From NCBI RefSeq assembly GCF_016656965.1, contig NZ_CP067977.1, positions 1,698,501-1,762,500 on the forward strand: a stretch of 64,000 bases of DNA, written 5' to 3'. Source of the stretch: Brevundimonas vitisensis. GTDB lineage: Bacteria > Pseudomonadota > Alphaproteobacteria > Caulobacterales > Caulobacteraceae. The notes under the pieces were generated by a model. That model was not told the origin of the DNA. It made no database searches and saw nothing but the letters and a program-made list of their open reading frames with translations. Positions within the stretch are counted from its first letter, which is position 1. Every line of letters begins with the position of its first letter. Position numbers and translations under genes: made by a program. Below, piece after piece: positions 1 to 64,000 of the stretch.

Positions 1-13
1 GACCCCGATCCGC

Positions 14-529
14 ATGAGCGCCGTCGCCACCGCCTTCGGCCTGGCCCTGGTGGCCGGGCCTGCCGCCGCCCAGGCGACCAATGTGAATCTTGGCCAGTTC
101 GACGGCCGCTGGTTCGAGGTGGTCCGCAGCCACAACGACGTGCAGAAGGACTGCAGCCGGGCCCAGATTGACTTCAACCCCACCAACCGGGCCGACCGCT
201 ACGGCATCGTGGTGACCTGCACCCGCCGCGCCGACGGCGTGGTCGAGACCCTGCGGGCCAATGCCCGGGTCACCGACACGACCACCAATGCCAAATTTCG
301 TTTCAGCCTGACCGGTCTGCTCAGCTTCGGCGGCCTGGCGGGCCAGAACTACTGGGTCTGGGACCATGCGCCGGACTACAGCTGGGCCATCATGGGCCTG
401 CCGAACAAGTCGGACTGGTGGATCTGGCACCGCAGCCAGAGCCCGTCCGAAGCCACCCGCACCCAACTGATCGGCCGCGCCCGCGCCCTGGGCTTCAACA
501 CCGGCAATGTGGTGCACACGGGCCGGTGA
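14..529 (+). CDS. Lipocalin family protein (Blc-like), possibly 5'-partial
   Basis: Small exported lipocalin, a beta-barrel binder of hydrophobic ligands such as lysophospholipids or fatty acids in this family. The N-terminus is a hydrophobic Ala-rich signal stretch ending at about residue 20 (AAAQA). The lipocalin signature GRW is at residues 31-33, and the second half has the PDYSW / WWIWHR pattern seen in bacterial Blc proteins. Cys47 and Cys69 could form a disulfide. The frame is open to the window edge and the visible signal lacks a positively charged N-terminus, so the true start may lie upstream. The transposon's target duplication begins three bases after the stop codon. Confidence 0.82.
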   Translation: MSAVATAFGLALVAGPAAAQATNVNLGQFDGRWFEVVRSHNDVQKDCSRAQIDFNPTNRADRYGIVVTCTRRADGVVETLRANARVTDTTTNAKFRFSLTGLLSFGGLAGQNYWVWDHAPDYSWAIMGLPNKSDWWIWHRSQSPSEATRTQLIGRARALGFNTGNVVHTGR

Positions 530-532
530 TCC

Positions 533-540
533 CGCTTGAT
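533..540. repeat. Target-site duplication, left copy
   Basis: The 8-mer cgcttgat lies immediately outside the left inverted repeat. It is repeated exactly outside the right inverted repeat at 4285-4292. An 8-bp duplication is the length produced by IS1595-family transposases. Confidence 0.93.
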
Positions 541-564
541 GGCGTATGCGTATTTGACAAACCC
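541..564 (+). repeat. Terminal inverted repeat, left (IRL)
   Basis: 24-bp terminal repeat starting ggcgtatgcg and ending ttgacaaaccc. It matches the reverse complement of 4261-4284 at 23 of 24 positions; only the eighth base differs (g versus c). Confidence 0.95.
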
Positions 565-569
565 GTCAG

Positions 570-818
570 TTATGCCGCCTCCGCCAGCCTCCCGCCGCTG
601 GCCTCTCGTATGGCCTGATACAGCCTGACCGCTGCATCTTCTGACACGATCTTGGCGAGAACGTTCAGACCGTCGTCGGCCTCATCGCGCTCATAGAGGA
701 AGTAGCCGAGGCCGTTTCCGGGGCGGCCTTCGCCGCTCGCCAGTTCCTCATTCGTCAGTGGGCTGATGCAAAGAGAACGGCGATTCCCGAGAGCCATGCT
801 AAAGTAGTAATCGCTCAT
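570..818 (-). CDS. Hypothetical 82-residue protein, transposon cargo
   Basis: Small soluble protein of unknown function; no motif recognised. It is mildly acidic and ends in an Ala-rich tail. Its stop codon is only 6 bp inside the left inverted repeat, so it is the outermost cargo gene. It is transcribed divergently from the 237-residue gene, with only 24 bp between the two start codons, so the promoters must overlap each other or the opposite coding region. The start is supported by a weak purine-rich stretch (ggtgag) just upstream. Confidence 0.6.
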   Translation of the reverse strand: MSDYYFSMALGNRRSLCISPLTNEELASGEGRPGNGLGYFLYERDEADDGLNVLAKIVSEDAAVRLYQAIREASGGRLAEAA

Positions 819-842
819 AGATTCTCACCCGAGGTTGATAAC

Positions 843-1556
843 ATGGCTCCGATCCCTCCGCCGAAGCCCCAGAAGTTCCACAAAGACCCGCGCATCTCGG
901 TAAACAAGCTCGCTGAATATCTTGCCACGAATAAGGCCTCAAGGCGAGAGAGAATACTGCGAGATTCCAAGTTTCCGCCAACCTTCCAAGTGATCCGATA
1001 CGAGCCTACACTGGAGCTTGCAAAGCGCTTCCTTGTTGGGAAAGTGCCGAATACGCAGAGTTTACAGGTCGCGATTTCCGAATACGAAGCGACACTGGTG
1101 AATGGCGACTTCGAGGAACGCATGAAGAAGTCGAACGTGGAGGCCATGAAGCTCTTTCTAGGTCTCGCCCCGACGCTCGATTTCCACGAGGCGACCCTGA
1201 CCATGGGTGAGCACGCTCCCAAAAAGCTCCCGATAGCCGACGTCGCGGTGAGCGTCCGGCCGGATGTGCTGGTAACCATGAGCAAGAAGGGTGCCAAGCA
1301 GAGCGGGGCCATAAAGCTCAACATCTCCAAGGGCTCGCCTCACACGAAGGACTCGGCGGAATATGCCGGGGCGCTTCTTCGGCACTACCTCGTCAGTCAG
1401 GGTGGCGACGACTGCGACTATCGCTGCTGCTTCACGCTGGACATCTTCTCGAAGAAGCTCGTCGAAGCACCAAAGGCGATCACCAATCGGCTGAAAGATG
1501 CCGAGGCTGCGTGCGCTGAAATCGCGCGGCAATGGGACTCAATCAAGGCCGCCTAA
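843..1556 (+). CDS. Hypothetical 237-residue protein, transposon cargo
   Basis: Not confidently recognised. The N-terminal third is basic (many Lys/Arg at residues 10-60). The middle has RPDVLV (Asp141) followed 17 residues later by GAIKL (Lys158). This loosely resembles the Asp...x-x-Lys core of PD-(D/E)XK nuclease folds, but the expected acidic or Gln residue two before the Lys is Ala, so the resemblance is only suggestive. A Cys-rich spot (DCDYRCC) lies near residue 190. It is the only plus-strand gene of the transposon, preceded by a gaggt ribosome-binding site, and its 3' end overlaps the convergent membrane-protein gene by 14 bp. Confidence 0.72.
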   Translation: MAPIPPPKPQKFHKDPRISVNKLAEYLATNKASRRERILRDSKFPPTFQVIRYEPTLELAKRFLVGKVPNTQSLQVAISEYEATLVNGDFEERMKKSNVEAMKLFLGLAPTLDFHEATLTMGEHAPKKLPIADVAVSVRPDVLVTMSKKGAKQSGAIKLNISKGSPHTKDSAEYAGALLRHYLVSQGGDDCDYRCCFTLDIFSKKLVEAPKAITNRLKDAEAACAEIARQWDSIKAA

Positions 1557-1749
1557 AGCGAGGCTTCTCGAACCAGAACCAAGTGCGGAAGATGAACACC
1601 AGCCAGCCGCCGACTATAAGCATCACGACGACCTTGGCGGGATCGCGGTCTAGCAGTCGCCACACCACCCAGAAGGCGGGAGCGGCCAGCGCGAGAACAT
1701 AGAGCCGACCCCACGACGGACGGACCCATCGCCAGATATCAGTTTCCAT
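1543..1749 (-). CDS. Small two-helix membrane protein, transposon cargo
   Basis: 68 residues with two predicted transmembrane segments, about residues 16-32 and 39-56. They are joined by a short charged loop (LLDRDPAK), and the protein ends in a basic tail (KPRFRRP). Function unknown. It is the last gene of a four-gene overlapping run on the minus strand, its start lying 11 bp inside the preceding 54-residue gene. Small bi-helical proteins at the end of such runs can be membrane effectors, but nothing here proves that. Confidence 0.6.
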   Translation of the reverse strand: METDIWRWVRPSWGRLYVLALAAPAFWVVWRLLDRDPAKVVVMLIVGGWLVFIFRTWFWFEKPRFRRP

Positions 1750-1903
1750 CCGATGCCGCTTCTGGCTCCGGTGCAGCCTTCTCAGGTTTCGGAGCCCTGA
1801 CTATCCGCCGAAGGTTGGCCTCAAAGACCTCTTCGTTCTCGTGCGCGCCGATCTCGCGGGCCAGGTCCCGGAATTTGTCAGCCTGGGGCCTCGGCTCGCT
1901 CAT
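1739..1903 (-). CDS. Hypothetical 54-residue protein, transposon cargo
   Basis: Small charged protein starting MSEPRPQADKF with a helical core (FRDLAREIG, EEVFEANLRRIV) and a Pro/Ala/Glu-rich tail. This pattern occurs in short proteins of alphaproteobacterial accessory regions whose role I cannot name. The start codon overlaps the stop of the DUF1828-like gene in an ATGA, which chooses this start over a longer open frame reaching 2101. Translational coupling to the upstream gene is likely. Confidence 0.6.
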   Translation of the reverse strand: MSEPRPQADKFRDLAREIGAHENEEVFEANLRRIVRAPKPEKAAPEPEAASDGN

Positions 1904-2694
1904 TGGTAAACCCCCCTTATGCCCGCTTGCTGACGCATCTTCTGGCTTACGTCCCATTGCGCGCCTCCCAGCGATCCCAGCGACACGTTGCTGTTCATCA
2001 ACCTCGCCACGGTGCGTGTCTTGATGGTGGCAGGCTTGGCGTTCTCGAAGACCACCATAGGGATGACGCCTGTCAGCCCTTGGCGCTCCATTTCTTGCCA
2101 CAGAACGAACGCCTCAAGGGCCTTTACTTCGGTCGTTCCTGCGTAAATCGCGAGCGTGGCGTCGGGCCCGCGCACCACCACGTCAGCAACGTAGTCGCTG
2201 AGGGTCGCCATGGGGGATGCGTCGCGTTCGACGACCGCCATGCCTTGGAAGGTCGCTTCGACGAACTCTTGAAGATCCACTTTGAAGGTGTCCCGCACAA
2301 CGGTTCGAGACATCATCCTCAGGTCGCCCAAGCGCACCATGAGCGCCATGAATTTGAGGAAGTAAGCGGGCATCTGCTCTTCGGACAGATAGTCCGTGTG
2401 GATCAGTATTTCGCTCTCGTCGTAGTGGCATCCATACTCGCTAAGCAGGCGATGAAACTCCGCGCCCCTGACCTCATTGTCGAGCGAGAAACCTTCCTCC
2501 TGAAGCTCGGCCATCGTAGCCCCGTCATCCTCAAAACGGTATCGGCTGGAGAAATCGGGATCACGGCGCGCGTATAGCGCCACAGCGTCACCATCTGGGT
2601 TGCGGAAGGGGGTGCGGATTGCAAACCCCATCGGAACCTCGCGCATGGCAAGGCCGTCGCAGAATGTTCCGCACACGTCCTTGAGGAGGTTCAT
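1900..2694 (-). CDS. DUF1828-like domain protein, transposon cargo
   Basis: 264-residue protein. The first ~100 residues have the look of DUF1828 (IRTPF...DGDAVALY...YRFEDDGATMAELQEEGF), a domain of unknown biochemical function found in bacteria, archaea and phage-related loci. The C-terminal part (residues ~150-260, DYVADVVVRGPDA... VKALEAFVLWQEM) looks like its usual partner region (DUF1829-like). Family assignment is from memory of the pattern, not from a search. It overlaps both neighbours by 4 bp (ATGA at 2691-2694 and 1900-1903), so the three proteins are probably made together. Confidence 0.72.
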   Translation of the reverse strand: MNLLKDVCGTFCDGLAMREVPMGFAIRTPFRNPDGDAVALYARRDPDFSSRYRFEDDGATMAELQEEGFSLDNEVRGAEFHRLLSEYGCHYDESEILIHTDYLSEEQMPAYFLKFMALMVRLGDLRMMSRTVVRDTFKVDLQEFVEATFQGMAVVERDASPMATLSDYVADVVVRGPDATLAIYAGTTEVKALEAFVLWQEMERQGLTGVIPMVVFENAKPATIKTRTVARLMNSNVSLGSLGGAQWDVSQKMRQQAGIRGVYQ

Positions 2695-3164
2695 AACAGG
2701 CTGCCCTTCTGGTCGAAGCCATAACGCTTCGCGGCAATATCGAACGCAGTCGCTTCGGTGACGTTAAATACCGCGCTGGCGTCAATCGCGGTCGGCCTCT
2801 TCCTCTTCCCCGCTCGCACCGTGCCAGCGACAACGGAATTTAGGGGCTTTGTAGTAAAATGGCAATGCCAACCGGGTTCTGACGAGTGAAACTCATGCTC
2901 GCACAGAACGATCATATCGCCCCCTTCTTCGACGCCTAGCTTAGCGCGAAATATTTCCTTGCTCTCGTTAAGCACAATTTTAACGCGAATACGCCGACCT
3001 AGCGCCGTGAACCTTACAATGCGCCAGCTATACGCGCGCCCAAACTTGTAGGCACTCTCCTTCACCTTTGATTGGGGAAAGGCATGACGAGGGATATGGC
3101 CGTATTGCCACTTTCCCAAGTCAAAGGCGGATTTTTCCGCCTTGATGATGTCTTTAAGTCGCAT
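2691..3164 (-). CDS. Hypothetical His/Cys-rich 157-residue protein, transposon cargo
   Basis: Basic protein of unknown function. A compact cluster at residues 88-102 (CEHEFH...EPGWHCHF: Cys88, His90, His93, His100, Cys101, His102) could bind a metal ion or form an active site. The start at 3164 is chosen because gagggg lies just upstream; an in-frame ATG at 3203 would add 13 residues. The stop overlaps the start of the DUF1828-like gene. It lies 83 bp downstream of the transposase gene on the same strand, so it may be read from the transposase promoter or from its own. Confidence 0.68.
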   Translation of the reverse strand: MRLKDIIKAEKSAFDLGKWQYGHIPRHAFPQSKVKESAYKFGRAYSWRIVRFTALGRRIRVKIVLNESKEIFRAKLGVEEGGDMIVLCEHEFHSSEPGWHCHFTTKPLNSVVAGTVRAGKRKRPTAIDASAVFNVTEATAFDIAAKRYGFDQKGSLL

Positions 3165-3166
3165 GG

Positions 3167-3200
3167 CCCCTCGCGAAGCGCATAGAGCCTCGCTGAGGGG
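3167..3200. promoter_or_regulatory. Imperfect palindrome at the start of the cargo operon
   Basis: cccctcgcga ... tcgctgagggg forms an imperfect inverted repeat that includes the presumed ribosome-binding site of the 157-residue gene. It could be an operator or a translation-blocking hairpin. No experiment supports either. Confidence 0.35.
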
Positions 3201-3247
3201 CACAAGGTCAACCGCGCGTTCGCCAGCGAGCGCCGTGCCACTTGCCG

Positions 3248-4219
3248 TTAGGCGACGGCTTCGGCCCGCAAGTCAGTTGACCGATAGGTGAGGCGCTTGC
3301 CGACGACGCCCAGCACGGCGCGCATGGTGCGTTCCTGATCTTCACAGCCCAGCGCCGAACGGTTGGAATAGCGGAAATCGAACTCTGCCAGATAGCGGTG
3401 CAGGTGCTTCTTGGAGCAGTGCTGATAGACGCCTTTCATGCCGCGTTTGAAGATCGAGAAGAAGCCCTCGACCGTGTTGGTGTGGACGCGCGGGTCCAGC
3501 TTGAAGACATACTCGCCTTTGCTGTGATTGACGCGCGAGTGGGCGGCGAGCGTCTTGCCAGCGCGGCGATAGAAGGTCGCTTCGTCGGTCATCAGGTGCG
3601 CTTCGGTGGCCATGTTGGCCGCGACGATCAGGCCGATCTGGTTGGTGTTGACGTCGTTCATGACGAACGAGCGCGAACGACCCGTGCTGCGTTCGACGAG
3701 GCTCAGAACCTTCATCTTGTGCGCGCCGCCCGAAGTGACCGGGGTATTGGGCTCGCGACCGATGTAGGTTTCATCAGCCTCGACCATGCCGCCGTCCATA
3801 CCGAAGGGCGAGAGGTCGCCAGAGCGCATGGCTTCGCGGATGCGGTGGGCCAGGAACCACGCGGTGTTGTATTGGACCTCAAGGGTGCGCTGGAGCTGGA
3901 GGGCCGAAACGCCCTTCTTGCTGCTGCACATCAGATAGATCGCCTGTAGCCACTTATGCAGGGGCAGGTGGCTTTCCTCAAAGATCGTGCCCTTGCGGAC
4001 GGTGAACTGGCCACGGCAAGCGCCGCACTTCTTCAGGCCATGACGGATCACGCCTTCCGGGTTCTTCTTGGAGGGCTTGGAGCGCACCGCCTTGAGGGCA
4101 TAGGACCGACCGACAACGCCGCAGTGCGGGCACGAGGCCTCGCCGCCCCAGATGATGCCTTCGACGAACGCGAAAGCGGCGGCTTCATCGTGAAAATAGG
4201 GCTTGGACAGAACGGACAC
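3248..4219 (-). CDS. IS1595-family transposase
   Basis: 323-residue transposase, full length for the family. An N-terminal zinc-ribbon has Cys30, Cys33, Cys65 and Cys68. The DDE/DDN-type catalytic core shows VEADETYIG (Asp149), MTDEATFY (Asp212) and the signature HTNTVEGFFSIFKRG (Asn248, Glu251, Lys258), followed by YLAEFDFRYSNR, typical of IS1595 members. A good ribosome-binding site (aaggag, 9 bp spacing) precedes the ATG. No frameshift or internal stop is seen, so the element may still be active. Confidence 0.93.
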   Translation of the reverse strand: MSVLSKPYFHDEAAAFAFVEGIIWGGEASCPHCGVVGRSYALKAVRSKPSKKNPEGVIRHGLKKCGACRGQFTVRKGTIFEESHLPLHKWLQAIYLMCSSKKGVSALQLQRTLEVQYNTAWFLAHRIREAMRSGDLSPFGMDGGMVEADETYIGREPNTPVTSGGAHKMKVLSLVERSTGRSRSFVMNDVNTNQIGLIVAANMATEAHLMTDEATFYRRAGKTLAAHSRVNHSKGEYVFKLDPRVHTNTVEGFFSIFKRGMKGVYQHCSKKHLHRYLAEFDFRYSNRSALGCEDQERTMRAVLGVVGKRLTYRSTDLRAEAVA

Positions 4220-4260
4220 GGCGGGTTTCTCCTTACCCGCTCAATATCGCCTAGCTGGAT

Positions 4261-4284
4261 GGGTTTGTCAAATACGGATACGCC
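4261..4284 (-). repeat. Terminal inverted repeat, right (IRR)
   Basis: Reads gggtttgtca...gatacgcc on the plus strand, the reverse complement of 541-564 with one mismatch. It lies 41 bp upstream of the transposase start. Confidence 0.95.
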
Positions 4285-4292
4285 CGCTTGAT
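4285..4292. repeat. Target-site duplication, right copy
   Basis: cgcttgat, identical to 533-540 on the other side of the transposon. Removing 541-4292 restores a continuous lipocalin–mmcB intergenic region. Confidence 0.93.
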
Positions 4293-4322
4293 CCGTGAAC
4301 ACAAGCGGAACATAAGTCGAGG

Positions 4323-4766
4323 ATGGCTGCTGCCGTCCATCTGGAACTTGTCTTTTCCCGGCCCGAAACCACCCAGGCGGTGACGCGGGGGGCGGCGCGG
4401 CTGTTGCTGGACATGGGCTATGCGCCGCTGATGGAGGTCTGCCTGCCCAATGGGCGCAGGGCCGACGTCATGGCCCTGGGTCCGCGCGGCGACATCGTCA
4501 TCTGCGAGGTGAAGTCGGGGCTGGACGATTATCGCGTCGACCGGAAATGGGGCGAATACGGCCCCTTCTGCGATGCCTTCTATTTCGCGGTCGCGCCGGA
4601 GTTTCCGGTCGACGTCCTGCCGGACCAGCCCGGCCTGATCGTCGCCGACGGGTTCGGCGGGGCGGTTGTGCGCGAAGCCCCGGTTGAGGCCCTGTCCCCC
4701 GCCCGCCGCAAGGCGCTGACCATCGCCTTCGGCCGTCTGGGGGCCATGCGGTCGATGCGGCTTTAG
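4323..4766 (+). CDS. mmcB: MmcB family DNA repair protein
   Basis: 147-residue protein of the MmcB family (formerly DUF1052). In Caulobacter the family is linked to survival after mitomycin C damage. A PD-(D/E)XK-type nuclease core is visible: Asp48 in RRADVMAL and Glu62-x-Lys64 in CEVKSG, followed by a conserved DYRVDRKWGEY segment. The length is normal for the family. It is a single gene between the transposon and the convergent regA-like gene. Damage induction would be expected from known homologues, but I did not recognise a LexA box in the short upstream region left by the insertion. Confidence 0.88.
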   Translation: MAAAVHLELVFSRPETTQAVTRGAARLLLDMGYAPLMEVCLPNGRRADVMALGPRGDIVICEVKSGLDDYRVDRKWGEYGPFCDAFYFAVAPEFPVDVLPDQPGLIVADGFGGAVVREAPVEALSPARRKALTIAFGRLGAMRSMRL

Positions 4767-4773
4767 GCGCGCC

Positions 4774-5334
4774 CTAGCGCGGGGCGCGTTTGGCCAGGAT
4801 GCGTTGCAAGGTGCGGCGGTGCATGCCCAGGCGGCGAGCGGTTTCCGAGACATTGTGGTCGCACAGCTCATAGACGCGCTGGATATGTTCCCAGCGCACC
4901 CGGTCGGCGCTCATCGGGTTGTCCGGCGGCTCGGGGGCCTCGCCGGTCATCAGCAGGGCCTTGACCACGTCGTCGGCGTCGGCGGGTTTCTGCAGATAGT
5001 CCACGGCCCCGGCCTTGACCGCCGCCACCGCCGTGGCGATCGCGCCATATCCGGTCAGCATCACGATACGGGCGTCCTCGCGCCGCTCGCGCACGGCCTC
5101 GACAATCTTCAGGCCGTTGCCGTCCTCCAGCCGCATGTCCAGCACGGCAAAGGCGGGCACGACCGTCTTCAGGGCTTCCAGCGCCTCGGCGATGGAGGCC
5201 GCCAGGGTGACCTGGAACCCCCGCGCTTCCAGCGCGCGGCCCAGACGGGTGCGCAGGGCATTGTCGTCGTCCAGCAGCAGCAGCGACCGGTCGGTAAGCG
5301 CAGCAATTCGGGCTTCGGTGTCGGGCATCGTCAT
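4774..5334 (-). CDS. regA: Redox response regulator of the RegA/PrrA/ActR family
   Basis: Response regulator partner of the RegB-like kinase encoded immediately upstream. The receiver domain (residues ~16-130) has the acidic cluster LDDDN, phosphoacceptor Asp66 (AVLDMRLEDG), Thr94 and Lys116. The C-terminal Fis-type helix-turn-helix (residues ~146-184, NVSETARRLGMHRRTLQRIL) is the near-invariant RegA recognition helix region. aaggag precedes two possible starts, ATG at 5334 (3 bp spacing) and ATG at 5328 (9 bp spacing); the second is equally likely. The gene lies 47 bp downstream of regB. The family controls respiration, redox balance and energy genes. Confidence 0.9.
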   Translation of the reverse strand: MTMPDTEARIAALTDRSLLLLDDDNALRTRLGRALEARGFQVTLAASIAEALEALKTVVPAFAVLDMRLEDGNGLKIVEAVRERREDARIVMLTGYGAIATAVAAVKAGAVDYLQKPADADDVVKALLMTGEAPEPPDNPMSADRVRWEHIQRVYELCDHNVSETARRLGMHRRTLQRILAKRAPR

Positions 5335-5381
5335 GGTCTCCTTGGCGATCAAGTCGTCATGTCCCGGGGTAAGGTCAAGGT

Positions 5382-6878
5382 TCACCCACCCCCCTGCGAC
5401 ACTTCGAGCGCCGGGCGAGGCCAGCGGATGCTGACACGGGCCCCGCGCGGCTGCCCCCTGCCGCCGTCGCCCGTCCCCACGGTGACCTTGCCCCCGGTCC
5501 GTTCCAACAGGGTGCGGGCAATGAAAAAGCCCAGGCCCATGCCCCCCTGGCTGGGCGCGATGGGGGTCGGATCAGGGGCCGAGGCGGTCTTGCCCCTGCG
5601 CCGAGGTTTGGCGGCCCCGGCGGCGGCGGCGGCGATCTGGGCCGCAAGGGCGCGCCGCGCCTTGCCCTGCGGACGGCTGGTCACATAGGGCTCGCCCAGG
5701 CGCGGCAGGATTTCGGACGAAAAGCCGGGCCCGTCGTCCACCACCTCGATCTCGATCCAGCCCGCATCGACCAGTGCGGCCACGCGGACGCGGGATCCGG
5801 CGAAATCGGCCGCATTCTCAACGAGGGTGGACAGGCCATGGATGACCTCAGGCAGGCGGCGCACACGGGGAACCGGCTCACCCGACGCCGTCCGGACCCG
5901 GGTTTCGAACGCCAGGTCAAAACCTCGATGCGGCTCGACCACCTCGTCCAGCAGGGTCTTCAGCGCGACGTCGGCATAGAGGGCGTCGCCCTCCTCTGGC
6001 TCCTGGGACAGACGTTTCAGGATGTCGCGGCAGCGCTCGGCCTGTTGCAGGATCAGGGCGGCGTCCTCGGCTTCCGGCCCGCCCTTGGCCGAGGCGCGCA
6101 GCATTTCGCGAGCCACCACCTGGATGGTGGCCAGAGGCGTGCCCAGCTCATGCGCCGCCGCCGCCGCCAGCCCTCCCAGGGCCGCCAGCCTCTGCTCGCG
6201 TTGCAGCACATCCTGGGTGGTGGCCAAGGCCAGCTCCAGCTTTTCGGCGTCCGCCGCAACCCGCCAGGCATAGGCGGCGGTGAAGACAACGCCCGTCACC
6301 AGGGCCAAGCCGATGCCGAACCGATAGAGCGGCGGCAGGTTCAGGTCTGCGCCCTGGGCCCAGGGCAGCGGCAGAGCCAGATAGAACAGCGCCGCCGTCG
6401 CCAGCAGAGCCAACACCCCCAGAGCCACCGCCTGACGTCCCGGCAGGGAGGCCGCCGCCACCGTAACCGGGGCGACCAGCAGCAGGCAGAAGGGATTTTC
6501 CAATCCGCCCGTCAGACCCAGAAGCATCGCCAGCTGCAGGATATCGAAGCCCAGATGCGCGGCGGTCTGGCTGCCGTCCGACAGGCCGCCATCGGTACGC
6601 TTCATCCGCGCCGTGGCCTGGAGATTCATCAGGACGCTGGCGGCGATCACCGCCAGACAGGGCCACAGCGGCAGATCGAAATGAAGGAAGCCGACCGCCA
6701 CCACGACCGTCGCGCTCTGACCCGCCACCGCCAGCCATCGCAGGACGATCAGGGTCCGCAGCGACAGACCGCGACCACGGCGGGGCAGATTTCGCCAACC
6801 GGCCAGGGGCCCAGGGCCAGGATCCAGCCCGGCACCTTGCGACGATTGCGACGATGGATCGGCTTCATTCGGGATCAC
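5382..6878 (-). CDS. regB: Redox sensor histidine kinase of the RegB/PrrB/ActS family
   Basis: 498-residue membrane kinase that senses redox state through quinones. About six transmembrane segments span residues 40-205, with the quinone-site motif GGLENPF at 124-130. The H-box AAAHELGTPLA carries His243, and the conserved redox Cys283 (ERCRDIL) corresponds to the regulatory cysteine of Rhodobacter RegB. The N-box (ENAAD), DDGPG and GGMGLG nucleotide-binding motifs are present. An Ala/Arg/Lys-rich insert of about 40 residues (~403-443) sits between the DDGPG and GGMGLG boxes. It is divergent from the SCO gene, with a 54-bp shared intergenic region. Confidence 0.92.
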   Translation of the reverse strand: MIPNEADPSSQSSQGAGLDPGPGPLAGWRNLPRRGRGLSLRTLIVLRWLAVAGQSATVVVAVGFLHFDLPLWPCLAVIAASVLMNLQATARMKRTDGGLSDGSQTAAHLGFDILQLAMLLGLTGGLENPFCLLLVAPVTVAAASLPGRQAVALGVLALLATAALFYLALPLPWAQGADLNLPPLYRFGIGLALVTGVVFTAAYAWRVAADAEKLELALATTQDVLQREQRLAALGGLAAAAAHELGTPLATIQVVAREMLRASAKGGPEAEDAALILQQAERCRDILKRLSQEPEEGDALYADVALKTLLDEVVEPHRGFDLAFETRVRTASGEPVPRVRRLPEVIHGLSTLVENAADFAGSRVRVAALVDAGWIEIEVVDDGPGFSSEILPRLGEPYVTSRPQGKARRALAAQIAAAAAGAAKPRRRGKTASAPDPTPIAPSQGGMGLGFFIARTLLERTGGKVTVGTGDGGRGQPRGARVSIRWPRPALEVSQGGG

Positions 6879-6932
6879 ACGCCCTCTATAGACCCGTCTG
6901 GTCCTTCCTTGTGATGATTTCGGAGATTCGCG

Positions 6933-7559
6933 ATGCCGCGTCGCACCGTCCTGCTGTTCGCGGGAGCCTGTATCGCCATCGCCGCCGCCCTGGCCGTGGT
7001 GACCATGGTGGTCGTGACAGGCCGCGAACAGGCCGCTCAGTCCCTGCCGGCGTCCAGCGAGACCGGGCAGCCCATGGTCGGAGGCCCCTTCCAGCTGGTG
7101 GACCAGAACGGTCGTACCGTGGATCAGACGATGCTGGAGGGGCGCTGGAGCCTGGTCTTCTTCGGCTTCACCTACTGCCCCGACTTCTGCCCCACCACCT
7201 TGGCCACCCTGGCCGCGACCCAGGCGCAGCTGGGGGCCGACGCGGAAAAAATGCAGATCGTCTTCATCAGCGTGGATCCCGAGCGGGACACGCCGCAGGC
7301 GCTCAAGGACTATTTGTCATCGGACGGCTTCCCGAAGGGTGTCATCGGCCTGACCGGCACGCCTGAACAGGTGGCCGCAGCCGCCAAAGCCTATCGCGCC
7401 TATTTCCAGAAGGTCGGAGAGGGCGACGCCTATACGATGAACCATTCCCTGACGGTCTATCTGATGGGCCCGGACGGTCAGTTCCGAAGCGCAATCGCCC
7501 ACGACCTGGGCCCCGACCGGTCGGCCGAACTGATCCGCAGGGCCATGGCCAGAGGCTAA
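6933..7559 (+). CDS. SCO/SenC/PrrC family copper chaperone
   Basis: 208-residue membrane-anchored thioredoxin-fold protein that delivers copper to cytochrome oxidase or acts as a thiol reductase. One N-terminal transmembrane helix (residues ~6-30) anchors it facing the periplasm. The copper site is CPDFC (Cys82, Cys86) plus His171 (TMNHS). In Rhodobacter the equivalent gene (senC/prrC) is also beside regA and regB, so the three probably form one redox-respiration locus. The start is supported by ggag nearby. Confidence 0.92.
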   Translation: MPRRTVLLFAGACIAIAAALAVVTMVVVTGREQAAQSLPASSETGQPMVGGPFQLVDQNGRTVDQTMLEGRWSLVFFGFTYCPDFCPTTLATLAATQAQLGADAEKMQIVFISVDPERDTPQALKDYLSSDGFPKGVIGLTGTPEQVAAAAKAYRAYFQKVGEGDAYTMNHSLTVYLMGPDGQFRSAIAHDLGPDRSAELIRRAMARG

Positions 7560-7580
7560 GACCCAGCCTGATCTGCCGCC

Positions 7581-7991
7581 TCAGGTGTCGGCGGTGGGGG
7601 ACGCCATGCTTTTCATCAGGTCCAGCGCCAGCTTCTGCTTGGCCACGGGAAGCTGCGGGGCCAGCTTGGCGATCTCGATCGTATAACGGGTCGCCGGAAA
7701 ATCATGATCGAAGCCGCTGCCGGCCTCTTCGGCCATGCCGGGCTGTGTGGTCGCCAGGCCCTCAAAGAAATAGGCCACGTCCACCTTGAAGAAGCGGGCG
7801 ATGTCCCAGAGTTTCGACGCCGAAATCCGGTTGGAGCCTTTTTCGTACTTCTGGATCTGCTGGAAGGTCAGGCCCAGCGCGCGGCCGAGGTCGCTCTGAT
7901 TGAAGCCCAGGCTGATCCGTCTCTCACAGACCCTGCGACCGACATGGCGGTCCACCGGATGGGGTCCGTCCTCGCCTTTGCCTCTGGCCAT
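7581..7991 (-). CDS. Xre-family transcriptional regulator
   Basis: 136-residue regulator with a Cro/C1 helix-turn-helix at residues ~17-79 (NQSDLGRALGLTFQQIQKYEKG) and a C-terminal segment that may mediate oligomerisation. It resembles the widely conserved alphaproteobacterial regulator usually found next to lnt and metK; metK is absent here. The ATG at 7991 gives the usual MARGK start; a GTG at 8018 would add nine residues. It follows lnt on the same strand after a 171-bp gap, so it may have its own promoter. Confidence 0.85.
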   Translation of the reverse strand: MARGKGEDGPHPVDRHVGRRVCERRISLGFNQSDLGRALGLTFQQIQKYEKGSNRISASKLWDIARFFKVDVAYFFEGLATTQPGMAEEAGSGFDHDFPATRYTIEIAKLAPQLPVAKQKLALDLMKSMASPTADT

Positions 7992-8162
7992 CGTTCGACA
8001 CGTCCCTTCAATAAGCACAGATTGATGTGCGCCCTCGCACAGCAGCTGTCTGCCAAAAGTTGAAAACTCAGCACATTATCGTCAGGGAGAAGAGCACGAC
8101 GATTATGGCCGTTTTCGCATGGCGACCCGCAGAATAATCCTGTTCTGGCCGAATGCCAGAGC

Positions 8163-9773
8163 TTAGGTATTCAGGCGGAAGCGCCAGCCGGGCAGCGCGG
8201 TGGCGGCCGCGACCGCCAACACCAGACCCAGCCAGAACAGAGCGTCGCCGAACCGGCCATACAGGGTCACGGCTGCGGGCCTGGGCAGGCGCGCGTCGAT
8301 GACCCCGCTTTCACCCGCGTCGATCCGTTTGTCCCCCACCACGCGCCCCCAGGGATCGATCATGGCCGACACCCCGGTCGGTGTGGCCCGAGCCAGCGGC
8401 AGACCGGTCTCGATCGCGCGATAGGCCGCCAGATTGAGGTGCTGCAGCGGTCCGGACGTCTTCCCGAACCAGGCGTCGTTCGAGACATTGGCGATCCACT
8501 CCGGCCGCCCCACGCCGCCCGGTGTGAAACCGGGATAGAGGCTCTCGTAGCAGATCAGCGGCTGGACCCGGGGTGCACCCGGCAGATCGATCGGCGCGGG
8601 TCGCGGACCGGCGCTGAAATCGGATGGAACGTGCACCAGGCTGCGGATGCCCAGGACACTCATCAACTGACCTGCCGGCAGATACTCGCCGAAGGGCACC
8701 AGCCGATGCTTGTCATAGACGGCCGCAATACGCAGGCCCTGTGCGCCTTCGCTGTGCAGGGCGATCAGGCTGTTGAAATAGCGCGCGCCTTCAGGGGCGG
8801 AGGCGTCGTCCTGTCCCCGGCTGAGCCCGGCCAGCAGGGTTTGGCCCGGCTGGAGCGCTCGAGCGATGGCCATGCCTTCTTCAGCGCCCGGCGCGAACAC
8901 GCGATTGAAGGTATTGGGCAGCGCGCCCTCGGGCCACAGGATGACGTCAGGCACCACCGCGCCGGGTCGGGCCGTCAGATTCACATAGCGGTCGACGATG
9001 CCGAAATAGGCTTCGGGCGTCCATTTGGACTGCTGGTCCACATCGGCCTGGACGATCCGGACGACAGTATCGGTGTAGGTCACCTTGGCGCGGTCCAGCC
9101 GCACCGTGCCCCCGACGACCAGCGCCAGCAGAGCCAGCCCGCCCGCCACCGCAGCACCGATGCGCGCCTTGCGCGGACCCGGCCCGGCCAGAGGCCCGAA
9201 CGCCGACGCCGCCACGACGGTATAGAGGCTCAGCCCATAGACACCGGCCACGGCCGCAAACTGTGACGCCGCCGATCCCGCCGCCCAGCCTGCACCGGCC
9301 GGATTCCAAGGGAAGCCGGTCAGCACATGGCCACGCACCCACTCCATCAGACAGAAAAGGGCGGCGAACAGCAGGATTCGACGCACGCCGGTCGGGGTGA
9401 ACCGGCGGTAAAGCGCTGTGGCCACGCCCCAGAACAGCCCCAGACCTGCGGGCAGCAGGCTGGCTGCGAACGGTGCCATCCAGGCTTGATCGGGATTGAC
9501 GAAGAAGGCCTCGGCCACCCACCAGCAGCCGATGAAGAAATAGGCGAACCCGGCTAGCCATCCGACCCAGAACCCGCCTTTTACGGTTTCCGACCGCTCG
9601 GCCAGCAGCATCAGAAGGGGATAGCCGACCAGTCCGGGCAGAAGGCCGAACGGTGGATGAACCAGGGCCGTTGCCACCCCCGCCAACAGGGCAAGAGCAA
9701 TCCTCAGCAGCCGCCCACCGAGTGCCTTCCGGTCAGGGCGGACATGGGGCTGTGTCAGGATATCATCGGTCAT
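8163..9773 (-). CDS. lnt: Apolipoprotein N-acyltransferase
   Basis: 536-residue inner-membrane enzyme that adds the third acyl chain to outer-membrane lipoproteins. The N-terminal half is a multi-helix membrane domain and the C-terminal half a periplasmic nitrilase-like domain. The catalytic triad is visible: Glu282 (WPEG), Lys355 (DKHRLVPFGEY) and Cys408 (ICYE). A final transmembrane helix closes the protein. The ATG at 9773 overlaps the ybeY 3' end by 11 bp and is preferred over an upstream in-frame start that would add 30 low-complexity residues. It is the last gene of the miaB–phoH–ybeY–lnt run. Confidence 0.95.
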   Translation of the reverse strand: MTDDILTQPHVRPDRKALGGRLLRIALALLAGVATALVHPPFGLLPGLVGYPLLMLLAERSETVKGGFWVGWLAGFAYFFIGCWWVAEAFFVNPDQAWMAPFAASLLPAGLGLFWGVATALYRRFTPTGVRRILLFAALFCLMEWVRGHVLTGFPWNPAGAGWAAGSAASQFAAVAGVYGLSLYTVVAASAFGPLAGPGPRKARIGAAVAGGLALLALVVGGTVRLDRAKVTYTDTVVRIVQADVDQQSKWTPEAYFGIVDRYVNLTARPGAVVPDVILWPEGALPNTFNRVFAPGAEEGMAIARALQPGQTLLAGLSRGQDDASAPEGARYFNSLIALHSEGAQGLRIAAVYDKHRLVPFGEYLPAGQLMSVLGIRSLVHVPSDFSAGPRPAPIDLPGAPRVQPLICYESLYPGFTPGGVGRPEWIANVSNDAWFGKTSGPLQHLNLAAYRAIETGLPLARATPTGVSAMIDPWGRVVGDKRIDAGESGVIDARLPRPAAVTLYGRFGDALFWLGLVLAVAAATALPGWRFRLNT

Positions 9774-10212
9774 TCTGGAACCTGTAGGGATCCGAAACCC
9801 CGATCCCAGCAAGAATCGTGCGCTCCGCAGATTCCATGGCCTCGGCCTCGGCCTCGTCCTCATGGTCGTGACCCAGGATGTGCAGCACGCCGTGGACGAC
9901 CAGATGGCTCAGATGATCGGCCAGGGTCTTGCCCTGCGCCACCGCCTCGTCACGGCAGGTCTCGAACGCCAGCACCAGATCGCCCCGGTGCGGGAAGGCG
10001 CTGTCGGCGGCGGGAAAGGACAGGACATTGGTGGGCCGATCGCGGTCGCGAAAACGAGCATTCAACTCGCGCACAGCAGCGTCGTCCGTGAGCAGGACAA
10101 CGACATCACCGGCCTCTGTTCCCAAGGCGGCCTGAGCTGCGCGGGTGACGATGTGGTCCACCTGAGCGACAGCCTGGTCCCAGTCGCCTGCCTCGACCTC
10201 GATCTCGATCAT
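9763..10212 (-). CDS. ybeY: Endoribonuclease YbeY (rRNA maturation)
   Basis: 149-residue zinc endoribonuclease needed for 16S rRNA 3'-end maturation and ribosome quality control. The metal-binding motif HGVLHILGHDH supplies His107, His111 and His117. Length is normal. The start overlaps the end of the phoH-like gene in an ATGA, and its end overlaps lnt by 11 bp, so the block is probably one transcript. Confidence 0.95.
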   Translation of the reverse strand: MIEIEVEAGDWDQAVAQVDHIVTRAAQAALGTEAGDVVVLLTDDAAVRELNARFRDRDRPTNVLSFPAADSAFPHRGDLVLAFETCRDEAVAQGKTLADHLSHLVVHGVLHILGHDHEDEAEAEAMESAERTILAGIGVSDPYRFQNDR

Positions 10213-11162
10213 CGGCGCTCTGGCGCTTCGGTATCGGCGTCATAGGCGCGCACGATCCGTTCGACCATGGCGTGGCGGACGACGTCCTGGGCTTCGAACG
10301 CCATGATACCGACCCCCTCGACATCCTTGAGGATCCGCAGAGCGTGAGCCAGGCCGGAATCGCGCGCATTGACCAGATCGATCTGCGACGGGTCGCCGGT
10401 CACAACCATCCTGGCACCTTCACCCAGGCGGGTCAGGACCATCTTCATCTGCAGCCGCGTCAGGTTCTGGGCTTCGTCCGCGATGATGAAGGCATGGCTG
10501 AGGGTCCGTCCGCGCATGAAGGCGATGGGCGCAGCCTCGATCTCGCCCTTGTCGCGACGGCGGCGCACGTCGTCGGGCCCCAAGATGTCGTTCAATGCCT
10601 CCCAGATCGGAGCCAGATAGGGATCGACCTTTTCGTTCAGATCACCAGGAAGGAAGCCCAGCTTCTCGCCCGCCTCCACCGCCGGGCGGGTGATGACCAG
10701 CCGATCCACCGCGCCCTTGCGCAGCAGGGACGCTCCATAGGCAGCGGCCAGGAAGGTCTTGCCCGTCCCTGCCGGGCCGACGCCGAACGTCAGCTCGCAC
10801 CGGGCCAGGGCCTCGACATAGCGGGCCTGGGCATTGGTCTTGGGCACGATGGCCCCGCGTCGCCCGATGGGCAGGGCCATGCCGTCGGCCGCAGCTCCGC
10901 CCGAGCGGACGGTGCCCAGGGCCGTGCGGACGTCCGCCTCGTTCAGCTCCGCCCCCTGCGCCGCCCGCTTGGCCAGGGTTTCGATGACCTTGCGCGCACC
11001 GGCACGATCCTTGGCCGAGCCATTGATCGACAGCCCGCCGCCGGGAGCCTCGATCAGCACCTTGAAGGCGTTTTCCAACAGGGCGACATGGCGGCTGTGC
11101 GGGCCGATGACCGCGCGCGCGACGACGTCGTCCAGGGCCAGGAATTCGGTTTCACGCGACAT
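10209..11162 (-). CDS. PhoH-like ATPase (YbeZ type)
   Basis: 317-residue P-loop NTPase of the PhoH/YbeZ family, usually co-encoded with YbeY and thought to assist it in RNA metabolism. Walker A GPAGTGKT is at 129-136 and Walker B IIADEAQ ends at about 232. An N-terminal domain of ~100 residues precedes the ATPase core. It lies 15 bp downstream of miaB and overlaps ybeY by 4 bp. Confidence 0.93.
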   Translation of the reverse strand: MSRETEFLALDDVVARAVIGPHSRHVALLENAFKVLIEAPGGGLSINGSAKDRAGARKVIETLAKRAAQGAELNEADVRTALGTVRSGGAAADGMALPIGRRGAIVPKTNAQARYVEALARCELTFGVGPAGTGKTFLAAAYGASLLRKGAVDRLVITRPAVEAGEKLGFLPGDLNEKVDPYLAPIWEALNDILGPDDVRRRRDKGEIEAAPIAFMRGRTLSHAFIIADEAQNLTRLQMKMVLTRLGEGARMVVTGDPSQIDLVNARDSGLAHALRILKDVEGVGIMAFEAQDVVRHAMVERIVRAYDADTEAPERR

Positions 11163-11177
11163 AGTTTTCGAGGGTCT

Positions 11178-12632
11178 CTATCGCTCCGCCCGCAGGGCGT
11201 CGCCGGATGAGGGACGAACTCCCTGGAGGACCGGACGATCCACACCAGAGGCCGACAGGGTGCCCGAGAGGCTGTTCTGGGCCCCCGACAGGATCTGGAC
11301 CGGCACGATCCGGCCGATCAGGTGATCGGCGTCCTCGACATGGACCGACTGCAGATAGGGCGAGCGGCCGATGGCCTGACGCCCGTGGCGGCCGACCTTT
11401 TCGAACAGGACATCCAGCGTGCGTCCCGCCTGGGCCGCATTGAAGGCCACCTGCTGTTCGGTGAGCAGGGCCTGGAGCGCGTGCAGGCGTGCCCGGCTGA
11501 CATCGTCCGGCACTTGGGTGCCCATGGTCGAGGCCGGGGTTCCAGGGCGCGGCGAATACATGAAGGAGAAGGCCGAGGCATAACCGACCGTTCGGACCAG
11601 ATCGAGGGTGTCCTCGAAATCCCGATCCGTCTCGCTCGGAAAGCCGACGATGAAATCGCCCGAGATCGCCATATCCGGACGCGCCTCACGGATGCGGCCG
11701 ATCAGGTCGATGTATTTGGCGCGACCATGCTTTCTGTTCATCAACCGCAGGATCCGGTCGGAGCCCGACTGAACCGGCAGATGCAGATAGGGCATCAGGG
11801 CGTCCAGCTCCGCATGGGCAGCGATCAAATCGTCCGACATGTCGTTGGGGTGACTGGTCGTGTAGCGAATGCGGTCGAGGCCGGGGATGTCCGCCAGGGC
11901 CCGCGCCAGCTGCGCCAGGGTCGAAGGCGAACCGTCCGGGCCGATGCCGTCATAGGCATTGACGTTCTGGCCCAGCAGGGTGACTTCGCGCACGCCCTGA
12001 TCGGCCAGGCGACGCGCCTCGGTGACGATGTCGGCCACCGGCCGCGACCACTCCGCACCGCGGGTATAGGGCACCACGCAGAAGCTGCAGAATTTGTCGC
12101 AACCTTCCTGAACCGTCAGGAAGGCCGTGACGCCCGTCGTCACGCGCGGGGCGCTGAGCGCGTCGAACTTCGCATCCGGCGCAAAGTCAGCCCCGATCCG
12201 CTCGCCACGTGCCCGCGCCGTGCGGGTCAGCAACTCGGGCAGCTGATGATAGGCCTGCGGGCCGACGACCAGATCCACGGCCGGCTGGCGGCGCATGATC
12301 TCTTCGCCTTCAGCCTGGGCCACGCAGCCGGCCACCGCAATGGTCATGGCGCCGTCGCCGGATGCGGCCTTGTCCAGCTTCATCAGCCGCAGCTTGCCCA
12401 GTTCCGAATAGACCTTCTCGGCGGCCTTCTCGCGGATGTGGCAGGTGTTCAGAATGACAAAATCAGCCCCTTCAGGCGTATCGGTCGGGGCATAGCCCAG
12501 CGGGCGCAGGACATCGGCCATGCGCTCGGAGTCATAGACGTTCATCTGGCACCCGTAGGTCTTGATGAACAGCCGTTTGGTCGCTGGGGTGTCGGCCGTC
12601 TCGACCGCAGGGGAAACGAGGGTTTCGGTCAT
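11178..12632 (-). CDS. miaB: tRNA-2-methylthio-N6-dimethylallyladenosine synthase MiaB
   Basis: 484-residue radical SAM methylthiotransferase modifying A37 of tRNAs that read UNN codons. The N-terminal UPF0004 domain holds the auxiliary cluster cysteines Cys28, Cys64 and Cys103. The radical-SAM motif is Cys178, Cys182 and Cys185 (CDKFCSFC). A TRAM domain lies near residues 390-460, followed by a short low-complexity tail. The ATG at 12632 starts MTETL; an upstream in-frame start at 12695 would overlap the preceding lipoprotein gene. Confidence 0.95.
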
Positions 12633-12663
12633 GCGCGGCTGTCTTAGCGCGCAAACCGCCTCA

Positions 12664-13272
12664 TTAAAACTCCCGCCAGCTGTCGCCCGGATCACGGTCG
12701 CCCGGATCGATCCGTTGCTGGCCCCAGGCGAAGATCATCAGGAAATTGTGCCGGCGGATGCGGAACTCGCCTGTCATCGGCACCACGGCCCCCAGAGGCG
12801 CCCCGGTCTTGGCGTCGTAGAGAAAGCCCGAAAACTCGGCCACCCCGACCCGGTCGCGGCGGCTGTAGATCGACAGCTCGGGCACTGAAACGACGTTGAA
12901 GCTGTCGTTGATCGGCACCCGGACCTCGGGGATGCCAAAAACGCGGCGCATCTGCTCGATGGACAGCGCCCCGGCGCGAACCTCGAAGATCACATCGGCG
13001 TCGGCGCGGTTGCTGGCCAGGGCATGACCCGCCGCAGACAGGGCTCCGCGAATGGCGCTGACGGCATAGGCGGCGTTTTCGGCCCGGAAATAGGCGTCGT
13101 CGACGAAGATGCGCGATGTCTTGGGGACCGGCACGGTCAGGCCTTCGACGGCCTCATCTGCCGCGCGGGCAACCAGCAGCTGTTCCGTGGCCGTGCGCGA
13201 AGGATAGGTTTCGGAGGTGGAGGCGCAGGCCGTGGCCAGCAGTCCCATCAGCATCACGGCGGCAACGCGCAT
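12664..13272 (-). CDS. Uncharacterised lipoprotein
   Basis: 202-residue predicted lipoprotein: a short hydrophobic signal peptide ends in the lipobox LLATAC with Cys16 as the lipidation site. The mature part begins with a conserved-looking segment ([20 protein letters not shown]) and resembles the DUF6655-type proteins, though I assign that family with low certainty. It probably sits in the outer membrane facing the periplasm, since no Asp follows the Cys. It lies between the VOC gene and miaB on the same strand, with gaps of 2 and 31 bp. Confidence 0.8.
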
Positions 13273-13274
13273 GG

Positions 13275-13715
13275 CTACCAGGTCCCGGTATTGGGCATGG
13301 AAATCCAGGGCTCGGCCGGCGACAGAGGCTCGCCCTCCTGCAGCAGTTCGATCGAGATGCCGTCCGGCGAACGGACAAAGGCCATGCGGCCGTCGCGCGG
13401 CGGACGGTTGATGACCACGCCACCGTCCATCAGCCGCTGGCAGGCCGCATGGATGTCGTCGACCTTGTAGGCCAGATGACCGAAGTTGCGGCCGCCATCA
13501 TAGGGTTCGGGATCCCAGTTGAAGGTCAGTTCGACCTCGGGCGACCGTTCAGCCGCAGACCGGTCCAGATCCTTCGGAGCCGCCAGAAACACCAGGGTAT
13601 AGCGCCCGGCCTCATTTTCCAGACGACGGACCTCCTGAAGTCCCAGCAGGTCCACATAGAACCGCAGGGAGGCGTCCAGGTCGGTCACGCGGACCATGGT
13701 GTGCAGATAACGCAT
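13275..13715 (-). CDS. VOC family protein, lactoylglutathione lyase-like
   Basis: 146-residue vicinal-oxygen-chelate protein. The N-terminus MRYLHTMVRVTDLDASLRFY has metal-ligand His5, and ISIELLQEGE carries the C-terminal Glu, as in glyoxalase I, which converts the methylglyoxal-glutathione adduct to S-lactoylglutathione. The HLAYKVDDI segment supplies a further His. The ATG at 13715 gives the canonical family start; an extension to 13775 would add 20 unrelated residues. The lipoprotein gene follows after 2 bp. Confidence 0.87.
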   Translation of the reverse strand: MRYLHTMVRVTDLDASLRFYVDLLGLQEVRRLENEAGRYTLVFLAAPKDLDRSAAERSPEVELTFNWDPEPYDGGRNFGHLAYKVDDIHAACQRLMDGGVVINRPPRDGRMAFVRSPDGISIELLQEGEPLSPAEPWISMPNTGTW

Positions 13716-13786
13716 GCTCGGGTCCGTCCGGGGAGAGATGGCGGGCAGGGGCGATATAGCCGCTGAAGGGGTCAATAATCAGTCAA

Positions 13787-13803
13787 ATCGCGTAACGCGC
13801 GAT
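13787..13803 (-). terminator. Possible terminator after the HPr gene
   Basis: On the minus strand atcgcg-cgtta-cgcgat forms a 6-bp stem followed by a T-rich stretch (ttgactgattattg). It starts at the HPr stop codon. The stem is short, so this is tentative. Confidence 0.4.
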
Positions 13804-14090
13804 CATTGGTCCTCGTCGAACCGCCGGGCGATCAGATCCGTCAGCGCCTTGATCGCGGGTTCCGCATCCGGACCGGCGGCGGAAATCTCGATGCCGCAGC
13901 CCTTGCCGGCCCCCAGCATCAGCAGCCCCATGATCGAGCGCGCATCCACGGTCACGCCGTCGCGAGTGACGTGGATTTCAGCGTCGAAGCTGGACGCCAG
14001 CTTCACGAATTTCGCCGAGGCACGGGCGTGCAGTCCCCGGCTGTTGCAGATGTCGGCGGTCGCCACGATGGGGGACGGGCCCGCGCTCAT
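13803..14090 (-). CDS. HPr-family phosphocarrier protein (PTS)
   Basis: 95-residue HPr/NPr. The phosphorylated histidine is His21 in NSRGLHARASAKF, and the regulatory serine region is DARSIMGLLML (Ser52), the site expected to be phosphorylated by HprK. It transfers phosphate from enzyme I (not in this window) to EIIA. The start overlaps the EIIA stop codon by 4 bp (ATGA). In alphaproteobacteria this PTS is regulatory rather than sugar-transporting. Confidence 0.95.
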   Translation of the reverse strand: MSAGPSPIVATADICNSRGLHARASAKFVKLASSFDAEIHVTRDGVTVDARSIMGLLMLGAGKGCGIEISAAGPDAEPAIKALTDLIARRFDEDQ

Positions 14091-14491
14091 TTCTCACCTG
14101 CCAGCAGCCAGGACGCGACGGAAATGTATTTGCGGCCCGCATCCTGGGCATGGGCGACACAGGTCTCCAGCGGCTCGCGGACCCGGACGCTGGCCAGCTT
14201 GATCAGCATGGGCAGGTTCAGCCCGGCAATCACCTCGGCGTGGGTCTGTTCCATCACCGAAATCGCCAGGTTGGAGGGCGTGCCGCCGAACATGTCGGTC
14301 AGCAGTATGACGCCGTCGCCATCGTTCACCGCCGCGGCCGCATCGACAATGTCGCGCCGCCGGCGTTCCATATCGTCTTCCGGCCCGATGCAGATGGCCG
14401 CGACCCCGCGCTGCGGGCCGACCACATGCTCCATGGCCGCCAGAAATTCGGTGGCCAGGCCCCCGTGGGTGACAATCACCAGCCCGATCAT
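14087..14491 (-). CDS. PTS EIIA component, mannose-type (regulatory)
   Basis: 134-residue EIIA of the mannose/fructose superfamily with phosphorylatable His9 (VTHGGLA), plus the TDMFGGTPSN and GLNLPML motifs. No EIIB or EIIC permease genes are nearby, which fits a regulatory role within the HprK–HPr pathway. The ATG at 14491 is used; the frame stays open far upstream across hprK and chvG, but that is not coding. It overlaps the HPr gene by 4 bp. Confidence 0.94.
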   Translation of the reverse strand: MIGLVIVTHGGLATEFLAAMEHVVGPQRGVAAICIGPEDDMERRRRDIVDAAAAVNDGDGVILLTDMFGGTPSNLAISVMEQTHAEVIAGLNLPMLIKLASVRVREPLETCVAHAQDAGRKYISVASWLLAGEK

Positions 14492-14577
14492 GAAGGCTTC
14501 ACCAAAGTCAGCGCCCCCCAGCGGCTTGCGTCCGATACGCGCGCAAGCCGCGTCCGATAACCCAAAGCGGAGCCCGG

Positions 14578-15003
14578 TTAAAGCCGGACGATGGCCGATG
14601 TCGCGATTTCGACTGCCGAGGCGGGCCGCGGATCGAGCTGAATGAAGGGCAGGGATATCCCCGCAACGGTCCGGAACTGGGGTTCGGGCAAGCGCTCGGC
14701 TGTGATGGACGACAGCTCGATCAGCAGTGCCAGCCGGACCAGACCAAGTGTCGGTGCCGGGACGATGCCCACCCCTCGGGCCTCGATCTGGCCTGCGATA
14801 CTGTGCGGGACCGTCGCATAGGCCGAGCCGCCGGAGGCCCAGACATGGGTGTAGTCGTCGGCGACCAGCCGCCAGCCACGGGCGATCAACCGCAGGGCCA
14901 GGTCGCTTTTGCCCGCCCCGGACGGCCCGGTGATCATAAGGCCGCGCCAACCGTCCAGGCCACGGTAGGCAACGGTGGTGCCATGCAGGGCCTGTGTCGT
15001 CAT
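14578..15003 (-). CDS. hprK: HPr kinase/phosphorylase, short alphaproteobacterial form
   Basis: 141-residue protein holding only the C-terminal kinase domain of HprK, as is usual in alphaproteobacteria. The P-loop GPSGAGKS is at residues 26-33, followed by the ADD segment and a conserved GIVPAP region. It phosphorylates HPr on serine. The start overlaps the chvG stop by 4 bp (ATGA at 15000-15003), so the sensor kinase and hprK are probably co-translated, tying envelope signalling to PTS state. Confidence 0.93.
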   Translation of the reverse strand: MTTQALHGTTVAYRGLDGWRGLMITGPSGAGKSDLALRLIARGWRLVADDYTHVWASGGSAYATVPHSIAGQIEARGVGIVPAPTLGLVRLALLIELSSITAERLPEPQFRTVAGISLPFIQLDPRPASAVEIATSAIVRL

Positions 15004-16646
15004 GCGCGCCGTCCCGGCAGGGGCAGGTTGATCTCGAACCGCGCGCCCTGGACCGTGTCGTCTTCGGCCTTGCGATTGACGGCCCAGACCTTGCCGCCAT
15101 GGGCCTCCACGATCTGACGCACGATCGACAGGCCAAGGCCGGAGTTGGCCCCGAAGGCGGTTCCCTTGGGCCGGGAGGTATAGAATCGCTCGAACACCGT
15201 CTCCAGGTTTTCGGACGGGATACCGGGGCCGTCGTCCTCGACCACGATACGCAGTGGCCGGTCCGGATCGGCCGCATCGCGACTGAGCGCCACACGCACC
15301 TCACTGTCCGCCGGACTGAACGAACGGGCATTGTCGATCAGATTGCGGACGACCTGACCCAAGGGGCCGTCTCGGCCCAGCACGCGCGTGGCTTCCGCCG
15401 GCAGCGGCGCCAATCGCACCGCAGGCTCGCCCGGCTTCAGCGTGGTCTGATAGACGCCCACAATCTCGGTCAGCAATCGGCCCATATCGACCGCCCGGGG
15501 CCGGTCGCGCGACAGCTCGGCATCCAGCCGCGAGGCGTTGGAGATATCGGTAATCAGGCGATCCAGTCGGCGTACATCGGCCTGCAGCAGGGCCGTCAGG
15601 CGTTCTCTCTGGCTCTTGTCCTTGACCAGATCCAGGGTCTCCAGCGCAGAGCGGATGGAGGTCAGGGGGTTTTTGATCTCGTGGCTGACGTCGGCAGCGA
15701 ACCGCTCGATCGCATCCATCCGGTCGGACAGGGCCAGGGTCATGGTCTCGAGCGAACGAGCCAGATCGCCGATTTCATCCTTGCGATCTTCAAGGTCGGG
15801 CAGAGAGATGGCGCGCGCGCGCTGCATCCGCACCTGATCGGCCGCAGCCGAAAGCCGCATCACCGGCCGCGCCACGAAGACATGCAGCAACAGCGACGAA
15901 AAGAGCGAGACAGCCAGGGCCACCAGGGCGAAGGGGACCAGGGCCCGGCGCTGGGCCGACAGGATGGCATCGACATCGCCCGCTTCCAGCGTCAGCACCC
16001 CCAGAACCTGGCGGACGTGACGCACCGGGATGGACACCGACACCACCCGCTCGCCCGCCTCCGACAGACGCACGCCGGCCTGGGGCGTGCCGGCCAGGGC
16101 CGCCTCGACCTCGGCGGCCAGTTGGGCGCGGGCACGTTCGGACCGGGCAGCCTCCTTGGCCTCGGCTTCCGGCTGGACGGGTTCAGGCGGCGTACCGGCC
16201 GGCAGGGCGGGCGGGAGATTGCTGCCGCCGATCGTCTCGGACACGACATAGCTGTCGACCACCAGCACGCCGTCGATGTCGTAAAGGCGGGCGCGCTGAC
16301 CCTGGGGAATGAAATTGTCCCTCAGCCACTGAGCGGCCGCCAGCCCGTCCAACACCGGAACGGGCTCGCCTTCCGTGATCCCCAGCTCGCCCAGCACATT
16401 CGACAGCAGCTCGGCCTGGACGGTCAGGGATTCCTGGCGGGCCTCCACGAGGCCGCGATCCCATTCGTTGAGCGCCAGCGCCCCACCGAACAGGATCATC
16501 AGACTGAGCAGGTTCAGCGCCAGGATCAGCCCGCCGAGTCGGGAGCCCCCGAAGCGGAACAGGCGGCCCCGGCGTTTGCCCTCACCCCGAAGGGGCTCGG
16601 ACGGCGCCGTGGCCTCAGCTTTCGCGGTAACGATATCCGACGCCAT
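15000..16646 (-). CDS. chvG: Sensor histidine kinase ChvG/ExoS
   Basis: 548-residue membrane kinase of the ChvG family, which senses acid or envelope stress and controls outer-membrane and envelope genes in alphaproteobacteria. Transmembrane helices lie at about residues 38-60 and 235-258, bounding a periplasmic sensor domain. A HAMP region follows, then the H-box with His322 ([11 protein letters not shown]) and ATPase motifs including DDGPG and a Gly-rich G2 box. The ATG at 16646 overlaps chvI by 32 bp. chvI lies upstream and hprK downstream, the classical arrangement. Confidence 0.94.
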
Positions 16647-17319
16647 ACAGGGTCTCGATCGCGTCGAACTCGGGATCGACCACCCGGAACTTCTTTCGCA
16701 TCCGTTTGACGTGGCTGTCGATGGTCCGATCGTCGACATAGACCTGATCGTCGTAAGCGGCGTCCATCAGATTGTCGCGGCTCTTCACGAAGCCGGGCCG
16801 CTGGGCCAGGGCCTGGAGCAGCAGGAACTCGGTCACGGTCAGCTTGACCGCCTTGCCGTCCCAGGTGGACTCGTGACGCGCAGGGTCCATGGTCAGCTTG
16901 CCGCGCTTGATGGCCTTGGTCGAGTTGTCGGCCGAGGCTTCGGCCTCACCGCCATCGACACCCGAACGGCGCAGCAGCGCCTTGACCCGCTCGATCAGCA
17001 GCCGCTGGCTGAAGGGTTTGGTGATGTAGTCGTCGGCCCCCAGGTTGAAGCCCAGGATTTCGTCGATCTCTTCGTCCTTGGACGTCAGCATGATCACCGG
17101 GATCTGGGAGGTCTGGCGCAGGCGGCGCAGCACCTCCATGCCATCCATGCGGGGCATCTTGACGTCCAGGATCGTCAGATCGGGAGGTGACTGTTCCAGC
17201 GCCTCCAGGCCGGTGGCCCCGTCATGATAGGCGGTGACCTTGTGGCCATGGCTCTCCAGCGCCAGGGAGACGGAGGCAACGATATTCTCGTCGTCGTCGA
17301 CCAGGGTGATGTTGGCCAA
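16615..17319 (-). CDS. chvI: Response regulator ChvI
   Basis: OmpR-type regulator paired with ChvG. The receiver domain has the acidic pocket VDDDEN and phosphoacceptor Asp52 ([10 protein letters not shown]); the C-terminal winged helix recognises DNA ([16 protein letters not shown]). I place the start at TTG 17319, giving [10 protein letters not shown], because aggag sits 6 bp upstream and homologues begin at this point. An in-frame GTG at 17337 would add six residues but would make the Shine-Dalgarno sequence itself coding. Length from the TTG is 234 residues. Confidence 0.93.
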
Positions 17320-17515
17320 GGGGCTCTCCTCATTCACGGCCTATCGGAGGCCAGCCGGCTGAACGTACGATGTCCGAACGCGTGACAAGCGTAACCGTTC
17401 TTATGGAATCGCGGTCACAATACGACCGCGCACCCATCATCGCCATATGGGGCGTGAAACGCCGTCTTAAAGCCTGTGGTGCCATCCTGCGCGCTTGTAC
17501 AGCGTTGAAGGCGTC

Positions 17516-19228
17516 ATGGCCGGTCCCGTCCACTACGAAGTCTATATCCGCAAGACGGCTCCCGCGCCCTGGTCCCTGCTGATGGCGACGGAGGACCGGA
17601 CCGTTGCGACCCAGACCGCCGAAGACATGCTGCGCGACGACCGCGCCGCTGCCGTGCGCGTGACCAAGGAGACCCTGGACACCGCCACCATGGAGTTCAC
17701 CAGCCTGACCCTGCTGACCAAGGGTGCGCCAGAGATCAAGCGCAAGCGGGTGGTGGCGGACGACCATGTCGGGCCCCAGTGCAATGCACCCGCCGACCTC
17801 TATGCCCCCCATGCCCGCGAGCTGATCGGACGGGTGCTGGAAGACTGGCTGGCCCGCCAGGGGGCAACGCCGTTCGAACTGCTGCACCGCCCCGATCTGG
17901 CCGAGCGGCTGGAGGCCTCGGGCGTGGAGCTTCAGCATGCGATGCAGAAGGTGGCCATTCCCGAGAGCCAGGCCGTGGGCCAGCCCGTGCACGAGCTGCT
18001 TCGCCACTATCAGAAACTGGCGGACCAGACGATCGAGCGGCTGATCGGCGCGGGGCGTCGTCAGGCTTTCCCCAGTCTCGACAATGTGTCGCTGGCCGAC
18101 CTTGCGCATCGCTTGGTCGGCGTACCCGATCGTGCCTTCGTCATGGGGGGTGTGGTGTCGGGGGCCCTGGCCGGATTGAAGGGGGCTCGTGCGCGTCTGG
18201 AGCGGCTGATGGCCCTGGCCGACCGCGCACCGATGGACGGCGCACCCCGCGCCATCGTCATGGTCGCCATAGAGCAGATTCTGTCCGAACTGCTGTCCAG
18301 CCGCACCGCCCTGGCCGACATCCTTGGGCCATCCCTGGATCAGGGGGCCAGTCTGGCCGCCGTCGTCCGCATGGTCGCCCCGCGCGAGATCGACGCCATG
18401 ATCGCCGAGGATACGCGCCTGCGGCTGCAGATCCCGCCCGTTGACGGACCGGCCGTGCGCCTGGGCGCGCGGATGGAGGCAGGCGAGTTCCCGATGCTGG
18501 CCTCGGTTCTGGCGCGGATGGTCCTGCGCGAGCTGATGTCGCCGCGCCGTCTGCGGCCTCGCGATGCGGCCGGCGAGATCGAGATTCTGCGGACCCTGGC
18601 CCTGGCCCTGACGGCAACGGCGGGGCGTCTCCTGACCCTGGAAGAGGTCCAGACCGCCTTCGCCGAACGGTCCAAGAGCCTGATCACTGCCGACTTCGTC
18701 GCCTCCTATGTGGCCGGGTGCGAGACCGTGATGTGCGAGGCCGAGCGTCTGACCCGACTGTGCGAAAACGTCACCGGCACCGGAAACAAGCGTTCGGCCG
18801 CGCGCTGGCTGGTCGCCTGCGTCACCTCCCTGCGGTTCGAGACCGAACTGCGTCAGTCGGCACAGCCTGTGCCCCAGCGGCTGATCGTTCTGGCCGGCCT
18901 GCAGCGCACCGCAGCCGGAGCCGGGTTGTCGGAAGCCGACTTTGCTCAGGTTTCGGCCGCCATCGGTCATGTCGGCGGCGTCATCGAAGGCGAGAGCCGG
19001 ATCATCGGCCAGATCGTGCGTGCCGCCGTCCCGGTGCCGCAGAAGCTGCAAGCCCTTCTGCGGCTGGCAGCGGGCGAGACGGCGCCTGTGGGTCCGGTGA
19101 CCGAGCGTGCGCGCGCCGAAGCGGTTCGTCTGATGCGGGCGCCCGAAACGCGTGCCGCCCTGTCCGCTACGCCGGAAGCGATGGGGCCGCTGAAGCCGCT
19201 CATCAAGGCGGCGGGCCTGGCGGCCTAG
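17516..19228 (+). CDS. Conserved-looking protein of unknown function, 570 residues
   Basis: Not recognised. The N-terminus (HYEVYIRKTAPAPWSLLMATEDR) looks like a small alpha/beta domain. The rest is almost entirely helical and Ala/Leu/Arg-rich, without signal peptide or transmembrane helices, so it is probably cytoplasmic. CETVMCEAERLTRLCEN (about residues 405-421) holds three cysteines. The ATG at 17516 is preceded by gaagg; an ATG at 17495 would add seven residues. It is a single-gene unit divergent from chvI and is followed by the nested palindrome. Codon use matches the chromosome, so it is likely native. Confidence 0.85.
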   Translation: MAGPVHYEVYIRKTAPAPWSLLMATEDRTVATQTAEDMLRDDRAAAVRVTKETLDTATMEFTSLTLLTKGAPEIKRKRVVADDHVGPQCNAPADLYAPHARELIGRVLEDWLARQGATPFELLHRPDLAERLEASGVELQHAMQKVAIPESQAVGQPVHELLRHYQKLADQTIERLIGAGRRQAFPSLDNVSLADLAHRLVGVPDRAFVMGGVVSGALAGLKGARARLERLMALADRAPMDGAPRAIVMVAIEQILSELLSSRTALADILGPSLDQGASLAAVVRMVAPREIDAMIAEDTRLRLQIPPVDGPAVRLGARMEAGEFPMLASVLARMVLRELMSPRRLRPRDAAGEIEILRTLALALTATAGRLLTLEEVQTAFAERSKSLITADFVASYVAGCETVMCEAERLTRLCENVTGTGNKRSAARWLVACVTSLRFETELRQSAQPVPQRLIVLAGLQRTAAGAGLSEADFAQVSAAIGHVGGVIEGESRIIGQIVRAAVPVPQKLQALLRLAAGETAPVGPVTERARAEAVRLMRAPETRAALSATPEAMGPLKPLIKAAGLAA

Positions 19229-19263
19229 ATTGATTAGACGTTCAACGCCTCTCGCATCTTAAC

Positions 19264-19423
19264 CTCTGAATCACCGTCATTCCGGGGCGCTCGCAGAGCG
19301 AACCCGGAACCCAGGAGGGCAGCTAGGGCATTGGAAGGCGCTTCAAAGTCCGCGAGGCGGTCCTGGGTTCCGGGTTCTCGGCTGCGCCAAGCCCCGGAAT
19401 GACGGAACAAAAGTGATTCAGAG
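19264..19423. repeat. Nested inverted-repeat element (MITE/REP-like)
   Basis: Three concentric pairs of perfect arms: ctctgaatca (19264-19273 with 19414-19423), ccgtcattccggggc (19274-19288 with 19391-19405) and a 17-bp pair (19300-19316 with 19361-19377). The right end runs into the last codons of the NifU-like gene (stop at 19418). The outer arm core cgtcattccgggg resembles palindromic intergenic repeats common in proteobacteria. The element lies between convergent genes and could also stop transcription from both sides. Confidence 0.8.
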
Positions 19424-19984
19424 AACCTGCTCGACCCGGGTCACCTCGGGCACATAGTGGCGCATCATCTGCTCGACCCCGGCCTTCAGCGTGGCAGACG
19501 AGGACGGGCAGCCGGCACAGGCACCGCGCATCCGCAGCGACAGAACGCCTGACGCCTCGTCGAAGGCATCAAACAGGATGTCGCCGCCATCCTGGGCGAC
19601 GGCCGGGCGGATCCGGCTATCCAGCAGGGCCTTGATCTCGACGACGATCTCGCTGTCGTCTCCCCCACCGGCGTGGCCGTCCGCAGACCCGGCCGTCCCG
19701 CGCATCAGAGGCTCGCCCGAGACGAAATGGTCCATGATGGCCGCCAGGATCGGGGCCTTCATCTGCACCCACTCCGGGCCCTGGGCCACGCGGGTCACCG
19801 AGATGTGGTCGGAGCCATAGAAGACGCCCTCCACCCCCTCCAGCTGAAACAGAGTCTCGGCCAGGGCAGACGCAGTGGCTTCGTCGATCGAGCGGAACTC
19901 GATGGGCCCCTCGGGCGCGACGTCCCGACCGGGCAGGAATTTCAGGACGTTCGGGTTCGGGGTTGGTTCGGTCTGGATGAACAT
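19418..19984 (-). CDS. NifU/Nfu-family iron-sulfur scaffold protein
   Basis: 188-residue Fe-S carrier. The N-terminal Nfu domain (residues 1-90, MFIQTEPTPNPNVLKFLPG) is joined by a Gly/Asp-rich linker to a C-terminal NifU domain (~113-188) with the cluster motif CAGC (Cys156, Cys159). It accepts and delivers 4Fe-4S clusters to target enzymes. The ATG at 19984 gives the standard family start; a longer frame to 20044 is rejected. The last codons lie inside the outer arm of the palindromic element. Confidence 0.93.
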   Translation of the reverse strand: MFIQTEPTPNPNVLKFLPGRDVAPEGPIEFRSIDEATASALAETLFQLEGVEGVFYGSDHISVTRVAQGPEWVQMKAPILAAIMDHFVSGEPLMRGTAGSADGHAGGGDDSEIVVEIKALLDSRIRPAVAQDGGDILFDAFDEASGVLSLRMRGACAGCPSSSATLKAGVEQMMRHYVPEVTRVEQVL

Positions 19985-20058
19985 GGGGCCCAGATGCGCC
20001 TTGCAGACCCCAGCTTCAAGACCTCGGGCCTTTCCGTTCGCCACCGGCGGCGAGGGGC

Positions 20059-20526
20059 CTAGGCCAGATCCTCGATGTCCTTCTCGGTCAGCTCGCCCGG
20101 AACGATCGTGACGGGCAGTTTGCGCCCGGTGAAGGCCGCGCCCTGTTTCAGAACGGCTGAGACCAGGGGACCGGGTGCGCGGCCCCCGCCAGCCGAGGCC
20201 AGGACCAGGATCTTGATCTCGGGGTCCTCGCCAACGACCTTGCGGATGGCAGCCTGAGGCTCGCCCTGTTCGATCAGGAAAAGCGGCGAAGCTCCCGACC
20301 GCTCGGCCGCCTCCTGCCCCAGCCGCTGCAGCAGGGCTTCGGCCTCGGTGCGCAGTTCACGTTCGATGTCGTCACGGGCTCCGGACCAGTGAGCATCCAG
20401 TCCGCGAGGAATGACCCGCAGCAGGGCCACCCGCCCGCCGGTCGATCGCGCCCGCCGCGCCGCGTAGCGCAGCGCCGCCTCGAACTCGGGACTGTCGTCC
20501 GCGATCACCAGGAACTTACGCGGCAT
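20059..20526 (-). CDS. Universal stress protein (UspA family)
   Basis: 155-residue single-domain Usp. It begins MPRKFLVIADDSPEFEAALRYA, with Asp at the nucleotide pocket. Near the C-terminus (residues ~110-135) the pocket reads LVLASAGGGRAPGPLVSAV, so the usual ATP-binding G-x2-G-x9-G-(S/T) pattern is only loosely kept. It lies between the GDH and NifU-like genes on the same strand, 42 bp after the GDH stop, so it may be co-transcribed with GDH. Confidence 0.87.
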   Translation of the reverse strand: MPRKFLVIADDSPEFEAALRYAARRARSTGGRVALLRVIPRGLDAHWSGARDDIERELRTEAEALLQRLGQEAAERSGASPLFLIEQGEPQAAIRKVVGEDPEIKILVLASAGGGRAPGPLVSAVLKQGAAFTGRKLPVTIVPGELTEKDIEDLA

Positions 20527-20568
20527 GGGCGGGCCTCCGTTTGCCTGCCGCGGCGGCTGCGGCCCTCG

Positions 20569-23500
20569 TCATCCCACGGCCGCCGCAACATCGCGGATCG
20601 TGCTGTTGGCAATGGTCAGCTTGGCGAAGGTCCAACCCAGGCCAGAAGCCTCGATCTCGTCGACCGAGGCGCGAACGCCCTCGACCAGGGCCTGCTTCGG
20701 GCCGATCCAGGCGTCGACCGCCGCCTCGGCCGTCGCCTCGTCCCGGCCGACCGAAGCATCCGTCGCCCGCGCCACGGCACGAGTCAGCATCATCTGCTCC
20801 GACATCAGATCCCGGATCAGGCGACGCACCGCCAGACGGTCGAAATGGTCCAGAGAGGGCACCTGACCCGCCGCCGCGCGAAGCCGGTCGAAGTCGAAGG
20901 CCGCGCCAACCTGATGATACAACCGGGCCATTTCGGGCGCACCCCAGCCGGCCTCGCGGGCCAGATCGCCAATGTCCGCCGTGGCCACCATGGGCCGCAG
21001 CAGGGCGACGGTCGCCGCCAGTTCAGCCGGAGCCCCAAGGTCGGTAAAGGCAGCCACCCTCGCCTCCAGACGCCCTTGTTCGAACCGGGAAAGGACGTCG
21101 CCTCCGGCCTGGCGCAGGGTGTCGGCCGTCGGACGATAGGTGGCGATCAGTCCCCCGACCGAGGTGCCCTGCTGCGCCGCGCGCCGCGCCAGCCAGGAGG
21201 TCTGGCGACGCAGGACCGTGGCGATCTCGCCATAAAGGGCCATCTGGGCCTCTGCCGTGATCTTCAGGTCCAGGCCCGAGACCGCATCCCAGGCCTCGTC
21301 CAGTCTGAAGACGCGCCTTGCCGCCTCGAAGGCGACGACCATGGCCGCCGTGTCGCACTCCGCGCTCTGCTTCAGCCGGTCGGGGAAGGTCGCCCCGGCC
21401 ATGTTGACGATCTCATTGGCCATGACGGTCGAGACGATCTCGCGCCGCAGCCGGTGCCGCTTCATGTCCTCCTGGAAGCGCGCCAGCGGCTCCGGGAAAT
21501 AGCGGACGAGCGTCTCTTCGAAGAAGGGATCGTCCGGGGCTGTCGAGGCGACGATTTCGTCGAACAGCTCGATCTTGGAGTAGGCCGTCAGAACGGCGAG
21601 CTCCGGCCGGGTCAGGGCCGCGCCCGTCGCCCGCATTTCGGCGAGGCGGGTATCGTCGGGCAGACCCTCGACCTTGCGGTCCAGTTTGCCCCGCGCGCCC
21701 AGCGCCTGCATGAAGCGAACCTGGGCATCCAGTCCGCCCGGACCCTCGGCCTCCTGCAGGCTGATGGCCAAGGTCTGGTCATAGTTGTGCACCAGCACCT
21801 TCAGCCCGACCTCGTCCGTCATCGAGGCCAGCAGGGCGTCGCGATCCTCAGCCTTCAGATTTCCTGAGGCGATCGCCGTCCCGGTCAGGATCTTGATGTT
21901 GACCTCATGGTCGGAGCTGTCGACCCCGGCGGAGTTGTCGATGGCGTCGGTGTTGATCCGGCCGCCGGCCTGGGCAAAGGCGATGCGCCCGGCCTGGGTC
22001 AGACCGAGGTTGGCTCCCTCCCCGACAACCTTGACCCTCAGCTCGCCTGCATCGACGCGGATGGCGTCATTGGCCTTGTCGCCAACCTGCAGATCGCTTT
22101 CGTGGGGGGCCTTCACATAGGTGCCGATGCCGCCGAGATACAGCAACTCGGCCGGGGCCTTCAGTATGGCCTTCATCAGGCTGGCGGGATCCAGGACGTC
22201 GTCGCTGATGTCCAGCGCCGCCTTGATTTCGGGCGACAGCTGGATCGACTTGGCGCTGCGCGAAAAGACGCCTCCGCCCGCCGAGATCAGGCGGGTGTCA
22301 TAGTCGGCCCAGGACGAGCGCGGCAGCTTGAACATCCGATCCCGCTCGATCCAGCTGGTGGCCGGATCGGGATTGGGGTCGATGAAGATGTCGCGGTGGT
22401 CGAAGGCGGCGACCAGACGGATCGCCTTGGACAGCAGCATGCCGTTGCCGAAGACGTCGCCGCTCATGTCGCCGACGCCGACGACGGTGAAGGGCTCGGT
22501 CTGAATGTCCTTGCCCGCCTCGCGGAAGTGGCGCTTGACCGCCTCCCAGGCACCGCGGGCCGTGATGCCCATGACCTTGTGGTCATAACCGACCGACCCG
22601 CCCGAGGCGAAAGCATCGTCCAGCCAGAAGCCATAGTCGCGCGACACCCCGTTGGCGATGTCCGAGAAGGTGGCCGTGCCCTTGTCCGCCGCCACGACCA
22701 GATAGGGGTCGTCCCCCTCCCAGGCGATGACATTGGCCGGGTGAATGACCGATCCATCGGCGGCCAGGTTGTCGGTGATGTCCAACAGACCCGACAGGAA
22801 GGTCTTGTAGGCGCGGATGGCTTCGGCCTGCTGGGCGTCGCGGTCGCCGCCCGAGCGCACGATGGCGGGCAGACCCTTGGGATAGAAGCCCCCCTTGGAA
22901 CCGACCGGCACGATCACCGCATTCTTGACCTGCTGCGCCTTGACCAGGCCCAGCACCTCGGTGCGGAAGTCGTCGCGGCGGTCGGACCAGCGAAGGCCGC
23001 CGCGCGCCACCGGGCCGAAGCGCAGATGCACCCCCTCGATATGCGGGGCCCACACGAAAATCTCGCGATAGGGCTTGGGCAGGGGCAGGTCGTCCAGCTC
23101 GCGCGAGGCGATCTTGATCGAGATGTGGGGCTTGGGCTCGCCATCGGGCCCGGTTTGATAGAAGTTGGTCCGCTTGATCGCCTGCACCAGCAGGGACAGG
23201 CGGCGCAGGGCCCGGTCGTGATCCAGGCTCTTCACCTCCTGGAGCAGGGCGTTGATCTTCTCGACCAGTTCCGCCGCATGGGCTTCACGCTCGGCCTGGG
23301 CCGGTCCCACCGGATCGAACTTGCAGGCAAACAGCGACAGGATCGCCCGCGCCACGGCCGGATAGTCGCGAAGCGCCTCCTCCTGCACCGCCTGGCTGGG
23401 GTCCAGTCCGGTCTGCTGGCGATAGCGGGCCAGGGTGCGGATCAGGGCGGCCTGGCGCCAGTCGACACCCAGCTCAAGGACCATGCGGTTGAAACCGTCG

Positions 23501-25437
23501 CTCTCGGTCCGGCCCGTCCAGACGGCGGACACCGCAGCCTCGAACGTCTCCTTGACGTCGGCAAAATTCAGGTCTGCGCCGCGCGGGTCTTCCAGCAGGA
23601 ATTCGTGCACATGGATGGGCTGCCCCCCGGTCGGCGTGACGGCATGGCCCCATTCCTCAAGCGTCTTCAGCCCCATGTCCGCCAGGATCGGCAGGACATC
23701 GGACAGAGGCACGGCGGCCCCACGGCGATACAGCTTGAAGCGGAACTGCAGCGGCGTGTCTGACCGTGTGCGGAACGCCCGCACGGCAACCGGTTCGCCC
23801 CCGTCCAGCAGGCCGCTGTCGTTCAGCCGGTCGAACTGGGTCAAATCCTCGACGGCCTCGGCCGCCTCGTAGCGATCCCGGTAGCCGGCCCCGAAGGCCT
23901 CGGCCCAGCGGGCGCTCAGCGGCCCGACCTGAGTCTCCTCGATGTCGGCGGCGCGCACAGCGCTTTCGAACCGTTCGACCCAGCCGCGTCCGGCCTCGGC
24001 CACTTCCGCTTCCAGAGCGGCATGGTCGGGACAGGGATGCTCGCCCGGCGTAACCCCGATGATGTAGTGGATGCGCACCAGCGGCGCATCCGACAGCTGC
24101 GGATACCAGGCCGACAGACGGCCACCCCAGGCCCGCGCCAGAATCCGCCCGATCCGCTCGCGCACCGAGGCGTCGAACCGCTCGCGCGGAATAAAGGTCA
24201 GGACCGAGACGAACCGGTCGAAGGGGTCCCGACGCGAGAAGATGCGGATCCGCGGCCGATCGTACAGATGCAGGATGCCCGAAGCGATGCGCAGCAGTTC
24301 GTCCTCGCTGATCTGGAACAGCTCGTCGCGAGGATAATTCTCGAGAATATTCTTGAGGCGCTTGTGGTTGTGGCTTCCGGCTGCCTTGCCCGCGCGGGCC
24401 AGGGCATTGGCGACCTTGCGCCGGACCAGCGGCACTTCGCCGGCCGCCCGGTCATAGGCTTCGGCCGTGAACAGGCCGACAAAGCGGGTCTCGCCCGAGG
24501 CCCGGCCATCCGGGCCGTAACGTTTGACCCCCACATAGTCCATATAGGCACGGCGATGGACGCGGGACCGGATGTTGGCCTTGGCCACCGTCACCGGTTC
24601 CGACAGGTCCAGCTGCCGCTTCATCGACTTGGTCAGAACGGCCGGTTCATTGGCGCGCCGCAGGACGGTGCGTTCCGGATCGCGCAGCACCCCCAGCCCC
24701 TCACCCGACAGGCTGAGCGGGGCTTCGGCTTCGTAATCTCCGTCACCGGTGCGCGGATAGTCATAGTCGCGGGCGCCCAGGAAGACGAAATGGTCGGCAT
24801 TCAGCCAAGCCAGGAAGGCGATCGTTTCCTCGACCGTGGCCGCGTCGATCGGCGGAGGCGAGGTCCGCAACTGGGCGATCGAGCGGGTCATCAGGGCGTT
24901 CATCGCCTCGTGATCGCTGACCGAGGTTCCCACGTCAGCCAGGGTCGCGGCCAGACCCTCGCCCAGTTCGTCGCGCCGCTCCTGCGACAGAGGATCGGCC
25001 ACGATCACGATGACGGACGTCCGGCCCCCGCCCATCTCGACCACCGGGTGGAACATGCCGCGCGCCGTGACGCCGCGCTCGGCCAACTCGCCCATGACAC
25101 TGTCGACCAGGAAGGGGCGGTCGTCCTGAATGATCTGGATCAGGTCATAGGCCGCGCGTCGCCCGCCCGAACCGGTCAGCGGGCCGATGCTGATTCGCGC
25201 CGCTTCGCCGTGGGCCCGGCCTTCGCCCGCCTTCCAGGCAGTAGCCAGGACCGCCGCCAGATCAGCGCCGTCGATTTCCGGGGTTTCATCGGCGACGTAG
25301 TCTTCAAGCGCCTGGGTCAGGAAATCCGTCTGGACCGCGTCCGGGCCGCCGCTGCGACCGAGCGCTGTGGCAAACGCCCGCCCCAGCGCCTCCAGCGTGA
25401 TCGGCTGAGGGATCGGGGCATGGGCTTCGCCGGACAT
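20569..25437 (-). CDS. gdhZ: NAD-specific glutamate dehydrogenase, large (GdhZ) type
   Basis: 1622-residue NAD-dependent glutamate dehydrogenase that deaminates glutamate to 2-oxoglutarate; the length matches the ~180-kDa class. Long N-terminal regulatory segments (ACT-like, residues ~1-700) precede the catalytic core. The core has the substrate-lysine region VGSKGGFYPKG near residue 848 and the dinucleotide-binding region after ~980 (GVGDMSGDVFGNGMLLS). In Caulobacter the homologue GdhZ also binds FtsZ and couples metabolism to division; that extra role is inferred only by family. It is the longest gene in the window and appears intact. Confidence 0.95.
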   Translation of the reverse strand: MSGEAHAPIPQPITLEALGRAFATALGRSGGPDAVQTDFLTQALEDYVADETPEIDGADLAAVLATAWKAGEGRAHGEAARISIGPLTGSGGRRAAYDLIQIIQDDRPFLVDSVMGELAERGVTARGMFHPVVEMGGGRTSVIVIVADPLSQERRDELGEGLAATLADVGTSVSDHEAMNALMTRSIAQLRTSPPPIDAATVEETIAFLAWLNADHFVFLGARDYDYPRTGDGDYEAEAPLSLSGEGLGVLRDPERTVLRRANEPAVLTKSMKRQLDLSEPVTVAKANIRSRVHRRAYMDYVGVKRYGPDGRASGETRFVGLFTAEAYDRAAGEVPLVRRKVANALARAGKAAGSHNHKRLKNILENYPRDELFQISEDELLRIASGILHLYDRPRIRIFSRRDPFDRFVSVLTFIPRERFDASVRERIGRILARAWGGRLSAWYPQLSDAPLVRIHYIIGVTPGEHPCPDHAALEAEVAEAGRGWVERFESAVRAADIEETQVGPLSARWAEAFGAGYRDRYEAAEAVEDLTQFDRLNDSGLLDGGEPVAVRAFRTRSDTPLQFRFKLYRRGAAVPLSDVLPILADMGLKTLEEWGHAVTPTGGQPIHVHEFLLEDPRGADLNFADVKETFEAAVSAVWTGRTESDGFNRMVLELGVDWRQAALIRTLARYRQQTGLDPSQAVQEEALRDYPAVARAILSLFACKFDPVGPAQAEREAHAAELVEKINALLQEVKSLDHDRALRRLSLLVQAIKRTNFYQTGPDGEPKPHISIKIASRELDDLPLPKPYREIFVWAPHIEGVHLRFGPVARGGLRWSDRRDDFRTEVLGLVKAQQVKNAVIVPVGSKGGFYPKGLPAIVRSGGDRDAQQAEAIRAYKTFLSGLLDITDNLAADGSVIHPANVIAWEGDDPYLVVAADKGTATFSDIANGVSRDYGFWLDDAFASGGSVGYDHKVMGITARGAWEAVKRHFREAGKDIQTEPFTVVGVGDMSGDVFGNGMLLSKAIRLVAAFDHRDIFIDPNPDPATSWIERDRMFKLPRSSWADYDTRLISAGGGVFSRSAKSIQLSPEIKAALDISDDVLDPASLMKAILKAPAELLYLGGIGTYVKAPHESDLQVGDKANDAIRVDAGELRVKVVGEGANLGLTQAGRIAFAQAGGRINTDAIDNSAGVDSSDHEVNIKILTGTAIASGNLKAEDRDALLASMTDEVGLKVLVHNYDQTLAISLQEAEGPGGLDAQVRFMQALGARGKLDRKVEGLPDDTRLAEMRATGAALTRPELAVLTAYSKIELFDEIVASTAPDDPFFEETLVRYFPEPLARFQEDMKRHRLRREIVSTVMANEIVNMAGATFPDRLKQSAECDTAAMVVAFEAARRVFRLDEAWDAVSGLDLKITAEAQMALYGEIATVLRRQTSWLARRAAQQGTSVGGLIATYRPTADTLRQAGGDVLSRFEQGRLEARVAAFTDLGAPAELAATVALLRPMVATADIGDLAREAGWGAPEMARLYHQVGAAFDFDRLRAAAGQVPSLDHFDRLAVRRLIRDLMSEQMMLTRAVARATDASVGRDEATAEAAVDAWIGPKQALVEGVRASVDEIEASGLGWTFAKLTIANSTIRDVAAAVG

Positions 25438-25529
25438 GGGCAGGGTCTCTGGGTGGCGCGGCTTGGCACCGCTGTCTCAAGCGCGATGGTTAGGCCGTCA
25501 CAAGCGTCTCGGGAAGCCGGAAAACGTCG

Positions 25530-25561
25530 AAGGCCGGACCCGGTCGCCCGGTTCCGGCCTT
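25530..25561 (-). terminator. Terminator after the outer-membrane protein gene
   Basis: An 8-bp perfect stem aaggccgg / ccggcctt extended by further GC pairs, about 35 bp past the stop codon at 25595. On the minus strand it is followed by cgttttcc. Confidence 0.6.
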
Positions 25562-25594
25562 CCTTCCTTCGATGGGCGAGCCCGTTCGAAAGGT

Positions 25595-26425
25595 TTAGAA
25601 GCTGACGTTCATGCCGATGCGGAAGGCGTGAATGTCATAGTTGTCGTTGCTGCGACGCAGGTCCGTACCAGCCGTGTTCGGCGGCAGGATGAAGGGGTTG
25701 GTCGCAGGGGCCGTGCCCGGTCCGACGCGGATCACATAGGGATCGGCTTCCAGGCTGGTGTACAGATACTCGCCCACCAGGCTCAGGTTCGGAGCCAGTT
25801 TCCACTCCATGCCGGCACCGGCCTGATAACCGTCGGCATCGTCTTCATCCGTGCGAGCGGTGAAGGTGTTGGCACCGTTGGTGGTGTAGAAGCTGTTGTT
25901 GACCTTGGCATAGGCGGCGCCGCCCGTTCCATAGACCAGCACCGGACCGAAGGCGTAGCCGAGACGGGCGCGCAGGGCGGCCATGTGCTCGATTTCGCTG
26001 GTGATGATGTAGGAGGCCGGGGTGGTGCTGAACGAGGTCACGCTGTCCTCGGACTTCACGGCGCTGATTTCAGCGACGCCACCGACGACGAAGTTGCCGA
26101 ACTGCCAGTCCCAACCGGCGCGAACGCCGCCTTCGACGCCGTTGCTGTCGGAATCACAGCCACCGGCGGCGCTGTTGCTCAGGCCCACGCCGTCGCAGGA
26201 ACCGGGGCTGAAGGCGCTGTTGTTGGTGCCGTTCAGGACGACAGTGTCGTCGAACTGGCCATCGAAATCGCGGTCGAAGATCAGACGCTCGTCTTCTTCC
26301 TCGCCGGTTTCCAGATAGCCGCCGTAGACGCCGACGTACGGGCCGGACCAGTCCTGGGCCAGGACGGGCGAAGCGCCCGCGACGACCAGGAGCGCCAGCG
26401 ACGCCGCAGAAATCATTGTTTTCAT
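25595..26425 (-). CDS. Outer-membrane beta-barrel protein
   Basis: 276-residue protein with a signal peptide cleaved near residue 23 (PVLAQ/DW). The mature protein starts WSGPYVGVYGGY, a pattern of small OmpW/Omp25-type barrels, has alternating hydrophobic strands, and ends in Phe (GMNVSF), the outer-membrane insertion signature. An Asp-rich stretch (FDRDFDGQFDD) near residue 50 could bind calcium or sit in a surface loop. A good aggaac ribosome-binding site precedes the ATG. Single-gene unit. Confidence 0.88.
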   Translation of the reverse strand: MKTMISAASLALLVVAGASPVLAQDWSGPYVGVYGGYLETGEEEDERLIFDRDFDGQFDDTVVLNGTNNSAFSPGSCDGVGLSNSAAGGCDSDSNGVEGGVRAGWDWQFGNFVVGGVAEISAVKSEDSVTSFSTTPASYIITSEIEHMAALRARLGYAFGPVLVYGTGGAAYAKVNNSFYTTNGANTFTARTDEDDADGYQAGAGMEWKLAPNLSLVGEYLYTSLEADPYVIRVGPGTAPATNPFILPPNTAGTDLRRSNDNYDIHAFRIGMNVSF

Positions 26426-26752
26426 CAGTCTGTTCCTCTGCCCCGCTGGGGAGCGTTTCGAAAAGTGCCCTACCAGCGGCGAGAACGTGGGCTCGGCTTG
26501 ACTGTTCCAGACCGGTTGGCGGTTTTAAGGAGCCCGGGCTTCGCACGCGCCGACTGTGGCAAATTCACACCACCGGCCCCCGCCGTCGTCGGAGCCACAA
26601 AAGAACAAGGCCGCCGAACTTTCGTCCGGCGGCCTGCTTGGGTCGGTACAGGAGGGGGGAGTGCACCGACCTCACATCGTCGCGGCCAGGAGGGGAGGGG
26701 TGCCGCGCCGACAGGATGGAAATGGGCCCTGCGCCAAAAGGTTCAAGGGCCT
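26426..26752. other. Intergenic region between perM-like and OMP genes
   Basis: 327 bp without a gene. It holds the OMP leader and ribosome-binding site near 26430 and the permease terminator at 26608-26635. I see no other convincing element. Confidence 0.6.
26608..26635 (-). terminator. Intrinsic terminator of the PerM-like permease gene
   Basis: A 9-bp perfect stem aggccgccg / cggcggcct with an ~10-nt loop, followed on the minus strand by tgttcttttg. It lies about 120 bp beyond the permease stop codon. Confidence 0.72.
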
Positions 26753-27889
26753 TCAGCCCTGCTCGGACGCTTCCGACTGCGGCGCCTTGACGCGGGGCTT
26801 TCGGGACGACTTCGCGGCGGGCTCATCGGCATAGGGTTCGCCGTCGCCGGACATCAGGATGGCCACCCAACGGCTTCCCTTGAACTCCGCCAGGATGGCC
26901 ATGGCCATCACCGCCAGCGGTGTGGACAGGAACATGCCCACCACGCCCCACAGCTGACCCCATAGCGCCAGCGACAGCAGGACCACGACGGGGTCGATGT
27001 TCTGGTTCTCACCCTGCATGCGCGGCTGGATGAAGTTGCCGACGATGAACAGAATGGCCTGAAGCCCGCCCAGCAGGATCAGCGCGGGCCAATAGCTTTC
27101 GAACTGCACCAGGGCGAACAGGGGCGGTGCCAGCCCCGCGACCGCGCCGCCCAGAACCGGGATGAAACCGACGATGAAGATGACGAAGGTCCAGAACTCG
27201 GCATTCTGGAGACCGACGGCCCGCATGAGCGCCCAGGCGGCCGCGCAGATCATGATGCCGGTAACGGTCTGGACCCAGAGATAGCCCTCCACGCCGGACC
27301 GGACCCGCCGGAACACCTCGACCGCCTCGTCACGGGCCGCGCGGCGGGGAAACATGGAGACGATCTTGCGCTGAAACCCCGACTGGGCCGCCAGAAGGAA
27401 TCCCAGATAGACCAGCACGAAGAAAGCCCCGCCAAGGACGCTCTGCACCTGTGTCGCGGCCTGGGCCAGATAGGGGCGGACATCAAGCTGCGCGATCAGG
27501 TCCGAGGCCGTTGGAGCCTGTTCCTGCAGTCCGAACAGGGCGGCACCATCCTGGATGATCCGATCGATGCGCGGGCCGATATTGGCCGACACTCCCGACG
27601 CCTCGCCGAAGAACCCCAGGGCACCGTTGGCAATGATGGCGATGGCCCCGAAGAACGCCAGGACGACCGCGACGAGGGCGGCAATCCCCGCAATGTGGGA
27701 CGGCACCTTCAATCGTTCCTGGATCGAGCGTTTCACGCCGTCGATCATGATCAGCAGGAACAGCGCCATGGCCAGAGGCGTGAGTATCCCCCGCAGCCAG
27801 AACAGCGCGGCCCCGCACGCAACGCAGGCCAGCAACACCAGCGCATTGCGCGAGACGGTCGAGGTGGGAACGGCGATGGCGTCTTTCAT
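26753..27889 (-). CDS. AI-2E/PerM family membrane permease
   Basis: 378-residue inner-membrane protein of the AI-2E exporter (PerM) superfamily with about eight transmembrane helices. Helices near the N-terminus ([19 protein letters not shown]) are followed by a soluble stretch and then the typical PVLGG(A)VAGLAP and [34 protein letters not shown]-type C-terminal helices. Substrate unknown; some relatives are ion or signal exporters. It ends in a charged Lys/Arg/Ser tail. The ATG at 27889 is preferred; a longer frame to 27976 adds a basic segment without homology signal. It is divergent from purH. Confidence 0.88.
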
Positions 27890-28039
27890 CCGGCGACTTG
27901 TCGGTGCGGCGCGATGCCGCGTCAATGGTCTATCCAGCCCCTCCGGCACCGTGTTCGGGGATGGCATGCCACGCACAGAATGCTAGGAGGCGGCCACCGC
28001 GCCCCTCCCCCTTTGCCGCCTTCGCCGGAACATACCGCC

Positions 28040-29644
28040 ATGCCCGCTGCTCCTGATTTTCCGCCCGCGCCCGACGCCGTCCGCCCGGTCCGTGCCCTGA
28101 TCTCCCTGTCGGACAAGACCGGGCTGGAACAGGCGGCGCGGGCGATGCATGACGCTGGGGTCGAACTGGTTTCGACCGGCGGCACGCGCGCGGCGATCGC
28201 CGGTTTTGGCCTGCCGGTTAAGGACGTGGCCGATCTGACCGGTTTTCCCGAAATGATGGACGGGCGGGTCAAGACCCTGCATCCGGTGGTGCATGGCGGG
28301 CTGCTGGGCGTGCGCGACGCTGCCGATCATGCCTTGGCCATGACCACCCACGGCATCGGTCCGATCGATATCGTCTGGGTCGATCTCTATCCGTTCGAAT
28401 CCACCGTGGCCTCTGGCGGTGGTTTCGATGCAGTGGTCGAGAACATCGACATCGGTGGGCCGGCGATGATCCGCTCGGGCTCCAAGAACCACGGCTATGT
28501 CGCGGTCGCGGTGGATGGCGAATCCATCGGCTGGATCGTCGAGGCGCTGAAAGCCGACGGCACGACCTCACTGGCCCTGCGCAAGCGGCTGGCGGCGCGC
28601 GCCTTCGCCCGGACCGCCGCCTATGACGCTGCGGTCTCCGGCTGGTTCGCCGGCCAAGTCGAAGACCCCGCCCCGGCCCGCCGGTCCATTGCCGGAACGC
28701 TGGCCCAGACCCTGCGCTATGGCGAGAACCCGCATCAGACCGGCAGCTTCTATCGCACGGGAGAGGCCCGTCCCGGCGTCGCCCATGCCCAGCAGATCCA
28801 GGGCAAGGAACTGGGCTATAACAACATCGCCGATGCCGACGCCGCCTATGAGCTGGTCGCCGAATTCGACGCCCCGGCCTGCGTCATCGTCAAACACGCC
28901 AACCCCTGCGGCGTGGCGGTCGGTGCGGACCTGTCCCAGGCCTATGCCCGCGCCCTGGAATGCGACGCCGTTTCCGCCTTTGGCGGGGTGATCGCCGTCA
29001 ACCGTCCGCTGAACGGAGCCGATGCGCGCGCCATCACCGACATCTTCACCGAGGTCGTCATCGCCCCGGGGGCCGACGAGGAGGCCCGTCAGGTTTTTGC
29101 CGCCAAGAAGAACCTGCGTCTTCTGATCACCGACGGCCTGCCCGATCCGTTGGCGGCGGGCGAAGTCTTCCGCTCGGTCGCGGGCGGCTTCCTAGTGCAG
29201 GGGCGCGACCGCAGTCGGATCACGGCAGCGGACCTGAAGATCGTCACGCGCCGCCAGCCCACGCCGCAGGAGATCGAGGACATGCTGTTCGCCTTCACTG
29301 TGGCCAAGCACGTCAAGTCCAACGCCATCGTCTATGCCAAGGACGGCCAGACTGCCGGGATCGGCGCGGGCCAGATGAACCGCCGCGACTCGGCCCGCAT
29401 TGCCGCCATCCGCGCCCGCGAGGCCGGAGAGGCGAAAGGCCTGGCCCATTCCCTGGCGCAGGGGTCCGCCTGTGCGTCCGAGGCTTTCTTCCCGTTTGCC
29501 GACGGCCTGATCGAGGCGGCCGCCGCCGGAGCCACCGCGGTGATCCAGCCGGGCGGCTCGATGCGCGATGCCGAGGTCATTGCCGCCGCCGACGAAGCGG
29601 GTCTGGCCATGGCCTTCACCGGCGTCCGCGTCTTCCGGCATTAA
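28040..29644 (+). CDS. purH: Bifunctional AICAR transformylase / IMP cyclohydrolase
   Basis: 534-residue enzyme catalysing the last two steps of IMP synthesis. The N-terminal MGS-like cyclohydrolase domain (residues ~15-165) has [14 protein letters not shown] and DGRVKTLHP. The transformylase domain shows RYGENPHQ, the catalytic pair in VKHANPCG, and the terminal [13 protein letters not shown] segment. Full length. The ATG at 28040 lies within an open frame beginning further upstream; the chosen start gives the expected N-terminus. Confidence 0.96.
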
Positions 29645-29654
29645 ACCTAAGAGG

Positions 29655-29781
29655 GGGCGCTATGCTCGCGACGCGGTCGCTCGCGACTTGAGCGCGAGGT
29701 CGGCTGCTGCGGTTTCGCGCGGCTTGGCCACAGGGTATCGGCGCTCAAGCAGCGAGGCTCCGCGAGCCGAGCGTAGCGCCC
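29655..29781. repeat. Imperfect inverted repeat with ~41-bp arms
   Basis: The left arm 29655-29695 (gggcgctatgctcgcgac...) matches the reverse complement of 29741-29781 with several mismatches. The element fills the space between convergent purH and the GT2 gene. The right arm shares 31 identical bases with 48069-48099, so it is a dispersed repeat. A further cgtagcgccc copy follows at about 29795. Confidence 0.65.
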
Positions 29782-29809
29782 GCTTCTTGCGAAGGCGTAG
29801 CGCCCCTCC

Positions 29810-30541
29810 TTAAAATTCGGAGATCGCGCCGGGGCGTCGCGAGCGGGACTTCAGCCACATCACGCCCAGAAGGTCCGAGATCGAGGCGCGCAGGCGGCCC
29901 CAGTTGGTATATTTCGACCGGCCGGTCTCGCGGTGCCGGTGGCCCACGTCGACATAGAGGTTCTGATACCCCTCGCGGATCATCAGCGCGGGCAGATAGC
30001 GGTGCAGGTGATCGAAATAGGGCAGGCGCAGGAAGACGTCGCGGCGGAAGGCCTTCAGCCCGCAGCCGGTATCGTCCGCGTCATCGCCCAGCAGCCGCCG
30101 CCGAATACGGTTGGCCCAGCGCGAGGCCCAGCGCTTGGCCTCCGAATCCATCCGGCTGGCACGCCGCCCGCCGACCATCCCCACCGTCGAAGGCGAGGCC
30201 GACAGCAGATCGATCAGGGCGGGACCATCGGCGGGCGGATTCTGGCCGTCGCCGTCCAGGGTCAGGATCAGCGCCCCACGCGCGGCCAGGACCCCGGTTC
30301 TCACGGCGCGGCTCTGACCGGCATTCGAGCCGTGGCTAAGCACCCGCAACATCGGCAGTTCCGCCTGCAGGGCGCGGAGCTCGGCCAGGGTCGTGTCCCG
30401 GCTGGCGTCATCGACGAAGATCATCTCATAGGACCGGCCGGAAAAGGCGTCCGCGATCTCGCGCGCCAGGGCAGCGGCGGCACCCGCCTCGTCATGGACG
30501 GGGACGACAACGGAGATATCAGGGCTGGCTGCTTGGCTCAT
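29810..30541 (-). CDS. Glycosyltransferase family 2 (polyprenyl-phosphate sugar transferase type)
   Basis: 243-residue GT-A enzyme. The N-terminal fold starts SVVVPVHDEAG; the metal/nucleotide site is seen in FVDDAS and LTLDGDGQNPP (DGD). No C-terminal membrane domain is present, as in dolichol-phosphate-mannose-synthase-like and ArnC-like enzymes that load a sugar on a polyprenyl phosphate. The ArnT-like gene lies divergently 99 bp away and could use the product. The ATG at 30541 is chosen over 30592. Confidence 0.88.
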   Translation of the reverse strand: MSQAASPDISVVVPVHDEAGAAAALAREIADAFSGRSYEMIFVDDASRDTTLAELRALQAELPMLRVLSHGSNAGQSRAVRTGVLAARGALILTLDGDGQNPPADGPALIDLLSASPSTVGMVGGRRASRMDSEAKRWASRWANRIRRRLLGDDADDTGCGLKAFRRDVFLRLPYFDHLHRYLPALMIREGYQNLYVDVGHRHRETGRSKYTNWGRLRASISDLLGVMWLKSRSRRPGAISEF

Positions 30542-30640
30542 GGGCGGGTCTGTAACGGGTTTTTCGACGATGCGGGAGGGCGCCACGGCCACGCTGCGAG
30601 GCCGCTGACGTTCCGGCAGCGACCATGTTAGGAAGGTCCC

Positions 30641-32320
30641 ATGACAAGACCCGACTTCGACCTGTGGATCGCCGGATGGCGTGGCCCCCTGCTGGCGGCC
30701 CTGGTGGCCCTGATTGCAGGCCTGCCCAGCCTCCTGCTGCTGCCGCCGCTGGACCGCGACGAAAGCCGCTATGCCCAGGCGACCTCCCAGATGCTGGAGA
30801 GCGGCGACTATGTCGACATCCGCTTCCAGGAGGACCCCCGCTGGAAGAAGCCGATCGGAATCTACTGGATGCAGGCGGCCGCCGTGGCCGTGACGTCCTC
30901 GGTCGAGGCGCGCGACATCGCCCCCTATCGCATCCCGTCGATCCTGGGGGCCATGCTTGCCGCTGCCGCTGTCGCCTGGGCCGGAGCCGCCCTGTTCGGC
31001 CGGCGGGCAGGCTTCCTGGCCGGGGCCATGCTGGGCGCAACCTTCCTGCTGTCCTCAGAAGCCGGGATTGCCAAGACGGATGCCATGCTGTGCGGGTCGG
31101 TGACCCTGGCCATGGCGGCGCTGGCGCGTATCTATATGGCGCACCGGGCAGGTGAAGCGCCGATCCGCCCCTATAAATTTGCCTTCTGGCTGGGGCTGGG
31201 CCTTTCGATCCTGATCAAGGGGCCGATCAGCCTGATCGTCGTGGTGCCCGCCATGATTGCCCTGTCGGCCTGGGACCGCGACATCGGCTGGCTGAAGCGG
31301 CTGGGCTGGGGCTGGGGCCTGCCACTGGTGGCGCTGATCGTGGGCCCCTGGGCCATTGCCATCACCATCGCCACCGACGGCGGATTCTGGCGTGAGGCGA
31401 TCGGCGGCGATCTGGCCCCCAAGGTCACCGGCGCCGCCGAAAGTCACGGCGGTTTTCCGGGCATGTATCTGGTGCTGTCGCCCCTGCTGCTGTTTCCCGC
31501 CACCCTGATGCTGCCGGCCGCCCTGTCGACCGCCTGGCACAGGCGCGCCGAGCCTGCGGTGAGGTTTCTGGTCTGCTGGCTGGTTCCGGCCTGGCTGATC
31601 TTCGAGATCGCCCCGACCAAGCTGTGGCACTATACCCTGCCGACCTTCGGGGCCTTGGCCCTGTTGGCGGCGGCGGCCCTTATGCAGCCGATCGGCCGGG
31701 TGTCGCGGATCACCGGCGCGGTTCTGGCGGTCTTTGCCGCCACCCTGATCATCGGCATCACAATCTATGGCCTGACCGAGTTCGGCACCTCGACGGCTCA
31801 GACCTGGGCGACCCTCACCATCGTGTCGGCGGCGGCGGCGGCGGCGGTCGGGGCCTTCCTCCTGCTGAACAGGGAGGCGGTGACCGCGATCCTGGCGTCC
31901 CTGATCATGGGAATCATCGCCCATGCCGCCCTGGCCGGAACGATCCGCCAGCTGCGCCCGCTGTCGATCGCCCCGCAACTGGTCAAAACCCTGGAGCAGG
32001 CCGGCCTTGACCCCAGCCAGGGCCGTGTGCCGGGACCGATCGCCATCACCACCTTCCATGAGCCGAGCTTTGTCTTCCTGACCGGGCGTGACACGCAGCT
32101 GACCGATGCGGCAGGGGCCGCGCGGGCCCTGGCCCAGGGACGACCGGTCATCGTGGAAGCGCGCGACGCAGAGGCGTTCCGGGCGGCGTCTTCGGATCTG
32201 GGCGTCATGGGCCGTGCGGTCGGCACGGTGACGGGCCAGAACTATTCCAGCGGCGATGACGTCAGCCTGACCGTCTATGCCCCACCGGGGACCCGGACCG
32301 GCACCGGGACCTCCGAATGA
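30641..32320 (+). CDS. ArnT/PMT-type glycosyltransferase (GT39/83-like)
   Basis: 559-residue integral membrane protein with about 11-12 helices. The N-terminal periplasmic loop motif LDRDESRYAQA has the acidic residues of ArnT and protein mannosyltransferases, and KPIGIYW follows. Such enzymes move a sugar from a polyprenyl-phosphate carrier to lipid A or other acceptors. A soluble C-terminal part (residues ~440-559) lies after the helices. A strong aggaaggt site precedes the ATG. The HMG-CoA lyase gene begins within its last 4 bp. Confidence 0.9.
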   Translation: MTRPDFDLWIAGWRGPLLAALVALIAGLPSLLLLPPLDRDESRYAQATSQMLESGDYVDIRFQEDPRWKKPIGIYWMQAAAVAVTSSVEARDIAPYRIPSILGAMLAAAAVAWAGAALFGRRAGFLAGAMLGATFLLSSEAGIAKTDAMLCGSVTLAMAALARIYMAHRAGEAPIRPYKFAFWLGLGLSILIKGPISLIVVVPAMIALSAWDRDIGWLKRLGWGWGLPLVALIVGPWAIAITIATDGGFWREAIGGDLAPKVTGAAESHGGFPGMYLVLSPLLLFPATLMLPAALSTAWHRRAEPAVRFLVCWLVPAWLIFEIAPTKLWHYTLPTFGALALLAAAALMQPIGRVSRITGAVLAVFAATLIIGITIYGLTEFGTSTAQTWATLTIVSAAAAAAVGAFLLLNREAVTAILASLIMGIIAHAALAGTIRQLRPLSIAPQLVKTLEQAGLDPSQGRVPGPIAITTFHEPSFVFLTGRDTQLTDAAGAARALAQGRPVIVEARDAEAFRAASSDLGVMGRAVGTVTGQNYSSGDDVSLTVYAPPGTRTGTGTSE

Positions 32321-33246
32321 CCGCCGCAAAGGGCCGTCGCCCCATCCAGATCGTCGAAGTCGGCCCCCGTGACGGGCTTCAGAACGAAAAAACGGTGCTG
32401 GATCCAGCCGTGCGGGCCGATTTCGTAAGTCGGCTGGAGGCGGCAGGCGCGCGCCGGATCGAGGCGGTCAGCTTCGTGCATCCGAAATATGTGCCCCAGA
32501 TGGCCGGGGCCGAAGAGGTGATGGCGGCCCTGCCCCCGGCGCCGGGCCACAGCCGGATCGGCCTGGTCCTGAACGGCAGGGGCTATGATCGCGCCCTGGG
32601 AACCGGCGTGGACGAGGTCAATGTGGCCCTGAGCGCCACCGACGGCTTCGGCCTGAAAAATCAGGGCCTGTCGGTCGATCAGCAGGTTGGCATGCTGGCC
32701 GACATCCTGGCGGGCCGCGCCAATGCCCCGTCGGAGCGCGGGGGTTCGCCCTCGCTGTCGGCCACAATCAGCTGCGTCTGGGGTTGCCCCTTCGACGGCG
32801 AGGTCGGCACCGATCAGGTCGCTGATCTGGTCGGTCGCATTGCGGCTCTCGGCGTCGCCGAGATCGCTCTGGCCGATACCATCGGCGTCGGCGATCCCTG
32901 GAGCGTGACCCAAAAGATCGAGGCCGCCCGCGCCGCTGCGCCGGAGGCCGTCCTGCGCCTGCATTTTCACGACACCCGCAACACGGGCCTGGCCAATGCC
33001 TATGCGGCGGTGGAGGCGGGGGTCGATGTGCTGGACGCCTCGGTCGGCGGCATCGGCGGGTGTCCCTTTGCGCCGGGCGCAACCGGCAATATCGCCACCG
33101 AAGACCTGGTCTATATGTTGGAGCGGGCCGGCTTCCCGACCGGTTACGATCTGGACGCCCTGATCGAGACCGCGCGCTGGATCGGCCAGGCCATCGGCCG
33201 TCCGACCCCCAGCGCCCTCAGCCGCGCAGGGCCCTGGCCGGTCTAG
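32317..33246 (+). CDS. Hydroxymethylglutaryl-CoA lyase
   Basis: 309-residue TIM-barrel enzyme splitting HMG-CoA into acetoacetate and acetyl-CoA at the end of leucine breakdown. The active-site motif VGPRDGLQNE is near the N-terminus, LHFHDTRNTG supplies metal-binding histidines, and the signature GGCPFAPGATGN holds the catalytic Cys. Translation is probably coupled to the glycosyltransferase gene by ATGA, an unexpected pairing. The stop overlaps the convergent DUF4908-like gene's stop in the single tetranucleotide CTAG. Confidence 0.94.
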   Translation: MTAAKGRRPIQIVEVGPRDGLQNEKTVLDPAVRADFVSRLEAAGARRIEAVSFVHPKYVPQMAGAEEVMAALPPAPGHSRIGLVLNGRGYDRALGTGVDEVNVALSATDGFGLKNQGLSVDQQVGMLADILAGRANAPSERGGSPSLSATISCVWGCPFDGEVGTDQVADLVGRIAALGVAEIALADTIGVGDPWSVTQKIEAARAAAPEAVLRLHFHDTRNTGLANAYAAVEAGVDVLDASVGGIGGCPFAPGATGNIATEDLVYMLERAGFPTGYDLDALIETARWIGQAIGRPTPSALSRAGPWPV

Positions 33247-34043
33247 CCGCCCTCGGCGATCACGCGGACGATACGTGCCGAAGACGGGCGGCCGGCATAG
33301 CCGGCGTCGGCATCGATGGTGATCCGCAGCGTGCCCTGCGAAAAGGAGACGGAGGGGCGCCCCTCGTCGCTGACCAGGATGCGCCGCACCTGGGCCACCT
33401 CGCGGCGCAGGGTGGCCGACCGCGCCATGCGGGCAATGGCGTCGACGGCCGTGCTCAGGGCATCGGCAGCCACGGCCTCGGACCCCGGTTCGATATCCAC
33501 ATCGACCACAACCAGACGCCCCAGGGCCCGGCTGGCGCGATCACTCTGGCGGACGATGAAATTCCACAGCTGAACCGCCGTCAGGGTCGGGGGCAACAGA
33601 GACGGAGCCGACCCGGCCGATGCGACCGGCGTGCCCTGGGGGGCGCGGGTGGTGAAGACCGTCATTCCGCCGTCGGGGGTGACCCGCAGCACCTGATCGC
33701 CCGCGTCATTGCGATAGATGACGTCGCCGCGCGGCGCCGGACTGGGCCGCAGGACCCAGACCTCGGCCCCCTGCTCGAACCGCATCAGGGTGCGCTGGCC
33801 GGACCGGTCCAGAACGAAGGCCTGGCCGGTCTCGGAGATATAGCGCCCCGGTCCGGGCTGGGCCGGCAATGATGGCCGATTACGCAGGCCCCGGCTCTGT
33901 TCCGCCTGGGCATTGCTGCGGATCTGGGCGGCCGCTGTAGAGGGCACGGCCTGGGCCACAAGCATGGTCACCACCATGGCGAACAGCGCCATGGCGGGCA
34001 GGACCGACCTGTCCGTCGTTCTGACCCTGACCGTCGAATTCAT
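33243..34043 (-). CDS. DUF4908-like exported protein
   Basis: 266-residue protein with an N-terminal signal or anchor helix (residues ~17-38, ending STAAAQ). The following pattern GRYISETGQAFVLDRSG, MRFEQGAEVWVLRPSPAPRGDVIYRNDAGDQVLR and GGMTVFT matches what I remember of DUF4908, a family nearly confined to Caulobacterales. Function unknown. Probably periplasmic. Confidence 0.78.
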   Translation of the reverse strand: MNSTVRVRTTDRSVLPAMALFAMVVTMLVAQAVPSTAAAQIRSNAQAEQSRGLRNRPSLPAQPGPGRYISETGQAFVLDRSGQRTLMRFEQGAEVWVLRPSPAPRGDVIYRNDAGDQVLRVTPDGGMTVFTTRAPQGTPVASAGSAPSLLPPTLTAVQLWNFIVRQSDRASRALGRLVVVDVDIEPGSEAVAADALSTAVDAIARMARSATLRREVAQVRRILVSDEGRPSVSFSQGTLRITIDADAGYAGRPSSARIVRVIAEGG

Positions 34044-34091
34044 GGTGTCAGCGTTGCGCGTCCACCTCGGCGGATTTTGGGCAAGGATGGC

Positions 34092-34817
34092 TCAGCCGAC
34101 CAGATACTGACCGCCGTTCAGCGACAGGGTGCAACCTGTGACATATCCAGCACGCTCGCCACACAGCCAGGCGGTCATGTCGGCGATCTCTTCGCCCTTG
34201 CCTAGGCGGCCGACCGGGATCTGGGCAACGATGCTGGCCAGGACCTTTTCATCCATGGCACCGACCATTTCGGTGTCGATATAGCCCGGCGCGATACAGT
34301 TGACGGTGACGCCCTTGCGCGCATTCTCCAGGGCGAGGGCCTTGGTGAAGCCGATCATTCCGGCCTTGGCGGCAGAATAGTTGGTTTGGCCCACCTGGCC
34401 CTTCTGGCCGTTGATCGAGGAGATGTTGACGATCCGGCCAAAGCCCCGATCACGCATCCCGTTGATGACCTGGCGGGTCATGTTGAAGACGCTGTCCATG
34501 TTGACGCGGATGACGTCCGACCATTGATCGGCGCTCATCTTGTGAAAGAAGCCGTCGCGGGTGATGCCGGCGTTGTTGATCAGAACGTCGATGGGGCCCA
34601 GCTGCGCCTCGACCTCGGCCACCGCACGGGCACAGTCGTCATAGGAGGCGACATTGCCCTTCACCACCATGACGCCCAGTTCGCGCGCTGTGGCTTCCGC
34701 CGCCTCGACATTGCCGGAGTATCCGGCTGCCACCTGCATGCCGTCTTCCTTGAGACGCTGCACAATGGCCCTGCCGATGCCGCGAGTGCCGCCGGTGACG
34801 AATGCGGTTCTAGCCAT
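34092..34817 (-). CDS. phaB: Acetoacetyl-CoA reductase
   Basis: 241-residue short-chain dehydrogenase reducing acetoacetyl-CoA to (R)-3-hydroxybutyryl-CoA for polyhydroxybutyrate synthesis, using NADPH. The cofactor motif GGTRGIG is at 9-15, NNAG follows, and the catalytic Ser/Tyr/Lys lie in NISSINGQKGQ...NYSAAKAG. The GQKGQ(V/F)GQTNYSAAKAG segment and the ending NGGQYLVG-type tail are typical of PhaB rather than FabG. phaA and phaC are not nearby. Confidence 0.92.
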   Translation of the reverse strand: MARTAFVTGGTRGIGRAIVQRLKEDGMQVAAGYSGNVEAAEATARELGVMVVKGNVASYDDCARAVAEVEAQLGPIDVLINNAGITRDGFFHKMSADQWSDVIRVNMDSVFNMTRQVINGMRDRGFGRIVNISSINGQKGQVGQTNYSAAKAGMIGFTKALALENARKGVTVNCIAPGYIDTEMVGAMDEKVLASIVAQIPVGRLGKGEEIADMTAWLCGERAGYVTGCTLSLNGGQYLVG

Positions 34818-35027
34818 ATGCGTTTCCTTGTCCCTGACGACCGCATCTCTGAGCGCACGACCTGTCCGAAAGACGTTCTAGCGGGCAAGCCGTCGCCCGA
34901 GAAGACACAAGGGGCGACAGCCTGCCAGGGCTGACCGCATTGCGAGGGTCAAGCGCATCGTCTATCCCGCCCGTGAGGGCTGCGTCGTCGCGCAGCCTGA
35001 CGTCGCCTCGTCCCGTTGGAGCCCGCA

Positions 35028-36008
35028 ATGGCTGAGATTTCGCCCGGTCTGGTCACCGTCTTCGGAGGGTCCGGTTTCGTCGGCACCCAGGTGGTCCGCG
35101 CACTGGCCCGTCGGGGCTGGCGGGTGAGGGTGGCCGTGCGCCGCCCGAGCCTGGCCTTCGATCTGCGCCCCCTGGGCGATGTCGGCCAGATTCAGCCGAT
35201 CCGTTGCGACGTCACGGACAAGGACCAGGTCGCTGCCGCCCTCGTCGGCGCCGATGCTGCCGTCAATCTGGTTGGCATCCTGTTCGAGACGCCGTCGCGC
35301 AAATTCCAGGCCCTGCATGTCGAGGGGGCCCGCACCGTGGCCCAGGCCTGCGCCGATGCCGGGGTGACGCGCCTTGTTCAGATGTCCGCGATCGGAGCCG
35401 ATACCGAAGCGGCCGGTCTGTATGGCCGCACCAAGGGTCAGGCCGAGGCGGCCGTCCGCGCCGTGCGTCCCGACGCCGTGATCCTGCGCCCCTCGATCGT
35501 GTTCGGCGCCGGCGACGGCTTTCTGAACCGGTTTGCCGAAATGGCCTCGTTTGCGCCGGCCCTGCCCCTGATCGGTGGCGGGCAGACGAAATTCCAGCCC
35601 GTCTATGTCGGTGACGTCGCCGAGGCGGTCGCCCGCGCGGTGATCCGGCGCGACGCTGCCGGTCGCACCTTTGAACTGGGCGGCCCGGCCGTAATGACCT
35701 TCGAAGAAGTCCTGCAGCTGATTCTGCGCGAGACTCATCGCCAGCGCCTGTTGCTGCCCCTGCCCTTCTTCGCCGCACGCGCGATCGGGTCTCTGGCCCA
35801 GCTGACGGCGGTCATCGGCATCCCCCCGGTCCTGACGCAGGATCAGGTGGTCATGCTGCAAACCGACAATGTCGTCGCCCTGGGCGCAGAGGGGCTGGCC
35901 GCCCTGGACATCCAGCCCACCGGGATCGAAGCCATCGCTCCGTCCTACCTGTGGCGCTATCGCCGTGGCGGCCAGTTCGCCGAAAAGCCGGTCTCGCTCA
36001 CAGCCTAG
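35028..36008 (+). CDS. Complex I NDUFA9-like NAD(P)-binding protein
   Basis: 326-residue atypical short-chain dehydrogenase of the NDUFA9 family. The dinucleotide motif is VFGGSGFVGTQVV. The expected YGRTKGQAE segment, RPSIVFGAGDGF and QPVYVGDVAEA are present. In mitochondria and some alphaproteobacteria the homologue is a complex I accessory subunit; here it could also be a free oxidoreductase. The ATG at 35028 has ggag 6 bp upstream and is preferred over a TTG at 35016. It is convergent with uppP. Confidence 0.88.
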   Translation: MAEISPGLVTVFGGSGFVGTQVVRALARRGWRVRVAVRRPSLAFDLRPLGDVGQIQPIRCDVTDKDQVAAALVGADAAVNLVGILFETPSRKFQALHVEGARTVAQACADAGVTRLVQMSAIGADTEAAGLYGRTKGQAEAAVRAVRPDAVILRPSIVFGAGDGFLNRFAEMASFAPALPLIGGGQTKFQPVYVGDVAEAVARAVIRRDAAGRTFELGGPAVMTFEEVLQLILRETHRQRLLLPLPFFAARAIGSLAQLTAVIGIPPVLTQDQVVMLQTDNVVALGAEGLAALDIQPTGIEAIAPSYLWRYRRGGQFAEKPVSLTA

Positions 36009-36024
36009 CGAGCCGGCCGGCCTC

Positions 36025-36825
36025 CTAGTACAGCCACATACCCAGCAGGCCGACTGTGCCCACGACGATGCGCCAGAAGGCGAAGGGGGCAAAGCCGTAG
36101 CGCCCGACGAAGTCCACCAGGGCCCGCACGACGAACAGGCCGCTGACGAAGGACACCACAAAGCCGATGGCGATCAGGCCCATGACGTCGCCGGTGATCA
36201 GTTCGCGGCTCTCCCAGAAGTCCAGGCTGAAGGCCGCAACCATGGTCGGAATGGCCAGGAAGAACGAGAACTCGGCCGCTGCACGCTTGTCGACACCCAG
36301 CAGCAGACCGCCGACGATGGTCGCCCCACTGCGCGACACGCCGGGCACGATCGACAGGCACTGAAACAGGCCGACGCCCAGCGCCGTCTTCCAAGAGAAT
36401 TTCATCGCATCATACTCACGCGGCACCGGGGCCCAACGCTCCAGAGCGATCAGGGCAAAACCGCCGATGATCAGGGTGATGCAGACGATTGTGGTGTTGA
36501 ACAGCACATCCTTGATGAAGCCGTGGAACAGCAGGCCCACGATCGCGGAAGGGATGAAGGCCAGCAGCACCGAGATGGCGAAGCGCCGGGCGGCCGGATC
36601 CTTGCCGGGCAGGCCCAGAAGGACCTTCCACAGCCTTTGGAAATAGAGGGCCACCACCGCCAGGATGGCTCCCAGCTGGATCATGACGATAAAGGTGTCC
36701 CAAGGCTCGTCGCCCAGGCCGAGGGCCTGTTTGGTCAAGAGCAGGTGACCGGTCGAGGAGACAGGGATGAACTCGGTCAGCCCCTCGACAAGGCCCAGTA
36801 TGATCGCCGCCAGCCAGTCCGCCAT
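36025..36825 (-). CDS. uppP: Undecaprenyl-diphosphate phosphatase
   Basis: 266-residue inner-membrane enzyme (BacA/UppP) that recycles the undecaprenyl carrier lipid for peptidoglycan and glycan export. The two signature regions are present: EGLTEFIPVSSTGHLLL near the N-terminus and PGVSRSGATI in the middle. About eight transmembrane helices. Full length for the family. Confidence 0.96.
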   Translation of the reverse strand: MADWLAAIILGLVEGLTEFIPVSSTGHLLLTKQALGLGDEPWDTFIVMIQLGAILAVVALYFQRLWKVLLGLPGKDPAARRFAISVLLAFIPSAIVGLLFHGFIKDVLFNTTIVCITLIIGGFALIALERWAPVPREYDAMKFSWKTALGVGLFQCLSIVPGVSRSGATIVGGLLLGVDKRAAAEFSFFLAIPTMVAAFSLDFWESRELITGDVMGLIAIGFVVSFVSGLFVVRALVDFVGRYGFAPFAFWRIVVGTVGLLGMWLY

Positions 36826-36851
36826 GAAATCCCCGATCGCTGCCCGGCCGA

Positions 36852-38027
36852 TCAGTTCGCGCCAGGTTCAGGACCCACATAGCGCAGCCGGGCCCGGATA
36901 GGCGAGCCATCGATGGCCTGATCCAGAGCATGGGCCAGAAGACCGGTCAGCCGCCCGATCATCAGCAGGTCCGACGCCCCCTCGCGGGGCAGATCCAGGC
37001 GGCGGGCCACCAGGGCCAGGGCCATGGCCAGATCGGGTTCGTGACCGCTGACGTCCCGCCCCTGATGCAGCACCGTCGCCAGATCAGTCGGCAGGTCGGT
37101 AGCACCCAGCAGCGCCGCTGCGCGGGGGTCTCCTTCGGGCCAGTCGGCTGAACCGAAGCCGGGGACCCTGCCCTCGGCCTCGAAGCGGCGACGCACGGCC
37201 GCGGCAGGGTCGCGCCGCGCCTCGAACAGCCAGGCCGAGACCGAGCCCACCTCCATCGCCAGTCGAGACCCGGCCACGGTGGTGATCCCGGCCAGGGCGG
37301 CACCCGCCATCGGTGCGCCGCCGCTGGCTGCCGCCCGGCTTGCCAGCACGGCGGCGTCCAGTTCGTGATCGGCAGACAGAACCAGGGCCCGGCGGATCAG
37401 ATGGGCGTCGCGCTCCAGCACCTTCCAGCCGCGAGCGAGACGCTGATGGAAATGCAGGCGGGGGCCGGGACCGGCGACCGCATCCACCGCTTCGTTCAGG
37501 ACTGATGCGGCCTCGTGGCGAAGCTCATCCGCCGCCCGGCTGGTCGACACGGCGTCTTCCTGGGCCCGCCGGCCGAGGGCCGCATACAGGCGCGCGCGGG
37601 CCGAGCCCCCGGTTACCGCATCCACCCGTGGCTTAAGCCCCGGAAAGGGATTGGCTTCCCGCAGATGCCAGAGGCGGCGCGCGACCTCTTCGACCGTCGC
37701 GTTCTGAGACAGCTGGGCGGCGTCCAGTCCCCGATAGAACAGTCGCCCGCCGGCCACCACGGACACCGACGACAGAATGCTCGCCTCGCCCCTGGCCGCT
37801 GCGCCCTGAGCCGGCACCAGGACCAGGCTGTCGCCCCCCGCTGCGGAGCCCTGTCCAGAGGCCATTCGGGCGATGTCATCGACGGCATACAGGCTGCGCC
37901 GGGGGTCGGTGGGATCGGGCCGGGCCGCAATCCGGCCCCGGCTGACATAGGCGTAGAGGGTCTGGGGCTTGACGCCCAGGCGCGACAGCGCCTCGCCTCG
38001 TCCGATCCAGCGCCCTTCGGCGTCCAT
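36852..38027 (-). CDS. Citrate synthase-family protein with N-terminal HTH
   Basis: 391-residue protein. The first ~50 residues (GRGEALSRLGVKPQTLYAYVSRGRI) form a MerR/excisionase-like helix-turn-helix. A linker precedes a citrate-synthase-like domain with FYRGLDAAQL, GPRLHFHQRLARGWKVLERD and ADHELDAAVLASR. SADHELDAA carries the catalytic-His region of citrate synthases. The substrate is unknown; it may be a citrate/2-methylcitrate synthase variant or a metabolite-sensing regulator. The ATG at 38027 avoids overlap with the divergent CDF gene; ATG 38039 is an alternative. Confidence 0.82.
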   Translation of the reverse strand: MDAEGRWIGRGEALSRLGVKPQTLYAYVSRGRIAARPDPTDPRRSLYAVDDIARMASGQGSAAGGDSLVLVPAQGAAARGEASILSSVSVVAGGRLFYRGLDAAQLSQNATVEEVARRLWHLREANPFPGLKPRVDAVTGGSARARLYAALGRRAQEDAVSTSRAADELRHEAASVLNEAVDAVAGPGPRLHFHQRLARGWKVLERDAHLIRRALVLSADHELDAAVLASRAAASGGAPMAGAALAGITTVAGSRLAMEVGSVSAWLFEARRDPAAAVRRRFEAEGRVPGFGSADWPEGDPRAAALLGATDLPTDLATVLHQGRDVSGHEPDLAMALALVARRLDLPREGASDLLMIGRLTGLLAHALDQAIDGSPIRARLRYVGPEPGAN

Positions 38028-38092
38028 GTCCCGTCCCATCGATTGAATGTCGGTGTGATCTACCCGCGGACCATGCGGCGGTTTGATGACCA

Positions 38093-38108
38093 TAAAGCTA
38101 AGGTTAAC
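38093..38108 (+). promoter_or_regulatory. CtrA-like half-conserved box TAAA-N7-TTAAC
   Basis: TAAA, seven bases, then TTAAC, one mismatch from the Caulobacter CtrA consensus TTAA-N7-TTAA(C). It lies in the divergent region between the citrate-synthase-like and CDF genes. Candidate only. Confidence 0.3.
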
Positions 38109-38170
38109 GCATCGAACCGCGTTTTGCAGCCTGGCATTGGCAAGGGTGTCGCTTTCGGCGACAAGGCGGA

Positions 38171-39178
38171 ATGACCGCTCCCTCCTCCTCGGGCAATACA
38201 GATCAGGCACGGATCGACGCCCAGCTGACCGTGCGCCGGGTGACCGGCCTGTCGGTCGGAGTGGCCGTCGTCCTGATCGCCCTCAAGGCCTTTGCGCTGG
38301 GGGCTTCCGGCTCGGTATCGATCCTGGCCACCCTGGCGGATTCCGGGCTGGACCTGATCGCGTCCCTGGCCACCTTCTATGCCGTGCGCTGGGCCGCCGC
38401 CCCGCCCGACGAGGCGCATCGCTATGGCCATGGAAAGGCGGAGGCTCTGGCCGCTCTCGTCCAGGCCGGACTGGTGTTCGCCTCGGCCCTGTTCATCGGC
38501 TGGGCCGCAGTGAACCGCATACTGGACCCGCGCCCGGTCACCGCCGGCAGCTGGAGCGTGGGCGTCATGCTGATCTCCATGGCCCTGACCGGCTGGCTGG
38601 TGTGGATGCAGACCCGTGCCGTCAAGGCCAGCGGGTCCATCGCCGTGGCGGGCGACCGCGCCCACTATGCGGCGGACATGGCGGCCAATCTGGTCGCGCT
38701 GATCGGCGTCGCATCGGGAGCCTTCCTGAACGCGCCCGGCCTGGACGCGGCGGCCGGTCTGGTCGTGGCGGTCTGGCTGTTCTGGGGGGCGGCAGGCATG
38801 CTGCGGGTCGCAGCCCAGCAACTGCTGGATCGCGCCGCGCCGGACGAAGACCGGATTGCCGTCACCACCGCCGTTCTGGCCGATCCCCGCATATCCGGCG
38901 TTCATCAGTTGCGAACCCGCCGGGCCGGGCCGATCCTGATGGTCCAGATGCATGTAGATCTGGAACCCAGCCTGACCCTGATCCAGGCCCACGACATCGT
39001 GGTGGAGGCCGAACGCCGCGTTCTGGCCGTTCGGCCGGGAGCCGACATCATTATTCACCCGGACCCGCGCGGCCGGGCCGAAACCCACACAGCGGCCCCG
39101 GACAACGCTCCGGCCACCGGATCCTCGGCGGTACCGCCCAGCCCGTCGGCGACGCCCTCCAAGGGTCCCTGGTCCTGA
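38171..39178 (+). CDS. Cation diffusion facilitator (FieF-like) transporter
   Basis: 335-residue metal/proton antiporter with about six transmembrane helices (residues ~25-215) and a cytoplasmic C-terminal domain. Metal sites are visible: ADSGLDL in helix 2 (Asp-x3-Asp type), HRYGHGKAE in the first loop and DRAHYAADM in helix 5 (His-x3-Asp). This combination resembles FieF/YiiP, exporters of zinc, iron or cadmium. A Pro/Ala-rich tail after residue ~295 is not part of the domain. Confidence 0.92.
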   Translation: MTAPSSSGNTDQARIDAQLTVRRVTGLSVGVAVVLIALKAFALGASGSVSILATLADSGLDLIASLATFYAVRWAAAPPDEAHRYGHGKAEALAALVQAGLVFASALFIGWAAVNRILDPRPVTAGSWSVGVMLISMALTGWLVWMQTRAVKASGSIAVAGDRAHYAADMAANLVALIGVASGAFLNAPGLDAAAGLVVAVWLFWGAAGMLRVAAQQLLDRAAPDEDRIAVTTAVLADPRISGVHQLRTRRAGPILMVQMHVDLEPSLTLIQAHDIVVEAERRVLAVRPGADIIIHPDPRGRAETHTAAPDNAPATGSSAVPPSPSATPSKGPWS

Positions 39179-39198
39179 ACGAACCCTGGGCCGCGCGG

Positions 39199-39214
39199 TA
39201 AACGCCGGATTAAC
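39199..39214 (+). promoter_or_regulatory. CtrA-like box TAAA-N7-TTAAC upstream of fzlA
   Basis: Same arrangement as 38093-38108 (TAAA, seven bases, TTAAC), ending 24 bp before the fzlA start. The closeness to the start codon would need a short leader. Candidate only. Confidence 0.3.
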
Positions 39215-39237
39215 GGCCTGGGGTGCAGGACTGCGCC

Positions 39238-39921
39238 ATGGCCGAGACGCTGCTGTATCATTTTGCCTTCGACCCCGCGTCGCGTGCCGCGCGCCTGGCG
39301 CTGGGCGAAGCCCGGATCGAATGGACCGAGACTGCGGTCCGGCCCTGGGAAGCGGACTGCCCGGTGCGTGACCTGAACCCGTCGGGCATGCCTCCCGTGC
39401 TGCAGACAACCCATCAGGGCCGTGCCCTGACCTTGTGCGAGATCGCGTCGATCCTGGGCTGGATCGAGGACCGGACCAAGGACGCCGTCCTGTTGCCGGG
39501 CGATGCCGCCGAACGCGCAGAGGCCCGCCGCCTGGTGGCCTGGTTCGAGCGACGCTTCACCGACGAAGTCGACGCTGTCCTGCTGCATGAGCGGATGGAA
39601 AAGCCGCTTCTGCGACTGGGACCACCCGAGGCCCGGGCCCTGCGCGAGGGACGCGAGGCCCTGAAGGCGCACCTGGCTCTTCTGGAGTCTCTGGCCGCCG
39701 CACGCGACTGGCTGGCGGGGCGTCGTCTCAGTCAAGCGGACCTGGTGGCGGCTGCCCATCTGTCGATCCTGGACTATTTCGGCGAGGTGCCGTGGGCGTC
39801 CTGGCCGTCGCTGAAGACCTGGTACATGAAGATCAAGTCCCGGCCCTGTTTCCGGCCCCTGCTGGCGGACCGCTTTCCGGGCGTGGCGGCCGTAGCCTGG
39901 TACGCCGATCTGGATTTCTGA
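39238..39921 (+). CDS. fzlA: FzlA-like glutathione S-transferase fold division protein
   Basis: 227-residue GST-fold protein. Length, the Trp-containing segment RPWEAD at ~36-40, and the C-terminal sequence ending AWYADLDF match what is known of FzlA, an FtsZ-binding division factor essential in Caulobacter, better than metabolic GSTs. The neighbour queG is also a common partner in alphaproteobacteria. The N-terminal glutathione-site residues are poorly conserved (FAFDPASRAARL). Identification is from pattern and context; an ordinary GST is the alternative. Start at ATG 39238 rather than 39223. Confidence 0.75.
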   Translation: MAETLLYHFAFDPASRAARLALGEARIEWTETAVRPWEADCPVRDLNPSGMPPVLQTTHQGRALTLCEIASILGWIEDRTKDAVLLPGDAAERAEARRLVAWFERRFTDEVDAVLLHERMEKPLLRLGPPEARALREGREALKAHLALLESLAAARDWLAGRRLSQADLVAAAHLSILDYFGEVPWASWPSLKTWYMKIKSRPCFRPLLADRFPGVAAVAWYADLDF

Positions 39922-39946
39922 GCCGATCGCGTCCAGACCGCCTGCC

Positions 39947-41068
39947 ATGGCCGTCGATCCCCGTCCCTCCATTCGCGAACGCGCCCTGGCCCTGGGCTTT
40001 GACGCCTGCCAGTTCGCCTCGGCGGCCGAGCCGTGGAATGCCGGAGAGCGGCTGGCCCATTTCGTCCAGGCCGGGCGTCACGGGGAGATGGGCTGGATGG
40101 AAACCACCCTGGCCCGCCGCGCCCACCCCACGGCCATGTGGGATGGAGCCAGGACGGCGATTGTCCTGGGCATGAACTATGGCCCCGAGACCGATCCCCT
40201 GCCGCAGATGGCTGACGTGGGTGCAGGCTATCTGTCGGTCTATGCGCGGGGCGACGACTATCACGAGGTCATCAAGGGCCGCCTGAAGACCCTGGCCGGC
40301 CAGGTCGCCGCCTTGACGGGGCAGGACGTCAAGGTCTTCGTCGACACCGCCCCCCTGATGGAGAAGCCGCTGGCCCAGCGGGCCGGCCTGGGCTGGCAGG
40401 GCAAGCACACCAATCTGCTGTCGCGCCGCCACGGCAACTGGCTGTTCCTGGGCGTCATCCTGACCGCGGCAGAGCTGGAGGTCGACGCCGCCGAGATCGA
40501 CCATTGCGGCTCCTGCACCGCCTGTCTGACCGCCTGTCCCACCAATGCCTTTCCGGCCCCCTATCAGCTGGATGCGCGGCGCTGCCTGTCCTACCTGACC
40601 ATAGAGTTCGCTGGCCCATGGCCGGTCGAGTTCCGCACCGCGACCGGCAGCCGGATCTATGGCTGCGACGACTGTCTGGCCGTCTGCCCCTGGAACAAAT
40701 TCGCCAGCACGGCCCGCGAGGGACGATTGATGGCCCGCGCCGCTCTCGTTTCGCCGCGGCTTTCGGACCTGGCTGCCCTGGATGACGCCGCCTTTCGCAC
40801 TCTTTTCGCCAAAAACCCCGTCAAGCGGATCGGCCGGGACCGGTTCGTGCGGAACGTCCTTTATGCGATCGGAAACAGCGCCGATCCGAACCTGATCGCT
40901 GCGGCACAGGCCCGGCTCGGCGACGAGTCAGCCTTGGTCCGGGGCGCGGCCGTCTGGGCCCTGTCGCGCCTGGCCGATACCGCCCGGTTCCTCGCTTGGC
41001 GCAACGAGGCGATGAATCACGAAACCGATCCTGGTGTGTTGGCGGAATGGGACGGAACGGCCCCCTGA
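39947..41068 (+). CDS. queG: Epoxyqueuosine reductase
   Basis: 373-residue cobalamin-dependent enzyme for the last step of queuosine synthesis in tRNA. Two 4Fe-4S binding motifs are clear: CGSCTACLTACP and CDDCLAVCP. The N-terminal B12-binding part holds the expected TAPLMEKPLAQRAGLGWQGKHTNL segment with the catalytic-Asp region just before it (VFVDT). A C-terminal HEAT-like repeat (residues ~310-360) follows. It starts 25 bp after fzlA, likely the same transcript. Confidence 0.96.
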   Translation: MAVDPRPSIRERALALGFDACQFASAAEPWNAGERLAHFVQAGRHGEMGWMETTLARRAHPTAMWDGARTAIVLGMNYGPETDPLPQMADVGAGYLSVYARGDDYHEVIKGRLKTLAGQVAALTGQDVKVFVDTAPLMEKPLAQRAGLGWQGKHTNLLSRRHGNWLFLGVILTAAELEVDAAEIDHCGSCTACLTACPTNAFPAPYQLDARRCLSYLTIEFAGPWPVEFRTATGSRIYGCDDCLAVCPWNKFASTAREGRLMARAALVSPRLSDLAALDDAAFRTLFAKNPVKRIGRDRFVRNVLYAIGNSADPNLIAAAQARLGDESALVRGAAVWALSRLADTARFLAWRNEAMNHETDPGVLAEWDGTAP

Positions 41069-41133
41069 TATCCCGGGCTTTCCGCAGACCCGCGTTCTTG
41101 CTATGTTCCCGTCACAACTGGAGGGAGATAGCC

Positions 41134-41757
41134 GTGGCCGAAGAGATCGTCTTCTATACCAATCCGATGTCGCGAGGCCGGATCGTCCGGTGGATGCTGG
41201 AGGAAGTCGGCCAACCGTATCGGGCCGTCGTCCTGGACTATGGCACCACGATGAAGGCCCCCGACTATCTGGCGCTGAACCCCATGGGCAAGGTGCCGAC
41301 GATCACCCATGGCGAAGTGACCGTCAGCGAATGCGCGGCGATCTGTGCCTATCTGGCCGACGCCTTCCCTCAGGCGGGCCTGGCGCCGGCGCTGGATGAC
41401 CCGATGCGCGGGCCCTATCTGCGCTGGATGTTCTTTGCCGCGGGGCCGGTCGAGGCTGCGGTCACGGCCAGATCGCTGGGTCTGCTTGCCCCTGCCGACA
41501 AGGCGGGCATGGTCGGTTACGGCACCTTCGACACCGTGATCGATACCCTGGAGACCGCCGTGAGCGGCGGCCCCTATATCCTTGGCGAGAGGTTCAGCGC
41601 CGCCGATGTCTATGTCGGCAGTCAGATCGCCTGGGGGCTGCAGTTCAAATCCATCCCCGAACGCCCGGCCTTTGCCCCCTATGCCGCCCGGATCACCGCG
41701 CGCGAGGCTGCGGTCCGTGCGCGTGCCCTGGATGATGCGCTGATTTCCGCAGCCTAA
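41134..41757 (+). CDS. Glutathione S-transferase
   Basis: 207-residue GST. The N-terminal thioredoxin-like domain has FYTNPMSRGRIVRWMLEE (Ser at the glutathione thiol site), the cis-Pro loop GKVPTI and ESCAA-like VSECAAICAYL. The C-terminal helical domain has the N-capping FSAADVYVGSQ. The GTG start at 41134 is favoured by gagggag 6 bp upstream. It lies 65 bp after queG and converges on pnp across a shared terminator. Confidence 0.9.
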   Translation: MAEEIVFYTNPMSRGRIVRWMLEEVGQPYRAVVLDYGTTMKAPDYLALNPMGKVPTITHGEVTVSECAAICAYLADAFPQAGLAPALDDPMRGPYLRWMFFAAGPVEAAVTARSLGLLAPADKAGMVGYGTFDTVIDTLETAVSGGPYILGERFSAADVYVGSQIAWGLQFKSIPERPAFAPYAARITAREAAVRARALDDALISAA

Positions 41758-41763
41758 GAAAAA

Positions 41764-41787
41764 GGCCCCGCTGTTTCCAGCGGGGCC
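41764..41787. terminator. Bidirectional terminator between GST and pnp genes
   Basis: A perfect 10-bp stem ggccccgctg / cagcggggcc with loop tttc. On the minus strand it is followed by tttttctt, a strong stop for pnp. On the plus strand cgtttcatt follows, so it may also stop GST transcription. Confidence 0.88.
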
Positions 41788-41807
41788 CGTTTCATTCGAT
41801 CGCTGGA

Positions 41808-44042
41808 TCAGCGACGGCTGCGACCACGGTCGCCGCCACGCTCGCCGTCCCGCTTGGGACGGCCACCGCCACCGGTATCCTCGGCCAGAGGCGGCTCGCC
41901 GCGTTCGGCCCGTTCGGCGTTGATCTTGTCCGTCAGGTCTTCACCCGTGGTCTGATCGACGACCTTCATCGACAGCTTGGTCTTGCCGCGATCGTCCATG
42001 CCCAGGAACTTGACCTTGACCTCCTGGCCCTCGCTCAGGACGTCGGCCGGGTTGGCGACGCGTTCCAGAGCGATCTGGCTGACGTGGACCAAGCCGTCCT
42101 TGGCCCCGAAGAAGTTCACGAAGGCGCCGAAGTCGACGACCTTCACGACCTTGCCGGAATAGATCATGCCGGGCTCGGGCTCGGACACGATGGACTGGAT
42201 CCAGGTCTTGGCGGCGTCGATCTTTTCCTGCTCCGAAGCGGCGATCTTGACCGTGCCGTCGTCCTCGATGTTGATCTTGGCGCCGGTCTTTTCGACGATC
42301 TCGCGGATCACCTTGCCGCCGGTGCCGATCACTTCGCGGATCTTGTCGACCGGAACCTTGATGGACTCGATCTTGGGCGCGAACTCGCCCAGCTCGGTCC
42401 GGGCGCCGTCGATGGCCTTGTCCATCTCGTCCAGGATGTGCAGGCGACCGGCCGACGCCTGGGCGATGGCCTTCTTCATGATCTCTTCGGTGATACCGGC
42501 GACCTTGATGTCCATCTGAAGGCTGGTGATGCCGTCACGGGTGCCGGCGACCTTGAAGTCCATGTCGCCCAGGTGGTCTTCGTCACCCAGGATGTCCGAC
42601 AGGATAGCGAACTCACCCGACGGCTCCAGGATCAGGCCCATGGCGATGCCCGACACGGGCTTCTTCAGCGGCACGCCCGCATCCATCAGCGCCAGCGACG
42701 AACCGCAGACCGTGGCCATGGAGGACGAGCCGTTGGACTCGGTGATCTCCGACACCAGACGGATCGTGTAGGGGAAGTCCTCGTTCGAAGGCAGCATCGG
42801 GCGGATCGCCCGCCAGGCCAGCTTGCCGTGACCGATTTCCCGGCGACCAGCACCGCCCATCCGTCCGGTCTCGCCGACCGAATAGGGAGGGAAGTTGTAG
42901 TGCAGCAGGAACTTCTCTTTGTACGTCCCGGTCAGGGCGTCGATGTACTGCTCGTCCTCGCCGGTGCCCAGGGTGGCGACGACGATCGCCTGGGTTTCGC
43001 CGCGGGTGAACAGGGCCGAGCCGTGGGTGCGCGGGAAGATGCCGACTTCCGAAACGATGTCGCGGACCTTGTCCAGAGCGCGGCCATCGACACGGTGGCC
43101 GTTGTCGATGATGTCGCGACGCAGGACGTGGGCTTCGCATTCCTTGAAGGCGGTCGAGAACTTGGCCGGCTCGACGCCGTCCGGATTCTCGTCGGTCTTC
43201 ACCAGGGCTTCGGCGGCCTTCTTCTTGGCGGCGCCGACGGCGTTGTGGCGGTCATGCTTGGCCGTGTGGGTGTAGGCGGCCTTGATGTCCTCGCCGACCA
43301 GGTTCTGGATCGCGGTGACGACGTCGGAGTGGTCCTCGGCCTGGAAGTCGAACGGCTCCTTGGCGGCGTGCTCGGCCAGTTCGATGATGGCGTCGATGAC
43401 CGGCTGCATGCCCTTGTGGGCGAACATCAGGGCGTCGAGGAAGGTCTGTTCCGACAGTTCCTTGGCTTCGGATTCCACCATCATCAGGGCGTCGGCGGTG
43501 CCGGCGACGACCAGATCCAGGTCGGACTCGGTCAACTGGTCGATGGTCGGGTTCAGCACCAGCTCATTGTTGATGTAGCCGACGCGGGCGGCCGCGATCG
43601 GGCCCATGAAGGGCACGCCCGAGATCGTCAGGGCCGCCGAGGTGGCGACCATGGCCAGGACGTCGGGGTCGTTCTCCAGATCGTGCTGCAGCACGGTGAC
43701 GACCACCTGGGTCTCGTTCTTGAAGCCCTTGACGAACAGGGGGCGGATCGGGCGGTCGATCAGGCGGGAAACCAGGGTTTCCTTTTCGGTCGGACGGCCT
43801 TCACGCTTGAAGTAACCGCCCGGGATCTTGCCGGCGGCAAAGGTCTTTTCTTGGTAGTTGACGGTCAGGGGGAAGAAATCCAGACCCGGCTTGGGCGCAC
43901 GGCCGTAAACGACAGTGGCCAGGACCACGGTCTCGCCATAGGTCGCCAGCACGGCACCGTCGGCCTGGCGGGCAATGCGGCCCGTCTCCAGTGTCAGCGG
44001 GCGTCCGGCCCATTCGATCGTCTTGCGTTTGATGTCGAACAT
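41808..44042 (-). CDS. pnp: Polyribonucleotide nucleotidyltransferase (PNPase)
   Basis: 744-residue 3'-5' phosphorolytic exoribonuclease, core of the RNA degradosome. Two RNase PH domains (residues ~1-230 and ~310-545), a KH domain (~555-615, [12 protein letters not shown]) and an S1 domain (~620-690, [24 protein letters not shown]). The tail is Gly/Arg-rich ([21 protein letters not shown]), a likely RNA-binding or RNase E-binding end. It lies downstream of rpsO, the usual order. Confidence 0.96.
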
Positions 44043-44341
44043 ATTTCGTCTTTCGTATCCCGGCGGGCGTATTCCCGGCGGGGTCCCATCAGTGGGGGCG
44101 GATGCGTCGGGCGTTCAGTCCTTCGATCCATGAACCGGCCGCCCCATGGCGATCGGTTCGGGAGTAAAAGAGGACCGCTGTGGCCCTCGCGTCTTCGATA
44201 GTGTGAACCGGCTTTGCAGCTTTGCTGACGCTTTGCCGCTCGGGTCCTGCGCCGTACGTCCGGCGGCGCACCGGTGGTCGTTAGGTATGGAAAGAGGCGC
44301 GGACATGGCCCGCGCCTCGGAATCCTAGTCCTGGACAGCGC
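44043..44341. other. rpsO–pnp intergenic region
   Basis: 299 bp without a gene. It contains the rpsO terminator at 44294-44318 and the pnp leader. In other bacteria PNPase represses itself through a hairpin in this leader; I see no obvious conserved hairpin here beyond the terminator. Confidence 0.5.
44294..44318 (-). terminator. Intrinsic terminator of rpsO
   Basis: A 9-bp stem gaggcgcgg / ccgcgcctc with loop, followed on the minus strand by tttcc. It lies 24 bp after the rpsO stop codon. Confidence 0.75.
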
Positions 44342-44611
44342 TTAGCGACGCAGGCCCAGCTTGGTGATCAGTGCAGTGTACCGCTCGCGATCGACCTTGT
44401 TGAGGTGGTCCAGAAGGCGACGGCGCTGCGAAACCATCTTGAGCAGACCGCGACGCGAATGGTTGTCCTTCTTGTGGGTCTTGAAGTGCTCGGTCAGGTT
44501 GGCGATGCGTTCCGACAGGATCGCGACCTGAACCTCGGCCGAGCCGGTGTCGCCCGCGGAACGGGCGTTCTCAGTGATGACTTCCTGCTTGCGTTCAGCA
44601 GTAATCGACAT
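44342..44611 (-). CDS. rpsO: 30S ribosomal protein S15
   Basis: 89-residue S15, full length ([17 protein letters not shown] ... [12 protein letters not shown]), which binds 16S rRNA in the central domain of the small subunit. It contains the conserved [29 protein letters not shown] and RRRLLDHL segments. It lies 15 bp downstream of truB in the rbfA–truB–rpsO run. Confidence 0.98.
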
Positions 44612-44626
44612 CGTGGTTCTCCAGTA

Positions 44627-45556
44627 TCAGAGATTGAAAATGCGGTCGGGTTCTAGCCGTCCGGCCCGCAACTGACCGAGAGCGACGAGCGTCTGACCCT
44701 GAAAAACCGAAACGGTTCTGGAGCCGTCGGCAAGACGACCCTTGAGCGTTTCGACCTGTCTGGGGAGCAGAACGATCGGCCGTCCCTGCCGAAGCGAGAA
44801 GGCGTCTTGATCCGTCACGGCCAGCTCCGGGATGTCGTCCAGGGCGGTCGCCACGGGAAGCAAGCCTTCCAAGGCGGCGTTCCTATGCACCAGATCGGCG
44901 AGAATATCCAGTGTTACGGCATTCTGCGTCGAAAACGGCCCGACCGCCTCGCGCCGCAGGGCCGAAACATGCCCCTCCGCGCCCAGCATGATCGCCAGAT
45001 CGCGGGCAAGGGAGCGGACATAGACACCCTTGCCGGTGCGAATGGTCAGTTCGACGTGATCGGCATCGGGTGTGGCCGTGACGGCGGCCTCATGGATGGT
45101 TACGCGGCGGCTGGCCAGTTCGAACTCGGCCCCTTCACGGGCCAGGTCATAGGCCCGTTGTCCGTCCACCTTGATGGCGCTGAACCGGGGCGGGGTCTGA
45201 TCGATCTCGCCTACGAAGCTCGGAAGGGCTGCGCGAACGGCCTCTGGCGAGGGCCGGACGTCGGATCTGGCAACGATCTGCCCCTCGCGATCCACACTGT
45301 CGGTCGAGACGCCCCAGTTTATGGTGAAGCGATAGACCTTCTGCGCCTCCATCAGATAGGGCACCGTCTTGGTCGCCTCGCCCAGGGCGATGGGCAGGAT
45401 GCCGCTGGCCAGGGGGTCCAGCGTGCCCGCATGTCCCGCCTTCTGGGCATTGAACAGACGCCGGACACGCGACACGGCATCGGTCGATCCCAGCTCGAAC
45501 GGCTTGTCCAGACAGACCCAGCCGTTGACGACGTCACCCGATTTTCGCCGTCCCAC
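44627..45556 (-). CDS. truB: tRNA pseudouridine(55) synthase
   Basis: 309-residue TruB, forming pseudouridine 55 in the T loop of tRNAs. The catalytic motif AGHAGTLDPLASGILP carries the nucleophilic Asp; the KVYRFTINWG and RYLARDL-like VYVRSLARDLA segments are present. A PUA-like C-terminal part follows. The start codon is GTG and shares its first base with the rbfA stop codon (TAGTG), implying coupled translation. Confidence 0.96.
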   Translation of the reverse strand: MGRRKSGDVVNGWVCLDKPFELGSTDAVSRVRRLFNAQKAGHAGTLDPLASGILPIALGEATKTVPYLMEAQKVYRFTINWGVSTDSVDREGQIVARSDVRPSPEAVRAALPSFVGEIDQTPPRFSAIKVDGQRAYDLAREGAEFELASRRVTIHEAAVTATPDADHVELTIRTGKGVYVRSLARDLAIMLGAEGHVSALRREAVGPFSTQNAVTLDILADLVHRNAALEGLLPVATALDDIPELAVTDQDAFSLRQGRPIVLLPRQVETLKGRLADGSRTVSVFQGQTLVALGQLRAGRLEPDRIFNL

Positions 45557-46050
45557 TAGGCGCGGCCCTGGGGTTCGGTTGCCCCGCCATCGTCCAGATC
45601 GTCATCAAGCGGAGCCGCATCGACATCAGCCCGCACCCGGGGATCGTCCAGCAGGCGGTTCAGACGTTCGGCCGCGACGAAGCTCTCGTCGTGGCGGAAG
45701 CGCAGATCGGGAGTGAAGCGCATGTCGATGTGCCGCCCCAGCGCACCGCGCAGGAACTTGGCATGAGTATTGAGCGCCTTGATGATCTCGGACTCGTGGC
45801 CCGCGACCGGCGCGGTTTCGACGCCCGCGCCCAGGGGTTCGACGAAGCAGGTGGCGTGTTTCAGGTCAGGCGACAGACGCACCTCGCTTACCGTGATCGA
45901 GACACCGGTCAGGGCCGGGTCGTGAATCTCGTTCTCGCGCATCACCTCCACCAGCGCATGGCGGATCATTTCCGCGGCACGCAGCTGGCGCTGGCTGACC
46001 TCGCCGGCCCCGCCCTTGCCTTTGGAGGATTTGGGTTTGCGATTGCTCAT
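45556..46050 (-). CDS. rbfA: Ribosome-binding factor A
   Basis: 164-residue RbfA, a KH-fold maturation factor of the small ribosomal subunit. The core (SQRQLRAAEMIRHALVEVM, DPALTGVSITVSEVRLSPDLKHA, GRHIDMRFTPDLRFRHDES) is clear; a short basic N-terminal and an acidic C-terminal extension flank it. The ATG at 46050 is preceded by gaagga; a start at 46071 would add seven residues. Confidence 0.95.
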   Translation of the reverse strand: MSNRKPKSSKGKGGAGEVSQRQLRAAEMIRHALVEVMRENEIHDPALTGVSITVSEVRLSPDLKHATCFVEPLGAGVETAPVAGHESEIIKALNTHAKFLRGALGRHIDMRFTPDLRFRHDESFVAAERLNRLLDDPRVRADVDAAPLDDDLDDGGATEPQGRA

Positions 46051-46141
46051 GGGAGGTGATCCTTCACGCATCCGGGGATCGGACCCGGTCGGAAATCAAG
46101 GCCAGAACCTTAAAAGAGGCCAGCCAGACAGGAGGGGCGGT

Positions 46142-46864
46142 CTAGTCGCGCCGCGTCGCCGTGTCCAGTTGGACGCTTTCTTGGCCCGCAGCGCGCGTGA
46201 CCGTCGCCATGACCTCGCCCGAGGTCACCGTCCGCATGGGCCGGATCGACAAGCCCGCCGCGTTCAGGACACGCGCCGTCCAGTTGTTGCACAGATATCC
46301 GATCCAGAAATGCTCGCGACTGGCGAAGAAACGCGCATCGTCACCGGGCCGGGCCGTCACGACCACAGCCCGGCCATCGGTAAGCGCCAGCGACTGCTCG
46401 ATCCGGCGCGCCATGGCAGCGAACCCCGCAGGTGACAGTGTCAGCGACGCCCGGCCGTCCTCGGCGGACAGCAGCGCCGGATCCCGCTGTGCCGGGTCGA
46501 GCATGACGACCGAGGCATTGCCGGGCCGGAAAAAGGCGCGCAGCCCGTCCGGCAACCGCTGCTGAATCGGGGTCTGTTCGACATAGAATTTGGCATCGCC
46601 CCAGCCGATCAGGATCCAGTCACCCGCCGGCAGGGTGGCCACGGCATCGGCAAGCGGCCCGGACTGAGCCAGGAGGGCGGCCCGCGGGACGGCGAGGTCG
46701 GTGTGGAAGCCGTTGTCGAGAATATGGACCGTGACCCCGCCCTGGCGCGCCGGATAGAGGCTCGGGTCCCCCTCTCGCGCCCAGGTCCAGGTCGCCGCGA
46801 CGGCTGCCAGGGCTGTGACCGCCAACAGAGGCAGCAGCAGGGTGGAGGATCGGCGGCCGCTCAT
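46142..46864 (-). CDS. DUF2459/TIGR02117-like membrane-anchored protein
   Basis: 240-residue protein with one N-terminal transmembrane or signal helix (residues ~7-29) and an exported domain. Conserved-looking segments GFHTDLAVP, LIGWGDAKFY and ...HFWIGYLCNNWTARVLNAAGL fit the DUF2459/TIGR02117 family, which has a His/Cys/Asn arrangement suggestive of a papain-like fold but no proven activity. The start at 46864 overlaps the previous stop by ATGA. Confidence 0.82.
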   Translation of the reverse strand: MSGRRSSTLLLPLLAVTALAAVAATWTWAREGDPSLYPARQGGVTVHILDNGFHTDLAVPRAALLAQSGPLADAVATLPAGDWILIGWGDAKFYVEQTPIQQRLPDGLRAFFRPGNASVVMLDPAQRDPALLSAEDGRASLTLSPAGFAAMARRIEQSLALTDGRAVVVTARPGDDARFFASREHFWIGYLCNNWTARVLNAAGLSIRPMRTVTSGEVMATVTRAAGQESVQLDTATRRD

Positions 46865-47412
46865 TGTCCCTCGAAACGATAGTGCCCGCACAGGGTGCCT
46901 TCGGCGTCGGTCGTACCGGGTGCCGGGCCGGGACGGAACAGCATCACATCCATCTGACGGCCCCGCGGCAGCAGGGCAATCCAGCCGGGAGCCTCATCCG
47001 AACAGGCCGGCGTGGCCGCCACCGCGCTCTGACCCTTGGCCGGCACGACCCGGCGCAACTCCACCTGATCGGTGGGTGCGGCACCCAGCGGGGCGACGAA
47101 GGCTTCACGGCCATAGGCGATGCGATGGGGCTGAGTCTTCAGCACACCGGCCTTCTCGAAGCGGACCTCGGCAGCCACCAGGTCCAGCGTCCCGATTGTT
47201 TCGGCGGCGTCGCCCACCGGCTCGAACCGGCCGATCAGCACGACCCCTCGCGAAGCGGGGGCCGGGGGCACCTCCGCCCTCGTCAGCAGGACCTTTGCCC
47301 GGCCAACACCGTCGCGGACGACATGATAGGCGCGCTCTGCGCCCCTCTCGTCGAAGGCCAGCAGAAGCAGGACAAGGCACAACGTCCCCAGAAAGGCGGC
47401 GGCACGCTTCAT
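46861..47412 (-). CDS. Hypothetical exported protein, 183 residues
   Basis: Unrecognised. An N-terminal hydrophobic helix (AAAFLGTLCLVLLLLAF) suggests a signal anchor. The C-terminal part has two cysteines (ATPACSDEAPGWIAL... and TLCGHYRFEG). The arrangement Cys–SDEA–W–GR–Cys–Y resembles that in the next gene upstream, so the two may be distant relatives. Coupled by ATGA to the DUF2459-like gene. Confidence 0.65.
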   Translation of the reverse strand: MKRAAAFLGTLCLVLLLLAFDERGAERAYHVVRDGVGRAKVLLTRAEVPPAPASRGVVLIGRFEPVGDAAETIGTLDLVAAEVRFEKAGVLKTQPHRIAYGREAFVAPLGAAPTDQVELRRVVPAKGQSAVAATPACSDEAPGWIALLPRGRQMDVMLFRPGPAPGTTDAEGTLCGHYRFEGQ

Positions 47413-47481
47413 GACGGACAGACCGGGCGGCGGGGAGCAGGCATGCCCCTATCGTAACGCCGTCCTGTGACAGCGCGAATT

Positions 47482-47997
47482 CTATCGCTCGGAAAGGGAA
47501 GGTTCCTCCGGCGCGCCCAGGCCGTTCGGCGGCCCGGCCCATTCGCCGCGATAGCTATAGCTGAGCTGGACGCAGTGCCGGAATGTGCCGTCCGCCCATC
47601 GGCCCACGGCCTGCATGACCACGGGCCGACCCTGACGGACCCGGCCCAGCACCAGCCAGGCCTCGTCCGAGCCCGGACACAGCGCCCGCGACAAGCCGCG
47701 CCCGTCCCCCTGGGCGACGATCGAATAGACGGCGGTTTCGGTGGATCCGGCGGGCAGGGCCCGGCGGACACCGTCGGGGCCACCCCGGCGCATCTCTGCC
47801 GATCCGCGTGCCGAGGTGGAAAACAGGGTTTCGACCCTGACCGCGCCGAACAGTCCCCGCTGAACCCGCAAGGTCACGCCGCGCGTCAGGGCCTGGGTCA
47901 CGCGGTCGGCGGCGTCATAGGCCCACAGGCGTGTCTCGGCCACGGCCGGCGTGGCGGTCAGGAGAGCGGCAAGGAAGACGGCGAGGGTGCGGGTCAT
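47482..47997 (-). CDS. Hypothetical secreted protein, 171 residues
   Basis: Unrecognised. A clear signal peptide (MTRTLAVFLAALLTATPAVAE) is cleaved near residue 20; the mature part has two cysteines (ALCPGSDEAWLVLGR and FRHCVQLSYSYRGEW), possibly a disulfide. The start at 47997 leaves the GC hairpin at 48021-48054 outside the gene; a start at 48039 would place the hairpin in coding DNA and spoil the signal peptide. It is the first gene of a three-gene run of exported proteins on this strand. Confidence 0.68.
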   Translation of the reverse strand: MTRTLAVFLAALLTATPAVAETRLWAYDAADRVTQALTRGVTLRVQRGLFGAVRVETLFSTSARGSAEMRRGGPDGVRRALPAGSTETAVYSIVAQGDGRGLSRALCPGSDEAWLVLGRVRQGRPVVMQAVGRWADGTFRHCVQLSYSYRGEWAGPPNGLGAPEEPSLSER

Positions 47998-48020
47998 GAA
48001 CAACGACATCCGAAACGACT

Positions 48021-48054
48021 GCGGCGGAAGCGGGGCCAAGCCTGCTTCCGCCGC
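48021..48054 (-). terminator. Hairpin, likely terminator of the rimP–nusA–infB operon
   Basis: A perfect 11-bp stem gcggcggaagc / gcttccgccgc with a 12-nt loop, about 60 bp after the infB stop. The T-run is weak (tcgtttc), so termination may be partial. Confidence 0.55.
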
Positions 48055-48068
48055 ATAGAGTTCAACCT

Positions 48069-48099
48069 GCGCTCAAGCAGCGAGGCTCCGCGAGCCGAG
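48069..48099. repeat. Solo arm of a dispersed repeat
   Basis: 31 bases identical to 29741-29771 (gcgctcaagcagcgaggctc...), between infB and the following hairpin. The partner arm present at the other location is missing here. Confidence 0.7.
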
Positions 48100-48115
48100 T
48101 GGTAGTGCCCTCGAC

Positions 48116-51100
48116 TTAGAGCGACCGCTTGATCTCTTCGACGGTAAAGCACTCGATGAAGTCGCCTTCCTTGATGTCCTGGAAGCCCTGGAAATGCATG
48201 CCGCATTCCTGGCCCGAGGGCACCTCGTTGACCTCGTCCTTGAAGCGCTTGAGCGTGTTGAGCGTGCCCAGTTCCAGAACGACGACGTCGTCGCGGATGA
48301 TCCGGACGCGCGCGCCCTTGCGCACCACACCTTCCGACACCCGGCAGCCGGCGATCTTGCCGACCTTGGAGATGTCGAACACCTGAAGGACCTTGGCATT
48401 GCCCAGGAAGGTTTCGCGCTGGATCGGCGCCAACATGCCCGAAAGCACACCCTTCAGATCGTCCAGGAGGTCGTAGATGATCGCATAGTAGCGAATTTCC
48501 ACGCCCTCGCGGTCGGCCAAGTCACGGGCCTGTTTCGAGGCACGGACGTTGAAACCGATGATCGGGGCCCCGGCCGACTTGGCCAGGTTGACGTCGCTCT
48601 CGGTGATACCACCGGCACCGGACATGATGACCCGCGCGCGGACCTCGTCGTTGCCCATCTTCTCCAGCGAGCCGACGATGGCCTCGGCCGAGCCCTGCAC
48701 GTCTGCCTTGATGAGGACCGGCAGCTCCGAGATCTTCTTGGAGCCCAGCTTGGACATCATGTCGGCCAGGGAGACCTGGTTGATGCCGCCGGTCGCCTTC
48801 TCGCGCCGCACGCGGTCACGATACTCGGTCAGTTCGCGGGCACGGGCCTCGTTCTCGACCACGGCGAAGGGCTCGCCAGGTCCGGGCGCTTCGTCCAGAC
48901 CCAGGATCTCGACCGGCACCGAGGGACCGGCGTCCGTCAGCTGCTCGCCGCGCTCGTTCAGCAGGGCGCGCACCTTGCCCCATGCCGAACCCGCCACGAC
49001 GATATCGCCGCGCTTCAGGGTGCCGCGCTTGACGAGAACCGTGCCCACCGGGCCGCGTCCCTTGTCCAGCTTGGCTTCGATGACCACGCCTTCGGCCGAG
49101 CGATCGGCATTGGCCCGCAGGTCCATCACCTCGGCCTGCACCAGAATGGCGTCGATGAGGCCGTTCAGATTGGTGCGGTTCTTGGCCGACAGTTCGATGA
49201 TCTGGGTGTCGCCACCCAGGCTTTCAGCGATGATTTCGTGCTGAAGCAGTTCGTTGACGACCTTCTGCGGATTGGCGTCCGGCTTGTCGATCTTGTTCAC
49301 CGCCACGATGATCGGGGCGTTGGCCGACTTGGCGTGCTGAATGGCTTCGATCGTCTGGGGCATGACGCCGTCGTCGGCAGCCACGACCAGAACCACGATG
49401 TCGGTCACATTCGCCCCACGCGCACGCATGGCGCTGAAGGCGGCGTGGCCGGGCGTGTCCAGGAAGGTGACGCGATCGCCGCTTTCCAGGCGCACCTGAT
49501 AGGCCCCGATGTGCTGGGTGATGCCGCCGGCCTCGCCCGCCGCCACATCGGTGGTGCGCAGCGCGTCCAACAGAGAGGTCTTGCCGTGATCGACGTGGCC
49601 CATGATCGCCACGACCGGCGCGCGGGGCTGGGTCGCCCCTTCGTCGTCCGCAGCATCGAGGAAGCCGGTTTCGACGTCGCTTTCGGACACGCGGCGAACC
49701 GTCATGCCGAACTCGTCCGCCACCAGTTCGGCCGTGTCGGAATCGATGACGTCGTTGATCTTCATCATCAGACCCTGACGCATCAGGAACTTGATGATGT
49801 CGACGCCCCGCACAGCCATACGGTTGGACAGTTCCTGGACCGTGATGACGTCAGGGATGACGACTTCGCGCGCGGTGCGCGGGGCCTCGGTGGCTCCGCC
49901 CTTGCGCTTTTCCTTCTCGCGTTCACGGGCCCGGCGAACCGAGGCCAGCGAGCGCATCCGTTCGGCGGCATCCTCGTCGCCACCAGCCACGGCCTGGATA
50001 GTCAGTCGGCCTTCGCGGCGCTTGGGCTCGCCGCGCTGACGCGAGACGGCCTTGCCGGGCCCCGCGTCTGAGAAGCGGCGGTCACGATCATCCTCCGGCT
50101 TGGCCGGGCGGGTGAAGCCGGCACCGGGCGCGCGGGACGGACGGGCGACATTGGTCTCTCCCGGCGGGGTCGCAGCGCCGCCAGGTCCCGGGCGAGGACC
50201 GCGTGCAGCAGGGCTCGGAGCAGGCTTGGGCGTCAGGGCCGAATAGCGGACAGTCTGGGTCGGGCGCGGCGTGGCGGCACCCGACGCGCGTTCGGCACCG
50301 GGACGGGCCGTGAAGGCGCGTTCGCCACCCCCGAGCGCCGCTTCGCGGGCCGAGCGGCCTCCGAAGGCGGGGCGATCGATGGGGGCACGACCGGGGTTTG
50401 CGCTCGGCTGCTTGGGAACACGCTGGCCGAAATTGACCACCGGACGGGCCGGAGGTGCAGGACGGGCCGGAGCAGGCGGGGCCGGGGCCGGCGTCGGCTC
50501 GGGAGCAGAAGCAGCGGGCGCAGGCGTCTGAGCCGTAGCCGCAGGAGCCGCAGGGGCTGCGGGAGCCGCCGGGGCAGCGGGCTTGGCACCCGAAGCCGCC
50601 AGCTTCTCTGCCTCGGCGCGGGCCTTTTCGGCCGCGGCACGGGCGGCGGCGGCCTCGTCGCGCGCAGCCTGGGCAGCACGGTCCGCTGCGGCAGCCTGCT
50701 CGCGGGCGGCCTGATCGCGCTGAAGGCGCTCGGCGGCAGCCTTGCGTTCACGCTCGGCCTGCTGCTGGGTCGCCAGTTCGATCGCGCGGCGGCGCGCCTC
50801 TTGTTCGGAACTGGACAGGTTGCCGGCGGCAATGTCGCGCGGAGCCGGACGCGGGGCCGTAGAGCCGGGCGCAGGCTCGGGACGACGGGCGGCGACGTCG
50901 AAGCCCTGCGGGCGCTGATGGCCGGGCGCAGCGCCGATACGGCGCTTGGTTTCGACCACGACCGTCTTGGTCCGGCCGTGGCTGAAGCTCTGGCGCACGG
51001 TACCGGTCGAGACCGATCCCGCCTGGCGCGGCTTCAGGCTGAGGGGCGCGCGCGGTCCCGTCTGGGACGGCGTTCCCGTTCCCTGCCCGGTTTGGCCCTG

Positions 51101-51154
51101 ACCGCCCTGGCTCGTGCCCTGGCCTTCATTCGTCTTGTCGTTCTCGTCGCTCAT
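48116..51154 (-). CDS. infB: Translation initiation factor IF-2
   Basis: 1012-residue GTPase that brings initiator tRNA to the ribosome. The long N-terminal region (residues ~1-420) is low complexity: a coiled, Ala/Glu/Arg-rich segment and a Pro/Ala repeat tract at ~195-240. The G domain begins at about 515 with [17 protein letters not shown] and NKIDKPDA, followed by the C-terminal domains. It is the last gene of rimP–nusA–ylxR–infB. Confidence 0.97.
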
Positions 51155-51250
51155 CCGGTCGCTTTACTGGGGGGCGGAGAGGTCCGCCCGGTCTTAGTCC
51201 AAAGTCGTCGTCGTCAAATACAAAAGGACGTGCGCAGCCCCGCCTCCCTT

Positions 51251-51946
51251 TCAGGAGACGGCACCCCGCCCGCCAACAGCCTGTTCCGCGGCCTCAACTG
51301 ATCCGCTCTCGGGGCCAACTTCTGGTTCGTCCAGAAGCCAATCCCGTGGGCGCAGCGGTCGAAATCCGGCCAGCCGCTTGACCTCCATGGTCCAGCGATC
51401 GGCCCGCCCACCCGCGAGCAGAACCGCGTGTATCGCATTTTCCAGCCCAAGGGCCAAACTCAAATCGTCAGCACCGAACGCGCCGCATATCTCCGGGGTC
51501 GGTCGGGCGTGCCGGATCAGGCCGAAAAGCTTGCCGCGACCGTCCGCGGACCCATCCGCGGCCTCGATCAGCCAGGCTGCGCGGCCCGCACGGATGGCCG
51601 CCGCGGATTTCTCGAACCCCGAGATAAGCACGCCTTCGCGCCGGGCAAGTCCCAGCTGCTCCAGACAGCGGCGATACAACAGGCTTTCGACCCGCTCGGC
51701 CAGATCGGCCGCCGGCTTGAGCGGGGCCTTAGCCGAGCGGGCGAACAGGTTCTTCTTGACCGCCGCCTGGACCGAGGCCCGGTCGGCAGCGACCCAAAGG
51801 CCCCGCCCCGGCAATTTGCGGCCGAGGTCGGGTGCGACGCTGCCGTCCGGGGCGGCGACGAAACGGATCAGGCGAGATTCGTCCATGACCTGGTGGGACA
51901 CCAGGTCGCGGCGTTCTCGATCAGTCGTCGCGTCGCGCAATCCCAT
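51251..51946 (-). CDS. YlxR-type RNA-binding protein fused to an L7Ae-like domain
   Basis: 231-residue protein. Residues ~10-90 are a YlxR (DUF448) domain with VSHQVMDESRLIRFV and PDLGRKLPGRGLWV, a motif that may bind RNA or RNase P. Residues ~95-190 (LEQLGLARREGVLISGFEK, AWLIEAADGSADG) look like a ribosomal L7Ae/L30e-type domain, a fusion usual in alphaproteobacteria. A short acidic tail ends the protein. The position between nusA and infB is the standard location of ylxR. Confidence 0.88.
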   Translation of the reverse strand: MGLRDATTDRERRDLVSHQVMDESRLIRFVAAPDGSVAPDLGRKLPGRGLWVAADRASVQAAVKKNLFARSAKAPLKPAADLAERVESLLYRRCLEQLGLARREGVLISGFEKSAAAIRAGRAAWLIEAADGSADGRGKLFGLIRHARPTPEICGAFGADDLSLALGLENAIHAVLLAGGRADRWTMEVKRLAGFRPLRPRDWLLDEPEVGPESGSVEAAEQAVGGRGAVS

Positions 51947-51964
51947 GGACGGTCCAGCGCTCCA

Positions 51965-53734
51965 TCACGCGTCGCGCGATTTTTCGAGGTCCTCGCCGAA
52001 GACCTCCGCGTCGCCGTTGTCCAGCTCCGCATGCTCCAGCCCCTCGTCTCCGGCAGCAGCCGGGGCGGCGAAGACGGCGTCGGCGTCATATTCGCCTTCG
52101 GCCAGCTCCTCGCCTTCCTCATACGCCGGCTCGGGCGGCTGAGGCAGTTCCGAGGCATCGATCCAGCCAGCCGCGACACGGGCCTGAAGGATCAGCATTT
52201 CGGCGTCTTCCTGGCTGAGGCTGAAGGATTCCAGCACACCGGCCACCTTGACCCGCTCGCCGTTCCGGACCTCGTAGCCGCCGCGGATTTCGTCGGTAGC
52301 CAGGTCGGCCAGGTCCTCGACGGTCTTGATACCGCCCTCGCCCAGGGCCACGGCGATCGCGCCGGTCACGCCGGGCACCGTCATGACTTCGTCCAGCACG
52401 CCCAGTTCGACCCGCTTGGCGTCCAGGGCGGCCGCCTGACGGTCCAGGAAGTCGCGGGCGCGGGCCTGCAGTTCCTCGGCCGTCTCCTCATCGAAGCCTT
52501 CGATGTCCGAGATTTCATAGGCTTCCACGAAGGCCAAATCCTCGACCGTGGCGAAGCCTTCGGTGACCAGCAGCTGGGCGATGACTTCGTCGACGTCCAG
52601 AGCTTCCTGGAACAGCTGGGTCCGCTCGCTGAACTCGCGCTGGCGACGCTCAGAGTCCTGGCTCTCGGTGATGATGTCGATCTGCCAGCCGGTCAGCTGG
52701 CTGGCCAGGCGCACATTCTGGCCGCGACGGCCGATGGCCAGGCTCAGCTGTTCGTCAGGCACAACGACCTCGACGCGGTCGGCCTCCTCGTCCAGCACGA
52801 CCTTGGACACCTCAGCCGGAGCCAGGGCGTTGACGATGAAGGTCGGCTCGTCCGGGTTCCACTGGATGATGTCGATCTTCTCGCCCTGCAGCTCGGCCAC
52901 CACGGCCTGGACGCGCGAGCCGCGCATGCCGACGCAGGCGCCGACCGGATCGATCGAAGAGTCGTTCGAGAGCACGGCCATCTTGGCGCGCGAGCCGGCG
53001 TCGCGGGCGGCGGCGCGGATCTCGATCACGCCGTCATAAACCTCGGGCACTTCCTGGGCGAACAGCTTGGCCATGAAGCCGGGGTGGGCGCGCGACAGCA
53101 TGACCTGCGGCCCCTTGGCCTCGGGCCGGACGTCATAGATGTAGGTGCGGACCCGGTCGCCGATGTTGAACACCTCGCGCGGGATGGAGTCGTTGCGGCG
53201 CATGATGCCCTCGCCGCGGCCCAGGTCGACGATGGTGTTGCCGTATTCGACCCGCTTGACCGTGCCGTTGACGATCTCGCCGACGCGGTCCTTGAACTCT
53301 TCGTACTGATTGGCGCGCTCGGCGTCGCGAACCTTGCCCATGACGACCTGGCGGGCCATCTGGGTCTGCACCCGGCCGAATTCGAAGGGCGGCAGGTTCT
53401 CGACATATTCCTTGCCGACGACCGCCTCGGGATCGCGCTTGGAGGCGTCCCTCAGCCGCACCATGGCGCTGTCGTTGAACTCTTCCAGCTCGTCTTCGGG
53501 CTGCCAGTCGTCCTCGACGATGGTGACATGGCGGGTCAGGCTCAGTTCGCCGGTCTTGATGTCGATCTTGGCGCGGATGTCGTGGTGGGCACCGTAACGG
53601 GACTTGGCACCCTTCTGGATCGCCTCCTCGATCGCCTCGACGACGATTTCCTTGTCGATGTTCTTCTCGCGCGCGACCGCATCGGCGATCTGCAGCAGTT
53701 CGAGACGATTGGCGGAAATTCCGGTGACGGCCAT
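51965..53734 (-). CDS. nusA: Transcription termination/antitermination protein NusA
   Basis: 589-residue NusA: N-terminal RNA-polymerase-binding domain (starting [21 protein letters not shown]), an S1 domain (~135-200), two KH domains (~205-345, [14 protein letters not shown] and [13 protein letters not shown]) and two C-terminal helix-hairpin acidic repeats (~370-500) with an acidic tail. The ATG at 53734 overlaps the rimP stop by one base (TGATG). The open frame continues upstream across rimP but is not coding. Confidence 0.97.
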
Positions 53735-54393
53735 CAGGCTTGGTCCCTCTTGGGCTTGTTGGTCTTGGAAGGAGTGGGTTTGGGGGTCTTTTTGAACGTC
53801 TTCTTGGGCTGAGGCACGCCCCGGCCGGTTCCGGCTCCAGGCGAGGACGGCGCGTCGTCCGCGACATCCTCCGGCTCGCCGCGCGCTGCACGGATGGCCG
53901 CGCCTCGGTTCAGCAGGGCATCGGTCAGCACCAGCTTGGCATCGACGAGCCACTCGAACGGGATTAGGGCGGTGTCTTCCTCACCGTCCAGATCGATGGC
54001 GATGTTGTCGCCGTCAACGCCGGCCAGCACGCCCTTGAAGCGCTTGCGCCCCTCGATCATGCGGTCGGTTTCCAGGCGCGCCTCGAACCCGTCGAACAGG
54101 TCGAAGTCGATCAGCCGCGTCAGGGGGCGGTCCACGCCGGGCGAAGACACCTCCAGCAGATATTCGCCGGCGATCGGGTCGGCGGCGTCGAACACCTCGG
54201 ACACGGCACGGCTCAGCCGGGCGCATTCCTCGACTGCGATGTCATTGTCGCTGGGCCGCTCGGCCATGATCTGCAGCCGGCGGCGCAGCGTCCCGCCCAT
54301 CAGACGCACGCGCACCACCGCCAGACCCAGGCTCTCGGCGATGGGATCGATCAGTTCCAGCAGGTGGCGATCTTCAGCGGTCTTGGCGCGCAA
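53734..54393 (-). CDS. rimP: Ribosome maturation factor RimP
   Basis: 219-residue RimP, needed for 30S subunit assembly. The RimP core runs from the start to about residue 180 ([57 protein letters not shown]); a basic Lys/Pro-rich tail follows ([20 protein letters not shown]). The start is TTG at 54393, directly before the expected N-terminus. An intrinsic terminator ends about 20 bp upstream, so the longer open frame reaching 54768 is rejected. Confidence 0.92.
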
Positions 54394-54411
54394 GGCGTTC
54401 GGTCCAGAGCA

Positions 54412-54446
54412 ATAAAAAAGCGGCGGGCCATCCAGGGCCGCCGCTT
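54412..54446 (-). terminator. Intrinsic terminator in the rimP leader (attenuator)
   Basis: On the minus strand aagcggcgg ... ccgccgctt forms a 9-bp GC-rich stem followed by tttttt. It lies between the rimP promoter and rimP. An upstream cgccg (54451-54455) can pair with the first arm (54439-54443), a simple antiterminator. Confidence 0.78.
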
Positions 54447-54483
54447 CAATCGGCGCCGTTGGACGCCGGTCTAACGATGTGAG

Positions 54484-54519
54484 AGCTGATATAGACGGGC
54501 CAATAAGCTTTGTCAGCCC
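54484..54519 (-). promoter_or_regulatory. Sigma70-like promoter of the rimP–nusA–infB operon
   Basis: On the minus strand CTGACA, a 17-bp spacer and TATATC (one and two mismatches from TTGACA and TATAAT). It reads towards rimP and would start a leader of about 90 nt that includes the attenuator. Confidence 0.65.
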
Positions 54520-54565
54520 CCTCTTCGACAGTTGCGCATCCGGGCTGTCCGTGGTCGTCAGCGCC

Positions 54566-55093
54566 ATGCGCCCGCCTCCGTCCCTGCTCTTGATGCCTGT
54601 CTTCGCCGCCCTGATGGCCCTGTCGGCCCAGGTCACCGTGCCTATGGTTCCGGTGCCGATGACCTTGCAGACCCTGGCGGTGCTGCTGGCCGCGGCGGTC
54701 CTTGGGTCATGGCGGGGCACAGCAGCGGTCCTTCTGTATCTCGCGCTCGCGGCCGCAGGTTTGCCCATTCTGTCGGACGGATCGGGCGGACTGGCCCCGT
54801 TTACCGGAGCTACCGCAGGCTATCTGCTCGGCTTTCCGGTCGCGGCGGCCCTCGTCGGAACGGTCTTCGATCGCCAGAAGTCCGTGCCGCCTGCCGTCGC
54901 AGTGGCGCTGATGCTGGCCGCGCATCTGCTGATTCTGGGTCTGGGCACCGGCTGGCTGGCGACGCGGATCGGCTGGACCCCGGCGCTGGAGGCGGGCTTC
55001 CTGCCCTTCCTGATCGGTGCCCTCGTCAAATCGCTCGCGGTCGTCGCGATTGCGGCGGGCCTTCGGCGGTTGGCTCCATTCAGGCGCGCCTGA
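54566..55093 (+). CDS. bioY: Biotin transporter substrate-binding subunit BioY
   Basis: 175-residue membrane S-component of an ECF-type biotin transporter with about six helices. The N-terminal [19 protein letters not shown] and [20 protein letters not shown] (biotin-binding region) are typical. bioM/bioN are not nearby; BioY alone or with shared ECF modules can import biotin. The ATG at 54566 is the family start. It is divergent from rimP, and its last codons overlap trmB in a perfect palindrome. Confidence 0.92.
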
Positions 55094-55094
55094 A
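55079..55094. repeat. Perfect 16-bp palindrome at the bioY/trmB junction
   Basis: TTCAGGCGCGCCTGAA. It encodes Phe-Arg-Arg-Ala-stop in frame on both strands, so both convergent proteins end in the same four residues. Confidence 0.9.
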
Positions 55095-55778
55095 CTCCAG
55101 AAAGATCGGGGCCGTATCGCCCAGCTTCTTTTCCTCATAGCGGGTGACGAAGTGATCGGCGGGCGCGGCGTGCCAGTCTTCGACATTGCCGATCCGGACC
55201 AGGCCCGGCGTCCGCTCCAGCCGCTCCAGCGCCCAGTCGGCATAGTCGGCCCAGTCGGTCACGAACCGCAGGGTTCCACCGGGCTTCAGCAGGCGGGCGA
55301 TCTCGATCGCGACGGCATCGCTGAGCAAGCGGCGCTTGTTGTGCCGCGCCTTGTGCCAGGGGTCGGGGAACAGGATCATCACCCGGTCCAGCGAGGCGTC
55401 GGGCAGGGCTGCGATCACATCGCGCGCGTCATCGGCATGAAGGCGCACATTGCTCAGCCCGCCCTCTTCGACATGGCGCAAGGCCGAGGCGACGCCGTTC
55501 AGGAAGGGCTCGCAGCCGATCATCACGGTCGTGGGGTGGCGCGCGGCCTGGGCGGCCAGATGCTCACCCCCACCAAATCCGATCTCCAGCCAGACACCGC
55601 TGGCCTCCGGCATCAGGGACGAGGGGTCGATCGGCCCCGCCTTCGGATCCGGCAAGGCGATGCCGGGCAGCAGCGTATCGAACAGGGCAGCCTGGCGCGG
55701 CTTGATCGCGCGGGACTTGATGCGGCCAAAAGAACGCAGCGGGCGGGCGGCGATGTCGTCGTCGGGATCGGAAACCAT
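55080..55778 (-). CDS. trmB: tRNA (guanine-N7-)-methyltransferase
   Basis: 232-residue SAM-dependent enzyme forming m7G46 in tRNA. Motifs seen: WLEIGFGGGEH (SAM-binding), the DARDVI segment, and FPDPWHKARHNKRRL with the catalytic Asp and the signature PDPW(H)K. The end overlaps bioY by 14 bp. It lies 27 bp after the hydrolase stop on the same strand. Confidence 0.95.
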   Translation of the reverse strand: MVSDPDDDIAARPLRSFGRIKSRAIKPRQAALFDTLLPGIALPDPKAGPIDPSSLMPEASGVWLEIGFGGGEHLAAQAARHPTTVMIGCEPFLNGVASALRHVEEGGLSNVRLHADDARDVIAALPDASLDRVMILFPDPWHKARHNKRRLLSDAVAIEIARLLKPGGTLRFVTDWADYADWALERLERTPGLVRIGNVEDWHAAPADHFVTRYEEKKLGDTAPIFLEFRRA

Positions 55779-55805
55779 GGCCGCCTTTAGCCTGACGGAG
55801 CGGAC

Positions 55806-56681
55806 CTAGGGAACCTCGCGCAGGAATTCGAAGATCGCGGCCCGGGCCTCAGCCTCATCCAGCATGGGGGCGTGCCCGACGCCCGTGACCTCGGCATAGG
55901 CCATCTTGGGGGCCGCCTTGCGCATCCGGGCGGCGATGTCGGCACCCAGCAGGTCGGAGGTTGCCCCGCGCACCAGAAGCAGCGGCCGACCCTTGGCCAG
56001 CCGCCGGAACGACGGCCACAGATTGGGCACCAGGGCCTTGGACCCCGCTGCCCGGATCGGCACCGATATGTCGGGATCATAGTCCAGGATCGGAGCGCCT
56101 TCCGGGCCGTCGCGGAAGACCCGCCTGGCGAAGGCTTCCCAGTCCTCATCGCCATAGTGGGGGAAGGCGACGCCGTTGGTCTGCCGGACATAGGCAGTTG
56201 CCTCGGCCCAGGTCGGCGTGTCCACCGGCTGGCCGGTATAGGCCGCGATCCGGGCCAGACCCTCTGGAGAGACCTCCGGCCCGATGTCATTGAGGATGGC
56301 GGCGGCGATCACTCGCGACTTCAGGCCCGCCAGCGCCATGGTGATCAGCCCTCCCATGGAGGTGCCCAGAAACACGGCGCGCTCGATGCCCGCCTGTTCC
56401 AGCAAGGCCAGGATGTCGCGCGCATAGACGTCCGGACGATAGGTCATGGGGTCGGGCGCACGGTCAGACCGCCCCCGTCCCCGGACATCGACCGCCAGCA
56501 CCCGCCGCCCGCTTTGGGCCAGCAGGCTCGCGATGGTGCCAAAGTCGGCGCTGTTTCGGGTCAGCCCGTGGATTGCAATGACCGGCAGGCGCGCAGGCCC
56601 ATCGGCACCGCCATAGTCGCGAGCATAGAGAGACAGACCGTCAGACGAGGTGAAGCGGCGATCAGCGAAAGTCTGGGTCAT
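55806..56681 (-). CDS. Alpha/beta hydrolase
   Basis: 291-residue serine hydrolase. The oxyanion-hole motif is IHGLTRN, the nucleophile Ser is in GTSMGG, an Asp follows in the late strand region, and the catalytic His is in GVGHAPMLDE. Substrate unknown; relatives include esterases and epoxide or lactone hydrolases. A perfect palindrome lies 24 bp upstream and may regulate it. Confidence 0.87.
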   Translation of the reverse strand: MTQTFADRRFTSSDGLSLYARDYGGADGPARLPVIAIHGLTRNSADFGTIASLLAQSGRRVLAVDVRGRGRSDRAPDPMTYRPDVYARDILALLEQAGIERAVFLGTSMGGLITMALAGLKSRVIAAAILNDIGPEVSPEGLARIAAYTGQPVDTPTWAEATAYVRQTNGVAFPHYGDEDWEAFARRVFRDGPEGAPILDYDPDISVPIRAAGSKALVPNLWPSFRRLAKGRPLLLVRGATSDLLGADIAARMRKAAPKMAYAEVTGVGHAPMLDEAEARAAIFEFLREVP

Positions 56682-56704
56682 GGGATGGCCTGGCGATTGA
56701 GATA

Positions 56705-56720
56705 TTCATTCTAGAATGAA
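56705..56720. promoter_or_regulatory. Perfect AT-rich 16-bp palindrome, probable operator
   Basis: TTCATTCTAGAATGAA, 24 bp upstream of the hydrolase start. The TTCATTC half-sites and symmetry resemble operators of TetR-type repressors. No regulator gene is adjacent. Confidence 0.6.
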
Positions 56721-56739
56721 CAATCGCCGACGGCGAGCC

Positions 56740-57114
56740 TCAGCGCTGGACCCACTGCCCCTGGGCGTTGCGATACCATTGGCCCGAGCTGATACGCGGG
56801 AACAGCTGACCTTCGAACATACGGGCGGCGGCGACCTCGGGGGCCACGCCTGCAGCGGCGGCGCTGCGGGCATAAGCCTGACGGCGGCCATCATTGGTGG
56901 CCTCGACCGCAGCACGCACCTGGGGGCTGGCCGTCGTGCGGATGCCCAGATAGCCGTCGGCTTGTTCACCGACGATTCCCTGGGCCTTGGCGGCATCGAC
57001 CGTGGCCTTCTGGGTCTCGTCTTGGGCGAAGGCGGCACCGGCCGCGACGCCCAGGGCAACGACGGCGGCACCGACGACGAAGAATTTGCGGAACGTCATG
57101 ACGGTCTTTCGCAT
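56740..57114 (-). CDS. ydbL: YdbL family (DUF1318) periplasmic protein
   Basis: 124-residue exported protein: signal peptide (KFFVVGAAVVALGVAAGAAFA) cleaved near residue 30, then the DUF1318 domain with KAQGIVGEQADGYLGIR and a C-terminal WYRNAQGQWVQR. In E. coli YdbL works with YdbH and YnbE in envelope lipid transport. The start at 57114 overlaps the ynbE stop (TGATG); ATG 57099 is also possible. Confidence 0.85.
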   Translation of the reverse strand: MRKTVMTFRKFFVVGAAVVALGVAAGAAFAQDETQKATVDAAKAQGIVGEQADGYLGIRTTASPQVRAAVEATNDGRRQAYARSAAAAGVAPEVAAARMFEGQLFPRISSGQWYRNAQGQWVQR

Positions 57115-57299
57115 CAGAACAGGTTGGGATTCTCGACAAGGAGGTCCTGAAGCTCCCGGTCGAGGCGAACACGGACATCGGCGTCCAGCTTGGCGTAGAT
57201 CTGGATCGGCGCGACCTCCAGCCGGACCGTCGGGGTGCAGGCGGCGGCGGTCAGGGCGATGACGCCGCAGACGCCGATAAGGTCTCGCTTGCTGAACAT
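57114..57299 (-). CDS. ynbE: YnbE family lipoprotein
   Basis: 61-residue outer-membrane lipoprotein with lipobox ALTAAAC (Cys21). The mature part VRLEVAPIQIYAKLDADVRVRLDRELQDLL matches the short YnbE family, which caps the YdbH bridge at the outer membrane. Its length and position between ydbH and ydbL fit the known cassette. Confidence 0.87.
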   Translation of the reverse strand: MFSKRDLIGVCGVIALTAAACTPTVRLEVAPIQIYAKLDADVRVRLDRELQDLLVENPNLF

Positions 57300-57372
57300 G
57301 ACGGGCGGTCTCCGGTGGATCGTCGCGGCGATCTAACGCCGATGAGGGTGAATGGGTTCTGAACGGATCGCC

Positions 57373-60300
57373 TCAGTCCGGCGACACCGTCGTGGCTTCG
57401 CCGTTTCTGGCACGATTGAGCGCGATCATGTCGCTGATGACCTGATCCAGGTTCAAGGTGGTATCCAGCGTGAGGTCGATCCCGGTGCCCGAGGGCAACG
57501 GCAGGTTGCGGTTCAGAAAATCGCGGCGGATCAGTTCCAGCCAGGTCAGGCGCAACTCCTGCCTGACCGGAGGATCATGGCGACCCTGGATGTGGAACCT
57601 GACCCCCAGCCGCCCGCCATCCAGACTGTCGACATCGGCCGTCAGGGTTTCGAAGGACAGGTTTTCCATGGCCTGATAGGCCAGATCCTCGACCACGCCC
57701 GGCGGGACCGCCTCGCCTCCGCCACCAGCCTCGAGGCCAGTGAGAACCTCGCGCCCGATCTCCAACCGGCCGGGCTGCACGGCATAGAGTCGGCCGCCCG
57801 ACACGCGCGGCCCCACGGCAGGATCGACGGAGAAGGGAATGCGTCCCGACACCATCGCATCCAGCTTGACCTTGTCGCCGAAGCCCGAGCCCGCGATCAG
57901 CTCGCCCAGCTGCACCCGGTCCAGGGTCACGACGCCGTTCCAGGGCTGGGCCGGGTCCAGGGGAACCGCAAAGGGTTCGACCCGCACAGTGCCTCCCGCG
58001 ACATTCAGCTCGCCGCCCGCCACATTGATCGCCGCCTTGTCCAGGCTGAATGTCAGATCCAGGTCGGTCAGGGGCGCAATGGCGTCCAGTCGCGCGATCC
58101 TGACCGTCTGGTCCGGTGCGGTGATGAGCGGCGTCAGGCTGTCGAACACGATCCTGCCGGACAGCCCGCTCACGCCGCCGGCTGGACTGGTGAAGTTCAG
58201 ATCGGGCACGGTCAGGACCGCGCCGCTGGTTCCCTCGGTGCCGGCCCAGTCGATACGTCCGTCGAACCGGGCCGTGCCGGTGACGGGGGACTGGACGATG
58301 TCGGCGACCAGGGGGGTGAGGGTTTCAGGCTGCAGACCCCCTTCGACGAAGCGCAGGTCGCGCGAGGCAATGACGATCCCGCCCACCCCGGTCGCCCCAT
58401 CGTGTGTCAGGGTTAGGCGGCCCAGCGCATGAGGCCCGATCGCCAGATCGAAGGCCCCGCTCCAGCGTTCTCCGTCCAGACGTGCTCCGCCCGTGGCGGT
58501 CGCGGTGTTGAAGCGCCGCGGCCGGGTCGCATCCTCGACCTGTGCCGTGGCCACACGCGCATCCATCGTCAGGCCTTCGGGGCCGCCATCGACGGCCAGG
58601 GTGCCCTGAGCCTCAGAGAACCGCAGGGCCAGGAAGGGCGCGTCGGCCGAGACGCCCCGCAGCGCGCCGCGCGCCTGCCAGCGCCCATCCGCGACCGTGA
58701 CCATGGGGCCCGAGGGCGGACAGAAGGAGCCCGCGACATTGGTGATGTCATTCTCGTCCAGCTCGAGCCGCTCGACTGTCAGGGGTATGCAGTCGCGCGC
58801 CGTATAGGTCAGCCGCCCACCGTCGCTGGCCAGGTCTCCGCGCGTGCTGAGGGCGATGCCCCTCGCCAGACCGAAGTCGAGGGCCGCACGACCGTCCAGG
58901 GTCGCGCTGAACCCGCCCGGGGTGAGGCGCCAGGCCGGGATGGCAAATGTCGCTTCGGGCAGGCCAGCGCCCCGCGTCGCCGTCACATTCACGGCACCGC
59001 CCACCGCCTGTCCCGGCTCAGCCTCGAAAAGGGGGGCTCCGGCGGCCGTCAGGGTCAGGACACCGCCGTTGCGCGGCGTGATCCGCGCCGGGGCCTGCAG
59101 GGTGAAGCGCGTGCCCTGGCTGCCGGTCATCAGGCGGAAGGCGGGCAGAGCCACCGCGAAATCGCCCAGCGCCGCCTTCATGGCAGACAGTTCCGGAATG
59201 TCGTCACCCGCAGCAGGGCCGAACAGGGGCCAGGCCCCGCCCTGCGCCCGGGCGGATCCGCTGAGGTTGATGTTCAGAGCGCCGTCCTGAATGCCGTCCA
59301 GTGCCAGATCAGCCGAAAGTCCTCTCAGGGTCAGATCGTCCACGGCCATGCGATCGGCCGCGACGCGCACGGGCCCGGCCACTTCAAAGGCAGATCCGCG
59401 CCCTCCCACGGTCAGCCCAGATGAGGCCACGGTCAGCCCGCGCCCCTGCACGCCGCCGATCCGGCCCGAGGCCGCACCGGCCCGGAGGCCGCCCTGACCT
59501 CGCCAGCTCAGTCCCTCGGCCGTCCTGGCCACGCTCAGATCCGCGCCCGCCACGGCGGCGTCGACATTCGTGACCTCCAGGTCCGGTCCGGTGATCCGGG
59601 CGGCCGATACGCTTGCATTGATCGCCCCCTCCAGACCAAAGGTTTCGATCCAGCCCGACACGCGACCGTCGAAGGCCGCCTGAAGCCGGGCCTCGGCCGC
59701 CGCGGTCCCCCCGGCCGTCAGTTCGGCTCCGGTCAGGACGACCGAGAGCCGTGCCGAGCCGTCGGCCCGCTGTGCCTTGAGGTCCGGATAGGGCACGTCT
59801 CCCGTCAGCAGGAGCCGCGCCTGGGTCCCGCCCGATGTCCCGGCTGCGAACTGCGCGGCAGTCAGGTCCATGCGCACGCCGACGCGATCGCGGGTGGTGG
59901 CCAAATCCAGCGTGCCCCCCAGGGACCTTGCCTCGACCGTCCCGCTTTTCAGCGAGGCGCTGGGCATTCGGGCGTTGAGGCGGGTCAGACGACCATCCGC
60001 CATCCGCGCATCCGCCAGGATCTGAACCGGTCCGTATTCTGTGGTCAGACGAAGTCGGCCGGACTCCACCACCACGACAGGCGCGCCGCGGTCAGGCCCG
60101 GCGGGGCGCCGGGTGAAGTCCTCGATCAGGGGATCAAGAGACCCCAGAGACAGGCGGCCCTCCGTCCAGGTCGCCCTCAAGACAGGCCTGACCAGCCGAA
60201 TGCGGCGGGGTGTCAGCCCCGCCCCGCCCGGTGCCCAGGGCAAGGCCACGGCGTAATCGACCTCGGCCCGCTCGACCACAAAGTCGGGGTCTTGGGGGTC

Positions 60301-60555
60301 GCCGATGCGGATGCGCCCGACAAAACCATCGATCTCGATACGCTCGACCTCGACCTGGGCCTCGATCCCCTGCCGCTCCAGCCAACCGACAAGGGCGGCG
60401 CGCGCGGCGGCGCGGCGGTTCAGATAGAGCGCAACCACAAGGAGGGCGATCGTGACCGCCATGACAACGAGGACACGGGCCAGGCGTCGACCACGCCCGG
60501 AACGACCGGCAGGAGACGGTTTCGGGTCAGACACGGAGAACGGCCCCGGCTTCAA
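57373..60555 (-). CDS. ydbH: YdbH family AsmA-like intermembrane lipid transport protein
   Basis: 1060-residue bridge protein: one N-terminal transmembrane helix (residues ~25-45) and a long repetitive beta-rich body that forms a groove for lipids across the periplasm. Together with TamB and YhdP, YdbH moves phospholipids to the outer membrane in E. coli. The ynbE and ydbL genes follow directly (73 and 0 bp), confirming the cassette. Inverted repeats lie just upstream of the start. Confidence 0.88.
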   Translation of the reverse strand: MKPGPFSVSDPKPSPAGRSGRGRRLARVLVVMAVTIALLVVALYLNRRAAARAALVGWLERQGIEAQVEVERIEIDGFVGRIRIGDPQDPDFVVERAEVDYAVALPWAPGGAGLTPRRIRLVRPVLRATWTEGRLSLGSLDPLIEDFTRRPAGPDRGAPVVVVESGRLRLTTEYGPVQILADARMADGRLTRLNARMPSASLKSGTVEARSLGGTLDLATTRDRVGVRMDLTAAQFAAGTSGGTQARLLLTGDVPYPDLKAQRADGSARLSVVLTGAELTAGGTAAAEARLQAAFDGRVSGWIETFGLEGAINASVSAARITGPDLEVTNVDAAVAGADLSVARTAEGLSWRGQGGLRAGAASGRIGGVQGRGLTVASSGLTVGGRGSAFEVAGPVRVAADRMAVDDLTLRGLSADLALDGIQDGALNINLSGSARAQGGAWPLFGPAAGDDIPELSAMKAALGDFAVALPAFRLMTGSQGTRFTLQAPARITPRNGGVLTLTAAGAPLFEAEPGQAVGGAVNVTATRGAGLPEATFAIPAWRLTPGGFSATLDGRAALDFGLARGIALSTRGDLASDGGRLTYTARDCIPLTVERLELDENDITNVAGSFCPPSGPMVTVADGRWQARGALRGVSADAPFLALRFSEAQGTLAVDGGPEGLTMDARVATAQVEDATRPRRFNTATATGGARLDGERWSGAFDLAIGPHALGRLTLTHDGATGVGGIVIASRDLRFVEGGLQPETLTPLVADIVQSPVTGTARFDGRIDWAGTEGTSGAVLTVPDLNFTSPAGGVSGLSGRIVFDSLTPLITAPDQTVRIARLDAIAPLTDLDLTFSLDKAAINVAGGELNVAGGTVRVEPFAVPLDPAQPWNGVVTLDRVQLGELIAGSGFGDKVKLDAMVSGRIPFSVDPAVGPRVSGGRLYAVQPGRLEIGREVLTGLEAGGGGEAVPPGVVEDLAYQAMENLSFETLTADVDSLDGGRLGVRFHIQGRHDPPVRQELRLTWLELIRRDFLNRNLPLPSGTGIDLTLDTTLNLDQVISDMIALNRARNGEATTVSPD

Positions 60556-60956
60556 GCGACGCCTGTCCCGGTCCGGGACACGACGTCCCGGATCGCAACA
60601 CGCCAGAACAGTTCAGGTTTACTGTCGTTGCCGACATGACACAGCTGAGTGGCAAGGAGGACACTTTCAATCCGACGCGAGTCGGCCCGCGTTTACACAA
60701 CATCACAGACTCGTCACCGCTCCGACAACACCTGAACTAGACTGTCGAAACCAGTAGTTCTGGGCCAATTCATGGTGGTTTTACCGCTCGTGACGGCTCC
60801 GGTTAATGGTTTGTAACCTCCTGGCTTCCCATAAAGGTCTCGACGCGCTATACGGCTCGTCTCACGTCGGGAACCTTTTCGCTAGAAGGGTTTTGGGGCG
60901 CGATCCTTGCTTTAGTGGGTTTGGCGCCGCTCGGCGTCGTTGATTGCCGGGGACCG
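60556..60956. other. Divergent intergenic region ydbH / M23 peptidase
   Basis: About 400 bp without a gene. It holds the GC palindromes at 60565-60592, and a ggttaatggtttgtaacc stretch at about 60812 that only partly resembles a CtrA site. Nothing else convincing. Confidence 0.55.
60565..60592. repeat. Overlapping palindromes upstream of ydbH
   Basis: gtcccgg-t-ccgggac (60565-60579) is a perfect palindrome, and its right half can instead pair with tcccgga at 60586-60592. It begins 10 bp upstream of the ydbH start codon and could be an operator or a switchable hairpin in the leader. Confidence 0.5.
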
Positions 60957-62297
60957 ATGGCTCAGTTCGATCCGCGACGCCAGCCGATGCGACTGGCACC
61001 GCACGTTTTCACCGCCGCCGCCGCTGTCTGTGTCGCCCTGCTGGCAGGTCGCGTCTATCAGCCCGCCCGGGCCGATGAAGCGCCGGTTCTGACCGCCGAA
61101 CAGATGGCCGCGCTGGAAGTCAGCGCCTTCGCCTCCGCCGGAACGCCCGCCGGGCTGACAGCCCCGGAAGCCATTCCCGTCCAGATTCGCCGTGGCGAGA
61201 CCTTCGAACAGGCCGTTCGCCGCACCGGCATCGGTGCCGATGAGGCCCGCGCCGTCGCCGCCACGATCGCCGGCGTCTTCGACCTGTCGGAGCTGCGTGC
61301 CGGACTGAAGTTCGAAACCGCCATTTCACAACCGCGCGGCGGCCGTGGCGATGCCCGCCTGATCGGCCTGACCATGCGGACCGGCCCGGCCACCCAGCTG
61401 ACCGTGTCGCGCACCTTCGACGGGGCCCTGCGTCTGCGTTCGCTCGAAGAGCGGGTCACCCATGAAACCGTCGTGCTGAAGGCCGACGTCAGCGGCTCCC
61501 TCTATGCCACCGCCCAGCGCATGGGATCGACGCCCAAGGTCACGCGCCGCGCCGTCCAGCTGTTCTCGGGCAAGTTCGACCTGGATCGCGACATCCGCGC
61601 CTCCGACGACTTCGTCCTGGTGTTCGACCGGTCGGTGACCGAGAGCGGCCGCACGGTGGAATCGGGCGAACTCCTCTATGCCGAGCTGAAGGGCCAGGCC
61701 TTCTATCGCTTCAAGCCCGCCGGTGCCTCCGAAGCCCAGTATTTCGACGCCTCGGGCAAGAACATGCGGTCGTCCTTCATGCGGACCCCGCTGGACCGGG
61801 GCTTCCGCGTCAGTTCCTCCTATGGCTTCCGCCGCCATCCGATCTCGGGATACCAGCGGATGCACCAGGGCATCGATTTCGCGGCCGGAACCGGCACCCC
61901 CGTTCTGGCCCCGGCCGATGGCGTGGTGGTGGAGGCCCGTCGCTGGGGCGGCTATGGCAACTGGCTGCGTATCCGTCATTCCAACGGGCTTGAGACCGGC
62001 TATGGCCACCTTTCCCGCTATGGCTCCGGCATTCGCGCCGGACAGCGCGTGCGGCAGGGACAGGTCGTCGCCTATGTCGGCTCGACCGGGGCCTCGACCG
62101 GGCCGCACCTCCACTATGAAATCTGGCGCGGTGGTCAGCGGATCAATCCGTCCGGCGTCCGCACCGAAGAGGGCACCATCCTGGCCGGTGCTGATCTGGC
62201 CGCCTTCCGCGCCGAAAAGGCCCGGATCGACCGCGTGATCGCGGCGGGTGGCGAACGCCGCGCTGCGCCGTCCACCCTGCGTCCGGCCCAGGGCTGA
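60957..62297 (+). CDS. M23 family metallopeptidase (peptidoglycan hydrolase)
   Basis: 446-residue exported endopeptidase. A signal peptide (residues ~12-38) is followed by a 200-residue region without recognised repeats, then the LytM/M23 domain with zinc ligands in HQGIDF (~303-308) and GPHLHYE (His pair ~383-385). The domain is complete, so it is likely active rather than a regulator. A short Ala/Pro tail ends the protein. The ATG at 60957 has ggggac upstream. Single-gene unit. Confidence 0.9.
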   Translation: MAQFDPRRQPMRLAPHVFTAAAAVCVALLAGRVYQPARADEAPVLTAEQMAALEVSAFASAGTPAGLTAPEAIPVQIRRGETFEQAVRRTGIGADEARAVAATIAGVFDLSELRAGLKFETAISQPRGGRGDARLIGLTMRTGPATQLTVSRTFDGALRLRSLEERVTHETVVLKADVSGSLYATAQRMGSTPKVTRRAVQLFSGKFDLDRDIRASDDFVLVFDRSVTESGRTVESGELLYAELKGQAFYRFKPAGASEAQYFDASGKNMRSSFMRTPLDRGFRVSSSYGFRRHPISGYQRMHQGIDFAAGTGTPVLAPADGVVVEARRWGGYGNWLRIRHSNGLETGYGHLSRYGSGIRAGQRVRQGQVVAYVGSTGASTGPHLHYEIWRGGQRINPSGVRTEEGTILAGADLAAFRAEKARIDRVIAAGGERRAAPSTLRPAQG

Positions 62298-62383
62298 TCA
62301 CACGCCGAGACTGCGCCTGAAGGCGTCATTCGCGTCACGGTTGCATTAACGGTTTTCACATCGTGATGGGCGATAGTGTCTTC

Positions 62384-63493
62384 ATGACCCTGTCGCTCGC
62401 ACCCGCCGATCTTCGCCCCCTGACCGCGCTGCGCTTCATCGCGGCGGCCTGGGTCGTCCTCTATACTTTCTGGCCCAATCTGGACGTCGGCTTCCTGCCG
62501 AACCTGGCGGCCAAGGGCTATCTGGGCGTCGAACTGTTCTTCGTCCTGTCGGGCTTCATCCTCAGCCATGTCTATCTCCAGGCGGCTGGCGAGGGGGGCT
62601 TCAAATACGGCAGCTTCCTCTGGGCCCGGCTGGCGCGCGTCTATCCCCTGCATCTTATGACGCTGCTGGGCGTCATGGCCCTGGGCCTGGCTGCCACGGC
62701 GGCAGGAATGGCGATCGACGGCAGTGTGCTGAGCTGGGAATCCCTGCCCGCCAATCTTCTACTGCTTCATGCCTGGGGCCTGGCCCCCGAGGCTGGATGG
62801 AACCACCCGTCCTGGTCCATCTCGGCGGAATGGTTCGCCTATCTGTGCTTCCCCGCCTTTGCCTTCGTTACCTGGCGACTGCGCGAGCGGCCCTGGCTGG
62901 CTGTTCTGGGTGCGGCGGTGATGTTGCTGGGCCTCTATGCCGCCTTCCAGCTCATGGCCGGCTTTCCCCTGACCCAGGCCACCATTCGATGGGGGGCCCT
63001 GCGGATCGTGCCCTGCTTCGCCCTGGGCTGTACCCTCTATCTCGTCCACCGCAGCGGCGGCGTGCCGCGTCCTGCCTTGGCCGCTGCCGTGTTCGGTGCC
63101 CTGATCGTCGCCTCATCTTCGCTGATGCTGTGGGACGGCATCACGGTCCTGCTGGCCGGCGGACTGATCCTGTCTCTGGGCTCGGTGTCCAATGCGCGGG
63201 CGGGCATCCTCGCCTCTGCCCCGGCCGTCTATCTGGGTGAGATCAGCTATTCCATCTATATGATCTGCGCGCCCTGGCAGATCCTGGCGGTGAACCTGGC
63301 GGCCCGTGCGACCGGGGCGGAGGACAAGAAGCTTCAACTTTTCGTGTGGTTGCCCGTGATCGCGGCCATTCCGATCGCAGCCGCCGTCACCTATCACCTG
63401 GTGGAACGCCCGGCCCGCAAGGCTTTGCGCGACATGGCCGAGCGGCGCAATCAGCGCCGGACGGAACAAAAGTCGCAGGCACAACTCGCCTGA
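62384..63493 (+). CDS. Acyltransferase-3 family membrane protein lacking the signature histidines
   Basis: 369-residue OafA/WecH-like protein with about 10 helices. The usual R-x10-H motif of helix 1 reads R17-x10-T28 (RFIAAAWVVLYTF), and the second His expected in the SYSIYMICAPW region is Cys. The FFVLSGF motif and the R-rich loop (WARLARVYPLHL) are kept. Such proteins normally acylate or modify glycans; loss of both histidines suggests a diverged or non-catalytic subfamily. Start ambiguous: 62366 or 62384. Confidence 0.8.
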   Translation: MTLSLAPADLRPLTALRFIAAAWVVLYTFWPNLDVGFLPNLAAKGYLGVELFFVLSGFILSHVYLQAAGEGGFKYGSFLWARLARVYPLHLMTLLGVMALGLAATAAGMAIDGSVLSWESLPANLLLLHAWGLAPEAGWNHPSWSISAEWFAYLCFPAFAFVTWRLRERPWLAVLGAAVMLLGLYAAFQLMAGFPLTQATIRWGALRIVPCFALGCTLYLVHRSGGVPRPALAAAVFGALIVASSSLMLWDGITVLLAGGLILSLGSVSNARAGILASAPAVYLGEISYSIYMICAPWQILAVNLAARATGAEDKKLQLFVWLPVIAAIPIAAAVTYHLVERPARKALRDMAERRNQRRTEQKSQAQLA

Positions 63494-63562
63494 CAGGGGT
63501 GGGAAACCCCCGCGAACTTCGCCTATAACAGCTCATCCCCGAAGCAGCGCAGAGATTGCCTG

Positions 63563-64000
63563 ATGTCGAAACGGCTTACAGCCGCACTGGTTGCGGCGAC
63601 CCTCGGATTTTCCGCTATCGGAAGCCTCCCGGTCAAAGCCGAAGACGTCTACTGGCAGTGCGTGACCTTCGCCCGCTTCTTCTCGGGCATCCAGATCCGG
63701 GGTGATGCCTGGACCTGGTGGGAGCAGGGCGTGGCGCGGTACCAGACAGGAAATCGTCCCGCCACCCAGTCTGTCCTGGTTTTCCGTCCGCATGGACGTA
63801 TGACCCGTGGCCACGTTGCCGTGGTGTCCGAGGTCCTGACCGACCGCATCATCCGCGTCACCCATGCCAATTGGGGCGGCAGCCGCGGCAAGGTCGAGGA
63901 AAACGTCACCGTCGCCGATGTTTCCGAGGCCGGCGACTGGAGCGCGGTCAAGGTCTGGTACGCCCCCAGCAATGCCCTGGGCACCACCGTCTATCCGACC
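63563..64000 (+). CDS. CHAP-domain peptidoglycan amidase/endopeptidase, 3'-partial
   Basis: The open frame starts at ATG 63563 and runs to the window end without a stop (146 codons seen). A signal peptide is cleaved near residue 26 (PVKAE). The CHAP cysteine protease core shows Cys33 (WQCVTFAR), His84 (RGHVAVVSEV) and the Asn-containing HANWGG, so the catalytic set looks intact. Probably a cell-wall hydrolase; the C-terminus lies outside the window. Confidence 0.85.
   Translation, partial: MSKRLTAALVAATLGFSAIGSLPVKAEDVYWQCVTFARFFSGIQIRGDAWTWWEQGVARYQTGNRPATQSVLVFRPHGRMTRGHVAVVSEVLTDRIIRVTHANWGGSRGKVEENVTVADVSEAGDWSAVKVWYAPSNALGTTVYPT

Follow-up and report, generated by a model that had tools for sequence, protein, structure and literature searches.

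The window, a 64,000-nucleotide stretch of Brevundimonas vitisensis DNA, contains an IS1595-family element at positions 541-4284 (3,744 bp). The element is bounded by 24-bp terminal inverted repeats, one at the cargo end (541-564, plus strand) and one at the transposase end (4261-4284, minus strand), which match at 23 of 24 positions and, on extension, at 25 of 27. Outside them lie two identical copies of an 8-bp target-site duplication, cgcttgat, at 533-540 on the left and 4285-4292 on the right. Could such repeats be a product of chance? When window positions 301-4600 were shuffled in two-base blocks, none of 20 shuffles contained a comparable pair (24 bp, inverted, with at most 3 mismatches and more than 600 bp apart), and chance was ruled out on that basis. 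An earlier note on this DNA had described these same repeats, with their single mismatch, and these same duplications, all of which were found. It had also given the span as 541-4292; the start is right, but the end takes in the right duplication. Its suggestion that empty sites be sought in related strains bore fruit. The junction between the lipocalin gene and mmcB is spanned without the element in 13 of 19 genus loci fetched, and CGCTTG is present once at the empty site in 10 of these 13, with a one-base difference in the remaining 3. Judged by its sequence, the element is a complete IS1595-family transposon with passengers, inserted between the lipocalin gene and mmcB.

The transposase gene (3248-4219, minus strand) encodes 323 codons from a GTG start and is full length, as the earlier note had it. 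Its product has a C-terminal DDE_Tnp_IS1595 domain (E 1.6e-33) and an N-terminal Zn_ribbon_IS1595 match (E 2e-8) in Pfam, and it matches the NCBIfam IS1595 model at E 1.3e-57. The zinc-ribbon cysteines C30, C33, C65, and C68 are invariant in all 70 complete elements compared, this one included, as are D149, D212, and E251, the acidic triad taken to be catalytic in this family. Only one transposase match was found in the host genome at E<=0.001, and with a single copy, recent movement within that genome is not seen. Terminal inverted repeats and 8-bp target duplications, both traits of the IS1595 family, are present. A classical insertion sequence has a single transposase gene and nothing else, while this element has six further open reading frames (ORFs).

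How typical is such an element? The 70 complete elements are made up of 56 relatives, 13 wide genus loci, and the window element. From 200 encoded relatives the best 80 were kept, and the 24 of these 80 whose ends were not resolved became an out-of-sample set. The wide genus loci numbered 20 before removal of the duplicates L033, L034, L036, L037, and L038 and of the unresolved L035 and L050. The complete elements range from 1,831 to 4,660 bp, and 67 of them have identical 8-bp duplications (the exceptions are L052, L073, and L123). None of the 70 is bare; each contains 828 bp or more in addition to the transposase. For five distant IS1595 relatives within the genus (L024, L026, L028, L029, and L030), ends were not found within 1.5-kb flanks.

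The six non-transposase genes listed in the earlier note are all there, as ORFs of 82, 237, 68, 54, 264, and 157 to 170 codons. Five can stand as the cargo it took them to be, while the one at 1739-1903 follows the transposase as an inherited partner would. Parts of the gene set, which that note found without familiar counterpart, recur in elements of Brevundimonas albigilva and Brevundimonas bacteroides. That note recognized none of the genes from published cargo; one of them (e264, described below) is identifiable as DUF1828. The transposase gene, f170, e264, d54, and c68 follow one another in a single direction, f170 overlapping e264 by 4 nt, e264 overlapping d54 by 4 nt, and d54 overlapping c68 by 11 nt.

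At the far end of the element lie a82 (570-818, minus strand; 82 codons) and b237 (843-1556, plus strand; 237 codons). For a82, Pfam gives nothing above cut-off and NCBIfam, PADLOC, and PHROGs give nothing at all; for b237, none of these searches yields a family above cut-off. Beside them, c68 (1543-1749, minus strand; 68 codons) encodes a hydrophobic product that, judged by eye, is possibly a membrane protein. The B. bacteroides element, L078, has d54, c68, b237, and a82 in common with the window (E 2.8e-24 for c68, 5.3e-138 for b237, and 1.2e-40 for a82), and its DNA is 78% identical over 947 bp spanning b237 and most of a82; a DUF3800 gene takes the place of f170 and e264. A gene in L144 also resembles DUF3800 by eye, but Pfam does not assign it to that family. 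The B. albigilva element, L147, shares the transposase, f170, e264, and d54. Transposase identity reaches 75% or more in 39 pairs of elements, and 7 of these pairs have any passenger in common, though the pairs are not independent, about half coming from the cluster L042-L051. Many passengers have no family match. A Cas2-like small protein occurs in four elements.

The remaining passengers form a pair. The first gene, f170 (2691-3164, minus strand), has 157 codons from an ATG at 3164, or 170 from the GTG at 3203 that begins the tool's ORF. It has no family match in the searches run, and a C-x-H-E-x-H...W-H-C-H run was spotted in it by eye. The second gene, e264 (1900-2694, minus strand), encodes a DUF1828 protein (PF08861, E 2.7e-16). 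Genes in L082, L127, and L195 resemble DUF1828 by eye, and Pfam places none of them there. Solved-structure searches with e264, b237, and f170 found no relative, and their sole row, PspGI at E 0.45, was treated as chance. A search for e264 in plasmids and viral contigs turned up nothing useful.

What might this pair do? Our reading of the sequences is that it is probably a toxin-antitoxin or phage-defense module. It could also be metabolic, regulatory, or another selfish pair, with the passengers at large drawn at random from small accessory genes, a reading we find conceivable but rather doubtful. Its appeal is that the DUF1828 domain has no known function and neither protein has a solved relative. 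Moreover, the PADLOC match of e264, PDC-M24B (E 1.7e-17), is a candidate family and covers half of the protein (residues 24 to 146 of 264), and the partner gene of that candidate system, PDC-M24, was not found, f170 having no match to any PADLOC model at E<=1. Yet e264 resembles the phage family phrog_5059 over nearly its full length (residues 3 to 241, E 2e-25). The two genes are also a coupled unit whose order is conserved between two transposons and one chromosomal place. They are small, overlap, and are conserved together, as the genes of a toxin-antitoxin module would be. Order is kept in L147 (f170 E 3.7e-29, e264 E 1.2e-42) and in L214 (f170 E 1.7e-36, e264 E 2e-51), the latter with no transposase within the surrounding 12 kb; L215 and L216 have e264-like genes and no f170 match. 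Finally, those passengers of sister elements that Pfam recognizes are, by the author's reading, largely of toxin-antitoxin or phage-defense types, unlike the top families of the flanking genes that served as a control. On their own, PADLOC counts (129 passenger families versus 68 flanking families) give no clean separation.

The last gene, d54 (1739-1903, minus strand; 54 codons), belongs to a family that recurs across the sister elements. Its profile finds members in 48 of the 70 at E<=1e-3, and 4 more, labeled by eye, score poorly (E 0.036 to 8.1). With these 52 labeled d54, the transposase tree needs one change (support 100/97), against a mean of 16.2 for shuffled labels, none of 500 shuffles being as low as observed. 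Two whole-genome searches gave 28 matches with E below 1e-6, of which 25 were within 2.4 kb of a clade transposase or its fragment; of five weaker matches (E 1e-5 or above), one was beside a transposase and four were elsewhere. Among loci that had not been used in the profiles, a companion match was found in 16 of 24, and 4 of the 8 misses have about 1 kb or less past the transposase start. The other four (L092, L104, L122, and L139) lack a match despite 1.9 to 6.9 kb of downstream DNA. None of 3,419 flanking ORFs matched a companion family. Tree fit, out-of-sample matches, and absence from the flanks were the grounds for rejecting d54 as random cargo. In all 13 pairs compared, d54 has a pN/pS below 1, and in 11 of the 13 it evolves faster than the transposase. 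With start codons picked as the nearest, d54 begins between -20 and +30 nt from a stop codon lying upstream on the same strand in 30 of 48 cases. We propose, from these patterns, that d54 is a second core gene of the transposon clade. No companion match was found in two distant, cargo-sized elements, L020 and L022 (transposases at 41% and 38% identity), so carrying cargo may not, as a general matter, depend on the companion.

Might d54 be tied to the cargo instead, as the antitoxin, stabilizer, or immunity partner of the passengers in an ordinary passenger-carrying IS1595 element, with no role in transposition? Among antitoxins, small proteins with basic tails are frequent. The position of d54 would also suit such a role. 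In many elements it adjoins or overlaps the final cargo gene, as it does by 4 nt in the window, and the nearest upstream stop is that of a cargo gene in 22 of 48. We nevertheless regard this explanation as unlikely. d54 persists across unrelated cargo families and directly follows the transposase in 14 of 48, and its presence fits the transposase tree, whereas cargo does not track the transposase.

What of the elements without d54? All 18 carry a second small family, s50. (A match in L019 was left out of the counts, being the same place as L051.) When the s50 profile was run against the d54-side elements (1,370 ORFs), the top seven hits were all d54, the best with an E value of 0.0029 and the others between 0.11 and 2.0. 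In the reverse direction, the d54 profile against the 18 elements without d54 (456 ORFs) gave s50 as its top four (E 0.0053 to 0.34), but the probability from hhalign for the two families is only 56%. These mutual hits suggest that s50 and d54 are possibly homologous. With d54 counted in 48 elements by score and 4 by eye, and s50 in 18, one or the other is present in all 70.

The explanation that we consider probable is that of an intact, presumably autonomous cargo transposon in which d54 serves as a partner or regulator of transposition, f170 and e264 form one module, and b237 and a82 form another block. The element would have integrated once, between the lipocalin gene and mmcB, with the transposase binding the 24-bp ends and making an 8-bp staggered cut at insertion. 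d54, expressed from the transposase operon, would either join the transposase as a second part of the transposition machinery or regulate that machinery; f170 and e264 would together be a toxin-antitoxin or abortive-infection module, giving a reason for the element to be kept, and b237 and a82 would be exchanged separately. The ends, duplication, empty site, transposase residues, passengers, linkage of transposase and companion, and exchange of most other genes among relatives come from the sequence, and we infer the remainder. That the element is instead a decayed or immobile relic, as its lone genome match to the transposase and the mismatch between its ends might hint, is very improbable and was rejected, given identical duplications, a transposase with no internal stop and all conserved residues, and ends resembling those of sister elements. 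More broadly, we suggest tentatively that this IS1595 clade, largely proteobacterial, may combine a transposase and a partner of about 50 codons with a slot refilled largely by toxin-antitoxin or phage-defense modules.

IS1595 elements with passengers are already a known kind, and what this analysis adds is the comparison across sister elements. The ISNwi1 and ISNha5 subgroups are large, passenger-carrying members of the family. Like the window element, passenger-carrying members have the transposase domains, 8-bp duplications, and passengers beside the transposase. The 1.8- to 4.7-kb size range of the clade resembles that of the ISNwi1 subgroup. The family paper is that of Siguier, Gagnevin, and Chandler (2009, Res Microbiol 160:232). 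In a passage of a family summary (PMC8101967), IS1595 members have "a single transposase gene," and the conserved second small gene of this clade is missing from that passage. tISCpe8 (a lincomycin resistance element, by the title of a paper cited there) and MTnSag1 likewise combine an IS1595-type DDE transposase with passengers but, according to PMC5704250, are integrative and mobilizable elements of Clostridium and Streptococcus. Tn3-family transposons, as presented in PMC7157771, carry toxin-antitoxin pairs within the transposition module, acquired several times independently and with a possible stabilizing role. Toxin-antitoxin-type genes adjoin transposition genes in both groups, though Tn3 elements have a large TnpA and a resolvase, and this clade has an IS1595 transposase and a conserved protein of roughly 50 codons. 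The tIS66 elements such as ISPa75-fosZ also sit at the frontier of insertion sequence and transposon through an acquired passenger, but according to PMC12888890 they belong to the IS66 family, with three core ORFs and a single resistance gene as passenger. The open literature searched, available in part, describes neither a conserved second IS1595 gene nor the passenger set of the window, which does not establish their absence from print.

Overall, elements of the IS1595 family are commonly regarded as insertion sequences of a simple kind. A transposase with a tiny companion, in a clade where no bare member was found, is a testable candidate for what gives such elements the ability to carry cargo or to control themselves. 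The passengers of the sister elements, f170 and e264 included, may offer a compact hunting ground for unknown toxin-antitoxin and anti-phage genes. If the proposal is true, the two-component clade would be a short, transposon-based counterpart of the defense island.

The 3,744-bp element at 541-4284 of the window, an IS1595-family transposon delimited by inverted repeats and duplications, has the exact ends that an earlier note described: the inverted repeats, 24 bp long, differ at a single position, and an identical 8-bp duplication (cgcttgat) lies on each side. No inverted pair of this quality arose in 20 shuffles. The same note's full-length transposase (3248-4219, minus strand) is borne out as a complete IS1595-family protein, which retains the residues common to all 70 elements compared (the window's included) and is the sole match in its own genome at E<=0.001 (a single contig of 2.98 Mb). 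What did the element land in? The note had suggested looking for empty sites in relatives. A query of both flanks joined without the element (threshold E<=0.001) matches 58 of 61 genus genomes, often in the mmcB half only, and 13 of the 19 loci fetched from this search span the lipocalin-mmcB junction without an insert. CGCTTG stands at the insertion site in 10 of the 13, and the remaining 3 differ by one base. This comparison indicates that the window element jumped into a pre-existing junction. The right-hand duplication ends 4 bp short of a GAAC-N7-GAAC motif (4297-4311, before mmcB), which the insertion left intact and which precedes mmcB in all 13 junction-spanning relatives; we take it to resemble the alphaproteobacterial LexA/SOS box. 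Within the window, five such motifs were observed versus 1.3 expected by shuffling.

A transposase relative at E<=1e-20 is present in 31 of 131 genus genomes, own genome included. Genome contigs were also scanned, and the best 80 of 200 encoded relatives were kept, by record titles mostly from Alphaproteobacteria, with some from Betaproteobacteria and others. Element ends were sought via the inverted repeat and duplication, and removal of duplicate and end-unresolved loci left 70 complete elements, the window's included, of 1,831 to 4,660 bp (median, 2,605), 67 of them with identical 8-bp duplications. Every element has at least 828 bp in addition to its transposase; no bare element was found by an end search that admitted bare sizes of about 1.0-1.1 kb. 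Duplicated target sites are 75% A+T (71 elements) versus about 56 to 62% G+C in the elements whose composition was inspected, which suggests a target preference.

Of the 39 element pairs whose transposases are 75% or more identical, roughly half of which come from one cluster, 7 have any passenger (ORFs of at least 85 codons, BLASTP E<=1e-4) in common. The exchange is visible, by sequence comparison, at the window element itself. The B. albigilva element (L147), which is the same as one in another genome of the genus, G003 (first 200 bases identical), has the transposase, the passengers f170 and e264, and the small ORF d54 in common with it, and no match to c68, b237, or a82. The B. bacteroides element (L078) has d54, c68, b237, and a82 in common with it, with 947 bp spanning b237 and the greater part of a82 at 78% DNA identity, and carries a DUF3800 gene (E 2.7e-5) in place of f170-e264. 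Passengers change while d54 stays. Of the six non-transposase cargo genes counted in the earlier note, e264, f170, b237, a82, and c68 stand as passengers; the ORF at 1739-1903 (d54, 54 codons, minus strand) probably does not, its family recurring while passengers change.

How constant is d54? A profile grown from the window ORF finds members in 48 of 70 elements at the membership threshold of E<=1e-3, each encoded on the same strand as the transposase. Another four (L108, L110, L123, and L138; E 0.036 to 8.1) were accepted by eye. The other 18 of 70, without d54 at E<=1e-3, all have a small ORF, s50, that shows the pattern RDxxxKRMLxTPPKP along with a basic tail and in 17 lies on the opposite strand, so that d54 or s50 occurs in 70 of 70. 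In reciprocal searches each family ranks the other best, with low scores (hhalign, 56%), and the two are likely one family. The s50 profile, built from the same 18 elements, also matches L116 and L215 outside them. On a transposase tree that was midpoint-rooted and whose bootstrap had not settled, the d54 label (52 of 70) takes one change (support, 100/97); shuffled labels average 16.2 changes, and none of 500 shuffles came as low as observed. Labelling 48 instead of 52 would add at most four changes.

Searched whole-genome through 131 genus and 289 class genomes, the d54 alignment gives 28 matches at E<1e-6 (11 genus and 17 class, own genome counted once), and for 25 of them a transposase of the same clade, or a fragment of one, lies no more than 2.4 kb away. 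The other three comprise one with an apparent transposase C-terminal remnant (L186), one adjoining a gene without a Pfam match (L195), and a longer protein in a different setting (L199); of five weaker matches (E 1e-5 or above), one is near a transposase and four are not. At the threshold used for the loci that follow, the 3,419 ORFs in the 412,598 bases flanking the 70 elements include no small-gene match. Sixteen of 24 transposase-chosen loci outside profile building are positive (15 d54, 1 s50). In four of the 8 with neither, the DNA after the transposase start extends for about 1 kb at most; the other four (L092, L104, L122, and L139) have more. L020 and L022, cargo-size elements (2.0 and 2.2 kb) with distant transposases and 8-bp duplications, yielded neither d54 nor s50. 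The plasmid elements L217 and L218 carry d54, and L215 carries s50. Plasmid d54 is annotated as hypothetical among the records listed, which are not independent because 30 of 32 are Pseudosulfitobacter plasmids.

In 30 of 48 members the d54 start, chosen as the nearest, falls between -20 and +30 nt of a stop upstream on the same strand; under a wider limit d54 is nearest to the transposase in 14, to a cargo gene in 22, and to neither in 12. In the window, e264 and d54 overlap by 4 nt. All 13 pairs compared over 31-35 codons have a d54 pN/pS below 1, which exceeds the transposase's in 11. The window d54 has no Pfam match reaching the cut-off, and 45 members have only weak matches to NCBIfam (best E, 0.0058).

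What do the passengers encode? The 139 ORFs of at least 85 codons from the 70 elements, spurious ORFs included, match 27 Pfam families (E<=1e-3), led by DUF3800 (9 proteins), PIN (5), and RelA_SpoT (3); families with two passengers each include SocA_Panacea, DUF433, DUF5615, Schlafen AlbA_2, GmrSD_N, and DUF1828. We read the Pfam-matched passengers largely as toxin-antitoxin or defence types, DUF3800 being formally of unknown function. A control of 139 of 398 flanking ORFs matches 148 families, with response regulators, MarR, RecA, and ABC transporters at the top, the comparison covering the top 25 families per side among the matches listed. PADLOC families (129 in passengers versus 68 in flanking genes) alone give no clean contrast, and many passengers lack any family match. 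By PADLOC, a sister element of the same genus (L039:14792-17049, genome G040) holds both PD-Lambda-5 genes (E 1.3e-177 and 5.5e-117) with d54; one in Sphingomonas changbaiensis (L144) holds a BstA-family protein (8161-9129, E 9.2e-116) with d54; and L040 holds PDC-S33 (E of 1e-115 or better).

Smaller features recur as well. By eye, passengers of L041, L045, L047, L048, L049, and L052 contain R-x(4)-H (for example RNDIVH), which is like the HEPN RNase motif, and the cargo-side far ends of L044, L045, L047, L048, L049, L052, L120, and L124 have a short ORF in antisense that shows an EIT/EVT..M..AG pattern. L049, L051, L099, and L101 each have a small Cas2/VapD-like protein. Inside L138 lie another insertion sequence's integrase-core proteins (by eye; rve/HTH_21 in Pfam), next to a RelA/SpoT-like passenger of 151 codons whose match is below the cut-off (E 2.3e-5).

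Among the window's own passengers, e264 belongs to DUF1828 (Pfam) and matches the phage family phrog_5059 over nearly its whole length and the PADLOC candidate PDC-M24B over half. It overlaps f170 by 4 nt; f170 has no family match, and its C-x-H-E-x-H...W-H-C-H run is kept (by eye) in L147 and L214. In L214 the pair (f170, E 1.7e-36; e264, E 2e-51) adjoins an anthranilate synthase gene, with no transposase within the 12 kb examined. L215 has a DUF1828 gene beside an IS1595 transposase and no f170 match, and L216 has an e264-like gene alone. Relatives of e264 are rare in the class sample (4 of 289 genomes, own included). These arrangements fit a mobile two-gene toxin-antitoxin or defence unit, whose activity we infer. 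No function was assigned to b237, a82, or c68.

The portion of an IS1595 family summary available to us (PMC8101967) describes a single gene for the transposase and 8-bp duplications, with a zinc finger at the N terminus in every group except one. In Tn3 transposons, toxin-antitoxin pairs are known to sit within the transposition module (PMC7157771). As far as our literature searches reach, two things are new: the companion gene is conserved, and passengers of defence type are swapped around it again and again. The element is therefore filed in IS1595 and its clade as a variant of that family.
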